Shown in pieces: positions 1-64,000 of a DNA stretch of 64,000 nt. The notes beneath the pieces are model-generated. The model was given only the letters and a program-made list of their open reading frames with translations, did not search any database and had not been told where the DNA came from. The stretch comes from Sanghuangporus weigelae. Taxonomy: Eukaryota; Basidiomycota; Agaricomycetes; Hymenochaetales; Hymenochaetaceae. Made by a program: the position numbers and the translations under genes. The stretch lies in contig CP137321.1 of NCBI GenBank assembly GCA_033182465.1, positions 2,480,001 to 2,544,000 on the forward strand. Reading direction: 5' to 3'. Every line of letters starts with the position of its first letter. Within the stretch, counting starts at the first letter, position 1.

Positions 1-320
1 CGACCAGGCTTACCAAACATATTAACAACATAGCACAAAAAGGCGAACACAATTGTTGCTTTATAGAGCCTCGTAGTACAAAGTCCATAGATAGAGAGAA
101 GCGGCGTGATTGTGACTACGCCGAGGTTAAACCAACGGATCTCTGAGGCGAGCTTTTTGAGAGTAGCAGCAGGACGAGAAGCGGTGCCATGTAGAGACGG
201 CGTAGAAGACCTTGAATGTGTCTCCGCTGAAGGTTCCTGTCTAGACGGAAGCAGAATCGAACCGGTAGTTGTAGCAGTCTTGGACAGTGTTCGCGCCGGC
301 ATGGTAGTCGTCGCAGACAT
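1..320 (-). CDS. Probable acyl-CoA delta-9 desaturase, 5' exon (partial)
   Basis: First coding exon of a gene that continues off the left edge. The ATG is at 318-320 and a GT donor lies at 12-13, so about 102 residues are visible. The first 65 or so are Ser/Thr-rich and low in complexity. They are followed by EIRWFNLGVVTITPLLSIYG and a second hydrophobic stretch ending in YVVNMFG. This W-F-N...T.TP....YG pattern, followed by a splice just before where GITAGYHR would begin, resembles the N-terminal membrane part of fungal stearoyl/palmitoyl-CoA delta-9 desaturases (ER membrane; insert the first double bond in saturated acyl chains). The histidine boxes lie outside the window, so the call rests on the N-terminal pattern only. 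It is divergent from the cyclopropane synthase at 1241, which modifies the double bonds that such an enzyme makes. Confidence 0.62.
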   Translation of the reverse strand, partial: MSATTTMPARTLSKTATTTGSILLPSRQEPSAETHSRSSTPSLHGTASRPAATLKKLASEIRWFNLGVVTITPLLSIYGLCTTRLYKATIVFAFLCYVVNMFGKPG

Positions 321-1240
321 GACGAGTTGAGCACGAAGAAGAGCGGACATACACTTCTCCCGAAGGGACACACTGACACAGAAATTGGCTATAACGCCGT
401 AGATTTGCCATTTTTAAAGGTTCAGAGACGGTGGTCGCCTGCTTTACAAAATGTTGATAATCCGGTAAGAGAGAACAGAGTTGCCTCCGCGTCAGGGTGC
501 GAAAAAAATGTCGCGAGGTCCCCAGACACCTTACGGAGATATGTGTACAAATTAATTAATTGTACATCATTTCAAGCGAACCCCATATTTCCCGATCCGA
601 TGGCATCCGAAAACGGCAGGCATCAGCAAGCGTGGCTGCCACGCTGTAACTCTGAATAGACTTTGATCATTGCAAAGACCGATCTAAATGCTACTCCTGC
701 AAGTTTACATTCTCACACGCATTCTGTATGTCTCTCTCTGGTGTAACTCGGTCGCTTGCCTCGGGAACCCGTCCTTGGAGATCCTCATGCCGCCACCGCC
801 GCTTTTTTTTAAAATTAAAAAATTTCTCGCTTATACGGATCTGTACAGACCTGACCTGAAACTCCAAAATGAAGGCCCAGCGCTGCTTACGTCCATATGC
901 ATGCGAACGGAACTCGCCTCGCCTCCACATTTGGTTCTTGACGAAGCCTGCTTCTCTTCTAGATTGTTAGATCTTTGGCATGGAGCAAACTTAGTCGCGT
1001 AGTCCCTTGAAACAGGCTCCGAGCCCAATTGTGATTCTCCGAGTCACACTCCTCTTGCAGTTGCATTTCCAATGTTAACAAGAGCATCTGGTCTTCATGC
1101 GCGGATTCGTGCCGTGGGCATCCATTTCCGATCGCCTATATAACTAGCTCTGCTTTTCCCTCTCTTCCCTCCCAGTGTCGAATCATCTGCGACGTCCCAA
1201 CTCTCCATCTGTTCTTCGTCGATTTCAGCCTTTGTTCGCC
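321..1240. promoter_or_regulatory. Shared intergenic region of a divergent lipid gene pair
   Basis: A 920-bp non-coding stretch lies between the minus-strand desaturase-like exon and the plus-strand cyclopropane synthase. A TATA-like TATATAA sits at 1137-1143, about 100 bp before the synthase ATG, followed by a pyrimidine-rich leader. Small open frames here on both strands show no recognisable protein. Confidence 0.5.
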
Positions 1241-3349
1241 ATGGGTGCTGCAGTGTCTACCTCCATCGGCATCGTATCACCTCCGTCTGTGCCCTCTTTG
1301 TCTGTGTCTCTACCGAGGCCGCGAGAGTGGTTGATATCTTTTGGTAATGCATCCTTCTTTTGTCTTTCGACGTCATGAAATTCCATTCTAATTCTTATAT
1401 CTGTTGCCCAACAGCCCGATCGTCTCTTGTGGCAGTCCTTGAATCTGCTATCACCGTTGGACACCTGACTATCATCGACAAGGATAAAGTCTTCGAGTTC
1501 GGCGAGCGAACTGAGAACGGAAATGACGTCCAGCTTACGGTCATTAACGACACATTCTGGAGTCGTCTTCTCATGTAAGACCCATTTGTCATCAGAGCAC
1601 TCAGGCAATTATTGATTTCCGTTCGTGCATCCAGTTCTAGTGACTTGGGCTGTGAGATCCTACGTGCAAGCTTCGTCCACGCAATAACTTATATTTTTTC
1701 TAGTCTCCGAGGCATACATGATCGGCGACGTGCAGGTCTCCGATTTAAAGGCTGTGTTTGATGTAAGTGTCAATATTGAGTTGTATTGAATTGAGAAGGC
1801 TAATTGCCTTGCCCGATCGGTGTTTCATAGCTTTGGCTCGATAATCAAGTCGGGATGTCCAACTTATCGTCAACTATAAACCGGGTAGTTTCTGCTATCA
1901 GCGGTTTATCGATTGCGTTCCTTGGCCAGACCAAATCCAAAGCACGTCTTAACGCCATCGCGAGCTATGACCAATCAAACGAGCTATTCAAGGTGAGGGC
2001 ATGGCTTTGTCTGTTCACGCAAATTTTGACGGTTTTCGCAAATCTTCTCTTAGGCATTCTTGAGTAAGGAGATGATGTATTCTTGCGCGCTCTGGAGCGA
2101 TGCCGAAGGTGGCGTTAGAGGTGACCTTGATTTCGGTCCTCAGCCAGGTGATCTGGAGGCAGCTCAACGGCGCAAACTCCATCATGTCCTCACGAAAGCT
2201 CGAGTTAAGCCCGGTCACCGTCTCCTCGAGTTCGGTTCTGGCTGGGGTGGACTCGCTATTGAGGTTAGCGCCAAAGGCTCTATTCTATTACCGGACGAAG
2301 TAATTAATTGATCGCTATCTATCCTGATTAGGCTGCACGTTCTTTTGGCTGCGAAGTCGATACCCTCACGCTATCGAAAGAACAGAAGAGCCTTGCCGAG
2401 GAACGCATCAAGGAGGCGGGCTTGGAAGGCCGCATTCGTGTTCACCTCATGGATTATCGCGAACTGCCGCCTGAGTTTGAAAAGGCCTTCGATGCCTTCG
2501 TCAGTATTGAAATGGTCGAGGTAAAAACCTTTCCCTTCGTATCCTATCGGATCTGCTGACTGACCATTGCTTCCTTCTACCAGCATGTTGGCGCCAAAGT
2601 AAGCACCACAACTTTCTCTACACGGAAAATGCGCTGATTAGTAACCTCTTGTGTATAGTACTACAGCACATACTTTTCCATCATCGACTGGGCTCTCAAG
2701 CCCGACAATGCCACGGTTGTCGTAACGTCTTCGACTTTCCCAGAGTCTCGTTTCTCGGCCTATCAGTAAGTGTCACCCTAAGTAGCAACACCCGGTGACA
2801 TCACCTGTCACCTTATTCCGAACTCTTTGAGAGCTATACTGATTACGTTTCTACCCTTACAGACCGGAAGATTTCATCCGTCGCTACATGTGGCCGAATT
2901 CGTGTCTGCCCAGTGCAACTTCGCTGGTAACAGCTGCGCACTCAGCTTCCCAAGGTCGCTTCACTCTTCAAGGAGTGGAGAACCATGCCGCTCGTAAGTT
3001 TTCAGCGCTTGCCGGCTAGGGATTGTCACTCACCTGATCTACGTTCTAATTTCAGACTATCCTCGCACGCTGCGCGAATGGGGACGCCGTTTGGAAAAGA
3101 ACCTGACACAGGATCTGATTGCGAGGGACTTCCCAGCGCTGAAGAACAATCGCGCAGAATTCGAAGCATTCAAGCGCAAGTGGCAGTACCTTTATGCTTA
3201 CGCCGGCGCAGGCATGGCAAAAGGTTACATCACTTGTCATATGCTAACTTTCATCCGTCAGGTACGAGTAACTCTGAAATTTCAGGCTGATATCATTCTC
3301 ATCCCATTCGCATCTACAGAATGATGCTCCTGAGGTGCCATGTTATTAG
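1241..3349 (+). CDS. Cyclopropane-fatty-acyl-phospholipid synthase (SAM-dependent)
   Basis: About ten short introns interrupt this gene. The joined protein (roughly 450 residues) has the SAM-binding motif LLEFGSGWGGLAIE, the segment TLSKEQKSLAEERI, the acidic motif SIEMVEHVGAKYYSTYF and the C-terminal block ending in HMLTFIRQ. These are hallmarks of the fungal CFA synthase / mycolic acid methyltransferase family (PF02353). The enzyme transfers a methylene group from S-adenosylmethionine to the cis double bond of unsaturated phospholipid acyl chains. The start at 1241 is preferred because it follows a TATA-like box and a pyrimidine-rich leader; an in-frame ATG at 1175 would add 22 residues. 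The last exon is short (3320-3349) and encodes NDAPEVPCY. The divergent neighbour is a probable desaturase, so substrate and product enzymes may share a promoter. Confidence 0.9.
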
Positions 3350-6284
3350 ACTTCATTTTCTCGTGCAAAATGCCTTGAAGGCAAGGGCTGGCTAGGAAGC
3401 ATACTTTATTGGAGTCTGCGGTATATATACATATTGTATTATTGTACTGATTCGCCTGTAGATAGATTTTATTCTTTTTGACTTCGACTTCGACTTCGAC
3501 TTCCGACTTCGACTCTTTGTATTTTGGATACTATGTAACTCTACGACTTTCACGAGCAATACAAATGAATCATTACGATTTCCAAAACGTTCACTTAGTG
3601 TCGTGGGAAAGTGCTAATATCGTTATATTGCGGTTTCTCGCCCGTCTTCTAAAGTAATACCGACAGCTATTACACAGTTGCTGTCTGAGAAAAGGACCCT
3701 GAGATGCTGCCTCAGGTCAGCATGTGCTAAGAACTACTGCTGTTCGCTACAAGGTAAAGAATACAAATATCCATATCTATGGTCAACGGCTGTTGTGCAC
3801 GATCACTCGGGGAAGCAACTGTGAGTATTTTCCGAATTGAAAAATATCGGGAAGAATAACAGTCTATTTCTTCTGTTTGATAAGACCGGTGTGAGAGAAA
3901 CGGTATAACAGAGATATCGCCTATAAGCAAAGGAATATCGTTCTGGAGTAGCACCTAATAGCCCCGCGTTTCTTCCGATCTCCTCTTATTCCGTCCCGGT
4001 AGTGACAATCGGAGCCTGGTACGGAATGATTTTCTTCCGCATAGTCAAAGTTAGGTAAGTAGAAAAGAACGTCACCGCCTTGCACTTTAAAACTTTGTGC
4101 GTATGAATTCCGATCCGAACCATGGGAGATTTCAATCTACACGTGTATGCAACGATTCGCCGATCAGTGTGGGCGACATGGAAAAAGAAGTCCGCATCTT
4201 TTACTAGAATTGCTCAGGTATTCGGTCGTGACTTCTTTAAGGGCCGCAAGATTAAAGGAGCCTACTAGCGGAAGGCCGTAAAGTCAATTCGACAGTGTCT
4301 GGCCAGTCGCAACACATGCAGGTATAGAGTCCAGATGGTAAGGTGCAAGTACCACGTTCTCCACTTTCTTCGCCACGTAAACGCAACCCAAATACTCATG
4401 TGATTGGAAGTATAGATGGGGAGTATTTCGGAAAAATACTTGTTCGCTTCTTGTTGCGGCGCCGTCCATTCGATAATTGACGCTTCGAACGGATACCAGC
4501 AGATACCAGCTCCGAGTCTGGGCAGATGGATCGGAGGGCAAGTCAGGACGGAATATAATCCAGTTGTTGCACGATAAAGGGTATGTTCTCCGTAGAATCG
4601 TACGCAACGGAACCTCGAGTCGGTTCAGGGTCAGACGAAGAACAAGAATAATCTTGTCGGAATCGTCCGCGTTTCTACTTCAGGTGGGGAAGCATGAAGC
4701 CGATGAGTCGAGGCATTAATTTCTAAAGGCAAAATTCACTTTAATTTTGGACTTTAGAGCAAATGTTTCTCACATTCATTAGGCGTTACTGTGGCTAGAA
4801 TAACTTCCTTGTTCAAGCTAGTGATTGCGTTAGAAGTCTCAATAAGTCTTCTCACCTGGAAGCTAGCAGGCCGACTTGGCATGATGCGGATTGCCATGAT
4901 GGATACCCCACAGTACGGTCCATGCACCGTGTCTCACTTGTAGGGGAGATAGACGTAACAAATTGCCAAACGACCATCAGATAACTCGGGGAAACCGAAT
5001 TTGTTGAATATTCTTTGTTCCTCATCAGGGCTGAGCAGTATGGTCATGATATCAATTACCTGAGATTGGAAAGACGATAATATCATGGAACGTAAATGGA
5101 TAGCGGCGTGCACAGCAATGCATGGGAACAAGAGCATTAGCGCATTCTACGCTTGGCTTCTGCAGAATTGCTACGGATAACCATTGTCGTGAAGAAATAA
5201 TTGAAGCGACCGATTGACGGATGAAATGATACCCACGGACAAAGCATGATACGGGCAGAAGCAAGCGGCTCTACGGGTTGCATTTCATTTCATTAATATT
5301 TTATGAATGCAACTCGAATCAATTGAGCGCCAAGCTTTAACTGCACCTTGTTCGCGTGCTATTGTTCTGCTTGCTTTTCATTAAACGCATTTCATGAACA
5401 AGAACAAGAAGAAAGCGGACCTTGTCATGACCTAAGTCATCGTCTTAGAGAACTTGTGGCATAAAACGTTGCTCTTGTCCGAATGCGGAGTTGCGTTGTG
5501 AGATAAATACTACAAAAGTCGGATATAATGCGCAAAGGTTGTCTCTGAGGGTTCTGGGGTCCGCGTCTCCAAAGTCTAATTCCTGTGATATTCTGTCGAA
5601 AAGATAATCCTATGCCTATGGATATGGCAATAGCCCCACAGGTAGCATTGCAATCGTGTTAAGCAATGTTCTTTGATGGAAGATAGATACCGATCAGCTC
5701 AGGTCTCAATGTGCTAAGCAGAGGTGCACGCACCCAACAAATATATTTCCTCCAGAAACAGCCGTCGACAAGTTCGGCAGACAACCCGGATCCTACCAGA
5801 TGGAAATGCTCAATCCCTGTTCTTGGTCGCAACCGAATCGTTCACATGATGCGTAAGAGGTCTCGCATCTGAATAGGACACCGACAGCGATTTCTTCTCG
5901 GAATATTCGAGAGATTGTAGAAAATATCTGAGAAACGACAAGGTTGCAGCGGGAGCTTTGTCCTGACTAATTTTGATAGAGATTGCATCTTTGCAAGACG
6001 ACGCCATGCCTACGAAGTAGAATTGCCAGTGAACTACATACCCTCGTTCTCCACATAGTACTGACGTAGCAGGCGGGTATAGTACCCTTCCTCGTGCAAC
6101 AACTCATGTTCTTGCGCAGTCCGGATGTATCGAGACCGTTAGAAGCCTACAATCGGCTAAGTAGTACTAGTACTCGTCGGACGTAGACTGCCCGTATGGA
6201 AGGAAAAGAGCTCAACAAGCTTAAAACTGGTGACGTTGTGACGATTCTGATGTGACAAAAGGCTGTATTTTTGTCACACGCTTG
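3350..6284. other. Intergenic region, no gene recognised
   Basis: About 2.9 kb with no frame that looks protein-coding. The open frames are short (at most about 107 codons), lack known motifs and cannot be joined by plausible introns. A short GACTTC-type microsatellite lies at its left end. No tRNA, snRNA or terminal repeat was recognised. Confidence 0.5.
3480..3514. repeat. GACTTC hexanucleotide microsatellite
   Basis: Four to five tandem GACTTC units with one extra C, about 130 bp after the cyclopropane synthase stop codon. Confidence 0.8.
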
Positions 6285-6320
6285 ACGCGTCTGTGACCAG
6301 GGTGGCACGCGTCAACGCGT
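6285..6320. promoter_or_regulatory. Cluster of three MluI cell-cycle boxes (ACGCGT)
   Basis: The palindrome ACGCGT occurs at 6285-6290, 6307-6312 and 6315-6320, three times in 36 bp and about 100-135 bp before the ATG of the Mbs1-like gene. ACGCGT is the known binding site (MCB) of the MBF complex, whose DNA-binding subunit this very gene appears to encode, which suggests autoregulation. Confidence 0.7.
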
Positions 6321-6420
6321 TTTTCGTCCATCCCGACTCTAACGGTGGCATTGCGCTGCTTCGACTTCAGTCAACCTTTACAAGAGTGTTCTTGCTCCGG
6401 GCATATTGTTTACTCCAAAA

Positions 6421-8816
6421 ATGCCCGATAGTCAGATTTTTAAGGTGAGATCGGACTTGTCTTGAATGATTACCTGCCTTCTCTTACCATGAGTGAAGGC
6501 AACTTATAGCGGAGTGCCTGTCTACGAAATGTGAGTTCTACTTCGTGTCGCAATGTGCAATACTCATGGGCAGATATGTAGGATGTGCAAAGGAGTTGCC
6601 GTAATGCGCCGAAAATCTGACGGTTGGCTGAATGCGACTCAGATCCTTAAAGTCGCAGGATTTGACAAACCTCAGAGAACCAGAGTCTTGGAGAGAGACA
6701 TTCAGAAAGGCGAGCATGAGAAGGTACAAGGCGGGTATGGAAAGTACCAAGGTTTGTATTTGGCCTATATTTCTAAAGTAAGTATACTTATTGCGTCGGT
6801 ATAGGAACTTGGATTCCACCAGAGCGTGGTCTTGAGCTCGCAAAGCTATACAACTGCGACTTGTTGTTGCGACCTATTATCGAGTTTCAGCCAGATTCTA
6901 AGAGTCCTCCTCCGGCTCCAAAGCATCTTGTTACTCCTGCTCCTGGCCGACAGCCTGGTCGTAGAGGCACTCCTATTGGCGGTCGTGTCGCGCGACGAAC
7001 ACCAAGACCTGTTGAAGAAGACGCTGCGGTTTCAGTGGTAGATTCTGACTACGTGTCTGCCTCACCAACACCATCAGAAGCATCTTCTGCCTCTCCTACT
7101 CCCTCCCCAATCCGCGGGACCCCGGATCATCATAGCTATGAAGGCTACTCACACTATACCGCCTCGCCTCGGGAGCAGGGAAACCAGCACGATAATTATG
7201 ATATGGACTCGGGCTCGGAAGAAGAAGTCAATGTCGGGCCGAACTACGTCGATGAGATTCTCGAGTACTTCATCTCGGACTCTAGTCAGATTCCAGAATT
7301 CCTCATTACTCCTCCGAAGGCTTTTGACCCGAATATTGCAATTGATGATGAAGGCCATACCGCCCTGCACTGGGCGTCGGCGATGGGGAGAATGCGTGTA
7401 GTTAAACTTCTGCTTTCAGCAGGTGCAGATATCTTCAAGGTTAACAAGGCCGGCCAAACGGCGCTCATGCGGAGTGTCATGTTTTCGAACAACTACGACG
7501 TTCGGAAGTTTCCAGAACTGTATGAACTTCTCCACAGGTCCACTTTAAATATCGACAACTATAATCGAACGGTATTTCATCACATAATGGATATCGCTAT
7601 GTCCAAGGGCAAGACGCATGCGGCACGCTACTACATGGAGACTATTCTTCAACGATTGGCGGAATATCCGAAGGAGCTCGCCGATATCATTAACTTCCAA
7701 GATGAAGATGGCGAAACTGCGCTTACTATGGCAGCACGTTGCAGAAGCAAACGACTTGTTAAACTTCTGATCGATCATGGTGCCGACCCGAAGGTCGCGA
7801 ACAAAGATGGCAAATGCGCGGAGGACTACATCCTGGAAGACGAACGGTTTCGATCGTCTCCGGTACTTCCGTCACGCACGTCAAAAATGTCCTTCCGTAC
7901 GCTGCAAGCTGCCTACCCCTCTGCCTCGGGTTTATCTTCTTATGCAAATGCTCCAGGTCTGAGCGATCGTCTTCCCTTACATCATTCGGTCACGGCACAG
8001 ATTGCGAGCACGAGATGCGTGAATGATATGGCAGTTATGTTAGAAAGTCTGGCCGCGTCCTTCGACCAGGAACTCAAGGATAAAGAACATGACATGGCGC
8101 AAGCACAGCTGGTCTTGCATACCATTCAAACCGAGATCCTTGACCATCAGCGTTCGGTAATGCAACTCAAGTACCAGTGCCAGAATCTTGATGATCTTCG
8201 GGACGCTCTTGTCCGCGTAAAGAACGACCTTTCAACGAAGATGAACCGTCGTTACCTCCTAGGTTTTCAAAAGTGGATCCAAGATGAAGAAGCTCGAGAA
8301 CGTGCAGTAAGATCCACTCCATTGGGTCAAGGGCTCCCGCTCGTTCCCGGCAATATGCCTGATACGACCTCGGATTCAATGGACGTCTCTCCGCCTCCGA
8401 ATAGTATAATCCAGATCTATGAGAATGAGGACATATCCGATTTGCAAGAACTGTATTCTAACATGCCCGGTGATGACGATGTTGTCCGGCAAGCGTGCCA
8501 AGCGTTGCGAGCGGAACTTGAGCGATCTCGTACTAAGCGTAATGAGATGTTTGATCAGCTTGTAACCCTGCAAGCTGAGGCGGGAACTGGGGGCCGAATG
8601 GCCCAATATCGGCGCCTGCTAAGTGCCGGATGTGGAGGAATACCCGCCAGTGATATCGACGACGTTCTTGCGGCACTTCTTGAGGTGAGTTTTCGCTCGT
8701 TCCGATAATTGACCCACAGCTACTAATCGATCCCAATAAAGTCACTCGAAGCGGAGGATCCAGGCAGTGTAAGCGCAACATGGAGCAGCAAACCGGCGCG
8801 GCCTGGCGGTGCATAA
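6421..8816 (+). CDS. MBS1: MBF-type APSES/ankyrin transcription factor (Mbs1/Mbp1-like)
   Basis: The first exon encodes MPDSQIFK; small exons then rebuild [31 protein letters not shown] and [19 protein letters not shown], the KilA-N/APSES DNA-binding domain of Mbp1, Swi4, Res1/2 and Cryptococcus Mbs1. A long exon follows with ankyrin repeats ([20 protein letters not shown] and [20 protein letters not shown]), a predicted coiled-coil region and a tail split by one last intron (8683-8740). The protein is about 720 residues, a normal size for the family. MBF binds ACGCGT and drives G1/S transcription of DNA-synthesis genes in the nucleus. Three such boxes lie directly upstream. The symbol follows the Cryptococcus usage; whether it is a one-to-one Mbp1 or Swi4 counterpart cannot be decided here. 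Confidence 0.92.
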
Positions 8817-9458
8817 GAAAATGCTAATGGGTCTGGACCCTCTTGAATGTATCGGTGTATCGTATAGTATAGTATACAGTTTAAGCGCTTTAGGCTATTT
8901 TTTTTGCGCTTTAGGCATATTTGTTATCATCATGTATTCCTAGACCGAAACGGAGCTGTTTTACGAGAGTGAACAGCATGGCGGCTAAAAAGAATTGAAA
9001 TTGAGCTCGCATTATTCAGGCGTAAACAGCGGTCTAGTTATTAGGAAGCAAAGAAAGAAGGAGAAAGACGTCATTGCTCATATCGCCTCGCGTTTATCAC
9101 TGATGAGAACTTATTCCCCGTCTCCGAGATACAGATTCAAATTTCAGAAGGATAAAATCTCCCGAAACGCGGACAAGACGGAAGTAATAATTATGGGGTC
9201 CCAACGCGGACGGCAGCTTTCCAGAATCTACGTAGGCACTCAGGCATATGTATTCGTGAAAGTCACAAGCGGGAGGCTCGAAACCTAACAATTCTGACGA
9301 TTTGATTTGAAGTTGAAGAAGTGAAGGGCTACGCGTTGTTTGTCCGTATTTACGCGTTCATCGGAACATGTGATTTGCGGATAGTGCCTGAATTTCAATT
9401 TAACCGTACATGATGCATTGGACTATATACGAACGTTTCTTGAACTGGGAGAGCGACC
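8817..9458. other. Intergenic region with two ACGCGT sites and a TATA-like box
   Basis: About 640 bp between two same-strand genes. It holds ACGCGT at 9331-9336 and 9352-9357, and a TATATAC-like sequence near 9424 just before the next ATG. No coding sequence is recognised. Confidence 0.5.
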
Positions 9459-11488
9459 ATGGCATCAAGGGAAATGAAAGAATATAGTCTTGATGAGATC
9501 GCCAAGGTGTGTTTGGGTAATAGGAGTTGAGTTCTGTTGCTAAAGAATATCTCCAGCACAACTCTCCAAGGGATTTGGTGCGTGTCGTGTTTCTCTGGCT
9601 TCATCCAAGAACTTAAACAAATTTTCTTGCTTGCAGTGGATTGTGGTAGATTCTAAGGTATACGACGTCTCAAGATTTGCCCAGCTGCATCCTGGCGGTG
9701 CCGCCGTCCTTCTATCCAAAAATATCGGTGAGCAGATGATGGTTTCTCGCTCGTACTCGGACCTAAAGCAGAAATTCTAGCCGGTCAGGATGCAACCGAC
9801 ATTTTTTTTGGACTGCACAGGCACGAAATCCTGCTTCGTCCTCAATACGCGCGCCTACAGGTCGGGACTGTCGCAGGCCTTAATGAGCTTGTCAAACGTC
9901 CAGCCCCAGACGCCCTGTCGGCTGTTCCGTATGCTGAACCAGCATGGCTTTCCGAAGGCTTCCGCAGTCCCTATTACAATGACCCTCACCGGCGGTTTCA
10001 ACGCGCAATGCGGGAGTTTGTCAGCGAGTACGTCGTGCCGGAGATGGAGCAATGCGAGCTGAACGGAAAGAGAATCAGCCAGAGTCTCATTGACAAGATG
10101 GGGTAAGTATCTTGACGCCTTCGTTCAATTTTGCGGCCGTCTGAGAACACCCAATAGGGAGCTGAACATCCATGCAATGCGATTGGGTCCTGGAAAGCAC
10201 TTGAAAGGACGAACTCTAATGGGAGGAATCGTGTCTCCGGAGGAGTTTGATTACTTCCACGAGTTGATCATCTCTTTCGAATATGGGAGGCTCGGTTTGC
10301 GCGGAGCGATGGATGGTCTGTTATCTGGTGGAGTCATCGGTCTACCGCCGGTGCTCAATTACGGTTCACCTGAGTTGCAAGCGCGCATAGTTCCGGACGT
10401 GCTTGCGGGAAGGAAGCTCATCTGTCTTGCTGTTAGCGAGGCATTCGCAGGCAGTGACGTCGGCGGGATGGAGTCTGTCGCAACATGTTCCAGGGACGGC
10501 TCTTGGACAGTTAACGGCACCAAGAAGTGGATCACAAATGGCATGTTCGCGGACTATTTCACTACGGCTTGTCGCGTTGTCAATGAAGACGGTCAAGAGG
10601 CTGGATATGTCGTGCTTCTCATTGAGCGTGGAGACGGGGTTGAAACACGACCCATTAAGACAAGCTACTCGCCGACTGCAGGAACCGCATTCGTTACGTA
10701 TGACAATGTCAAAGTTCCAGCAGCGAATACAATCGGGAAAGTGGGAGATGGGATGAAAGTTATTCTGAGCAACTTCAATCATGAACGATGGATGATTGTT
10801 TGCGTCGCCCTCCGGACATACAGATTAATTATTGAAGAGTGTTTAAAGTGCGTTATGGCTTTGACCTCAAGGAAGTGACTTATAAGCCATTCTGTTCTTT
10901 AGATGGGCGAACCAGCGCATGGTCTTTGGAAAGCCTCTGTCCGCACAGGCTGTGGTCCGCGCCAAGATCGCTGGCATGATTTCTCGAGTCGAGGCGTGCC
11001 AAGCATGGCTCGAGTTAATTACCCATCAGATGAACAACGTGAGCGAGGCTTAGGTTCCTTTCGCTGAATTAGATTGTGGTGATGAATGTTATTTCAGATG
11101 TCCTATGAGGAACAGGCCGACAGACTCGCAGGCGCGATTGCATTGCTGAAGCAGTAAGTCCACCTCATTCCGGTCGTATTCCATTCTCGTATAACTTTCT
11201 CTTTCTTCGTGCTTTTTAGATTCATCACTAAATGCGGACGAGAAATCGCAGAGGACGCAACCCAAGTTTTCGGCGGGCGAGGTATCACCGCAACAGGAAT
11301 GGGGCGTCTCATAGAGAATGTAGGTTGCTTCGCTTTTCGAAATTCTCCGATTCTCTGACAGAATGTCCCCTCTTCAGTTTCATCGGACGTCCCCCTTCGA
11401 TGCGATTCTGGGCGGGGCGGAGGATGTTATGGGTGATCTTGGCATGCGTCAAGCGATGAAGAAAATGCCGAAAAACGCGCGACTGTGA
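9459..11488 (+). CDS. Cytochrome b5-acyl-CoA dehydrogenase fusion, probably peroxisomal
   Basis: The N-terminal ~90 residues form a cytochrome b5 domain: YSLDEIAKHNSPRDLWIVVD, the heme motif HPGGAAVLL, and the second heme histidine region FFGLHRHEIL. The rest is a complete acyl-CoA dehydrogenase: LICLAVSEAFAGSDVGGMES (FAD/substrate loop), WTVNGTKKWITNG, the helical domain from MVFGKPLSAQAVVRAKIAGM, and the C-terminal FAD-binding FGGRGITATGMGR. Eight or nine short introns are present. The protein ends in NARL; ARL is an accepted PTS1 tripeptide, which suggests peroxisomal import. Fusions of this layout are widespread in filamentous fungi; the b5 domain may pass electrons from the flavin, and the chain-length specificity is unknown. 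It is distinct from the mitochondrial enzyme at 28634. Confidence 0.88.
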
Positions 11489-11698
11489 TTTCTTCCACGA
11501 CCCCTCTTTTTTACTGTACTTATTTATTTTACATTTAAATTAATTTGTCTTCTCGAGCCTCGAGGAACAGAACGATTCGGCACTGCCAGATATGGTATTG
11601 GCCAATTTCGGTAAACATGGATTGGCAAGGCGATCGACGCTTGATCGTCGACGCGCAGCCGACACGCCTGATCTGTCGAGTTCTGTCGTACACACACC

Positions 11699-13317
11699 AT
11701 GACGGCCTCGTCGTCCAACCCGACTGTATATCAACCACTACCTCAAGCGCCAGACGTTTCGGACAATATACTTGATGAGGAGGAAGTGACGGAACTTGAG
11801 AGCGTTGAATCCTCACATATTGACAAACGAATTTGGTGGATTCACTTCATCTTTGGATGTGCAGTCCTTTTACCATGGAACGGTGAGCAACGCAAGGTGA
11901 CACACTACTCACCGTGTTCTAACTGAGAAACTCACCCGTGATAGTTGTTGTGACTGCAACTCCATATTTCTACTCTCAACTGTCTGGATCATCATTAAGA
12001 AGCTCGTTTAGCTCGTACCTATCTATCACCTTCACGGTGGCCAACTTCCTTTTCCTGGCACATGCCACCCTGACTTCACATCAGGTATGCTGTAATAGCT
12101 CGGTGTCTCTTGTTATAAGCTGACTATTCTGCAGTCATCACCTTCCCGGCGCATATCCGTCTCAACAGCTTGGCTAGCTGTGCTTGTCGGTCTCCTTACT
12201 CTCTCGACAACTACGTCCTTTTCACCAGGACTTTTCTTCTCATTCGTTCTTCTTAATGGCATTCTACAAGCTGGTGCGGGCTCATACCTTCAGACGGCGG
12301 TCGTGGCTGTTGCCTCGCTCTTCGGGTCTGCAACAATGCAGGCAGTCATGGCTGGTCAAGCTTTCGTTGGTGTTGTAGTCAGCGCAGTGCAGCTTCTCAG
12401 TGCTGTTGCATCTGTGCGTGCTTCTGCTTCTGCTCGTGAAGCGAATTTGAAGTACGACGAGGGCGCTGCAGAGGCTCGTGCAGCTGCCCTATCCTTCGGT
12501 TTGTCTACGTTATTCCTGTGCGTCACGATTGGGACGCAATCGTGGCTCGTCCGGATGCCCGAGTATAAGGCCGTCATGCGTCCAATTGAGCATGCAAAGA
12601 GAGACGATCAAGGTACACACAATGGGATTTTGCAGGAGAAGGGGAGAATCTTGCGAGTTGCAAAGGCGAATTTTGAATTTGAGATTGCTGTGGGCTACGT
12701 TTTTGCAGTGACTTTGGTATGTAATCTCTATTTACAAGAAGTGTCGCTGAAATTAATCTGGGTTTTAGGCTGTCTTCCCTCCTATAACGGCTTCAGTACA
12801 ACCAACCGATCCAACATCCTTTCATCCGCTCATATTCACTGCCATTCACTTCTTATTGTTCAATTTGGGCGACCTCACTGGTCGCTATCTTTGTTCAGTT
12901 CCTAGACTCCTTACTTGGTCTTCTCGCCGCTTGCTCATACTTTCACTTGTTCGAACACTATTCATTCCACTTTTCCTTCTTTGCAATGTTCAACGTCCAT
13001 CATCACTCCCTACTGTCCCAGAAGTTCCAGCCAATCTTACAGCGACAATCAGCATCACGAGATCATCCATAGGATCCGATACGTTCTTCTTCCTCTTGCT
13101 TCTGTTCTTCGGACTATCGAATGGGTATGTCTCGAGTATGTGTATGATTGCTGCGCCAAATGTCACGCACAACCCTCGCCTGCGGGGCAAAAGGGAAGAC
13201 GTCGATATTGCAGCAACCGTGGCAAGTTTCTGCCTTGTTGGCGGGCTTGCTCTTGGCGCAGCGGCGAGCTTTGTTGTCCGAGCACAGGTCTGCGGATGCA
13301 ACCCGTTCATAGAGTGA
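11699..13317 (+). CDS. Equilibrative nucleoside transporter (SLC29/ENT family)
   Basis: An acidic N-terminal cytosolic tail is followed by the ENT signature WIHFIFGCAVLLPWN, continuing after an intron with VVVTATPYFYSQLSG. About ten hydrophobic segments follow, with a central charged loop (around AREANLKYDEGAAEARA). Conserved late pieces are AVFPPITASVQPTDP, FNLGDLTGRYLCSVPRLLTW and FFGLSNGYVSSMCMIAAPN, all typical of ENT transporters such as yeast Fun26. The family moves nucleosides or nucleobases across the vacuolar or plasma membrane. Four introns were placed. The gene lies 210 bp downstream of the acyl-CoA dehydrogenase on the same strand. Confidence 0.93.
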
Positions 13318-13550
13318 TCTGCATTCGTTGGATTGTATATGTTCATTTGTCCTATTGTACTTCTCATTACTTATTGTTTGATAGAGCTTTGGGTTATAGG
13401 GCCATGATAGTAAGAGTGGTTGTCAAATTTTGGAGTGGTAATCAACGATCGATCTGCGCATTCTCAGGGCAATGTTTGCTCTCTATATTGATGATGCTAT
13501 ACATTGACAGATCTTTAATACCCGCTTTGGAGACAATAATAGCTCCTTAC

Positions 13551-15089
13551 TTAGATCAAACTCGTGAGACTCTCGGGAGGAGCGAGAGCCGGTTCACCCA
13601 GCGGCGTAACGTAGCACGAAGTCAGACCGCCTTCAACCTTAAAGTCCGTACCCTGTGAGTCGGAAAGACAGTTTATGTCAGAAAAAATGCCCGGCTTGAG
13701 ATACTTGTGATTCAATACCGTCATGTAACTACTATCATCACTTGCGACTAAAACAGACATAGAAAGCGTCTTAGCACAGGCTTCAGGGCGATCGAAGATG
13801 AAGTAAAAGAGAATGAAATGGAAGAAAAGACATACGGAAAAGAGCTCCTTTAGCGACCTCGACGGCTTCGCCGAAGCGACCCATCGGAAGATGGACGAGC
13901 CGACGTTCACGCTTCTCGGGAGTATTCAAGAAGTCCATGAGTAAAGCTTATTGTTTATTTGTTATTTCAATTAGTCGAGACGGGGTTCCGAGTGGGCGAG
14001 CCGAGCGGAGAAATTTTAATGATTGTGATTTAGAAAAGAATGAAAAATGAGATCTCTGCGAGATGACTGAAATGTTCGAGAAGGTGGATACGTACGGGTC
14101 TTTAGCGGGCCCCTGTTACGGAGGCGACGGAGGTGAATATGTGACGGAAGCAAAAGGAAGAAGAAATGAGACTTACGGGCAGATAGAGTTGAAACGGATA
14201 CCTTCTCGAGCATGGACCATCGCTAATTCTCGAGTCATAGCGAGCACGGCGCCCTGAGCATTCATTCAGTAATTTACTTCAACATTCTTCCCTGTTTTTC
14301 CAAGGACCCCAGTGCGCTCACCTTCGATGCGGTATCTTAAAAGAAATATATCTAAGGAATTTTCTTAACCCTAGGAAAAATAGAGATCTTACATGCCAGC
14401 TGAGGAGTCGCAGCACCCATTAATGCGACGAAACTTGCCGTGTTGATGACACTGCCTCCGATGCGGAGACCTTTGCTTTCGTCGACGGGATTGTTGCGCA
14501 TCGCGAGAATCGCGTACTTGCATCCCCACCATACGCCTTTGAGATTTATCTGCATAGTCAGATCCCAAATCTTCTCTTCTGTATTCAAGGCATTGTCATC
14601 TGCTGGGTGCATGATACCTGCGTTGTTGAACTACGGGAAAACAAAGTCCAAATTTCAGAAATGGATGAAACAAACATAGATCAAGGTGAGTGCAAATACC
14701 ATAATATCAAGTCTTCCGAACTCTGCGACAGCCTTATCGACTGCAGCTTTGACATCTTCCTCTTTACCAACATCTGCCTTGATACCAAGCACCTTCACGT
14801 TCGGCGTCTTCTTTGCGATCTTCGCAGCAGCTTCTTGAACAGCCTTCTCATTGATGTCTACAAGAAGAACGTTTGCCCCTTCCAGAGCAAAGAGTATTGC
14901 AGATTCAAGGCCTATGCCTCTAGAACAAACATTTTCGGTGTATTATAGGAGTCGTCGTGTATATATATGCGTTCAGATAACTTACGACGCAGCCCCTGTA
15001 ATGAGTGCAGACTAAAATGCGTAACTATTAGAATAGGAATGCATCACAGCCGGATAACAGCTCACTTTGTGCTGAAGACGGCTAGGCAT
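13551..15089 (-). CDS. Short-chain dehydrogenase/reductase (classical SDR)
   Basis: Nine or so short exons rebuild a classical SDR of about 280 residues. It begins MPSRLQHKSALITGAAS with the cofactor motif TGAASRGIG, then FNNAGIMH (NNAG), SVINTASFVALMG (catalytic Ser region), YTASK (catalytic Tyr and Lys), REGIRFNSICPGPLKTPLL, and a C-terminal MTGTDFKVEGGLTSCYVTP. The acidic residue in LLVDINEKA after the second strand favours NAD(H) over NADP(H). The family oxidises or reduces secondary alcohols and ketones; the substrate cannot be read from the sequence. One long intron (about 145 nt) separates KTP and LLMDF. Confidence 0.9.
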
Positions 15090-15612
15090 GGCGAGAAATG
15101 GCGAGCTGATTTCGAACTAGATGAGAGATTCCAAAAACATGGATATCATGATAAAGCATGATCGACGCGCCGATCATTTTATCGGGCGATACGAGGTGTT
15201 CCTCCTACCTACTAAGCAATTGAATCGGGGACGGATTGGCTAGTATGACTCAGTTTAGCACTCGATGTTCATTGAAATATAGGAGATGACTCGTCAAAAG
15301 TTTCTGTCGGAATAAAATGATTGCCTGAATTGAAAGGCAAATCCTGACACGCGTTATTTGGGTCTGTTGACAGTAAACGAGATCGTGAGAATATAATACT
15401 ATAGGAAGAGGCTTTCTGGCTTGTGATTTACACGCGTATGCGCGTTGGCCACGACTCGACTTGACTTATACGTCCGCCCTAGACCTAGAGCAGCTATATA
15501 AGAGCTATATAACTTATATTATATACCTTAGAGCTTCATACACTGCGTCTCTCTCGCCTTTTGGACTCGAACTCCAACTGTCAATGCGTTTATCTCTTCG
15601 AAGTCATCCCCG
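15090..15612. other. Divergent promoter region of the SDR and the DAG lipase
   Basis: About 520 bp without coding sequence. ACGCGT occurs at 15349-15354 and 15432-15437. A TATA-like TATATAAG lies near 15495, about 115 bp before the lipase ATG. Confidence 0.45.
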
Positions 15613-18308
15613 ATGATGTCCAATTGGGAGAAGTATTCACGCCTTGGATTGAGCGTTGCTTCCACAGCCTCTTCTGTGGGTTTCTCAGCCGCGAAGATGG
15701 GAACAACCATTGGCGTACGTATTTATATCACTTGTGTACACAGCTTGTAACCTATACTTGACAACGCACGCAGTTCGGCATAGCTCGCGGTGTGACCTCA
15801 ACCGCGGTAGGTGTTGTAGGCTATCCGTTCGGTGTCGGCCCGTTACTGGGGGGCGCAGGTATGTCATCCTACAGCAATAACAGTGTTCTCTACTGAGGTT
15901 GAACATACTTAGTTTCCGGCGCGTTCTCGTTAGCTGAACAGGTTGCCTTAACTCCCATCCTGCTGGGGGAAACACTGACGTCCACAACGCTGGTCGCTGC
16001 TGCGTCGTCTATAGACGTATTAAGTGCAATATTCCCTGGTAGCGACGAGGCATCTTTCTCGCTTGCCTCGTTCGTCTCACTCGTCAGGCGGGAATGGAAC
16101 GAACCGTCTTACAGTAGCCAACTACCACCTGAACGGTACAGCGTTACGGAGATTGCGCTAGCACTCGTGGCCTGGGGCGCTTTACAAGGTGTAACGCACG
16201 AATGGAAAGAGAGAAATTGGTTCCACATCCTCAAGGAAATTAATGTCGATGATATTGAAGATAGCAACTCGAATTCGGATGTGATGGGGATCAGGGAACG
16301 ATCGGAATCTCGGATCAGGATAACGAGTGACATGACTCGCAGAAACTTGGGACAGATTATTACGGCTGAGATTGAGGACGTGGAACCGACCTCAGACCGT
16401 CTTATTCGTCCTCAAGGGACTTCATCGCGGTCACCTTCTTTCGTATCGCAAAATAGACTCAAATCGAATCTACGTCGTCTATCGAAGATGGTGCTTGCTG
16501 GCTACGGTGGTGCAGGGCTTCTATTTTTTGGTGTATCTCTCAATCCGCCAGCTCCACCCCCTAATCCCATGGTTTCCAACCCTCGGCACGCTAATGCAAA
16601 CACTCCAGAAGAGCATTTACTCGCTGATACAGTCGACGCTGCGGAACGGGAGGCTTCTTCGACTTCTCGCTATCCAGCACCAGCTCCTGGGTCTATATCT
16701 AAGTATTCATGGTGGAATGTTCTACTTGGACGGCACGACCGGGACATATTCGAAGGATACGCGTTCACTCCGGCGACCGTGCGGGAAAGCTCGAACCGCC
16801 GACGGAAACGTGGCTCGAAGATTCAGGAAAAGCCGGCGACTATTGTCGTTGGTGCAGAGAGGCATATGCCGCGCTTCTGGGTTCTGACTGACCACGGACG
16901 AAGACAGGTTGTTCTCGTTCTGCGAGGGACAATGTCACTAAATGAGCTCGCCGTTGACCTCACATGTGACCCAGCGCCGTTTTCTCCTGCAAACCCAGAC
17001 GATTCATTAGAAGATGTGCTCGAAGATGATCAGAAGAACGATGAGGACAATCCAACTGTCTCAATGCCAGGCGCGCTGCCATTCCCTACCATAAAAGTGC
17101 CGCCGAAAATAACTCGCAAGAGAAGAGAGTCAATTACATCAAGCGAGGGCTCAGAACGAGAGACTTACAATGTTCATGGGGGAATGTTGCGCATGGCGCA
17201 AGTAATGGGTGCAAAAGGAAAGCCCGTCCATTGTGCTGTTCAAGAGGCGCTGTACAAGAATAAAGGCTACGGTACGGATCTTGACTATTTTGAAATTCAG
17301 GAGACTAATTTCCTTCTCAGAACTGGTCTTAACCGGGCATAGTTTGGGCGCGGGTGTCGCTGCTCTTCTAGCTTTAGTAAGTCTTCCTTGATACTTGGAT
17401 AATTTCATGTCTAACCCTAGCTACAGACCTGGGCAAACCCAGAAACTTGTCTTACTGTACTTTCCAGTGGTCTTCCTGTCGGACGTAGAGTTTCTGCATA
17501 CTGCTTTGCGCCACCGTATGTAATCCCGGAGGACCCCATCGATATCCTGTCTGATAAGCTTTTCTTATAGTTGTCTCGTTTCACCCGCCTTGTCCGGCCT
17601 CTCACAACGGTTAATCACCTCATTCACCCATTCGCATGACGTTGTTTCAAGGTTATCACTCGGTTCTGTGCGAGATATGAACGCCGTTGCGGCTTGGCTC
17701 TGTGAGGCGAACAAGGGCGGCAGTGACGAGGGATACGCTGCGGTAACAAAACGCGCGTTGAAGTGGCGCGCGGGGTATGGAAGACCTGAGGATCCCGACT
17801 GGGTAAGCATTGCACCCGAATCATTTTGTTCAACGCTTTGTTCCGGTTTCATGAAAGAGGATCGCAACTCACTTCAAGCATTGAACTTTTCAATCATTCA
17901 TTTCTCTTCTGTGGCTTTATGCTTTGTTCGGCGTTCATGCGCTCATGTGGTTGCTTTATATTGCAGTTCCTCTCCATGAGGAAAACATTAGAGGCGAATA
18001 TGGTAATGGCCGACTTGTTTCCACCGGGACGGGTGCTATGGGCGATACGGGATGGTGATTTGGACCCATCTCATCGCCTATCTGCTAACACGGGAACTTC
18101 GGAAAGTGCCAGTAATGCAGAAAACAAAGTTAGGCTATTTGACGTGCTGGATGTCGAGAAGATGTTCGGGCAGATAATCTTCGCTCGGGATATGTTAAGG
18201 TGAGTGATTCGCCACTGAAGCAAAGTTCTCTGGTGACAAATGTTTGCATTGGAAATTAGTTCGCATCTCCCTCATCAATACGATCGGGTTCTGCACGAGC
18301 TACTATAA
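15613..18308 (+). CDS. Membrane-anchored diacylglycerol lipase (lipase class 3)
   Basis: The N-terminal part has hydrophobic, glycine-rich segments (GFGIARGVTSTAVGVVGYPF and GAFSLAEQVALTPILLGETL). A long variable region follows, then the alpha/beta-hydrolase core: RQVVLVLRGTMSLNELAVDL (oxyanion strand), NVHGGMLRMAQVM, and the nucleophile elbow LVLTGHSLGAGVAALLAL. The catalytic Asp is in SFTHSHDVVSRLS and a His candidate is in the last exon (SSHLPHQYDRVL). This is the layout of sn-1-specific diacylglycerol lipases, which release monoacylglycerol and fatty acid. The start at 15613 (MMSNWEK) follows a TATA-like box. The penultimate intron (~165 nt, from 17802) is longer than usual. The protein is about 790 residues. 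Confidence 0.88.
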
Positions 18309-18570
18309 GCTGTATAGTTATCTTACACTGCTCTTTTGTAACGGCATTTTCCTAGACCTATAGATCGCAAACTGTATCCTTACTTGTAAAGCACTTCTTC
18401 GTCACTTTTGATATTCCGCCTCCATAATACCTATGATAACCTTTGACTGTAGTTTATACTAGTGAATGACGGGTAGAACGAGAAGGACCAAATTGTTTGC
18501 AAACACATGAAAAAGCAATTCGACAAGACAAAGGTTGCGAGAAGCCAGTGAACATTAATGCCGTAAAACG

Positions 18571-18998
18571 TTAATCTTGCTCCGTCTGATCTCGTTTCCG
18601 GTAACGTATGCCACGTTCGTTGAGCTCTTGCTCGACATCGTCTGGAATGTGTCCTTTGACGCGCACAGCGTACATTCCACGAACATATTTTGCTACGATG
18701 CACACCAACTTTAGCCACCGTAGTCTCCAAATAAATGAAAGAGCGTACATGTTCGTTGCCATCGAGCAACCCAGCTCGCCTCTGGGTCAATAGCAGCAAT
18801 AACGCCTTCGAAGTGGGTGGTTGTGCATGATAGCACGCGGTCGGACGACTGCTTCATTTGCATGATTTCTTCGCAGTTTGGGCATCCATTGCGCTTGAAA
18901 TCAGCGGGGCTCTGGATGATGGAACAGAGTAAGCAGGCGCGTAGCTGTCGTGCGCGTGCATTGGATGGGATAGATGCTGTTGGAGCGGCGTCGGTCAT
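18571..18998 (-). CDS. SPT4: Transcription elongation factor Spt4
   Basis: Two exons joined across one intron encode a small protein of about 120 residues. After a short N-terminal tail it reads RQLRACLLCSIIQSPADFKR, then NGCPNCEEIM; the two CxxC pairs form the Spt4 zinc finger. DPEASWVARWQRTSKYVRGM is created by the splice, and it ends in VRVKGHIPDDVEQELNERGI and RYRKRDQTEQD. Spt4 pairs with the NGN domain of Spt5 (DSIF) to hold RNA polymerase II on chromatin during elongation. It is head to head with HEM25 (174 bp apart) and tail to tail with the lipase. Confidence 0.95.
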
Positions 18999-19172
18999 CG
19001 TGCAGCACGAATGTGAACGAAAAGATGATGGTGGTCAGTGAGAGAGACGTGATTAAAGAAAGATCTTGAGATCGACATTGATCTTCAATGTCTGATCGAC
19101 GCTGACTCGGACTTGGATGTATTTTTCGTCGTTTCGTTCCCATTTCTCACTAACCACGATCATCTATGAGCA

Positions 19173-20544
19173 ATGTCGGGCAACACTTGTTGTCAGGTAT
19201 GCATTTTCTTGCTCTCAATTAGATGGCATATGAATCATCTCTACAGGAGCGCTTTCAGGATTTGCTTCAACTGTTTTGCTTCAACCATGTTCGTGTCGAC
19301 ATTTCGGTCGAATGACATGGAGTTCTAACAGAATTTCCTTAGTCGACCTCCTGAAAACCCGGCTTCAACAACGAGATGGGAGAGTGGATCTTCGGTGTGC
19401 TAAATCTTGAGAAGTCACAACGTTAACGCTCAACTATTCTCAAGTCAGAAAGGCAGTGTTATAAGAGTCACAAAAAATGTGATTGCCTCGGACGGTTTTG
19501 TTGGCTTATGGCGCGGAACTGTGCCGTCGTTATTCAGGTGTGCTGGAAGGCTTCTTTGTTAGAAAGCCATTTAGTGTTTTGACTTAGGAATGTCCCTGGC
19601 GTAGCACTTTACATGACTAGCTTGTCGCAAGTTCGGACTGCCATGACAAAAACTTCGCTATTCGTTGCGACAAGACCGGCATCTGGTACCCCTTCAAATG
19701 GCGGCTCCGTGTTGCCCAAACTTTCCAGTCATGGAAACTTGCTTGCTGGAGCTTTCGCGCGAGTGGCTGTTGGATTTATCCTAAATCCACTTTCTGTAAT
19801 AAAGGCTCGTTTCGAGGTATGTTGATGCATTTTTCTTGCAATAGTTTTACAAGTCATATTTACGGGACTCGTTGTAGAGTGACATCTATCGCTCGCAGTA
19901 TAACTCCTTCCCTCGTGCTGTTGCAATGATTTTCCGCGCTGGGCCAAAGGAGCTATTCAAGGGATTCGTGCCTTCTGCGATGCGCGACGCGCCATACGCA
20001 GGTATTTTCGTTGCTACATACGAAAGCATTAAGCGATATACCTGTGAGCAATCTCGAGAAGCAAACTTCCATCAATGGACCAGTAACAAGTTGTCACCCA
20101 GCCAATTTGTCTGGATCATCGTCCGTCTTGTCGTCCACAGCGGTCCATACAGTATCGGCAGGTAGCGCCGGTGCTTTAGCCACGCTTGCGACACATCCAT
20201 TTGACGTCGTTAAGGCATGTCATCGCCCGTCTACCCTTCAGCCCTGTTGCTCACTTAGCTTACAGACAAAAGTGCAAGTCCGGCAAGAAGACCGATATCA
20301 AGGTCTTGCAAGGACAATCCGCACAATTTGGCAGGCAAGCAGACAAGTGTGCTTGAAATTTGTCCCTCATACATACTAAATGTTCTTTATGCAGCAACGT
20401 GGAATTTCTGGTTTCTTTGACGGGGCATCTCTGCGAGTATCACGCAAGATATTCAGCTCCGCAATTGGATGGGCCGTATATGAAGGTCTACTTATGGTTT
20501 TGTACAATGCTGATAAGAAGAACGACTCTGATTCACGGACGTGA
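19173..20544 (+). CDS. HEM25: Mitochondrial glycine carrier Hem25 (SLC25A38)
   Basis: The three carrier repeats are visible: LQPFDLLKTRLQQRDG in repeat 1, LNPLSVIKARFESDIYRSQY with AMRDAPYAGIFVATYES in repeat 2, and THPFDVVKTKVQVRQEDRYQ with SAIGWAVYEGLLM in repeat 3. The odd second signature (LNPLSVIKARFE) with the RDAPYAG block is specific to SLC25A38/Hem25, which imports glycine into the matrix for haem synthesis. Joining repeats 2 and 3 in frame needs a short 40-nt intron (20044-20083). Two introns use GC rather than GT donors: 20215-20265 after DVVK and 20335-20394 after IWQ. The gene is divergent from SPT4. Confidence 0.92.
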
Positions 20545-21041
20545 AATTGATTTCTTGCCTGTTTCGTAATGACCTTACAATATCAAAAGGTCTACCACGT
20601 GATCGCGATGTGGTTCTCTAACTTCAAGAACAAGAACAAAGGGAAGATATTCGTACTCTAATACTCATTATGCCCAGATATCCCGTTGATAGGCTTCTGT
20701 CGAAGACTGGCTAAACAGGACTACGTGATGGAAAGAGGAAAGCTTTCTGTCTACGACAAATGAAGAATTTGGAAGCGGCCTGGTACTACTAGTCACCAAT
20801 AACGCTGAATTATGATAATTCGTCGGCATCCCAGAGAAATGACTGTGTCTGATAGCGAAATCTTAGTCGTCTGCGCTGGTGTTACAGGCTAGCTCAATTG
20901 AGAATCCTCGCTTAACCATTTCGGACGGTTGACAAGTCCCCCTTCCCTTTTTCCCCTTCCGTTCTCTTGCACCAGCCAGGCCGTTCAGTCTCGATCCTTC
21001 TCTCGTCTTTCATCTCTACCATCTATCGTTCAATTGTAGCA
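20545..21041. other. Intergenic region, nothing recognised
   Basis: About 500 bp. It holds a pyrimidine-rich stretch at 20938-21030 that looks like the leader of the following gene. No other feature was seen. Confidence 0.4.
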
Positions 21042-23376
21042 ATGGACAAAGGCCAGAACGTGTCATCTGAGCTGGCAGCTCTGAAAGAGGAGGTCGAGCG
21101 ACTCCGAGCTCAGAATCAGCGGAAATAGCCCAGATACACCGCTTGCAGTGCCAGTTGGAAATAGAAACCTCGACGAAGGATCTCTTGAAGAAGGAACTCG
21201 ATCGCTATTATTATCATCTCGAACACGAGTGCATGGGCACCAAGAGCAGTGCCTCAGAACTCGTTGGTAATACGAATGGTCTGCAAACCCAAACAGCAGT
21301 TCGAGAAACGTCTGTTTCCGACGCCCTTTCTCCAGATACTGGCCTTGTTGAGAAGGACGTAGATATGCAAGTGAGTAATGAATGCATCTCTGATATATTT
21401 AATACATGTTGACACGGACGGTCGGATGCAGTCTGCAGAAGCGATTGCGTCACCAACAGAACTAGGAAGGCCTCTGAGCCTGGACCGCACGCCTACAATG
21501 GTGCCAAAATTTGTTGGGACCAACCGAGATAGTACTGAACGCCTTTTTTCTGCAGGCTGGAATAGCTTCAGAACCATCGTCCGTCAAGGTGAAGAAGGAA
21601 AGGATAGACCTCGGCCTCATAGATCTGTGTGATGATGGGTCCGATCTCCAAGAGCCCATACAAACGCAACATCGCGCCGAGGAAGCGCCTCATGAGACGT
21701 CATCGAATGGGGAAGTTATCATGTCCACCTATGGGTCTATTCCGGAAACACCTTCCTCCGTTGCGAAAGACGACAGTCAGTTCGCAGATTCGGACGAGGA
21801 GGATGAGCTGGACGAGTCCCCAAACGTGAGTACCCGTAACAGATCAAAGTGCAACTCCCATAGATTGATCGTCCATAGGAGGGCCAAACTCATACGGTGT
21901 ATAACACCAAAGAGCCATACACGCCTACGGTATCCCAGAAGAAACAATGACCAGACAGGACTGAACCAGTGACCATACCAGACTCATCCGATGGACGGCA
22001 CAATGCCTTGTCAATTAAGGAGGTCAATAAGCATACTGATGGGAAGGCTCTGGGACCAGCAGCCTCAACTGTATCACCTGCGTGTAGAGAACGCCAAGGC
22101 GCCTGCACTTCTAATGTTGCAAAAGACACTGGAGAGGCTAAACAGTCTGAGACCTTGCTACAAGAGCAGGTTAGAAATGATGGGCCGAAAAAGACCTTAG
22201 GTGTGAGTACTCTTAATGCTCCGTAGTGGTTTACAATGGACCTTGGTTGTTCCTAGCCTGAAAAAAAACAAACTCGATACTTACGAGCCTCGGCATCATC
22301 TGCTCGGGATGTGAACATTAACTTAGCGTCAAAACCTGATATCTTTGATGACTGGGATAATGCTATCATGCTGAACCAGATCAATCAACGCCATTTCGCT
22401 ATGTTACACCTCCAGTATCCCTCATTCAATTTGTTTCCCAGTGACTTGCTGCAGGAAGGTAACGTAACAAACCTCAGAAGCACTTTGCAGGTCGAACCTA
22501 ATGGAAGGAAAAGGGAACAATTCCTTGTCGAATTCGGTAGCCCAGAGCTTAAGGATTATACCCATATGTTCATTCCACGTCCAGACTGGTATCAGTTTCT
22601 GCCTCCGCATCCTATGGCTCCAGGCCTTTACTATGCTCTCGGAATACCGACTGTCTTCTTCACGGACATACCAACACATGAGGTTATTCTCATTTCAAAG
22701 TTCAATGCCAGATACCATGTTTTTGGCCAGTACAAGTTTGTTTTATCACCCGAGCCATTAAGCATCAAAGATGCAATGTGCATCATGAAGTGTGTGAGTA
22801 ATACATCTTGCTTATGTATGTCTTACAGATGAATGTCTTACACAACATTGTAGTGTGGAAGACGCATGGCCTTTGATGTTTTTGAAATACATGGAATTTC
22901 AAGGGCGATTTTATCCGGCGTGAATAAAGATGTTCTTTTTTCGAACCAGATACCCATCTTATCAAGCTGGGCAAAACAGAAGGACCCTCCTGCCTTTCCT
23001 ATCCTGAACGAGCAATTGTACACGGAGATAGAGTTTCTTGTAAGCCAGGGTATTCTTGTAAGGCATCCTTGGTTTGCTACTCCTGTAATTTGCTGAATGA
23101 AGGTGAATCCAGGAAGTTCGCGTCTGGGGCATGCAATGCATTGCGTATAGCGATGCCCTGCTCAAATTCTTTTTGGATAAGAAACAATTGGTGAAAGCGA
23201 TACCGCACTTCACGAAATCAATGCCTGCGCCCCCGATACCCACATTGGCGAACTCCAAGAAGCGCGGAAGGCATCAGCAATCTGCAAGCGAGCCCTGCGA
23301 CGAGTCGAGTACCTCAGACGGTGCTGACGAAGCTCTCGAGACTCCAAGTCACAAGCAACGGCGGGTGGAAAATTGA
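21042..23376 (+). pseudogene. Lineage-specific nuclear-type protein family, copy 1 (damaged)
   Basis: It starts MDKGQNVSSELAALKEEVER, a coiled coil like that of copy 3 at 59015-60685. An acidic low-complexity middle follows, then a conserved block with PMAPGLYYALGIP, and a last exon (from about 23114) with VWGMQCIAYSDALLKFF and a basic tail ending HKQRRVEN. Exons of the conserved half join cleanly. The reading frame is interrupted twice in the variable half: a TAG at 21126-21128 where the coiled coil continues in another frame, and a TGA at 21957-21959 between SQKKQ and PDRTEPV. It is therefore probably a pseudogene, unless splicing that I could not see removes both. The family resembles a basidiomycete-only family of unknown function (possibly DUF6697, named from memory). 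I assign no function. Confidence 0.5.
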
Positions 23377-23446
23377 CGGGTTATCCAGCATTCCAAAGAT
23401 ACTTCGTCGTTATACTCGCTTTTGTCCGTAATCTATACATTTCTGT

Positions 23447-25075
23447 CTACCCTCTTTGTACAATGTCCCATCCTTTATAGTGTCTCCACAAGACGTCCTG
23501 CAAGAACTGGCTGAACGTACTTCCATCCGTGCCCACAACTTGGTGAGCTTTCCCAGCAACGACCGCGTCGAGAAATGGTAATATGGAGTCCTTGAGCGTG
23601 AGTCCGTCGTATCCACTCTGTAGTCTACCTAAACTCCGGACTTCGTCAATGAAGTCGGAAAGAACGAAGGTGCATGGAAACGTGTCGAAGAACCGTCGAA
23701 GTAAGACGTGCTCGGCGGGATCTTGGACATCCGTCGAGATGAACAACGGCACATTGAAGCGTGCGAGCAAAGGATCCTGATGCCATGGTCTGCGGCATGG
23801 TACTCGAGGTAAGATGCTCGACGGAAGAGGAGAAAGAGGAGGATGGGATGTGCGAAGAGCAATTGGATCTGTCGGTATAGCGGGTGCTGAGGAGGAATTC
23901 GAATTCGCTAACGCCCTTTCGACCTGGAGAGCCTCTTCTTTACTGATGTTCAGTACCTCTTGTACTAGTCTCCACCAGATAACACGGACGTTCTTTGCAG
24001 CCTTCCTCTCGAACGCTCCATCCGCAACTCTGATGTGCACTGCAACATATTCACCACCCATCTTGAGCCTCATGGATTCTGCAAGGCCCAGAAGGATCTC
24101 GTTTGTGAAGGTCATACTTTGGCGAACCAAAGTCCGGTGCTCTAAGTTTCGCGCATGACGAAGACGAAGACGCGAAGAACCGAAAAGTGTTCCGACTTGG
24201 ATCAGACGATGGGGAAGCTGGGCGAGCAAAGACATCGAAATGACCTCCTCGAATCGAGCACTCGGCATATCCAACGGGTCTGCGTCGACGAAACGGTACT
24301 GGTAAGGACGAGAGTCTTTAATGATAAATGTGTCGTTTGGTAGAACAGCCAGAAAATCGGCAAGCCAAGCATCAGACATATTCCAACGCTGAATGGTAGG
24401 CTGAGAAGAGGTAATAGACGATATATTTGAAAGCCAGTTCCATGGAACCATTGTATAGTCATAGTAGTCGGTACATTCCACAGGCAGTGTCTTCCAAGAA
24501 CTTGCATTTGCGCAGTGCTCAAGCCCATCTTTCCCAGACAACGCGACGAGCTCATAAAGATGGTCAAATGGATAATATGTGAGCGTCCCTTTCCCTAGTC
24601 TGACAGGTGGCACGAGAAGCGTGCGATTTAGGATGCGAGCCATGATGAGAGCGTTCTCGAAGGCAATGCGTTGGTTATGGAAGCCGCTATGAGGCAAGTA
24701 GGACAGATATTTTGTCACGCTATCAATAGCAGCGTTCCCGGACTCTCGGTCAAACTCGACGACTTTAACAGAGAGAGGTTCAGATGAAGAGTTGTTAGAT
24801 TTGATTGACTGAGGTCGATGGGAGTGGGCCACCCACCCCGTGTTGAACAAGTAGACTGCAGAACCGAAACAAAAGGCTATAGCCAGCACCAAGAGTACAA
24901 TTACTGCAGGCATTCGCTTATGGTATGTCGAAGCTTGGCTAGCGTTGCCCTCCTGAAGACGCAGATGCCGAAGTTTAGAAGGTGAGCCTTGGTCGACGCG
25001 CATTCGGTATGTTCCCCTTTCCATTGCCAGAGATGGTGAAGACGGAGCGTGTCTATGTGATATAGTCGCCTGCAT
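23447..25075 (-). CDS. Type II membrane protein, O-fucosyltransferase-like
   Basis: A single uninterrupted frame of 542 codons, unusual in this intron-rich window. A cytosolic tail of about 50 residues precedes one membrane segment (PAVIVLLVLAIAFCFGSAVY), and the lumenal part begins around residue 80. It has SGFHNQRIAFENALIMARIL followed by NRTLLVPPVRLGKG, then HIRVADGAFE, a pattern seen in fungal GDP-fucose O-fucosyltransferase-like proteins (PF10250-type GT-B fold), including the arginine after the HxR motif. The likely place is the Golgi or ER lumen. The donor sugar is unproven. A second in-frame ATG at 25024 would shorten the tail by 17 residues. It is divergent from ARL2, 148 bp away. 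Confidence 0.7.
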   Translation of the reverse strand: MQATISHRHAPSSPSLAMERGTYRMRVDQGSPSKLRHLRLQEGNASQASTYHKRMPAVIVLLVLAIAFCFGSAVYLFNTGWVAHSHRPQSIKSNNSSSEPLSVKVVEFDRESGNAAIDSVTKYLSYLPHSGFHNQRIAFENALIMARILNRTLLVPPVRLGKGTLTYYPFDHLYELVALSGKDGLEHCANASSWKTLPVECTDYYDYTMVPWNWLSNISSITSSQPTIQRWNMSDAWLADFLAVLPNDTFIIKDSRPYQYRFVDADPLDMPSARFEEVISMSLLAQLPHRLIQVGTLFGSSRLRLRHARNLEHRTLVRQSMTFTNEILLGLAESMRLKMGGEYVAVHIRVADGAFERKAAKNVRVIWWRLVQEVLNISKEEALQVERALANSNSSSAPAIPTDPIALRTSHPPLSPLPSSILPRVPCRRPWHQDPLLARFNVPLFISTDVQDPAEHVLLRRFFDTFPCTFVLSDFIDEVRSLGRLQSGYDGLTLKDSILPFLDAVVAGKAHQVVGTDGSTFSQFLQDVLWRHYKGWDIVQRG

Positions 25076-25223
25076 TCAATTTTACGATATTGTACTGATG
25101 TGAAATTTCGAAGGGGCAAGAAAGGAAATTTTGCGGAAAGATGGTTGTGGAAAGAGATCAAGAGTTAGTTACGGTCTCGTGGCACGCGACGCAAAACGAT
25201 ACAACTTGGTTCTCACCATCATC

Positions 25224-26132
25224 ATGGGTCTCCTGACGATTATCCGCAAAAACAGAATGAAAGAAAAAGAAATGCGAATTTTGTTCTTGTAATTCATCCT
25301 CTTTTACTGTGATGGCTCCAAGTAGTCTCATTGGGCGTTTTAAGAGGGTTAGACAATGCTGGCAAGACTACAATACTGAAGAAATTGAATAACGAGGATG
25401 TCATGTCTGTAAGCCCGACGCTCGGGTTTAATATCAAGACTTTCATTCATGGTCGGTAAGCACACAAGTTCCTATTCAGATGGGAAATCAAACTCACACT
25501 ATAATTTGATCGATAGATATACCCTGAATATCTGTCAGTTCGAACCCAACTCGAAAAGAGGCCTTGCTTCTGACGAAAGAATCCTGTAGGGGACGTGGGA
25601 GGTCAAAGAACATTACGACCCTATTGGCGAAACTATTTTGAACAGACAGACGCAGTCGTTTGGGTCGTGGACTCCAGCGATAGAATGCGCATGTCCGATT
25701 GTAAAGAGGAGCTTTATAAACTCCTGACAGAGGACGTGCGTTTTTCTTCAACTTTCATTGCGTTCTCATTAACGATACTTTCCCCTTTCATTTTTTGTAT
25801 CTGTCAACGGGAACTAGCGTCTCGCAGGTGCCTCCCTCCTCATCTTCGCAAACAAGCAAGATATCTCCGGTGCTATGACCTCCACCGAAATCCGCGACAC
25901 GCTCGGTCTCCCTTCCATCCGCTCCCACAGCTGGCGAATATGGAGCTGTAGCGCGATGACGGGTGAGAACCTTGTAGAGGGTCTTGATTGGGTCGTTGGC
26001 GATGTTGCTCAGAGGTTGTATTATAGTACGACTGTTGTACAGCCTCCTACATCGTCGTCCATCGCAACGATGGTGCCTGAATCGACCCCAGCGCCGACTC
26101 AGAGCCAGAGCCAACCAGTTCATGTTTCGTGA
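25224..26132 (+). CDS. ARL2: ADP-ribosylation factor-like GTPase Arl2
   Basis: Five exons rebuild [20 protein letters not shown], then GLDNAGKTT (P-loop), [11 protein letters not shown] (switch I), [20 protein letters not shown] (switch II), ANKQD (guanine specificity) and [15 protein letters not shown]. The conserved start MGLLTIIRK and the GFNIKT motif mark Arl2 (fission yeast Alp41, budding yeast Cin4), which acts with tubulin cofactors in microtubule assembly. The usual protein is about 185 residues; here a Ser/Pro/Gln-rich tail of about 35 residues (from [10 protein letters not shown] to SQPVHVS) is added with no stop in between. Confidence 0.93.
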
Positions 26133-26365
26133 CCAACGTGCACACTCAATCGAACGCTGAGAGAACGTGCTAGTGAACTGTATAATGTGAAGTTGATGCG
26201 GAGTTGCAATACTGTACATGTAATTATATGGTATGCCTACTAAGAGTGTATGTTACAAATGACAAGAAGTTGATAAATCTGAGATACACGATAAAAAGAA
26301 ATTCTCGGATGATGATGAAAGCAAGGATAAAAGCAATAAAGATACTTGATAATATACGGGCAATG

Positions 26366-27604
26366 CTATGATGCTAACGCCTTTGCGGGTGCTCCAGTGA
26401 AGTCTGCCATCCCAAACCACGAAGGAATTTGTGCCCAGACCTGCTCCCTCGCGAGCTTGACAGCTTGCGAAAAGTCCGCCCTACATGCCACACATAATTT
26501 CAGACTACAAAAGTGCGTCCCGTCGGAGAAGTCCGAACGATTCATCATCTCCGCGGCTTGTGTCAACGAGAATAATGGATCGCAATCCCGACCACTCGAA
26601 AGGCCGCCGACGGCGCGTAGGAGATTGAGCATGATGAAGTAGAAGGATTCACGGCAGTGCCTTCCATTGTCGCCGGAAAGCTCGCGATTATGACAATCTG
26701 TCGCTGGCTCACGGTTGTTCAGCTCTTGTTCGATGAAGGATGCAACCACTCGCTGCGCGTTCTCGCGGCCAATGAAAGCAATTCGCAGATCGTCTAGGGA
26801 GAGACGCACTGTCGGCGTTTCCGAGCTGGCTTCTTCAGGCGGCACTTTAATTGGCCCTTTGGAACGGTGCTGAACCACACCAGCTACGATTTTGGATGGG
26901 CCATACCGGCAAAGGTCGTAGAACGCCGAAGGAAGAACACTCGTTATGCCCATCTGGCGAGCAAAGTTGATGACAAGAATAGGATGAGGGAAACGCGCGC
27001 GTGGGCTGTAGCGGCCATGCTTGTCCGTAGCTTCACCTTCCCTGGAGTCCCAGCAGGCAAGAGTAGTGGGCCAATCTATCATCAAGCGACTGATGCAACG
27101 TTCACGTAGGTGTTCCATGAAATACTTTGAAGATAACCGAAGTATCGACGAGAGAGGCGTGAAATCCGTCGCACAAAGTTGCTTGAAGTATCTTACCCAT
27201 GACGTCAGTGCTTTTCAGTTAATAGAAAGGGGGCTGGGAGCGAAGAAGTCGACTCACAGTCCGTCATACAATGCCCTCAAAAGATACCAGAGGTCTGTAG
27301 GCGAATCGTGCAACTCTACGAGAGGACACCCTTCGAAAATAGCTTCGTCTATTGGCTGAGGAAGGGATAGAAGATCCCGGAACACTTCCGAATGACGAGC
27401 GAGCTGTCCGCGATGTACTTTGAAAGCGACAGTACCAGCCAAAAGAATGACACTTCCATCTTCGAACCAGAAGTCCGTCTGCCTTGTTTCTGCGGAGAGC
27501 CTGCTCGATTCGCTAAGTGTCGGCGACTGACCTCCGACGTTATCACCAGATAGAGTTGGTGTTGGACTACTGAAAGGCTCCCGGAGTGCCAAATCATCGA
27601 GCAT
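26366..27604 (-). CDS. BTB/POZ domain protein, Agaricomycete type
   Basis: Two exons joined across an intron at about 27191-27256. The N-terminal half is a BTB fold: TDFWFEDGSVILLAGTVAFK, VHRGQLARHSEVFRDLL and the LWYLLRALYDGL YFKQL join. The second half has SSILRLSSKYFMEHLRERCI, typical of the helical extension in this large mushroom family, and a cysteine-containing C-terminus (CHNRELSGDNGRHCRESFYF and FCSLKLCVACRADF). Proteins of this kind occur in dozens of copies per Agaricomycete genome. Members may act as substrate adaptors for cullin-3 ligases, but the role here is unknown. Confidence 0.85.
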
Positions 27605-27980
27605 GACCTAAACCAGACTAGAATGAACAGAAACGAGCCAAGAAAACAGACGAGAGCAAAGTCGAAAGCAAGAGAGACAGCACCAATGAGATTCGGTCAA
27701 GTTATTATATAGTAAGTCTTGAGCTTGCATACCAGCCACTCGGGGCTTGCACTAGAGCTGTCGCGAATACGAAACTACTACCAGCCCGAGATTGAATTTC
27801 GTAACCATGCCGGCGAAACAGGATCCAGATCGTCTCTTGTTTGGCCGGATTGCAAACGTAAACCAAAGAGGCTGGTCGCGTTTCATATCGCATATATTAT
27901 TTGTATATAATATGCTGAACTTGAAGGTGATGGTAACAAAGAGAAAGAGATGCATACGCATCTCCGAAAGTGGAAAGAAA
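27605..27980. other. Intergenic region before the MITE
   Basis: About 375 bp, AT-rich, upstream of the BTB gene. Nothing else was recognised. Confidence 0.4.
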
Positions 27981-27983
27981 TAA

Positions 27984-28484
27984 GAGCCTGTTCGGCTGCA
28001 GCGTGATGTGAGATCGTGATTTCCCTCAATCGCAACATGCAAGTGTGCAAGTTGCGGCAAGTTCAGTACCTCAACCGTGGGAATGGTTTTGCAACCCCCA
28101 TCTCGCGGCTGGTCCCAAACCCTCACTTTTGCTGAGAGCCCATAGCACCACATTGCAGGCATGTAAAAATTCAATTTCAACTGGGGAGCAGTGCGCCCGT
28201 ATGGATAGATTATTTTTGTGATTTTTAATTAATTTTTTTGTGGTTGAGTTGTCGTGTATGGATGAGATAGTGGCAGATGATGTGAGATACCGCTATCTGA
28301 AAAACAGGTCGGAGCTGTTTTTGAGATAGAGGTCCCATTTGGCAGGGAAGTGATGTGAGAACGTGATTTCTGAAAGTGCACCGAACGCTCACCTCAACTT
28401 CAGATCACACCTCTACATCATCTCAAATCACGCGGCATTTTTTGGCAGGGAATATCTCAGATCACGCTGCAGCCGAACAGGCCC
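27984..28484. mobile_element. Tourist-like MITE (PIF/Harbinger type), 501 bp
   Basis: The ends form a terminal inverted repeat: G(A/G)GCCTGTTCGGCTGCAG from 27984 inward, and the same on the opposite strand from 28484 inward, identical for over 20 bases apart from the second base. The element is flanked by the direct repeat TAA (27981-27983 and 28485-28487). TIRs beginning GGGCCTGTT together with a TAA/TTA target duplication are typical of Tourist-like PIF/Harbinger elements. The inside is non-coding, carries subterminal repeats of a GTGATGTGAGA-like motif and a small hairpin near 28297-28322, and encodes no transposase. It lies about 150 bp upstream of the start codon of the next gene. Confidence 0.88.
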
Positions 28485-28633
28485 TAAGAAACACGTGAAA
28501 GGCTATCTCACGTGCTCGTTCACAAGATGACCGCCAACGCCCACCTTGTTCAGAACTGCCATCATCCGTTCAGGGGACTTGCATTTAGGTTTCCAAGGAA
28601 TTGTCCATTTCACAGGTTTAGACACCTCTCGCA

Positions 28634-30291
28634 ATGTTTCGTGCCGCTTCCCGAACCGCGTGTGCTACTCTGAGGCCCTCACTTACCCCGGTTAGTATGA
28701 GGTCAGTTGCTTGCTAGAATACCGTGCACATGAATTACTTAAGTGTTGATAAGATGTCAGGCCTATCGAAGGTTTTCTGCGACAAGCTTTATTAGGGCGG
28801 AAGGTATTTTTAACTCGCTTGATACGTTCACGGACGAGGAGGACATGCTCCGAGAATCTGGTAAGTCTTTTCTGATCGGTGTTGTGGTGAAACGCTAATG
28901 TACCTTTCAGTGCGAAAATTCTCTGAGGAGGTCGTTGCTCCGAAGGTCCGTGATATGGACGAGAACGAGATGATGGACCCGGAGATTATCAAGGGATTGT
29001 ATGAACAAGGGGTAAGCTTCTTTTCGTATTGATTCTTGATGCTTGACTAAACGCGTCTCTTCTCTAGCTAATGGGTATAGAGACACCTCAAGAGTATGGT
29101 GGATCTGAATGCTCTTTCATGTCGGCTATTATCGCAATTGAAGAACTCGCAAAGATAGATCCGTCTGTCTCAGTGCTTTGCGATGTGCACAACACCCTCG
29201 TAAACACGATATTCCGCATGTGGGGCACAAAAGAGCAGAAAGATAAGTTCCTGACTACACTTTCTAACGGCAGTGTAAGTTTATGTGCCCTTTCTTGCTC
29301 AGGCTGGGTTATTCACTCTATTCTAGGTCGGGTCTTTCTGCCTCTCGGAACCTGCGTCCGGATCAGATGCCTTCGCTCTCCAGACTCGCGCTCGGAAAGA
29401 GGGAGGGCATTGGATAATCAATGGCTCCAAGATGTGGATCACGAACTCATACGAAGCCGACGTGTTTTTAATATTTGCCAACGTAAGTCTCTTTCCGCAG
29501 TTAAACTAGTTGATCCGGGTGATAGACGGAGATTCACATTGACGATCAAGGTCGATCCTAGCAAAGGCTACAAGGGTATAACTTGCTTTGCTGCGACGAA
29601 GGACATGGGTATACAGATTGCGAAAAAGGAGCAAAAGCTGGGCATTCGTGCTTCTTCGACGTGCACACTGAACTTTGACGATATGAAGATACCAGAAGAA
29701 AATGTGGTCGGTGGTGTTGGACAGGGCTACAAGGTGTGTCAGTTGTAAATTCACCGACGACATCGACACTTTAACTATTTATAGATTGCTATTGAATGCT
29801 TGAACGAGGGCCGAATAGGAATCGCCGCGCAGATGATCGGTCTTGCTCAAGGTGTATTCAACAAGGCTGTACCATATACTTACGAACGCAAGCAATTTGG
29901 TCAGTCCGTCGGTACCTTCCAAGGCATGGCATTCCAGATTGCTCAGGCCGCGACCGACATCACCGCTGCTCGATTACTGACGTACAACGCTGCGAGGCGT
30001 AAGGAGGAAGGGAAGAGCTTCACCAAGGAGGCAGCCATGGCAAAGCTCGTTGCGAGTCAGGTTGCACAGCGCGTCAGTGGACAGGCAATTGAGTGGGCTG
30101 GTGGTGTGGGCTTCACCCGCGAGACTGGTATTGAGAAGTACTGGAGAGATTCAAAAATTGTGAGTTGCGTTATTCTCTTCTCTTCCTTAGTGCGTCAGAC
30201 TGATGAAATCTGGTAGGGTGCGATTTACGAGGGAACATCAAACATCCAGCTACAGACAATAGCAAAGTTCGTTCAGAAAGAGTATTCGTAG
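28634..30291 (+). CDS. Short/branched-chain acyl-CoA dehydrogenase, mitochondrial
   Basis: The N-terminus [19 protein letters not shown] is basic and non-acidic, as in a mitochondrial presequence. The enzyme body has [100 protein letters not shown] and, near the end, [20 protein letters not shown], where the Glu of YEGTSN is the catalytic base position of the ACADS/ACADSB group. It oxidises short or 2-methyl-branched acyl-CoAs (isoleucine breakdown). Eight introns were placed; the one after FAN is best ended at 29550 so that the protein reads [16 protein letters not shown]. The MITE sits in its promoter region. Confidence 0.92.
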
Positions 30292-30537
30292 GCATGTAGT
30301 TGAATATATTCAAAATAAACCTGTGTGCTTATATCTGCAGCGTGTTCCAGTTGAGTACAGGTACTTCTCGTGCGGTCTACAAGGCAACAATAAACAACCA
30401 AAACGCGTCATTATTGGAACCCAACAAAGCATATTCTTTTGGCATGGCGAGATGGAATGTGTATGATTATCACGAAGCGACTGCGTCTTGTAAACCAAAT
30501 CTGAGCTGACCCAGAAATTATGCACATACCTTATTTG

Positions 30538-31983
30538 TTAAATTCTCCTATGCTTCGAGACTCTGCTCCCTGCATCCTCTGAAGCCTTCCTCTTCCTCTG
30601 CTGCCTGGACTGAGCCGGTATGAGCTGCTTCTTGAACTCCTCATTGTAGCCAATACACCTCATTGTCCAAACATTAACTTTCTGACAAGTAACTAAATCA
30701 GCAACTGCGTGCACTTCAAATAAGAACAATTCAAAGGCTCACTTCAGCTCCACTCAAAAATGCCTGCTTCACATCATTTGAGGTCACCTTCCTATGAATG
30801 AGAGCTGCCTTCTTCTTAGCATAATACTCCACCTCCACGTCATTTGGCTCTGCACTTTGATGCTTCCTCAAATAAATAGCTGCTAGTGTGTAATTGCCCC
30901 ACTTATGGCTCCAAATGTTGCTGAATCAGGTGTCCTGCACCTACTTGAGTGGTTAAATAGTTATTTGGAATTAAATTAATAAAGGTTTACTTTAGGGCTG
31001 AGAGACTGAAATTCCTCAGCGAATAGCTGTTGAGATTTGGCAATACTATAAATGCCCATAAAGTTCCATCTGTTTGAGCCATATCTAGTAAAGACAAGCT
31101 CCTGAGCATTGGGCCATCTAGCAGGGTCTCGAAGTGCATAATACAGCCCAGGTGCACCAGGCTTCTGAGGGCAGTGTGCATTATATAGTGCATTTAAGCA
31201 CATAAATCTAATGCCCACATACCCTCTCAAGCTCTGTGGCAGTCTGTCTGTTTCTATCGTTGAGAAGGTGTCAATCATCCTGCCACCAAATGCATAATTC
31301 AGCATGCTTCGAGAGAAAGTCATGTTGATAATTGCTAGAGAAGCTTTGATTTGAAAGATCTTATAGCCAGTTTCTGCAAGTCTTTTATGCAGGATTTCAA
31401 TTCCAGACATCATTCCCTGCTCAGTCTCCTCAACTTCAGGCTTTTTATAATGTTAGATAATATATTGAAGGCATATTTAATCATAGCATCATACATTCTT
31501 AAGATGAGACATATTTTGTGTAATGCTTTGCTCAGGACAATCATCTTGCAGATCCTGTTGATCAAATTGATGGCATCACTTGTAATGATATCGGCAGATC
31601 TTCATTAAATGATCTACTTACTTCAGAAATAACCTTATTATCATTTCCAGTGTTATTATGAGGATCTGGGAGTACTGTCTCCCTAATTGTTATTCTGAGA
31701 AATCTGCATTATAAATAAATAAAGCATTTATACTACTTACTTAACAATCCAACCTCTTAGTCCAAGTTTAAGCTTATATTTAATAGGCCTCCATATCAGA
31801 GCTACAGTCATTCATTATTAATTCCAACAGATAGTTCTGACAGTTACTAAATAACTTACTGCCTCCAGCCTCTTCAGAGCCATGCTCTGTATGTACAACA
31901 TCTGAGCTGAGTGTCTTTGGCATTTTATAACTGGAGTGTAGAGCAGCTTGAAAGTTTGAAGTGCAAAAGCTCTGATGCATCAA
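30538..31983 (-). pseudogene. Lineage-specific protein family, copy 2 (AT-rich, probably decayed)
   Basis: The block 30976-31413 encodes LPQSLRGYVGIRFMCLNALY and KPGAPGLYYALRDPARW, matching the PGAPGL block of copies 1 and 3. The exon at 30738-30905 encodes KWGNYTLAAIYLRKHQSAEP, and the last exon reads VNVWTMRCIGYNEEFKKQL with a basic tail ending SKHRRI, the same C-terminal motif as the other copies. I could not join the PGAPGL exon to the next one in frame, and the N-terminal coiled coil was not recognised; the upstream limit at 31983 is a guess. The segment is AT-rich and almost free of CpG, unlike its neighbours. Confidence 0.5.
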
Positions 31984-32358
31984 GATTTATATTAACTCAA
32001 AAACCACATATTATGTATAAATTCTCTATGGATGACTGAGTTGAGAATTGGCCAATAGCTTCTGGCATTGACTTTAAGACTTCTCTTCCAATTCTAGGAT
32101 TGTGACTTTCAGGCAGCTATGGCTTCCTCACAATATTAAAAGTTCTGTGAAGTACATAGAGTCGAAAAGAAGAAAAATTCATGCCCTCTGGCACCTTGTA
32201 TGAATTTTGTATGTCAAAATGATTGCTATCCTTCATTATCAACAGTTATCTATTAATTCTCTTTCGGAGACGAAGCTAAAGATGAGGTCGACTAAATCAC
32301 GTGATCCCGTTTCTGCCATTCAATTCGTCAATGCGATGCGATACTCAGTTCTGCTCTT
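31984..32358. other. AT-rich intergenic region
   Basis: About 375 bp before ICP55. It continues the CpG-poor composition of the neighbouring family copy until about 32160, after which normal composition returns. No feature was recognised. Confidence 0.4.
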
Positions 32359-34615
32359 ATGTCCGTCTCGCTTTTCCGGCGACGGCCACCTCTCCAGGCA
32401 ATCCTGAGAACTTATGCAACACACTCGAATATCCCGGAGTTCTCTAAACCAAACACTCTTGGCCAGCCGCACTTTCTGTCGCATCCTCATGTCAGTCAAA
32501 GTTTTCCGGGCAACAATGAAAACATCATTTGCTCATATAGCTTCCAGATAGTCAAGAAAATCGAAGTTACTCCAGGCATCAGTTTGTCAGAATACAAATC
32601 GAGACGGGCACGACTTATGGCAAGACTGCCGGAATCGAGCATGGTTGTCTCTGTCGCAGCGAGTGTCAAGTATATGAGTGGAGGTGAGTGTTCCGGGATT
32701 GCAGAGTTATCATCTTTCAGCTCATTCGCTGCACAGAAATCTTGTTAGTCGCGTCCGATATTCTACGAACTTCCGTTGACGTCCTCTTAGCTACAAGTTC
32801 CGACAGTCCTCTGACTTCTGGTATCTAACTGGCTTCCAAGAACCAGAATCTGCGGTTATTGTCGGTGAGAACAGTCTATCTTTCACTAGGTCCATATTGA
32901 ATCTCGCGTACTCAGAAAATAATTCGAGTGGTTGCAAGACGACTCTCTTCTGCAGAGGCAGAGACAGTGCGAAGGAGAAATGGGAGGGCCCACAGACGGA
33001 CTTCAAAACAGCCGCGAGCGTCTTCGGTGCTGACGACGTCCAGCCTATAGATGAATTCCCATCCGTCCTGAAATCTCTTTCCGGTTACTATTCATACGTC
33101 TACGCCGACTCTGCCAACTCCTCAAAGCGAGGGCGTCAGACGAAGTCAATTCTCCGTTACTTAACATCACCATCCTCGTCTCGGAACGAATACGACGGCA
33201 TAATTGATGCTCTCCCGTCTGCGAAGCGAAAGAGTCTGGCTGGTGAGCTTGCTCTGATGCGTGCTATAAAGAGCGAGGCGGAACAGCGTGTAATGAGAGA
33301 GGCTGCTGACATTAGTGGACGAGCTCACGCGAAGGTATGTGTTTCTTATATTATCATCGTAATGAGAATATGAATTATTCGTTGCCATAGACGATGCGTT
33401 TCACTCGGCCTGGGATGTCGGAATCTGCAGTTGCGGCACACTTTGAATACATATGTGCCTTGGCTGGCTCCCAACGACCTGCTTATGTTCCCGTTGTTGC
33501 ATCAGGGTAAGAACAGCCAATCTGCTCAAAATTGGCTCTTGACATCAAATTCACAGCGCCAATGCCCTGATTATCCACTATACCGCGAACGACCAGATTA
33601 TACGCGATGATGAACTCATTCTCATTGACGCAGGTTGTGAATACAGGTATGTTTGCTTCGTTCTTTGCTGAACCAGTTTGTTAACACGCGATGTTCCAGT
33701 GGATACGCATCCGACATTAGTCTGTTCTTCCTTGCTTGTTTGAGAAAGTCTGATTGACAAAAGTTTCGTGCAGCGCGTACATATCCCGCAAACGGAACCT
33801 TCACAGGTACGCAGCGGGACCTGTACACTGCTGTCCTGTCTGCACAGAAGGCGCTCATCTCGCGCTGCTCTGAGTCTGCACAGCTCAGCCTGGATGCGTT
33901 ACACCGCGAATCATGTTCTCTTCTTCGAGTCGAACTCAATCAGCTTGGGTTCTCACTCTCGGCGGGCGACCTAGAACGAGAGCTTTATCCCCATTATCTG
34001 AGCCATCCCATCGGAATTGGTGTGTTCTTTGTGTGCCCTAGCCTCAAAGTTTCTTCATGTTCAATTTCATATGCAAATAAACGTCAGATTTACACGAGTC
34101 TAAACATTTCCAGCGCGGAGTACCGTAAGCAAAATGCCGCCTTACCCGGTTTCGGTCTTTGTTCATTGACTGTACAAACTTTTTTATTTCCATTCAGTCT
34201 GGTTTCGGGAATGGTTGTTACAATTGAGCCAGGTGAGATTGGTATCACGATCCTGGCGCTGGACCTTCTTGCGCTGATTAATATCTCCCCGTCTAGGTAT
34301 CTACGTCCCTCCGACACCGCTATTCCCCAAGCATTTCCATAATCTCGGAATTCGAATAGAGGTGCTTAAGAGAATCCCATCGTCATCTTCCATGGCTAGA
34401 GCGAGAAGCACTTATTCTTGCGTGTTATTTTCAGGACGAAGTTCTGATCCAGAAGGACCACCCCATTGTCTTGAGTGTCGCGGCCCCGAAGGAAGTACGT
34501 GGTCTTCAACAGCACCCGAACTGACTTCATGTTTATTCTTATTTCGTCCCGTTCCAATCAGATTGCTGACGTAGAAGGCGCATGCAAAGGATCAATCGGA
34601 TTAGAGCCTTACTAA
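32359..34615 (+). CDS. ICP55: Intermediate cleaving peptidase Icp55 (Xaa-Pro aminopeptidase, mitochondrial)
   Basis: An Arg-rich start (MSVSLFRRRPPLQAILRTYA) fits matrix import. The AMP_N domain shows TPGISLSEYKSRRARLMARL, SGEIFYKFRQSSDFWYLTGF and CRGRDSAKEKWEGPQTDFKT. The peptidase domain has metal ligands in LILIDAGCEYSGYASDITRT, HPIGIDLHE, VTIEPGIYVPPTP and IRIEDEVLI. Icp55 removes one bulky residue after MPP cleavage and so stabilises imported proteins. More than ten introns are present. The first can be read as 57 nt, stop-free and in frame. The motif SGEIFYKFRQ forms only if a 7-nt microexon at 32737-32743 is used. The protein ends IGLEPY. Confidence 0.93.
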
Positions 34616-34813
34616 TAATGTCTGTTTACCAAAACGTTCTTTATTATCTCCGTAGTGTTCACACTGCGGGAACTAACGTTACATCAAGAAGTAGGGAAGT
34701 ATTCAAGAAGTCTAACGCTTTGAATGAACCAAATGACCGAGCTTTTCTTCTGCTATATCCGGAGCAGTCGTGGCGCCGAAACCAGAGCTCGCATCGCTCT
34801 TCGCCAGTCTATT

Positions 34814-37306
34814 CTATTCGGCATTGTGGTCAATGTCTCCGTCTGCTGCGTGAAGCGCTTGAATGATCTTTTCCCGTGGGAGCCACTTATCTTCCGGTGT
34901 GAAGATGTAGCTCAAAATGCCAAATATCGTCGCTGCTCCGAATATCACGCAAGCCTGGAACAATACAGAAGAAGAGATAAATATTAGAAGACGTTGCATA
35001 TGCATCTAGTTTGAGGAAACGCAAAGAAGGAAGACGGAGATGAAAACGTACGAAATTGAATGTCTCGGCATCAACTGGGAAGAAGAACGGCGAGATCATG
35101 ACTGAGAAGACGAGCGCATTGAATAGTGCAGCGGCGAGGTAGAATGGCTTGCGAAAACGACCGAGATAGAAGTGTGACGCCTTAAAGTGATTCGGTGTCA
35201 TAGTGAGTCGGAGCAGCGAGATAAGACAGTACGCCGCTATCGTCGGTACTCCGCCTGCCGAAATGAGTGACGTGAAGGCGACTTGGCTAGGAAGAATTGT
35301 GCAAAGGATCGCTGCTCCAAAAATGAACATGACTGTGACGGCGTTTCGAGGTTGACCGTCCGGAGTAACCTGGCCAATCCAACCTGAGAAGGGAAGAACG
35401 CCGTCTCGCGCAATAGCGAAGATCAGACGGGATGCAGCAACAATTGCAATGCTCGTGTTCTAATAATAATAGGTTTACGAGCTTTTTCAGATGTGCAGGA
35501 ATAATTGGAACTTGCCATAATTAGACCAATAGTAGCAATAATTGTCATAACCACGCATCCTCCCTTGCCTAGCGCCATGGCAAAAATCTGCACGAATGGC
35601 TGTGGAGCTTCCAAGGCGAACAACGTATCGAGATCAGGAGTGCAGAAAAGGAATAAGATGGTCGTCGCAAATCCGAGAACACCAGTCGCAATGGCACTGG
35701 AAAAGATACCACGAGCTGCAACAACTCTAGAAGAAAGTACTCAGAGCGCGAAGTACTACAATTTGCCTGCAAGAACACACTTTGCATTCTTTGTTTCTTC
35801 TGCAATATGACCGGCCGCGTCAAAACCGGTCAGTGTACCAGCGGTGAAGAGGCTTTACAGTTGTCAGTACTTGTTATACATGGAAATGATTGAATATGTT
35901 CACAATGATAATATCCAATTCCATCCAGCAGGTGCTCCAGTACCATTGTCTGCAAGAAGACTGTGAATAACGACCTGTACCATGTCTAATTAATGAAACT
36001 CACAAGTGAATGTGAACACGTCCTTCGCCGACCGAAAGCCGTAGGAGTCAGAGACCGCGATAGGAAACCAGATGACGCAGAGCAGGAAGTCGGCCATCAT
36101 GATGAACAACGAAATCCTGAACACGGTAGAGTACAGTCTTGGAGGCAGGTAGTTGATCGCGATGGAAATAATGAGAATGACTTCAGAGAGTGCCCAGATG
36201 AAGGCACGCCATTTGATGTTATCAATTTGTACGCCACCAGGATAATCGACCTCGAACACCGTGAATAGTGAAGCGAGATAATTCGCGGTCGTCTGTCCAC
36301 AGATTAGGATAGCGGTCATACATGACAAGCGATACTTACTTGGCAGTTTCCAGCGGCGAACGTCATCCATGCAGTGCAAACCCACCACGCAACAATGAAA
36401 CCAAACAAACGAGCATGCTTCGGCCCAGCGCTTTCAGCGGCCCAGATATATATAGATCCGCTCAGAGGAAGAGCAGAACAGATCTCAGCCAGGACGGCGG
36501 CCGTAATCCACATGAAAACGATCGTGATGACATACGAAGACCTGGAAATATGATAAGGAAATTTAAGGAAATTTCCAAAGTCCAACGATAGTGTGAATAC
36601 CAGATAGCAGCGGGGCCACCCGCCAAAAGACCTAGGAAGAAGCCGGTGCTGTAGCTGATGTCAGAACGCATAGATTCAAATTGGTCTCAAGCACCCTCAC
36701 CGGACACCGCCAATGAAGTTCAATGCGCAGAAACTAGCGGCAAAGCTTTCGACTTGATGCCAAGTACGGTGTAGTTGCTAACGATGCTTTAACGGCTTAT
36801 CTTATAAGGAATGACTCTAAGTAACAAACCTGTTTGTACCCAAGCCTTTGCTGTCGATAAGAAAATATAGAAGTCAGTAAGGTCTGTAACGGCCCCGAGA
36901 AGGGGCATCAGTAATCGGCGACACTGGGGGCTTCCCTACGCAGGTCTGAGCACTGATCAGGTTCTAGCGGTATGATCTCAACCCAGCACAGGCAACTGCT
37001 GCGTTCACAGAGCCAGACGTGCCATGCAGGACGACGACTAGCAAAGGACTAATAACAACAGATACAAATGTGACTGGATACCCGCAGCCATACATCCAGC
37101 GTAGCCACTAGAAAATCGGACGTTACCAGTACGATTTTATTTCATGGATGACAGTGTTGTCTGTATCATAATGCCCATCCCTGCTTGGATCCACCCGGAC
37201 AGTGTTCGTCCGGCATTGCGATCATTACCAGCTGGAGTTCGTCCGAGTCAAGGGACGCATTCTCGACGTCGTCTGCCTTTGAATTTTGAGAGTGAGAGTC
37301 CGACAT
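34814..37306 (-). CDS. Putative thiamine transporter (Thi9-like APC permease) with riboswitch intron
   Basis: About twelve introns interrupt a 12-helix amino acid-polyamine-organocation (APC) permease of roughly 530 residues. Key pieces are LQLQRLGYKQQLHRTWHQVE, SFAASFCALNFIGGV, GFFLGLLAGGPAAIW, AAVLAEICSALPLSGSIYIW, LTGFDAAGHIAEETKNAK, NTSIAIVAASRLIFAIARDG and YIFTPEDKWLPREKIIQAL. By family alone it would be called a GABA/choline-type permease. The first intron (36851-37228, 378 nt, against about 50 for the others) contains a TPP aptamer, and the fission yeast thiamine transporter Thi9 belongs to this family, so thiamine is the likely substrate (inference). Exon 2 is only 21 nt (36830-36850). 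The intron at 35460-35515 has a GC donor. Reading through intron 1 meets a stop within about 25 codons. Confidence 0.85.
36929..37089 (-). promoter_or_regulatory. TPP (thiamine pyrophosphate) riboswitch in intron 1
   Basis: Read on the minus strand, the conserved core of the THI-box is present in order: TGAGA (36980-36976) followed by ATACC, then GAACCTGATC (ACCTGATC at 36962-36955), then GCGTAGGGAAG (36941-36931). Helices can be drawn. P1 is GGCT with AGCC (37089-37086 and 36932-36929). P2 is GGTA with TACC. P3 is a ten-pair stem of ATCCAGTCACA with TGTGCTGGGT that has one bulge and caps a long arm, as in other fungal TPP switches. P4/P5 lie in CCTGATCAG...CCTGCG. In known fungal cases TPP binding changes 5' splice-site choice and lowers expression. 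The aptamer lies between the donor at 37228 and the acceptor at 36851 of the permease gene. Confidence 0.9.
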
Positions 37307-38190
37307 TGCTGCGAGATGATGGGAGAAGGAGGTTGAGTTGATAGACTAAAACTTCCTGATCTGTACCTGAGTATACATATTTGGTAATGCTCGTCGCAAA
37401 TCATCGACATCATAATCCAGACTGTTCTCAATGAATATGAATGATAAATATGGGGGGACAGCGTAAGTGTCCCTAACTCATCGTATCATATCATACATAT
37501 AGTGTACCTACATGAAAGCTCCAGATGAAATGATGCTGTTGTTTTTGTACTTGGAGAATCACAACCGAACCATAAACATGAACTTCTATCAATCACGTGA
37601 GCGTTTTTTCGTACCTTCGTCTCGCTCAAACACAATGTAATTTCTCTTAACCCAGACCAAGGAATTTCATTGAAAATGATTCATTAGTATTTTGTAGACG
37701 CGATCTTCAATTTGTTTTTTTGGTTGTAGATTTCCTAGAAATTGCTTCGTTCTTCAATAATGCTTGTAACTATACTATATTTTCCCTCTTGTTTGCAAAT
37801 AAAATAAAATATTAGTCATGATGAAACACATCTGAACAGTCCAGAAACACATAAATACAAGATTCTACTTATAATGCATGTTGTACAAGCTTGAGTTTAC
37901 TTCACAATTCAAATTCAAAAAGTGGAAAATAGCCGTGGGAATGAATGTTTTCCCCAGATAGCAATTGTCTTAGTCAGAATTATTAGTGATCGGCACAGGA
38001 CGCGTAACGCATACGGCACGCGGCACGGATTTCTATTCTATTCTATTGCCTATTGACAAGATTGTCCCCGTCGTCTGAGTCTGCTGATGGGTATAAGTAG
38101 CCTACCAAAAATTATGCATTCACAGCGAAGCATCTCCTGCTCGCATTATTCATTGATACTCCCACTTCAACTTTGATTCAGACACTCAAA
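37307..38190. other. Divergent intergenic region of the permease and first AKR
   Basis: About 880 bp, AT-rich in the middle. The last ~195 bp (with TATAAG at 38092-38097, about 95 bp before the AKR start) reappear upstream of the second AKR. No coding sequence was recognised. Confidence 0.5.
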
Positions 38191-39910
38191 ATGACTACAG
38201 AGCAAAAGAGTGCACTCAATATCGTTCTGGTCTGTCTTCAATTAATTCTGGCCTGTGGTATTTCTGTGTTAACTCGCGTCTTCTTCAAGGGTGCGATGAC
38301 GTTTGGAGCTCCTGGGGTTGAAGGAGCTCGTGTCACCGACCTGAAAGACGTCGAAGCAATTCTCGATGCTTTCCAGAAGCATGGACATGACGAGGTGAGG
38401 TTTTTCGCTTTGGTGACTCTGTTGATATGCGCTAACTAGATGTTTTCCTGAAGATCGATACCGCTCTTGTTTATTGCGATGGAACAAGTGAAGAGTATCT
38501 AGGTAAACTAGGTTGGCAGAAGCGTGGTCTCAAGATGGATACAAAGTTGTACCCGAGTATCGTGCGTATATCTAAGGCCGGGCTTTTAAAACTCCTAATT
38601 GTTATGATACTTTAATAGATGCTGCCTATGATCCAAGGAAAGTTCCTGATTTCGCACAAGCCCGAGGTATTATCTGATTCCTGTCACTGCACGTGGGATT
38701 GTATTTGATGAAGTTCCCTTCAAGGATTTGCGAAAATTCCTTCAGATCCAGCTCAAGGCTTTGAACACCGAGTACGTGCCGTTGACCTCGTTGTTTATGG
38801 CCAAACGGCTAATCACACTCGTTGCTCTTGCAGTAAATTGGATATGTGGTACTTGCATGGACCTGATAGGACGACGCCATATGACGTGACCTTGAAAGCG
38901 GTAGACGAATTGTATAAAGAAGGGTACGTCAAGGTTACACTTTTCACAGTGTTTCTCGACTCTAAAGGTGCCCCAGTTACTTCAAGCGCTTTGGAATTAG
39001 TAACTATACTTCGTAAGCGAGCGTTCTTATCCGTAAAAAGATGCGTGGCTAATGAAAAGACGATTTTCAGCTGGGAGGTGGCAGAAATTGTTACGATTTG
39101 CAGGGAAAGAGGATATGTCCAGCCGACAGTCTACCAGGGTGTTTACAATGCTATCCTCAGGTAAAGATATTCTGAGTAACGTATCGGCTTGTTGTGAAAT
39201 TCTCAATGTTTTATTCAGATCTGTTGAGCCGGAGTTGTTCCCCTGCTTGAGGAAGTTCGGCCTTAGCTTCTACGGATTTAATGCTCGTACGTACATTCTA
39301 CATATGACTTTTCACGTCACAAATTGCCTAACGAACGTGTTCGATCCAGTTGCCGGAGGCTTTTTCACAGGTCGGTACACCGGACCTGACGCGAAAGTCG
39401 AGAAGGGAGCGCGGTTCGACTCGGACAGGAAAGTAGGCCAAATGTACAGGAAGAGGTGCTCATATTTCACTTCGTTACGCCTACTCGTGTACTGAATTAT
39501 TTTTTTTGGCGTAGGTACTGGAACGAGCCCCACTTTCACGCGCTTGAAACAGTCAAGGAAGCCGCGGATAAGCACGGGCTGACTCTTGCAGAAGTTGCTT
39601 TGCGTTGGGTCTCCCACCATAGTCTTATGAAACGGGAGTTTGGTGACTCTATCTTGATTGGAGCCTCCAGTCTCAAACACATTGAGCAGGTAAGCATGGC
39701 GAAAAACTTGTGGCTGACTGGTTTGATGCGTGGCTTCGAATTGGATTTAGAACCTGGATGATCTTGATAAGGGCCCTCTACGTGAGTACCTTTGATTTGG
39801 AGAACGTTTGGATGATAGTCAACATTCCCTCTTTAGCCGAAGATGTCGTCAAGGCTCTTGATGAGGCCTGGTTGATCGTCAAGCCATATGCGGCCAACTA
39901 TTTCCATTGA
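38191..39910 (+). CDS. AKR7-type aldo-keto reductase, tandem copy A
   Basis: Eleven or so short introns. The spliced protein reads GAMTFGAPGVEGARVTDLKD, IDTALVYCDGTSEEYLG (catalytic Asp and Tyr), MDTKLYPSI (Lys), MWYLHGPDRTTPYDVTLKAV (His), FKRFGISNY, PTVYQGVYNAILR, LAGGFFTGRYTGPDAKVEKG and WVSHHSLMKREFGDSILIGA. This is the layout of the AKR7 / aflatoxin-aldehyde reductase group (NADPH-dependent TIM barrel reducing dialdehydes and ketones, cytosolic). The frame is intact. Intron 1 (60 nt) is open in frame and, if retained, would add a hydrophobic segment after NIVL. The copy is nearly identical to copy B, introns included. Confidence 0.88.
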
Positions 39911-40394
39911 TTTGACGGGGAGGAGCTGGTCCAGTAATGCCAGAAACAGATGTCATCGAAGTTACGCTTACCGTTAAGTAAATGATGTAAAATGAAATTA
40001 TATAGGAGGCAACCAGAATCTTGTGTTATAAATTACACTAAACAACACAACCTTCTCTGTGTTACCATTATGGTTGCATCCGTACAGTGAGGCACGTACA
40101 GTATTTGATGAAATGACGTAATGCTCCCGGCAAATCACCGTGATCACTTGCCGCCGGCTCAGGAAACCCCGGACCGTTGGCTAAGGTAGGACAACCGGCT
40201 CAGGACGCGTAATGCTTACGGCACGGATTTTTATCGGCAAGCAAGACTTCCTACATATCCCGTCTGTCTGGAGAGGAGTGTTGTTGGGTATAAGTAGCCC
40301 ACCGAAAACATTATGGATTTACAGCGCAGCGAAGCATCTTCTGCTCACATTATTCATTGACAGTCCCTCTTCAAATTTGAATCAGAAATACAAA

Positions 40395-42122
<1,728 letters not shown>

Positions 42123-42498
42123 TTTGACCGGGAGATGGTCCTGCAATCCCGAGAACAGAAATCATTAAAACTACGCTTACCGATGTAAAATAATATTATG
42201 TATGTGTATGAATGGAATGAAATTGAAGAAACGACTGAAGAAAATGAAAATGAAACCGCATCAGTGCTCAGAAACTGTAGATATTTCTGCAACGGTTCTT
42301 GTTCTTATTTCTTGTTCTTCTTATTTGATCGTCTATATTTGTCGCTAGTCTACGTTTGGTAAAAATACTAGTAGAGTAGGAACATGCGCATCTGACAAGG
42401 GACGCGAACCTTACTCAGCGTGAGATTAGACCTGGTGCCATATAATTAGTAATATTTCTCTTGCTCGTCCCGTCCACATCCATCTACTGTATTGCAAT
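42123..42498. other. Intergenic region between AKR copies B and C
   Basis: About 375 bp. The first ~70 bp resemble the 3' flank of copy A; the rest is AT-rich and unassigned. Confidence 0.4.
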
Positions 42499-44242
<1,744 letters not shown>

Positions 44243-44493
44243 TCGGCGGCATGCAGCGGAGAGGAAGTTCATCTTGTAAGAATCGTAGAGCAGATATTTC
44301 TCCGGCCGCGTCAGTTGACCTGCATTTTGTAAAGAAAACAATTGTAACAGTAAAATAGAGTTATATGAATTGATGCCGAGTGCAGAGATTTGTACATTGA
44401 GACAAAGCGAGCGTGTAACGTGTACATGTGTTGTGAGCAACTTGCTGTTTCCTTCCATGAGTGATATTGTGAATGAGCTGATTGCCATTTCCA

Positions 44494-47400
44494 TCACGAG
44501 ATTCCGATTCTCTGTAGCAGATCATTAGGACCGTCTCCGGCTAATTGCATGAAATAGAGAAATCGCTCACAGGTTTCAAAGCCTTGATCAGAAGCCATTC
44601 TTCAGTTGTGACGTCAGCTTTGAAGGTCGTCTGAAGAAACAAATCAGTGCAAGACAATCGAAAGATAGGGCCAGTTACTCGTACCTTCAGCACGTCGATG
44701 CTTGCGCGAGTTATGTGGCTAATGACTTCATCTTTCTCGTCAAAGTGTCGTCCAAACATCTTCGCAGATTGGTATACAGCGTGTTCAATCTTCACCGCGA
44801 CGCCTCCGCCGGCTTGTGATTTCTTGACGATCTACGATTACCCGTCAGTATCAAACTCTGCTCGGGGAAAATGTAGCATACTAACATCCAAAGACTTGTG
44901 ATTGATTTCCAACGATGTACTAATAATTCGGATCTGTCAGTCATGCGCAACCAACGTAACCAAAGAAAGGCACTAACATTTTCCCGAGGTCGATAATTTC
45001 TTTCTTCTGTGTCACCGGGTCTACCCTCACAACACATAACGGTGTCCCAACTCTCAATGTGCCGTCTAGAATGTCGACACCCAGGATGATTGGATCACGC
45101 TTGGCGAAGCATGTGATGATCTTCAGCCTACACGGCCAAACGGCCTGGGGTGCGGCATCACGACGTTTCGCTTCCGTGATCTCCGCATTGTACGCGGTGA
45201 ATGCGTCGAAGAGATGGTATATGATGTCCGCTGTGCAGTTCATCAGAGACTTAATAAAAGGAAGTGGAAGAACACATGCTTACCTTTGAATAATTTGATA
45301 CCGAGCTCATCAGCAAGCCTCTCTGCATCTCTGTCGACAGGCACATCGAAGCAAAGAATGCAAGCGAGTTCCTTCGCTTTCTCGAGCACCGTCGCACATC
45401 GCATCACATCTTTCTTGTGTACAGGGCCAATATTGATACCAGAGACCGGAATCTTGCTGACTTTGAGGAAGTCGAGCAATGCCTCCAAGGAACCAAGCGT
45501 ACTGGCCTGAACGCAGACGCCCCTTCCAGACTTATCGATGGAATTGAGTAGGGTAGTGAGGTCAGCCATGACTTCGTCTTTAAGGTCATCTTCGTCGTCT
45601 TCAGGCCCGACCACAAGTAAGCGAGAGCCAGCAATAGCCTTCTCCAGGTCTGGAGCAGAAATCTTCACACCAAGCGCTGCTTTGACCTCTTTGTGGTGTA
45701 CGTATTGTGACTGAAGCAGATTGTTAATTTTCCACTGTACCAAGTAATCGCCAATCAACTCACCTTTATACGCAGCTCACGCAGTGGTTGAGGCGTGAGT
45801 AGTGCTCGAATCTGCGTGACGATCGGTCCATTGAGACCGCAAACGACGATCTTCTCTCCCTCGCGGAGGATGCCATTCGAGAGGACTACATCAATGGTCG
45901 TACCCAGACCTTCGATAACCTTGACTTCAAGCACGGTACACTCGAGCTCCGAAAGATACATCAGCCGGTCGCTCATACGCTGTTGCGTCAAGTTGACGAG
46001 AAGCATAATCATGTCGGGGACACCTTCGCCTGTGATAGCTGATGTTGGCACGAGCGACACGTTACGAGCAAAACTCTTGTTCTCATAGTAAAGCACGGCG
46101 TTGAGTCCCTGCTCGGCGAACGCGAGAATCGTCTTCTGTACACGATCTGCAAATTCACGCTGCACTGCAGGCTTTTGCTTTGCTAATGAATCACGGAATG
46201 CATTATCTGGTGTCGCTTCCCAGCCGTATAGACGATCGATCTAGTATCACAGTAAGCTCAAAGACGAATATACAGTCGAGGTGGTCGATGAAGCATACCT
46301 TATTTAGAGCAACAATGAACGGAGTCTTCCTGTCTCGCAATAATCGCAGAGATTCGAGGGTTTGTTGTTCAAGCCCATGCTACCAAACAATCGGAACGTG
46401 TCCTATCTCGATGGGGATGGACCAGACGCACCATGATATCGACAACAAGAATCGCAATATTACACAGCGAACTACCACGCGACCGCAGGTTTGTGAAAGA
46501 TTCGTGTCCGGGTGTGTCGATAATGAGCAGACCAGGAATCTTGTATTCTTGCGTTCCGTCCTACGATGAAAAGACAGTAAGTATCTGTCTTATAAAAGTA
46601 TGACGGACATTGTACCTTGTTCAGGACTACTGTCTTCGTTTTAATTGCATCAACAGGGAAATATGTTGCACCAATTTGCTGAGTGATACCACCTGCTTCG
46701 CCTTCTTGTACATTGGTTTGGCGAATCTAAGGACGATATCAGCCTTGGGGTCTCGATCCATCGAAGACATGACGCGTACCTTGTCAAGCAGTTTGGTCTT
46801 GCCGGTGTCGACGTGCCCAAGAATACAGCAAATAGGGCTGCGCAAATCATCTTTACTTCGTGCAGCCAGGGCCGCCTCGTGGACCTTAGCTCGTCTTTCG
46901 GCAGCCTGAGCTTTCCGTTGCATAGCTATTCGTTGTGTCTTCGTCAAGCCTTCGTCATCTTCGGATTCATCTTCAGAGTCCTCATCGGAAGTCTCCTCTT
47001 CAGATGATTCTTCAGATTCAGATTCAGACTCTTCCTCATCTTCCTCGTCTTTCGATTTAGCTGCTGGGGCTGGCGCCTTTGCAGTAGGAGCAACAGGTTT
47101 GGGAGTGGGCGCTGATTCCTTGGACGGCGCAGGAACGGCCACTTTTGAGGGCACTTTCGTTGGAGAGGAGACACCATTCGCTTCAGAGACCATAAGCAAC
47201 AACGACATACTAAGAAGTGATGGGAGCATACCATTAGCTTTTTGTTGCACGGCAGGCTCGGGTTGAGCGGCACGTTTGGGTGATTTGGTAGCCTTCGTCG
47301 GTTCAGGCTTGCTCTCCTCGTCAGAGCTACTTGCGTCCCAATCGCTCTTGACACCATCTGCTGTTGCAGGAGTCTCAGGTTTCTCATGTTCACTTTCAGC

Positions 47401-49038
47401 GTCCCAATCGTCTCTGACCTCAACCTTTGGTGATGCGGTGGCAGAAGGTGGTTCGGACGAAGGAAGGTCTTCCGTCTTTACCACAGGAGATTGCACTTCG
47501 GGAGTAAGAGCTTGTGTTGACGAACGATCGTCATCATCCCTGCCCTTTGGTCCTGGTTTCTTCTTGCGGTTTCCGTACACCGGCCGTTTCTGCTTCTCGC
47601 TCTTGGATAGACCTTCAATCTGAACGCCAGAAGCAAGGAGAGCCTGCTTTCGAAGCTCGGCCCGACGCTGCTCCTCCTTTTGTTTAGGCGTCAGATATCG
47701 ACCCTCTTTCTTTGCTTGTTCTCTCTTCGCCTGGAATACAATGAGTTATCAGAAGCTTCGCTAAATGGTCCAACTTTACCTTCTCGCGCTCTTTCTTCAT
47801 CCGTTTCTCTTCCTCCTTTCTCTTCTCTTCCTCTCTTAACCTCTGTTCCTCTTCTTCTATCCTCCTGCGCTCTTCCTCTACTCTTCTTTGCGCCTCCTCT
47901 TCTAATCTTTTCTTCTCTTCCATCATTGCCTTCAACGCACCAATCCCGCCTGCTTTCTTCTTCGTGGGCGCCGGTGCTGGTGGTGCCTCCTCTTCCTTCT
48001 TCACAGGCTTCTTTTTCTTCTTCTTTTTATCAGACTTCCCTCCGGCTCCATCCTCATCTTCTTTTTCCTCTTTTCCTTCAGCCGGTGCAGGGGTAGCAGG
48101 GACAGGCTCCTCACGCTCTGCAGGCTGGGTGTCTTCACCCGAAACTCCCTTCTTCGCGGCTGCCTGAGCTTTTTTCTTCGCCTGTAGATTTAACTTAGCC
48201 CAGTACTTGTGAAGAAGGAATAGAACGTCTAATACCTTTTCACGCTCCTTCTTGAGCTTTTCCTTCTCTTTCTTAGAGAGGACCTTAACTTCTGGATCTT
48301 CGGCACCTTCGTCACCCTCTGGTTTCTCAACATCACCTGTTTCTTCTAGAAGGGATGTTAGCCATAATCTGAATGTATCAGGAAAGTAGACGCACGCCTT
48401 TCGTTCTCCTTCTCTTCTTCGTCGGCCTTGCCCTTCTTACCCTTCTTCTTCTTTCCGCCTTTCTCCTTCACAGGCCCCCATTCTTCGTCGGCGAGGTCAT
48501 CAGCAGTCACCGTCGCGGCTTTGGATGAAGCGCTGATGTCTCCCTTCGCAGCTGCAGCTTCTGTATCGGAGCCCTCTCCGGGTCGAGGGCCATCAGCAAA
48601 GGATACGGAACGAGCCTCATCTGCTTCAGCGAGAGCATTAAAGTTGGCTCCTTTCGTCTTCTTCTTGTCCTTCTTCCCTTTCTTTGACGAGGCTTGGAGG
48701 GCAGCCTGAAGATAGATGTAAACGATATGCTGAGAACAAAGGATGATGAGACTCACCATCAGCCCACCGAAATCCTCTTCATTCTCCATCCCTACTTCTG
48801 ACGGATCTACACCCAAGTCCGCGAAAGTGCTTTTATTTGAGGAAGCAGCACCAACTTCCGCATCTTCCCCGACATCTGCAACGTTATTTCCGGCGACAGA
48901 CTCGCCTGCTGTTGCCCTGTAAATTTTTGTAATGTAAGAAGGCGAGTTACAATAACTTGACTGAGAGCGGATCACTGACCAGTATTCGTCATCATCATCC
49001 TGCTTCTTTCCCTTCTTTCCTTTGTTCTTTGGTGCCAT
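44494..49038 (-). CDS. FUN12: Translation initiation factor eIF5B (Fun12)
   Basis: The start [20 protein letters not shown] opens a long Lys/Glu-rich N-terminal half, with [20 protein letters not shown] and an acidic serine run, that is disordered in the family. The GTPase then follows: [20 protein letters not shown] (G1), [20 protein letters not shown] (G2), [20 protein letters not shown] (G3), [20 protein letters not shown] (G4), and [20 protein letters not shown] (G5). Domains II-IV continue with [20 protein letters not shown] and [20 protein letters not shown]. eIF5B joins ribosomal subunits after start-codon recognition. At the end, LIKALKP is best followed by a 59-nt intron with a CTAAT branch site and a final exon RIGIS (stop at 44494); without it the protein would end DFSISCN at 44541. 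Confidence 0.94.
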
Positions 49039-49454
49039 TTCGTATTATCTTTGCGTCGATTGTAAGTGTTTTAATTGACGAAAAGGGCAGTATTAGTGGA
49101 TGTCGTGGCGAGAGTAAGAGATGCACTGGACGTATGCACACTTTCTGGCACGGCATCCAGGACGGAGATCGGCCGGGAATATCCGTTTCAGTCATCTTTG
49201 CCGGCGGATAGTCCTTGGTCCTGACTGTCATCTCGAGTATGTCTAACAGCACCTCACCTATTGTATAATCACGCAATGCACGCAGCACAAGAAGATAGAC
49301 CGAATCTATAATATCCGAATGGTACACATAAGGTAAGATATATCCAATAAATATTGTGAAAGATCCATCCTAAACCACTGTCCAATCAATGAAAATGCCA
49401 GTATATATACGTGAATGAGTAGTGCCAGTGAAAAATAAGTATCGTGGTATCATG
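49039..49454. other. Intergenic region, nothing recognised
   Basis: About 415 bp between two minus-strand genes; it should hold the eIF5B promoter. No motif stands out. Confidence 0.4.
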
Positions 49455-51629
49455 CTAAGAAATCTTGTCAACAAAAGCCTTAGGTTTCCAAAGCCCGCAA
49501 CAACGCGCTTCATGCATCTCGAGCTGATCCAGCTGCGTCGATGTACTGAGGCTTTTATAGCTTCGTCCTGCTCTCCTCGCGGCTTTCTTCTCGTCGAAAA
49601 CGGAGAAACGCCTACGGAGCTCATGCACTGGTTTCTCGTCGGATAGTGTCGATTCAGACGAACCATTATCTTGTTGCTTCGCCTCTGCCTCGATCTCCTC
49701 GAGTGGCGCCAAAAGAGGATGCTGTGAGAACGGAACATAATGTGGGAGCAGGCTGTTCTTCTTTGAATCTATATCTTTGAACAGTTTCTGCGCCTCCAGC
49801 ATAGGATTCGAGCTGTGCTTGAACTTTATATCGTTCTCCTTCAGAAGCTCCGCGACGAACGCCTGTTCGAAAGGCGACTCAGGCTGGACACGACCCATTG
49901 CGATAGCACTGAGCCGCGCTTCCGACGTTCGTCTCTGAGCAGCTATCCATGCTCGCAGTTGCGCAGACTCGCGGCGCGCCTTCATGAACCTGACTGGATC
50001 AGTAGTCGCTTCGGTCGTAATCTTGTCCTCAAGCCTTGCCATCGCGAGCCGCACGTTTCGCCCCCAGTCTTCTGCATCCAGCAGATTATCATAGCGTCGC
50101 CAGTCGTCCTTGTTTGTGGTATACCTCTTGTCTTTCTCAGGAGGAGCAGGCCCTACCAGAGTCTGCAAGGAGTCACGTTTTTGAGTCTGAGTCTGGGCCT
50201 GAGCTTGGATATTTATTACTTCAGAAGGACCAGCTCCAGCAGTCTCATCACGTTCATTGGCCAGTTGATAAGCCCCGGCAAAGTCGCTTTGCAGTGCAGG
50301 ATCCCAGATCCTCGAATGAAAGTACTCTCGATTATGTTGCCGAATGAGCCGCCGAGCCTCCACAGCAGATAGATGCTTCGTCTCAATTTCAGACAGAATT
50401 TCCTTGCCGTCCCGGAATTGTCTGGGTGCTTGCGCTTCTTCTTGAGTTTGTGGTTGGCCTTGTGTTTGCGACGGTGCTGTTACTGACGGAGCAGCTACAA
50501 TATCAAATGAAGGCTTGTCATCTTGAAGCTGCCGCTTCGCATCAGCTTTCTCGTCATGACTAGAGCGCTGAGAGGAGCGCTTCGACTTTGCTCCCTCGAT
50601 TTTATCCGATGCTCCAGAAGGCTTCATGGGACACGCCTCGCCAACAGGTAAAGGTGGTTTGCGATGGACCGTCGAGCCCGGTCTTGAGTTCGGCTTCAGC
50701 ATACTTCGCAGCTTTGCTGATTGGCGTCTCTGCAGTTCTCGTCGTGGTGGATGCCAAGTTGCGCCTACCTTCTTCTGCGCCACGAGTGCATACCCGGATC
50801 CAAGTGGTGGTGTTGATCCGGACGATGGTTTCTCATCAACTGGAGCAGGTGCAGGCGTAGGCTCTACTTGAGCACGAGTTGGATCGGGTACATGAACTTG
50901 CTTCTGAGTTGGAACTTGGGGAGGCTGAGTTATATTGAGAATACTCTTTAACTTTGCCGATTCTCGCCGGGCCAGATCGCTTATTGACTGTCTTTTCTTG
51001 ACACCTTGCTGTCCATTCCCGTTCGAAACACCGGCTCTGCTCCTTGTCAGACTCTTCCTGAAACTCTTCCGGAGGTTCATCGACGGTCGGCGACTGCTCA
51101 GACTTAGGCGCCTGCTAAGTCGAGATAGTGAGCTTTCTCGCCGTGCGCCGGGGGGACGCTTCGCGGATTGGATTTGGATCGGCGAGAGCGGGAGAGGGTA
51201 GTGCGTCGTTTCTTCCCTCGCCTGCTTTTGCGCCTTCGTCCGCTCACGCAGCTCCCTCGTCTGCCGCCTCATCTCCCGCAGCGTCGCGCCGGGAGACATC
51301 GGCGAGGTGGGCAACATCGGGGGAGCAGGCGCGTTCTGCTCCCTTCGTCCACCACCATTCCCTCCACCACCTCCCCTTCTCTTTTCGCTGTCATTCCGGA
51401 TCGAGCTCCGGATAGGGACGGATTCGGCGAGTGGCGGCGTCGGCTCGTCGAGCGCGCTGAGCGGGGTGGGCATGCTGAGCGTGATGACCCTGCCGTCGCC
51501 ACGCCTCCGTGATATTGCCGACGTCGAGCGGAGCGGGGATTTAGGTGGTGGCGGTGGAGGTCGATCGGACGTCATGCTTGTTGTTGTTGTTTGGATGGCG
51601 GGTACTGAGGGACGTGCGGCGACGCTCAT
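49455..51629 (-). CDS. Hypothetical disordered protein, 724 residues
   Basis: One uninterrupted frame of 724 codons, not recognised. It starts MSVAARPSVPAIQTTTTSMT and is rich in Pro, Ser, Arg and Gln, with a run of six prolines near residue 25. It has basic Arg/Ser patches (SLSRLSRRLSLSSRRPSMNL), a charged helix (REMRRQTRELRERTKAQKQA) and a repeated (Q/A)Q(T/P)Q-type linker. The last third is less biased: WRRYDNLLDAEDWGRNVRLA and ESPFEQAFVAELLKENDIKF look like folded helices, and Cys appears only at the very end (EARCCGLWKPKAFVDKIS). Antisense open frames over it are composition shadows. Confidence 0.72.
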   Translation of the reverse strand: MSVAARPSVPAIQTTTTSMTSDRPPPPPPKSPLRSTSAISRRRGDGRVITLSMPTPLSALDEPTPPLAESVPIRSSIRNDSEKRRGGGGGNGGGRREQNAPAPPMLPTSPMSPGATLREMRRQTRELRERTKAQKQAREETTHYPLPLSPIQIQSAKRPPGARRESSLSRLSRRLSLSSRRPSMNLRKSFRKSLTRSRAGVSNGNGQQGVKKRQSISDLARRESAKLKSILNITQPPQVPTQKQVHVPDPTRAQVEPTPAPAPVDEKPSSGSTPPLGSGYALVAQKKVGATWHPPRRELQRRQSAKLRSMLKPNSRPGSTVHRKPPLPVGEACPMKPSGASDKIEGAKSKRSSQRSSHDEKADAKRQLQDDKPSFDIVAAPSVTAPSQTQGQPQTQEEAQAPRQFRDGKEILSEIETKHLSAVEARRLIRQHNREYFHSRIWDPALQSDFAGAYQLANERDETAGAGPSEVINIQAQAQTQTQKRDSLQTLVGPAPPEKDKRYTTNKDDWRRYDNLLDAEDWGRNVRLAMARLEDKITTEATTDPVRFMKARRESAQLRAWIAAQRRTSEARLSAIAMGRVQPESPFEQAFVAELLKENDIKFKHSSNPMLEAQKLFKDIDSKKNSLLPHYVPFSQHPLLAPLEEIEAEAKQQDNGSSESTLSDEKPVHELRRRFSVFDEKKAARRAGRSYKSLSTSTQLDQLEMHEARCCGLWKPKAFVDKIS

Positions 51630-52748
51630 CGTGTGTGATTCTTTCTGAGGTTGTGCTGTCTCTACTTCTGCGGCGAGAGACCTAGGACCCAGACCTAAGG
51701 ACGGACAACGTCACGAGGGACGATGGCAGAAAGAGAGAGAAGAGGAAAGAGGATAGAGAGGACAGAATGCAATACTGACTGCCTTGCTTGCTTACTCTTA
51801 GTGCTACTTTGCTTCAATCATGTCGTCACGGAGCAGATATATGTATTTGTGTACCTGACTAGACATGTCAGGTTAGGGATTGTATGAGACGTGAGGTGAA
51901 AAGAGTCTCTCTCTTAGTTTAATCTGGTTGAGATACAGTAAGTTTGCGCGTTTATCGTTTTCGTATCCATGCCTGGCTTCTTGCTCCGGTTGGAATAGTC
52001 GAGGAGACTGATATATATATATTGTTATTAGTTCTCTTCTTGAACTACACACGATGAGCCCCCACACGGTGCTTCCGTCAAGGACTTGAACCCCACACAG
52101 ATACGTACATAATGATAAAAGGGCCTGCATATCCAATCCAATCCGAGCCGCTCTCGGATCGGACTAAATACTCGGATAAATCTAACTCTGGGCTCATAAC
52201 AAGCTATCAGACCTTTTAGACTCAAATAATTCAATACAGCGATCAGACGGACGACCCAGAGTCAACGATCAGTCAGTCAGTCAGTCAGTCAGCTGGACAA
52301 TTAGTTAGCTCGTTGGTAATACAAGATGATATTGTAGTATCGTTAGCATACAGGTACTTATTTGGTTATTTATTTGAGTATCTTTAATAGTTCGAGAAGG
52401 GAGGGTCAGTGGGAGTCATCATGGGATGTGTAGCGCTATAATTTGAATGAAGTATGAGGGAGGAAGGAGGAATGAACGAAGGGGTCAAGAAAGGAATTGG
52501 ACTGAGTTGGGTTGGAGGGGTGAAGCTGACGGTAAGGTATGGACAAGAAGGACAAGAAGGATTAAGATTTTGAAGAGAAGAAGAATGAGAACAGGAACAA
52601 GAATTAGTGAACGAAGTTGAAAGAGAGGTATACTTCGTCTGTCTGAAGACGGACGATGATTGCCAAAGGAAAAATAAAAACACGAAAGCCCAATGCATAA
52701 TGTCCAAGAATCGAGTCCAAACCAAGAAAAAGAAAGGTCGACAGGGTA
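51630..52748. other. Intergenic region with simple repeats
   Basis: About 1.1 kb. It contains a CAGT microsatellite and purine-rich runs (52440-52620), but no frame with a recognisable protein. Confidence 0.4.
52270..52291. repeat. CAGT tetranucleotide microsatellite
   Basis: Five to six tandem CAGT units. Confidence 0.85.
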
Positions 52749-54223
52749 TCATGAGAGATACGTCTCCCATGTCCTCGACAGCCTCGTCAGGAACTTGCGC
52801 CGCACGCACACCGCCTTATCCCACACGCTCATCCCGCCGTACGCCTCGTCCTCCCAGTCCCTTCTGGGCACGTCCCAGTCGCGCGTCGCGTCGTCCCGTG
52901 TCGCAGCAACGACGTACAAGCGGGGATCGCGCGCCATGGCGCGCACGGCCCAGCCCTTGAGGCTGAGCTCGTCGAAGCGCCAGTAGCGCGGGTTGAGCGT
53001 GAGGACGACCATCTTGAGCGAGGGCTGTGCGAGGATGTAGTCTAGCCCTGTGAAGGAGGAGGTCGCTGCGGACCCTGTGGGCGAGGGGTTGGTGAGCGAG
53101 GAGGAGTGGAGGGAGGAGGGCGAGATGCGCAGGTCGAAGAACGGGATGCAGAGATGCGTGAGGTTGGGTGTGTATTCGAGCGGGACTGTCGGGAATGGAG
53201 GGTGAGGCGAAAATGGTGTTGAGATAGGGGAGATGAGGACTCACTGTAGTGCGAGAGACAGAGGTTGAGGATCCGGAGGTGGGTGACGCCACGGAGGAAA
53301 GCACGGCCGTTCGGGCTGGAGGTGAGTGGTGCCCAGCGATGCGGGTGGGACTGGCCCAGGACAGTGAACGAGCGACACGTCTCCGTGCTCCTCGTACTGT
53401 CATCAACTACATCATCAAAGTCGATATCAACATCCAGCTCGAGTGCGTTATTGTTCTTTGAACTCGGAAGGGAAGCGGAGGAGTCGTGCGCGAGCCAGCG
53501 CGTGGTGTCGCAGATGGTCGCGTGCGCCTCGAGGGGGAGGGCGAGCTGCTTGAGCCGTGGGCACGCGTCGAGCGTGCGTGGGGCGCAGTCGGGCGGGACG
53601 TCGAGCCAGAGCGAGCGCACGTAGCGAAGGGGGCTTACCAGTCTCCCCGTTATCTTCATCCCCGCATTCGTATTTGCATTCACTTCCCGGCTCCAATTGC
53701 ATCCATACACATCTGATGGTACCAAATCTTCATCATTGTCAGCGATAAGGTCGAGTGGATTGGGGCCGCCGCTGTGTATGACTAGCGTGCCGTATAGGAT
53801 TGGCAGGACGGCAGAGCGCACCCAGGAGGCGACGCGGCAGAGCGCGATTGCGGAGCGCCTGTGCGCTGCTGCGAGCTCGACGATGGCGAATATGAGCTCG
53901 ACGGGCAGAACGAGCTGCTCTGGTTCTGCATGTATCTCTGTCCAAGGCTCAGCCTCGACGTCCAGCGAGTAAAGGTCTTTGTCTAGGACGCCAGCGTCTA
54001 CGTCTACGTCTACTTCTACGTCGCTAGTTGAGCTCTCATCGCTGAGCGAGACGCTGTCTGAATCGCTGGCGCTTGAACTCGAATCGCAGAACTGGTCTTC
54101 GTCCTCGTCCTCGTCCTCGTCCTCGTCGTCTTCGTCTGGGATATGGTGATGCTGAAGGGGCGGGAGCGAGAGGCAGAGAGATGCCTGGTACTTTGATGGG
54201 CTGCCTAGGGGACTGAGGAGCAT
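52749..54223 (-). CDS. F-box-like protein, Agaricomycete type
   Basis: Two exons. The N-terminus holds an acidic run (DEDDEDEDEDEDEDQ) and a Ser/Asp stretch. An F-box-like segment follows (LPVELIFAIVELAAAHRRSA, then CRVASWVRSAVLPILYGTLV), the usual signature of the large mushroom family, in which LP.E....I..L is followed by R.VS.W...V.P.LY. The C-terminal part resembles the degenerate repeats of these proteins (VRSLWLDVPPDCAPRTLDAC; SLKMVVLTLNPRYWRFDELS). The intron at about 53186-53244 joins LSHY to PLEYTPNLTHLCIPFFDL. The role as an SCF ligase adaptor is inferred from the family only. Confidence 0.8.
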
Positions 54224-54415
54224 AGGATGGGTGACGGACGAGACCCAACTCGGGACCAGCCTCTATTTGTATGCGCCTCGTGTACGACACGCGGCACGCC
54301 CCTTCCGATATTCCGAGTCGAGCACACAAAAGAAAATGCCAAAAATTATATCAAAAAAATTCACGAAGTATATTCACAACGAGCAGCATATTTAGCAGAA
54401 TATTGTACATATAGC

Positions 54416-55428
54416 TCAGAGGGACGTGTGTCCGCCAGTGGACCCAAAGCCGCCTGCACCGCGCAGAGTCTCGTCCAAGTCCTAATCGGGAGTGTCATCA
54501 GCATGGAATGAGGTTCTGTTCACACAAAGATAGGCAACAGTAGGCACTCGCACTTACGTTCACTTCGACGACGTCAGGCGTCTCGATCTTCTCGATGATC
54601 AGTTGCGCAACTCGGTCCCCTTCCACGACTAATATATTCATAAGTATAACGTATTATCAAACAAAAAAGTCTTACACTCACTTTCGAAATCAGAATCAGA
54701 ATGGTTGAACAAAAGGACAAAGACGGTGCCTCGATAATCAGAGTCGATAACGCCCGCCCCTGTGTCAATCATGAACTTCGACGCTGCATCGTGACGAGTG
54801 GGGCACCAGGCATGCGGGTAAGGTTAAGTTCAAATTCAAGTCAGCGCTTCGACTCTCTCCCAAAACTCAAAAGAAAAGAAAATAGATAAGAGAAGCAATG
54901 GGATGTCTCGAATAGGACTTACCGAGCCCGCTGCGTGGTGCGACACGCCCGTAGCATCCCTTCGGCACTGCGATAGAGATCTGGGTGTCGATAAGCGCCT
55001 TGCTCTTCGCGGGCACGATTTTCTTCTCCGCACTGTATTTCACACACACATGCTGCAGTTAGTACATTTGTTTGGTATTGAGATTCCCCTATTCTTATCC
55101 CTTCCCCACCTCGCGCTCCTCCCTGAGCTCGGATCTCATCCAACCCCGGATTGGCTCGGAGATAGGGATGTACGGGAAAATAGAAGACAAATAGAGAATA
55201 CGGAAGAGGGGAAAGGACGTACCTATACAAATCGTACCCAGCCGCGTAAGGAGATCCACGCGTCGGGAGACGAGCCTTGTCCGAGAGTCTCTTGATGAGC
55301 AGCTGGGACGGCGGAGGAGGCGGAGGGGGCAAAGACTCAGCCGTGCTCTCCTCGAGTTTACGTTTCTTCGCGTCTGCTGCTACGCCTCCGTCCGGGACGA
55401 CGTTGATGACCCCATTTTCGTTTGCCAT
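54416..55428 (-). CDS. DUT1: dUTP pyrophosphatase (dUTPase)
   Basis: Five exons give all five trimeric dUTPase motifs: [20 protein letters not shown] (1), [10 protein letters not shown] (2), [20 protein letters not shown] (3), [11 protein letters not shown] (4) and the flexible P-loop [12 protein letters not shown] (5). It hydrolyses dUTP to dUMP, keeping uracil out of DNA and feeding dTMP synthesis. A 45-residue N-terminal extension carries [10 protein letters not shown], a possible nuclear localisation signal, and a run of seven prolines. The promoter shared with the divergent gene at 55695 has four ACGCGT boxes; dUTPase is a known MBF target in yeasts. Confidence 0.96.
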
Positions 55429-55500
55429 CCTTTCGTTGAGTACTGGCGCGAGTTGCTCCCTTTTTATTATTGTTTTGAGTGAAGGTACTGGGAGGGTTTG

Positions 55501-55609
55501 ACGCGTGGTAGTTGGGCGGAATCAAAGGCGTTTCTGCGACGCGTCGCGTAAAAATTGGGAATAAATAGGGATGTGACGCGTGAGAGTCACACCGTGTCTA
55601 ACCACGCGT
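55501..55609. promoter_or_regulatory. Bidirectional promoter with four MCB boxes (ACGCGT)
   Basis: ACGCGT occurs at 55501-55506, 55539-55544, 55576-55581 and 55604-55609 in the 266-bp gap between dUTPase (minus) and the gene at 55695 (plus). Four copies in 109 bp is far above chance for a six-base word, and these are the binding sites expected for the MBF subunit encoded at 6421-8816. Confidence 0.8.
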
Positions 55610-55694
55610 TTGAGTCACGGTCTGTTGAGTACCCTTTCTTTTGCTTCCGCCCACCACTTGCCTCCGTTGTTGCGTAGCTTCGATATTGAAATTC

Positions 55695-58311
55695 ATGAAC
55701 TCGGGACTAGGAACAGGCTCGCAGAGTTTACTCGCGGGCGTTGATAATACGCTTGATAATTTCTTCAAGAGTGGGGATAGTTCTGGTGCTAGTTCTGGTA
55801 GGAGTAAAGTCGGGGTGAAAGGCCCCGGGAAGGGAGGAAGTGGAAGGAGTGATGCTACTGGTACTTCCTCGGGAACGAAGCGCAAGAGGGATGTTAACTT
55901 TGCGTCGACGTTTGGGGGAACGAGCGTTAAGGCTTCGCCTACGAAGAAATCGAGGCTTCAGCTTTCCGGTGCGAAGGGCGCGGTGAAAGACAAGCAGGCG
56001 AAACTCGCAGCTCCAGTCGAGCGTAAAGACGTCGATGATACGTCTTGCTACGGGAGGACAAATACTGGAGTAGGAATGAAGGAGAAGGAACGAAGAGCGT
56101 TGGATGATGTTACGACCGTTTTGCAGAATAGTCCTCGGAAACGCACCACCACCTCCGGTGTTGCAGCGTCTGCTCACCGTTCGCCAGCTCGCAAAGGGTT
56201 CTTAAAGCGACCACATCCTGCTTCCCCTTCGTCGAGGGCGAGTACAAAGAAAGGAAGGGGAGCAGCTATTAGACTGGTCGACATGGAAGACGAAGATGAG
56301 TCTGATGCTAGTTCTGGAGATGCGGAGAACGACGTGCCCCTGCGATTGCGTGCGCCGAATTTTGTTAACACCAAGACGCCCCATCGGATGTTCAAGGATC
56401 GACTGAGAGGGCCCGCGCCTTTACCGACTCCGCCTTCGTCTAGCATACCTCCGAGACGTATACTCGCCACGGACGAGCACAAGCACAACTCTCTAGCTTC
56501 GTCAGAAATTACGCGACAGAAGGCAGGGAACAATGCGAAGAAGGGAATTGTGCACACGCCTTTCACGGTCTCGTCTACGATTGTGAAGCAGGATTATCCT
56601 ACGCCTGCTAGTATTGCTGTTCCGCGCCTCAAGCTTCTTCCTGGAGGTGTGGAGGCATCTGCGTCTCGGAATCGGATACCCGCTCCGAATCTTCAACAGG
56701 AATCTGACTCGTCTCTGACTTCCTTATCTTCATCTTCGCCTGTATGTTCTCAAGTCGAAAGCCAAGTGGTTAAAGAGGATGGAGATAAACATGATGAGAT
56801 TATCGCTTCTAGGCAGGTTGTTTCCTCCAGAAAAGATAGGGAGGACAAAGCGAAGGACAAGGCAAAGATGTACACCGTCATACCCTCATCGCAAACACAA
56901 TACATCCACTACTCGCCAACGAAGAAACGGACGTATGACTTCCTCGGATTGAATGCCCTTCCTCGCTCTCACCGACATGAGCCTACCAACTCGGAAATGG
57001 TGGTGATCCCGTGTTCGCAGACTACGTTGTCGTCTTCACCTGCTTCTAGCTCGCAAGCTGTCTATATGTCACCGCGTACGACGCGGAAGCCTGCACCTTT
57101 GATAACGAAGAAGGTGGCTGGGACGGCGATTAATTTGGTTGTTCCGACTTCTCAGGAGGATGAGGATGAGATTAGTATTCTGGATGAAAGGATCTCTTCG
57201 TCGGATTCGGATCAAGTTGTGAGATGTTCGGTGAATGCGGGCGTTTATGAAGAAAATCAAAAGCAGAGGTCTGTACTCTTATTGCTATGCGGATTATTAT
57301 TCTTATATTCCGGCTTTTTGGATTGTCAGGATTCCACCTCATGCAGACAACAGTTCGAATCCTAAATCAGAACAAAGAAAGGAGCAGGCGAATCTACATG
57401 AAGCAAAGCCATCGCATGACGATACGAAAGAGAAAGACAGGCAAGCAACGCCTACTTCACAGCCAAGGCAATTCCGATTCATAAACGCGATGCTCGCCGA
57501 CCTGGACAGGCTCACGGAGGAGGCGCGCTTGGGCATCGTTACCGCCTCACAAGTACTATCTCGACCTCGAAGCCAATCACGAAGACGTGAAGTTGAGAAG
57601 AAAAACGACGAAGAAGAGAGCGATGTGGATGATGCACGAGAAGCGCTGGTGATGCAGAGCTCGATGACGGAACCGGACGCGTCGCAGCGGGACGAAGACC
57701 CGTTTACGTTGACGAACGAGGCGTATGCGAGGCATTTGGGGCTTGCACGCATCAATGGAACGTCTCATGCGTCAGAGTCAAGATCAGAGCGCAGCTCCGC
57801 GAAAGATGCAACGACTTCACCGGCGGGTGGTTCGTGTACGCAGAGCTCGTCGACTCAGCCCGATTCGGACGAGGAGGACCCGTTCCCGACGCTCCCTCCG
57901 GCAATCGTGCCGACGTCAACGGCTGAATCGACTGCTGAGAGGACTGTCGTTGATCGGATGTTGGATGTGGGCGTTGAAGAGGCGTTTTCGAGTCAGACGG
58001 TACCTGATAGTCAGGACGAGAGTTTTCCTTTCCCGGAGCGGGAGACAGAGGAGAGGAGCGCCTCTTTGCTACTTCAGTCGCAGGTTGAGTCGGTCAGCAC
58101 GCTTGATGTGGTGAGGTGTTTGAACGATAGTGAGTTTTGTTTCGGAGTCCGGGGTATGGGGGCGGCGGGTAGGAGTGTGATGAGGTTCCGGAGGCGGGAT
58201 GATAAGCGTGAGGCGGAGGAAAGCGGGAACGAAGGAGAGGAGGAAGAGACGATGCCGAGCGCTGTACGCGACTTCCTGGCAATTTTCTCGCAGAGCGAGA
58301 GCCATAGCTAG
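55695..58311 (+). CDS. Unknown disordered protein with SQ, CDK-site and PIP-like motifs
   Basis: Two exons (intron about 57267-57329) encode roughly 850 residues with no domain that I recognise. The start at 55695 gives MNSGLGTGSQSLLAGVDNTL followed by DNFFKSG; DNTLDNFF resembles a PCNA-interacting box but lacks the usual Gln. The body is Ser/Lys-rich with CDK-type sites (SPTKK twice, SPRKR, SPARK). A short motif recurs four times: TVIPSSQTQ, VVIPCSQTT, LVVPTSQED and TVPDSQDES. Such SQ clusters are common in checkpoint kinase targets. The shared MCB-rich promoter with dUTPase points to S-phase expression. A replication or repair role is inference; there is no direct homology evidence. Confidence 0.75.
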
Positions 58312-58436
58312 AGTTATGAGGACAGTCACCGGCGTCCACACTCGCTCGTCGTCTTTCCGAGTGGTCGAGATTTCGTCGACACCTAGGATTGGTCTCGCCG
58401 ATCAGTCGATGCCTTCGTCTTTGTGATTTGGCTTGT

Positions 58437-59310
58437 TATTGCTTTTCCTTGGAATTGTTTTTATAAGAAACTTGGAACGTCGAGACCTGTACAATCTTTC
58501 ACGGCGGTAGCTTGAACTGCTCCATGGACATGTACTCGATATAGTGGACGATATGCATATTGTAGTACTATTGACATAGTTGTCCAATTACATTCATAGA
58601 GATGCTGCACAGAACGTTGGAATTAATGCATTCGAGTCTTGCCCATTCCTTTCACTGGACGGGCTTTCCGAGTCTTCTTTCCTGGTGGCTTGTCCTCTTC
58701 ATTTGAGCTGACTACTTTCTTGAGTTGTCAACGTGAGGCATCTGGACGGTCTCTGGCTGAACTGGTAGGTGCTCTGGCTGTCCGGGCGGACGACTCCAAC
58801 ACGTCCGAAAATGTGTTGAGTATGGAAAGTCTGTTCGGCTCGCATCTCTGTCTTTGTCGGTATTGCGTTTTTGTTTTGTACTTGCTTTCCTTGGAATCGT
58901 CTGATAAGAAGCTTGGAATATCAAGATCTGTATTTCTCATTCCCAGCGATACTGTAGCCTGGAGTACGTCATGGACATGTGCTCGATATAGTGGACGATA
59001 TGCATATTGTATGGCTATTGACGTGATTGTCGATTTACTTTATAAGATTTCATAGATTGAAGCAAAGCAGTAGCACTTCGAAGTGGAGAGATGAAATCAA
59101 ATTCTGAAGCCTTTCCCTTTCCTTTCACCGGAAGAGCTTTCCGAGCCTTCTTTCCTGGGGGTTGATACTCTTCATCCGAGCTCGCTGCTTCCTCGCCACG
59201 TCGACGTGAGGCATTCGGATGATCCCCGGCCGAACTGATAGATGCAGCGTCTTCCCCGTCAGACGACCACGACTCCCCTTTGATTTTGCTGAGTATGGAA
59301 CGTTTGAGCG
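58437..59310. repeat. Tandem duplication of the 3' end of a family gene
   Basis: Two units, about 58437-58850 and 58868-59310, are alignable by eye (offset roughly 437 bp). Both contain a CGATATAGTGGACGATATGC block and a coding tail; unit 1 reads PPGKKTRKARPVKGMGK, unit 2 reads PPGKKARKALPVKGKGK. Unit 2 is the real last exon of the gene at 59015-60685; unit 1 is a dead copy downstream of it. Confidence 0.85.
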
Positions 59311-60685
59311 ACTCGTCGTATCCTACGCATCTCATGGTCTGAACATTTAGCTTCTAGAGAAGAGCAGTGAGATGAAATAGATAGAGCCAGAGAAAAAAAC
59401 TTGAGAGAGCTTACCACTATTCCATCATAGAATGCTTCTAGCCTTTCTTCAAGTCCAATATCTTCGATCTTGCTGTATCGGCTTTTATCATCAAGTAACT
59501 CTTGTATCTCAGAGTCTGTGGGAGCACGCCCGAGCTCTCGATGAAGGAAAATACGAGCGATGTGCTTAGGGTGCTTTCGAAGCTCGTATCGCCAGTTGAA
59601 CTGGAACTGGAAGACATGAATTTGTAAACCCCCCGATTGCTAATTCATCCTTACGTCTAAAGGCATTCGCTTGTATTCATCCGCGGAAAGCTGATCCGCT
59701 TGCTGGAATTCATAATTGCCCAAGTAGTTCCACCCGTCATGGATGATGAAACAGGGCAATTCGGGTTGCGGATGAATGGGTGAGCCCAGCGAAAAAAATA
59801 ATCCTGGAGCACCAGGCTTGGTTGGCTTGAAAGTGCTATAAACAGATTTAAGACGATATATTTTATATCGACGTCGAGAGCAACAGCCCTTCACGACCTT
59901 TAGAAGTTTATCCAGGTCTGAAAAGTCGACATCTGCACTGCGAGATTCAATTGGAAAACAATCAAAACCGAGAGGGAGTAAACGAGAATATAAAACATCT
60001 GGGGCTGTGCCGAATGCACTGTCTGAGATATTTGGCTGCGAAAATAAGCTGGATTCATCACAAGGAAGACGATTCAACGTACATTGCGAAGGTGAGCTAC
60101 TGCTTGACGACAGACTTCAATAGAAGGTAACGTCGTAGATCCTTCAGTAGCGTCTTGTATGGCATCCTGACGTGCCTTCAACATCCAGTGATTAATGTAT
60201 TGCACAAGGTCTATCCAAGATCCACTCACAGATGATAATCCGGAGAGCAAACCAGTAGGTGGAACTGGTTCCGTATGTCTTTTCTGACTGCGGTGCTCAC
60301 TGTTCAAGTTGCCAGGAACGTCACTGGTCTGCACCTGCTGGTCGTTCTTGAGCCTTGTAGGAGCCAATCGACCACCCTCAAGACGACACTCTCTCTCCTG
60401 GAGCTGCTGTTTGTCGGTTTCGAGCTGTTCGAAGACCTTACGAAACTCTTGAGTTTGGCTATCCTTCTCAGCTCGTAAGGCAAGTAGCCGTTGCTCGAAT
60501 GCCGTCTCATTCTCTTTGGCCCTTTCCCGCTCGAAGTCCAGCTTCTTCTGGCAGTGCGCACGCAAGAAGTCCACTTCTTCTTTGTTCTGGCGAATTTCGA
60601 AGTCCAGGCGTGCTTTTAGGTATTCTTTGTCTCGCCTGAGCGCCTCCAATTCCTCGTTGACTTCGGGTGAAGAGCTAGATGCCAT
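59015..60685 (-). CDS. Lineage-specific nuclear-type protein family, copy 3 (intact)
   Basis: The most complete member in the window. It starts MASSSSPEVNEELEALRRDK with about 100 residues of coiled coil (DFERERAKENETAFEQRLLA). The conserved block then contains YKIYRLKSVYSTFKP, TKPGAPGLFFSLGSP and CFIIHDGWNYLGNYEFQQAD. FNWRYELRKHPKHIARIFLH follows, then VQTMRCVGYDESLKRSI and an acidic/basic tail with PPGKKARKALPVKGKGK. All four introns join in frame. The basic tail suggests a nuclear place. It resembles a basidiomycete-only family (possibly DUF6697, from memory); function unknown. Confidence 0.78.
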
Positions 60686-61420
60686 GACAAGTGCGAAGGT
60701 TGGAGTCAACGATGAACACGAAGGGAAAAGAAAGAAATCTTGTCGCTCAAGTACTATTTAGCGGTTAGACCAGTACTAGTGAGCTCGCAAGGAAGGCTGA
60801 AGCGACATCAGACTTCCTATTGGAACACTCCGATTTAGCGCATCACCATGTAAAACATCGCGAAATACAGAATGAATCGATGATCCTGCAAAGGACAAGT
60901 AAACGATCGCGGGAACTGCTCAACCTATCACTTGAGAACTAGACTTAAATTCTGTAAGTCGAATCTTGCCACTGTATATCGTCTCCAATTTGGTACATGG
61001 ACCGAGAATATCTGAAGACAAAAGGGAGGCTCGTAATTCGAGCGCCGACGATAGTCCAGATTTCGGATCAACAGGCGCCCACAGACGCAAATAGTGAAAG
61101 CTGACTTACCAATACCAATACCAATAGAAATTCGGCATTCACATTCTCCCTGTGGAAGTTAAGATGCCAAGATTCGTAAGAGGAAATTAGGCTGAAGTGG
61201 AACTGGTACATAACAATCATTGTCAATGTTGGAACCATGAAAGGACAAGAACAGCATAAATTGAGCATCTTGACCAATGTATTGTCAGTGTCACTAAGCT
61301 ACGAAAGAATCGCATCGGTATTGTATTTTGAACATTGGAAACTCATCCTGGGTTCTGCTCTCATTTTAGACGGAAGTGCATTAAAGCAATAACTAGAATG
61401 TACAGAAGTGAGTACGAGCG
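60686..61420. other. Intergenic region, nothing recognised
   Basis: About 735 bp between two minus-strand genes. It contains a short ACCAAT repeat near 61109-61125 and no convincing coding or RNA feature. Confidence 0.4.
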
Positions 61421-62560
61421 CTAGTCTTTCTCTGCATATGCCAAGAGGTGCTGCTCGACCTCCGCCTGTTCCATGACTCTCCATTTGCCTCTCGATTCTT
61501 CTGGCTCCTCTTCCGAACTCGATACGATACCGATCTCTATTTCTCCCGCCTTGAAATCCTGAGAGTAAACGGTCGCAATTGCTTCAATTGCCATCTATGC
61601 GGGTCCAGGCAAAGAAACATGAAAAAATATGCACGGAATGAAGGATAGCTGACCCACCTCTATAGTTTCTGCTCGGCTCAAGGTCTTTCCTGCAGCGATG
61701 GGATCGTCTGCGCCACCTCCGTTATTCAGCTTCTTCCACTTCTTCTCGAGGTGATTCATTGCCTCTTGTTGCTTTTGTCCTGCGGCAGTCGCGTGAAAGC
61801 CGACGTAGTATCCTGCAGGGTCGAGCTTAAAGCATTGGGGACCAAAATCATCGTCGATTCCGATGAGAATCATAGCTGAATACAGAATATATATTAGGTC
61901 AACAATGTCAAAAGTCTCAAATTCAACGAACCAAGTCCAAGCGGCCGCATAGCCGCCCGTTGTGTATAGACCTGGTTGATGTTAGCCAGTCGGCGAGCGA
62001 GTGCTTCTGGGCTGATCTCATAGCCAAATTTATAGCGAAACTCTGCTGCCTCCGCACGAGCGCGTGTTACTTGTGCTCGACCGTCCGCTATCCAATGACA
62101 GCGCGTAAGTCCGAGATTATAGCACTGAACTATGAAAGCTTACCAATTCTCCCCGTTATGACGCATCCTATGGTAGGCGTAATGGAGAAAAGGTGTGTGA
62201 TTGTTGAAGGGTCAAGTAACTTGTCCTACAAAGCATAGAGTCAGCTATTTTGTCGGCGAGCGAGTATACTAGATGTACATACTGGTACTTTCTTCTGTGT
62301 CAAGACAACACTCGTGTCTTTTCCTCGAATTGCAATAGATGTCTGGCCAGAGCCAGAGATGGCCTTGAAAGCATATTCTAGATTGCACAAAGCTCCATAT
62401 CATTTCTTCACATCAGTGCCCATACCGCGAAGAATACATACCGACTTGGTATAGACGACCTTCAGGCGAGAAGACAGTAAGGTATCTACCAGATTAACGT
62501 CAGACATATAGATCGCATCAAGTATGGAAAACCAAACCTATCGTATGATGTACGCGACAT
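61421..62560 (-). CDS. SCL1: 20S proteasome subunit alpha type 6 (Scl1)
   Basis: Seven short exons give [20 protein letters not shown] and QVEYAFKAI, the alpha-subunit N-terminal signature that gates the 20S core. [80 protein letters not shown] and an end LLAYAEKD follow. The pieces QKKVPDKL and ATAAGQKQ with the RPLG block identify alpha 6 (PSMA6; yeast Scl1, ring position alpha 1). The length, about 260 residues, is normal. The first exon is only 23 nt. It is divergent from RPC1 across 265 bp. Confidence 0.96.
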
Positions 62561-62825
62561 ATTGGTGGGAGGTAGACGGGAACGCGACGCGCATCCTCGA
62601 GAGTCGGACTCGGGGACGCGCAAGTGGTATGCACGTGATCATTACCTAATAAGAGGTCGCAGATCAGATCTACGCAGACTGGCGATCGACACGGAAGGAA
62701 ACTGACTGGACCGGACCGTGACTTGCATATCTTCAAGTTTCTTCATCTCATCTTATACCCTCACTTCTTACTAGTCTATTTCTTCAAGTGGCCGTGTGCT
62801 GCATAATTAGGCGAAATCAGTGGCG
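62561..62825. promoter_or_regulatory. Bidirectional promoter of SCL1 and RPC1
   Basis: A 265-bp gap between two divergent housekeeping genes. It is GC-rich near SCL1, with several ACGCG/CGCGT half-sites but no complete ACGCGT, and pyrimidine-rich near RPC1. Confidence 0.5.
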
Positions 62826-64000
62826 ATGAAGGACTCAGTCCTACATCATGCACCTAAAGTCATGTAAGGACATTTTTTTGCGTCAGTCATTTATGATTCC
62901 TAGTCATGCTCAATTCTGCGATAGTAAGCAGATTCAATTCAGTCTGCTTAATGCTCAGGATATCGTCAAGCTTTCCGAATTTCAAGTTACACATCGCGAT
63001 CTCTACACGCCTGTAGACAGGGTGCCCGTGAAAAATGGTGTCCTGGACCGACGATTGGTGCGTGCGCGTGTGCATTGTCCATGCTGCTCGTTCGTTCTAA
63101 CCACTATCCTGAAGGGAACGACAGAAAAGAGTGCATTTTGTGAGACCTGCGGACTCTCTTCTGCAGACTGTGTTGGACATTATGCCTATATCAAACTCGC
63201 CTTACCGGTTTTTCACGTGGGATACTTGAAGCATATTTTGACAGTCCTTCAGTGTATATGCAAGGTGAGTGACCTCGTTTTGTTTATCCAGTAATTTCTG
63301 ACGAATTGTCAGACTTGCGCGCGTGTACTTCTTGACGAGCCTGAGCGACGAACGTCTCTTAAGCGCTTTCGACGACCACATTTGGAGAATATCCAACGTA
63401 TGTCGCTGGTTAAAGCTGTGAATGCGGCTGCGAGGAAAGTCGTATACTGTCCATATTGTGCATCGATAAACGGTACCGTGAAGAAAGTTGGAGCGATAAA
63501 GATTGTCCATGACAAATTTCGTGCTAAGAAGACCGCCGATGAACTCGAGCGTTTCAAGATGTCGTTTGCAAAGGCTGTTGAGGCGCAGAAGGAAATCGGT
63601 CTATATATTAACAAGGCAGTGCAAGAAGACTTGAATCCCTTGAAGGTTCTTGATTTGTTTAGGAGGATTTCTGACGAGGTGGGTATCATCTTCTATATCG
63701 GTAATTGCTTTTGCTGATATTTTTGAAGGACTGCGAACTCCTGGGTCTGAATCCGGAACATGGTCGACCAGAAGAATACATCTGGCAATACATATCCGTC
63801 CCTCCAGTTTGTATCCGACCATCTGTAGCTCAAGACGGCGCATCAAACGAAGATGACTTGACTGTGAAGCTCACCGAGATTGTCTTCACCAGTGCGCTTA
63901 TTAAGCAGGGGCTAGCAAAAGGAGCACCGACGCAGCAATTCATGGAACAATGGGATTTCCTTCAAGTTAGCGTGGCAATATACATTAACTCCGAAACTCC
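62826..64000 (+). CDS. RPC1: RNA polymerase III largest subunit Rpc1 (5' part)
   Basis: The gene runs off the right edge. The spliced N-terminus reads MKDSVLHHAPKVIKQIQFSL, DIVKLSEFQVTHRDLYTPVD, KNGVLDRRLGTTEKSAFCET, CGLSSADCVGHYAYIKLALP and VLQCICKTCARVLLDEPERR. The CxxC...CxGH and later Cys residues form the zinc-binding clamp head. ARKVVYCPYCASINGTVKKV and HGRPEEYIWQYISVPPVCIR follow, the usual Rpc1 order (about 27% of the protein is visible). It transcribes tRNA, 5S and U6 genes in the nucleus. The intron before GTTEKSAF (63058-63114) is 57 nt and open in frame, but its removal restores the conserved LDRRLG(T) junction. Confidence 0.95.

Follow-up and report, generated by a model that had tools for sequence, protein, structure and literature searches.

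A TPP riboswitch of the amino-acid-permease class in the first intron of a Sanghuangporus weigelae gene, with a candidate long-distance splicing switch

The permease gene and its surroundings

The window analysed here, a 64-kb stretch from the genome of the wood-decay fungus Sanghuangporus weigelae, carries on its minus strand an amino-acid/GABA-permease-like gene (34814..37306) that encodes 532 amino acids in 11 exons, with splice sites read from the sequence. Exon 1 spans 37306-37229, exon 2 36850-36830 and the last exon 34954-34814. The first two enclose intron 1 (36851..37228), the host of the riboswitch, which measures 378 nt compared with 46-97 nt for the nine other introns of the gene model; the sequence-only reading from which we started had the length of intron 1 right but had put the others at about 50 nt. 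Intron 9 (35515-35460, minus strand) is apparently of the GC-AG type with a GCAAGT donor, a reading demanded by the frame. In Pfam, the protein matches AA_permease_2 (PF13520, E 1.5e-48). Its closest relative, the Sanghuangporus vaninii protein ACEPAH_6204, itself predicted, is 95% identical over 100% coverage, and proteins from Pyrrhoderma and Coniferiporia are 80-82% identical. We consider the gene model sound because of this full-length identity to the S. vaninii protein and the equal length of the two.

Intron 1 follows codon 26 and falls between ..DELQL and QRLGYKQ.. of the permease protein. The residues QL or QM are found shortly before LGYKQQLHR in six of the seven relatives that we fetched (in P0003 with an insert) and are absent from the seventh, the Fomitiporia relative P0013, whose N terminus is unrelated to that of the permease. 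Query coverage is only 82-90% in many of the relatives listed, and gene predictors failing at the riboswitch intron may be the source of such shortened or odd proteins. No paralogue was detected in the S. weigelae genome at E <= 1e-10, all six exon matches being to the same gene, and no relatives were found in viral contigs with the S. vaninii protein as query.

When intron 1 is left in the RNA, the reading frame ends at a TGA at 37168-37166, after 20 intron codons and 46 codons from the ATG; the sequence-only reading had given about 25 codons. At the other end of the intron, a branch-point-like CTGAC (36877-36873), a pyrimidine-rich tract and the 3' splice site TCGACAG can be read from the sequence on the minus strand (36851..36877). 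The stretch that separates the aptamer from the branch point includes a short G+C-rich hairpin, GCCCC..GGGGC (36892-36906, minus strand).

On the plus strand, three tandem aldo/keto-reductase-like copies follow at 38192-44100. They were named from the sequence by eye, a family search on them gave no match, and two of the three (38192 and 40397) closely resemble each other in promoter and start. Beyond them, upstream of the permease and on the same strand as it, lies an eIF5B gene (44541-49044, minus strand), whose ORFs were joined by eye. Evidence for its identity comes from an IF-2 domain in 45243-45776 (E 7e-14) and a GTP_EFTU piece in 46627-47745 (E 4e-4, below the family cut-off); two more ORFs of the locus have no family match.

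The aptamer

The TPP aptamer occupies 36929..37089 on the minus strand. Its helices are P1 (37089-37086/36932-36929, 4 bp), P2 (37085-37082/36970-36967 plus 37080/36973, 4+1 bp, with the unpaired G and top U-A pair of the Rfam consensus), P3 (37079-37074 and 37072-37069/36981-36990, 10 bp with one bulge), P4 (36961-36958/36938-36935, 4 bp) and P5 (36955-36953 and 36951/36944-36941, 4 bp with a bulged U). The core elements UGAGA, ACC, GAACCUGAUC and GCGUAGGGA are all present in this order, J3/2 begins UGAGAUC, and L5 reads CUCAGA. With the 5' strands placed where the sequence-only reading had put them, 27/27 pairs of P1-P5 are standard. The coordinates, strand, core motifs and helices that it had proposed are confirmed. 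Across both strands of the window, the 19 pairs required of the 5' half of the aptamer can all be formed at 37089 (minus strand) only; the next best places, seven in number, allow 16 of the 19. Beyond a 6x1 internal loop, the stem continues as an extended P1, whose 5' strand (37096..37106, minus strand) makes 10 pairs with 36927-36917. This duplex is worth -18.0 kcal/mol, a value reached by 12 of 25,596 window 14-mers, its own place included. The aptamer fold is not the predicted ligand-free minimum, and folding of intron 1 as a whole is not unusually stable (z -1.23, with 10 of 100 shuffles equally good).

The Rfam TPP model RF00059 matches 37009-36916 (minus strand) with 33.1 bits, corresponding to E 1.3e-4 for the 701 nt searched, 0.012 for the 64-kb window and 0.0015 for the fungus's own genome. 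The gathering score of the model is 54.3 bits, at which nothing is reported for the riboswitch intron. The sequence-only reading had looked to a significant match for support and to the lack of one above threshold for refutation: the match is there at E 1.3e-4, and formally its 33.1 bits also place it on the refuting side of 54.3. In the alignment, the core is matched while P1-P3 are forced onto the sequence just 5' of it. We attribute the low score to a 78-nt insert at the end of P3 (36991..37068, minus strand, from the RF00059 alignment and the helix placement), which hides P1-P3 from the model. Shortened RF00059 matches are described in passages of PMC11683625 for riboswitches in which P3 typically exceeds 60 nt.

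In a heuristic search of the whole genome, which scored 49 of 1141 candidates, the aptamer was the sole RF00059 match at E <= 10, and no second riboswitch appeared. In 33.87 Mb, the pattern TGAGA..ACC..GAACCTGATC has a single occurrence and its reversed control none. A looser half-pattern has eight places in the genome versus two for the reversed control; judged by the matched strings alone, only that in the window looks TPP-like. That the aptamer is real we hold to be close to certain.

A competing helix and two similar donors

Between the 5' splice site and the aptamer lies an element, here called alpha (37162..37212, minus strand), that includes the in-frame TGA and is complementary to the P4-P5-P1' strand of the aptamer. 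Its partner, which we call the switching strand (36916..36959, minus strand), comprises P4, P5, P1' and extended P1' and can pair either within the aptamer or with alpha. Together, 37212-37162 and 36959-36916 can form 36 pairs that cover P4, L5, P5, P1' and extended P1', so the alpha helix and the aptamer are mutually exclusive. Alpha emerged from a scan of the gene for stretches complementary to the core: of 2378 16-mers, the one at 37184 in intron 1 was best, and it was then extended. The duplex of the alpha 50-mer with the 43-nt strand has a predicted energy of -45.7 kcal/mol. None of 25,430 window 50-mers and none of 941 blocks of about 139 nt reaches this value; among randomized sequences, it was reached by one of 3000 shuffles of the element, 0/3000 of the strand and 0/400 of the region. 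The P4-P5 arm of the pairing, taken alone, is equalled by 16 of 63,616 window 28-mers and by 5 of 921 blocks. For three further stretches of 43 nt, in and after the aptamer, the best partners reach -24.9, -36.5 and -28.9. An initial, unfocused control, which set the region 37228-37090 against the core, was equalled by 2.25% and 2.2% of 2000 shuffles each and by 3.5% of 1304 window segments. The looser alpha of 40 pairs to which this comparison of the whole region with the core belongs was thus of no more than modest significance, and imposing it on five fragments took about 15 kcal/mol; the contiguous version took its place.

In minimum-free-energy predictions, alpha forms with 36 pairs in three of seven fragments and with 33 in one; the three longest have none of its pairs. 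In ligand-free folding, three key pairs of alpha have a probability of 0.86-1.0 in four of the seven fragments and of 0.46-0.84 in those three, while that of the tested P4 pair is 0.0 in all seven. In six fragments, the penalty for imposing the aptamer on the free ensemble is 11.7-15.5 kcal/mol, and that for imposing the inner 19 alpha pairs 0.8-0.9 kcal/mol. The cost of the aptamer would have to be paid by the energy of the ligand or by folding during transcription. For a ligand this predicted gap is large, which may point to a weakness of the switch model or to an energy model that performs poorly at such length.

How would the intron choose where it is spliced? The productive splice uses the donor S1, CTG/GTAATG (CTGGTAATG, 37223..37231, minus strand), at the intron start 37228. 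A candidate second donor, S2a, reads CTG/GTAACG (CTGGTAACG, 37121..37129, minus strand) and has its GU at 37126. These are the only two occurrences of CTGGTAAYG on either strand of the 64-kb window. Use of S2a would add 102 nt to exon 1, in frame, and would bring in the TGA at 37168-37166. With alpha paired, the base of the helix is 16 nt from S1 and 65 nt from the acceptor; with the aptamer and extended P1 formed, the distances are about 20 nt for S2a and about 66 nt for the acceptor. In each fold, donor and acceptor distances add up to a value within the 46-97 nt range of the permease's other introns. The predicted openness of S1 is 0.25-0.46 with the aptamer versus 0.27-0.37 with alpha, with no consistent direction, and that of S2a is 0.57-0.66 versus 0.66. 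As the openness of the two donors hardly differs between the folds, any effect must come through distance rather than masking. A donor-like GUAUGG begins at 37093, inside the 6x1 internal loop of the extended P1, and its predicted unpaired probability rises from 0.24-0.31 to 0.64 once the aptamer is formed. It was considered as the second donor, and S2a was preferred because GUAUGG is a poorer match to the donor consensus and the internal loop that holds it is closed.

The proposed switch, its rivals and its relatives

The riboswitch is an added member of the published class TPPsw^AA, also known as Type III. According to passages of PMC11683625 and PMC5882874, features common in this class are an amino-acid-permease gene, an internal intron of 200-400 nt and a long P3, together with an L5 without RUAAUR, a motif that PMC11683625 describes as missing from L5 of TPPsw^AA, and an in-frame stop between two donors, the second of which is here the candidate S2a. 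Among the settings in which PMC5882874 places TPP riboswitches are internal introns of 200-400 nt and basidiomycete amino-acid transporters. In S. weigelae, the host is a PF13520 gene of a basidiomycete, whose nearest proteins come from Sanghuangporus, Coniferiporia and Pyrrhoderma; its L5 is CUCAGA, and its 378-nt internal intron has S1 at 37228, the candidate S2a at 37126 and the TGA at 37168-37166. Sequence, structure and fit to a published class therefore lend good support to the original claim that a permease gene carries a TPP riboswitch in its first intron. The accompanying appeal to the rarity of eukaryotic riboswitches was too strong, as PMC11683625 speaks of 378 TPP riboswitch sequences across 140 fungal species. 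A literature search on riboswitches in Sanghuangporus led only to work on another mushroom.

Our main reading, to which we assign a probability of roughly 0.6, is that a TPP riboswitch of class TPPsw^AA responds to abundant TPP by shutting off the transporter through alternative splicing. That the intron acts as an OFF switch through splicing is likely in itself. How it would do so we can propose in some detail, and the mechanism, switching by long-distance pairing between alpha and its strand with twin donors, is put forward as a candidate that falls somewhat short of even odds. When TPP is absent, alpha (37212-37162) would pair with the P4-P5-P1' strand (36959-36916) and loop out about 200 nt, leaving S1 and the acceptor at a span normal for introns of this permease; S1 would be used and the full transporter made. 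When TPP is present, the aptamer and the extended P1 would capture the switching strand and free alpha. S2a would now stand at a normal intron length from the acceptor, or else the intron would be retained; in either case the RNA would carry the TGA at 37168-37166 and be destined for decay or for a 46-aa fragment. A single 44-nt strand may thus pair either within the aptamer or with an element about 200 nt farther upstream, and each fold would set one of two nearly identical donors at the usual intron distance from the acceptor, an arrangement that we advance tentatively. The aptamer itself is an ordinary, well-confirmed addition to a recently described class; the candidate mechanism is unusually explicit and, with its strands and twin donors named, concrete enough for a single minigene to put it to the test.

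Several other readings have to be weighed against this one. That the resemblance to a TPP aptamer arose by chance is scarcely credible: the curated Rfam cut-off is indeed not reached, but the RF00059 E-values, the unique core pattern, the extended P1, the unique 19/19 of the 5' half and the expected gene class and intron all speak against it. Hardly more persuasive is a decayed relic, in which the aptamer would still be recognisable after binding or switching was lost. The sub-threshold Rfam score, the bulged U in P5, the L5 without UAAU and the costly predicted aptamer fold could be read in this way; yet the core motifs and 27/27 pairs are intact, the extended P1 has been kept, and the absence of UAAU is normal for TPPsw^AA in the description of PMC11683625.

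The remaining two readings concern the manner of switching. In the style of NMT1, a free strand of the aptamer, either GATCATACC of J3/2-P2 or P4-P5, might pair with S1 or S2 until TPP releases the donor; if S1 were the masked site, TPP would be an ON signal. By eye, S1 (GGTAATGATC) makes nine pairs with GATCATACC, with one bulge, and direct masking by J3/2-P2 was tried on this ground, but the best duplex of an S1 16-mer with the core, at -13.1 kcal/mol, is ordinary against three controls, being equalled by 12% of 2378 gene windows, 10% of 5000 shuffles and 9% of 78 GGUAA sites. We regard masking as improbable. Intron retention has rather more in its favour and is still unlikely in our view: TPP binding would keep S1 from being used productively, and the RNA left unspliced, stop codon included, would be degraded, with S2a and alpha idle. 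Read-through of intron 1 does stop early, and in Candida parapsilosis DUR31, as presented in passages of PMC5997356, thiamin raises the unspliced RNA while the second donor is little regulated. Retention, however, accounts for neither the alpha helix nor the twin donors, and the predicted openness of S1 shows no consistent fall when the aptamer is formed.

The proposed alpha switch is reminiscent of other fungal systems and differs from each of them. The Type III scheme, in the passages of PMC5882874 that set it out, is a generalised prediction with no named pairing partner, whereas a specific competitor helix of 36 pairs is proposed here. In the NMT1 gene of Neurospora crassa (Type I; PMC5882874), the P4-P5 strand likewise pairs near the 5' splice sites, but the intron there belongs to the 5'UTR and comes with a uORF, whereas in S. 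weigelae it is internal, after codon 26, and alpha covers no donor. Closer in its logic is N. crassa NCU01977 (Type II, urea-type), where the same source describes long-distance pairing of P1' with an element between S1 and S2 that promotes the distal donor. Its intron, however, is of the 650-900 nt class found in urea-type transporters only, in contrast to 378 nt, an amino-acid-type permease and a partner strand that includes P4 and P5 here. The S. weigelae riboswitch accordingly falls outside Type II, which is defined by a urea-type transporter and an intron of 650-900 nt. The Type II alpha consensus RGCGGYRRY lies between the donors and is complementary to P1'; our element is complementary to P1' and P4-P5. 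Long-distance pairing is described in these passages of PMC5882874 as confined to urea-type transporters. A combination of the NMT1 logic (P4-P5) with that of NCU01977 (P1', distance), outside the urea-type transporters, is thus conceivable on the modelled pairings, with the odds slightly against it. C. parapsilosis DUR31 shares a thiamin transporter gene, an intronic aptamer and two donors with a stop between them (PMC5997356), but it belongs to another transporter family, and experiment there showed mostly intron retention.

But what does the permease carry? By analogy with the Thi9 group of Moldovan et al. 2018, a related known system cited in passages of PMC5997356, the transporter probably imports thiamine or a precursor. 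Among the thiamine genes of the S. weigelae genome, TMP synthase is present (97.4 bits), as is a Thi4-family gene in two exons (166.5 and 149.9 bits). THI4 is a likely but not proven name for the latter, because the Thi4 family also matches in all 14 control genomes; RF00059 finds no riboswitch near it (6717 bases, E <= 1). The genome holds 26 matches to cytosine-purine-type transporters and one to SSF (40.1 bits, with stops inside). THI5/NMT1 was found neither by family search nor by a yeast-protein search that had no positive control, while other thiamine genes were matched. If THI5 is truly absent, this suggests that the fungus would need thiamine or its pyrimidine from outside. Uptake may therefore matter, which suits a riboswitch on an importer, and the riboswitch suggests that S. 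weigelae, where THI5 went undetected, governs its thiamine mainly by taking it up.

Finally, the locus bears on a puzzle in the literature. In passages of PMC5882874, TPP riboswitches are assigned to eIF5B of two fungi: to an intron of the gene in Gloeophyllum trabeum, and to the 3'UTR of two copies of it in Postia placenta. Four of the 131 listed relatives of our permease (P0005, P0036, P0085 and P0125) carry the name eIF5B or translation initiation factor 5B, and the Pfam domains listed for these four are those of an amino-acid permease only. Because such relatives bear this name and because eIF5B lies upstream of the permease on the same strand, the published 'riboswitch in eIF5B' is probably a mislabelled permease. 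We infer that the two genes lie side by side in other species and that a fused or transferred annotation misnames the permease there. The arrangement in S. weigelae probably clears up the riboswitches reported in or beside eIF5B of Gloeophyllum and Postia.
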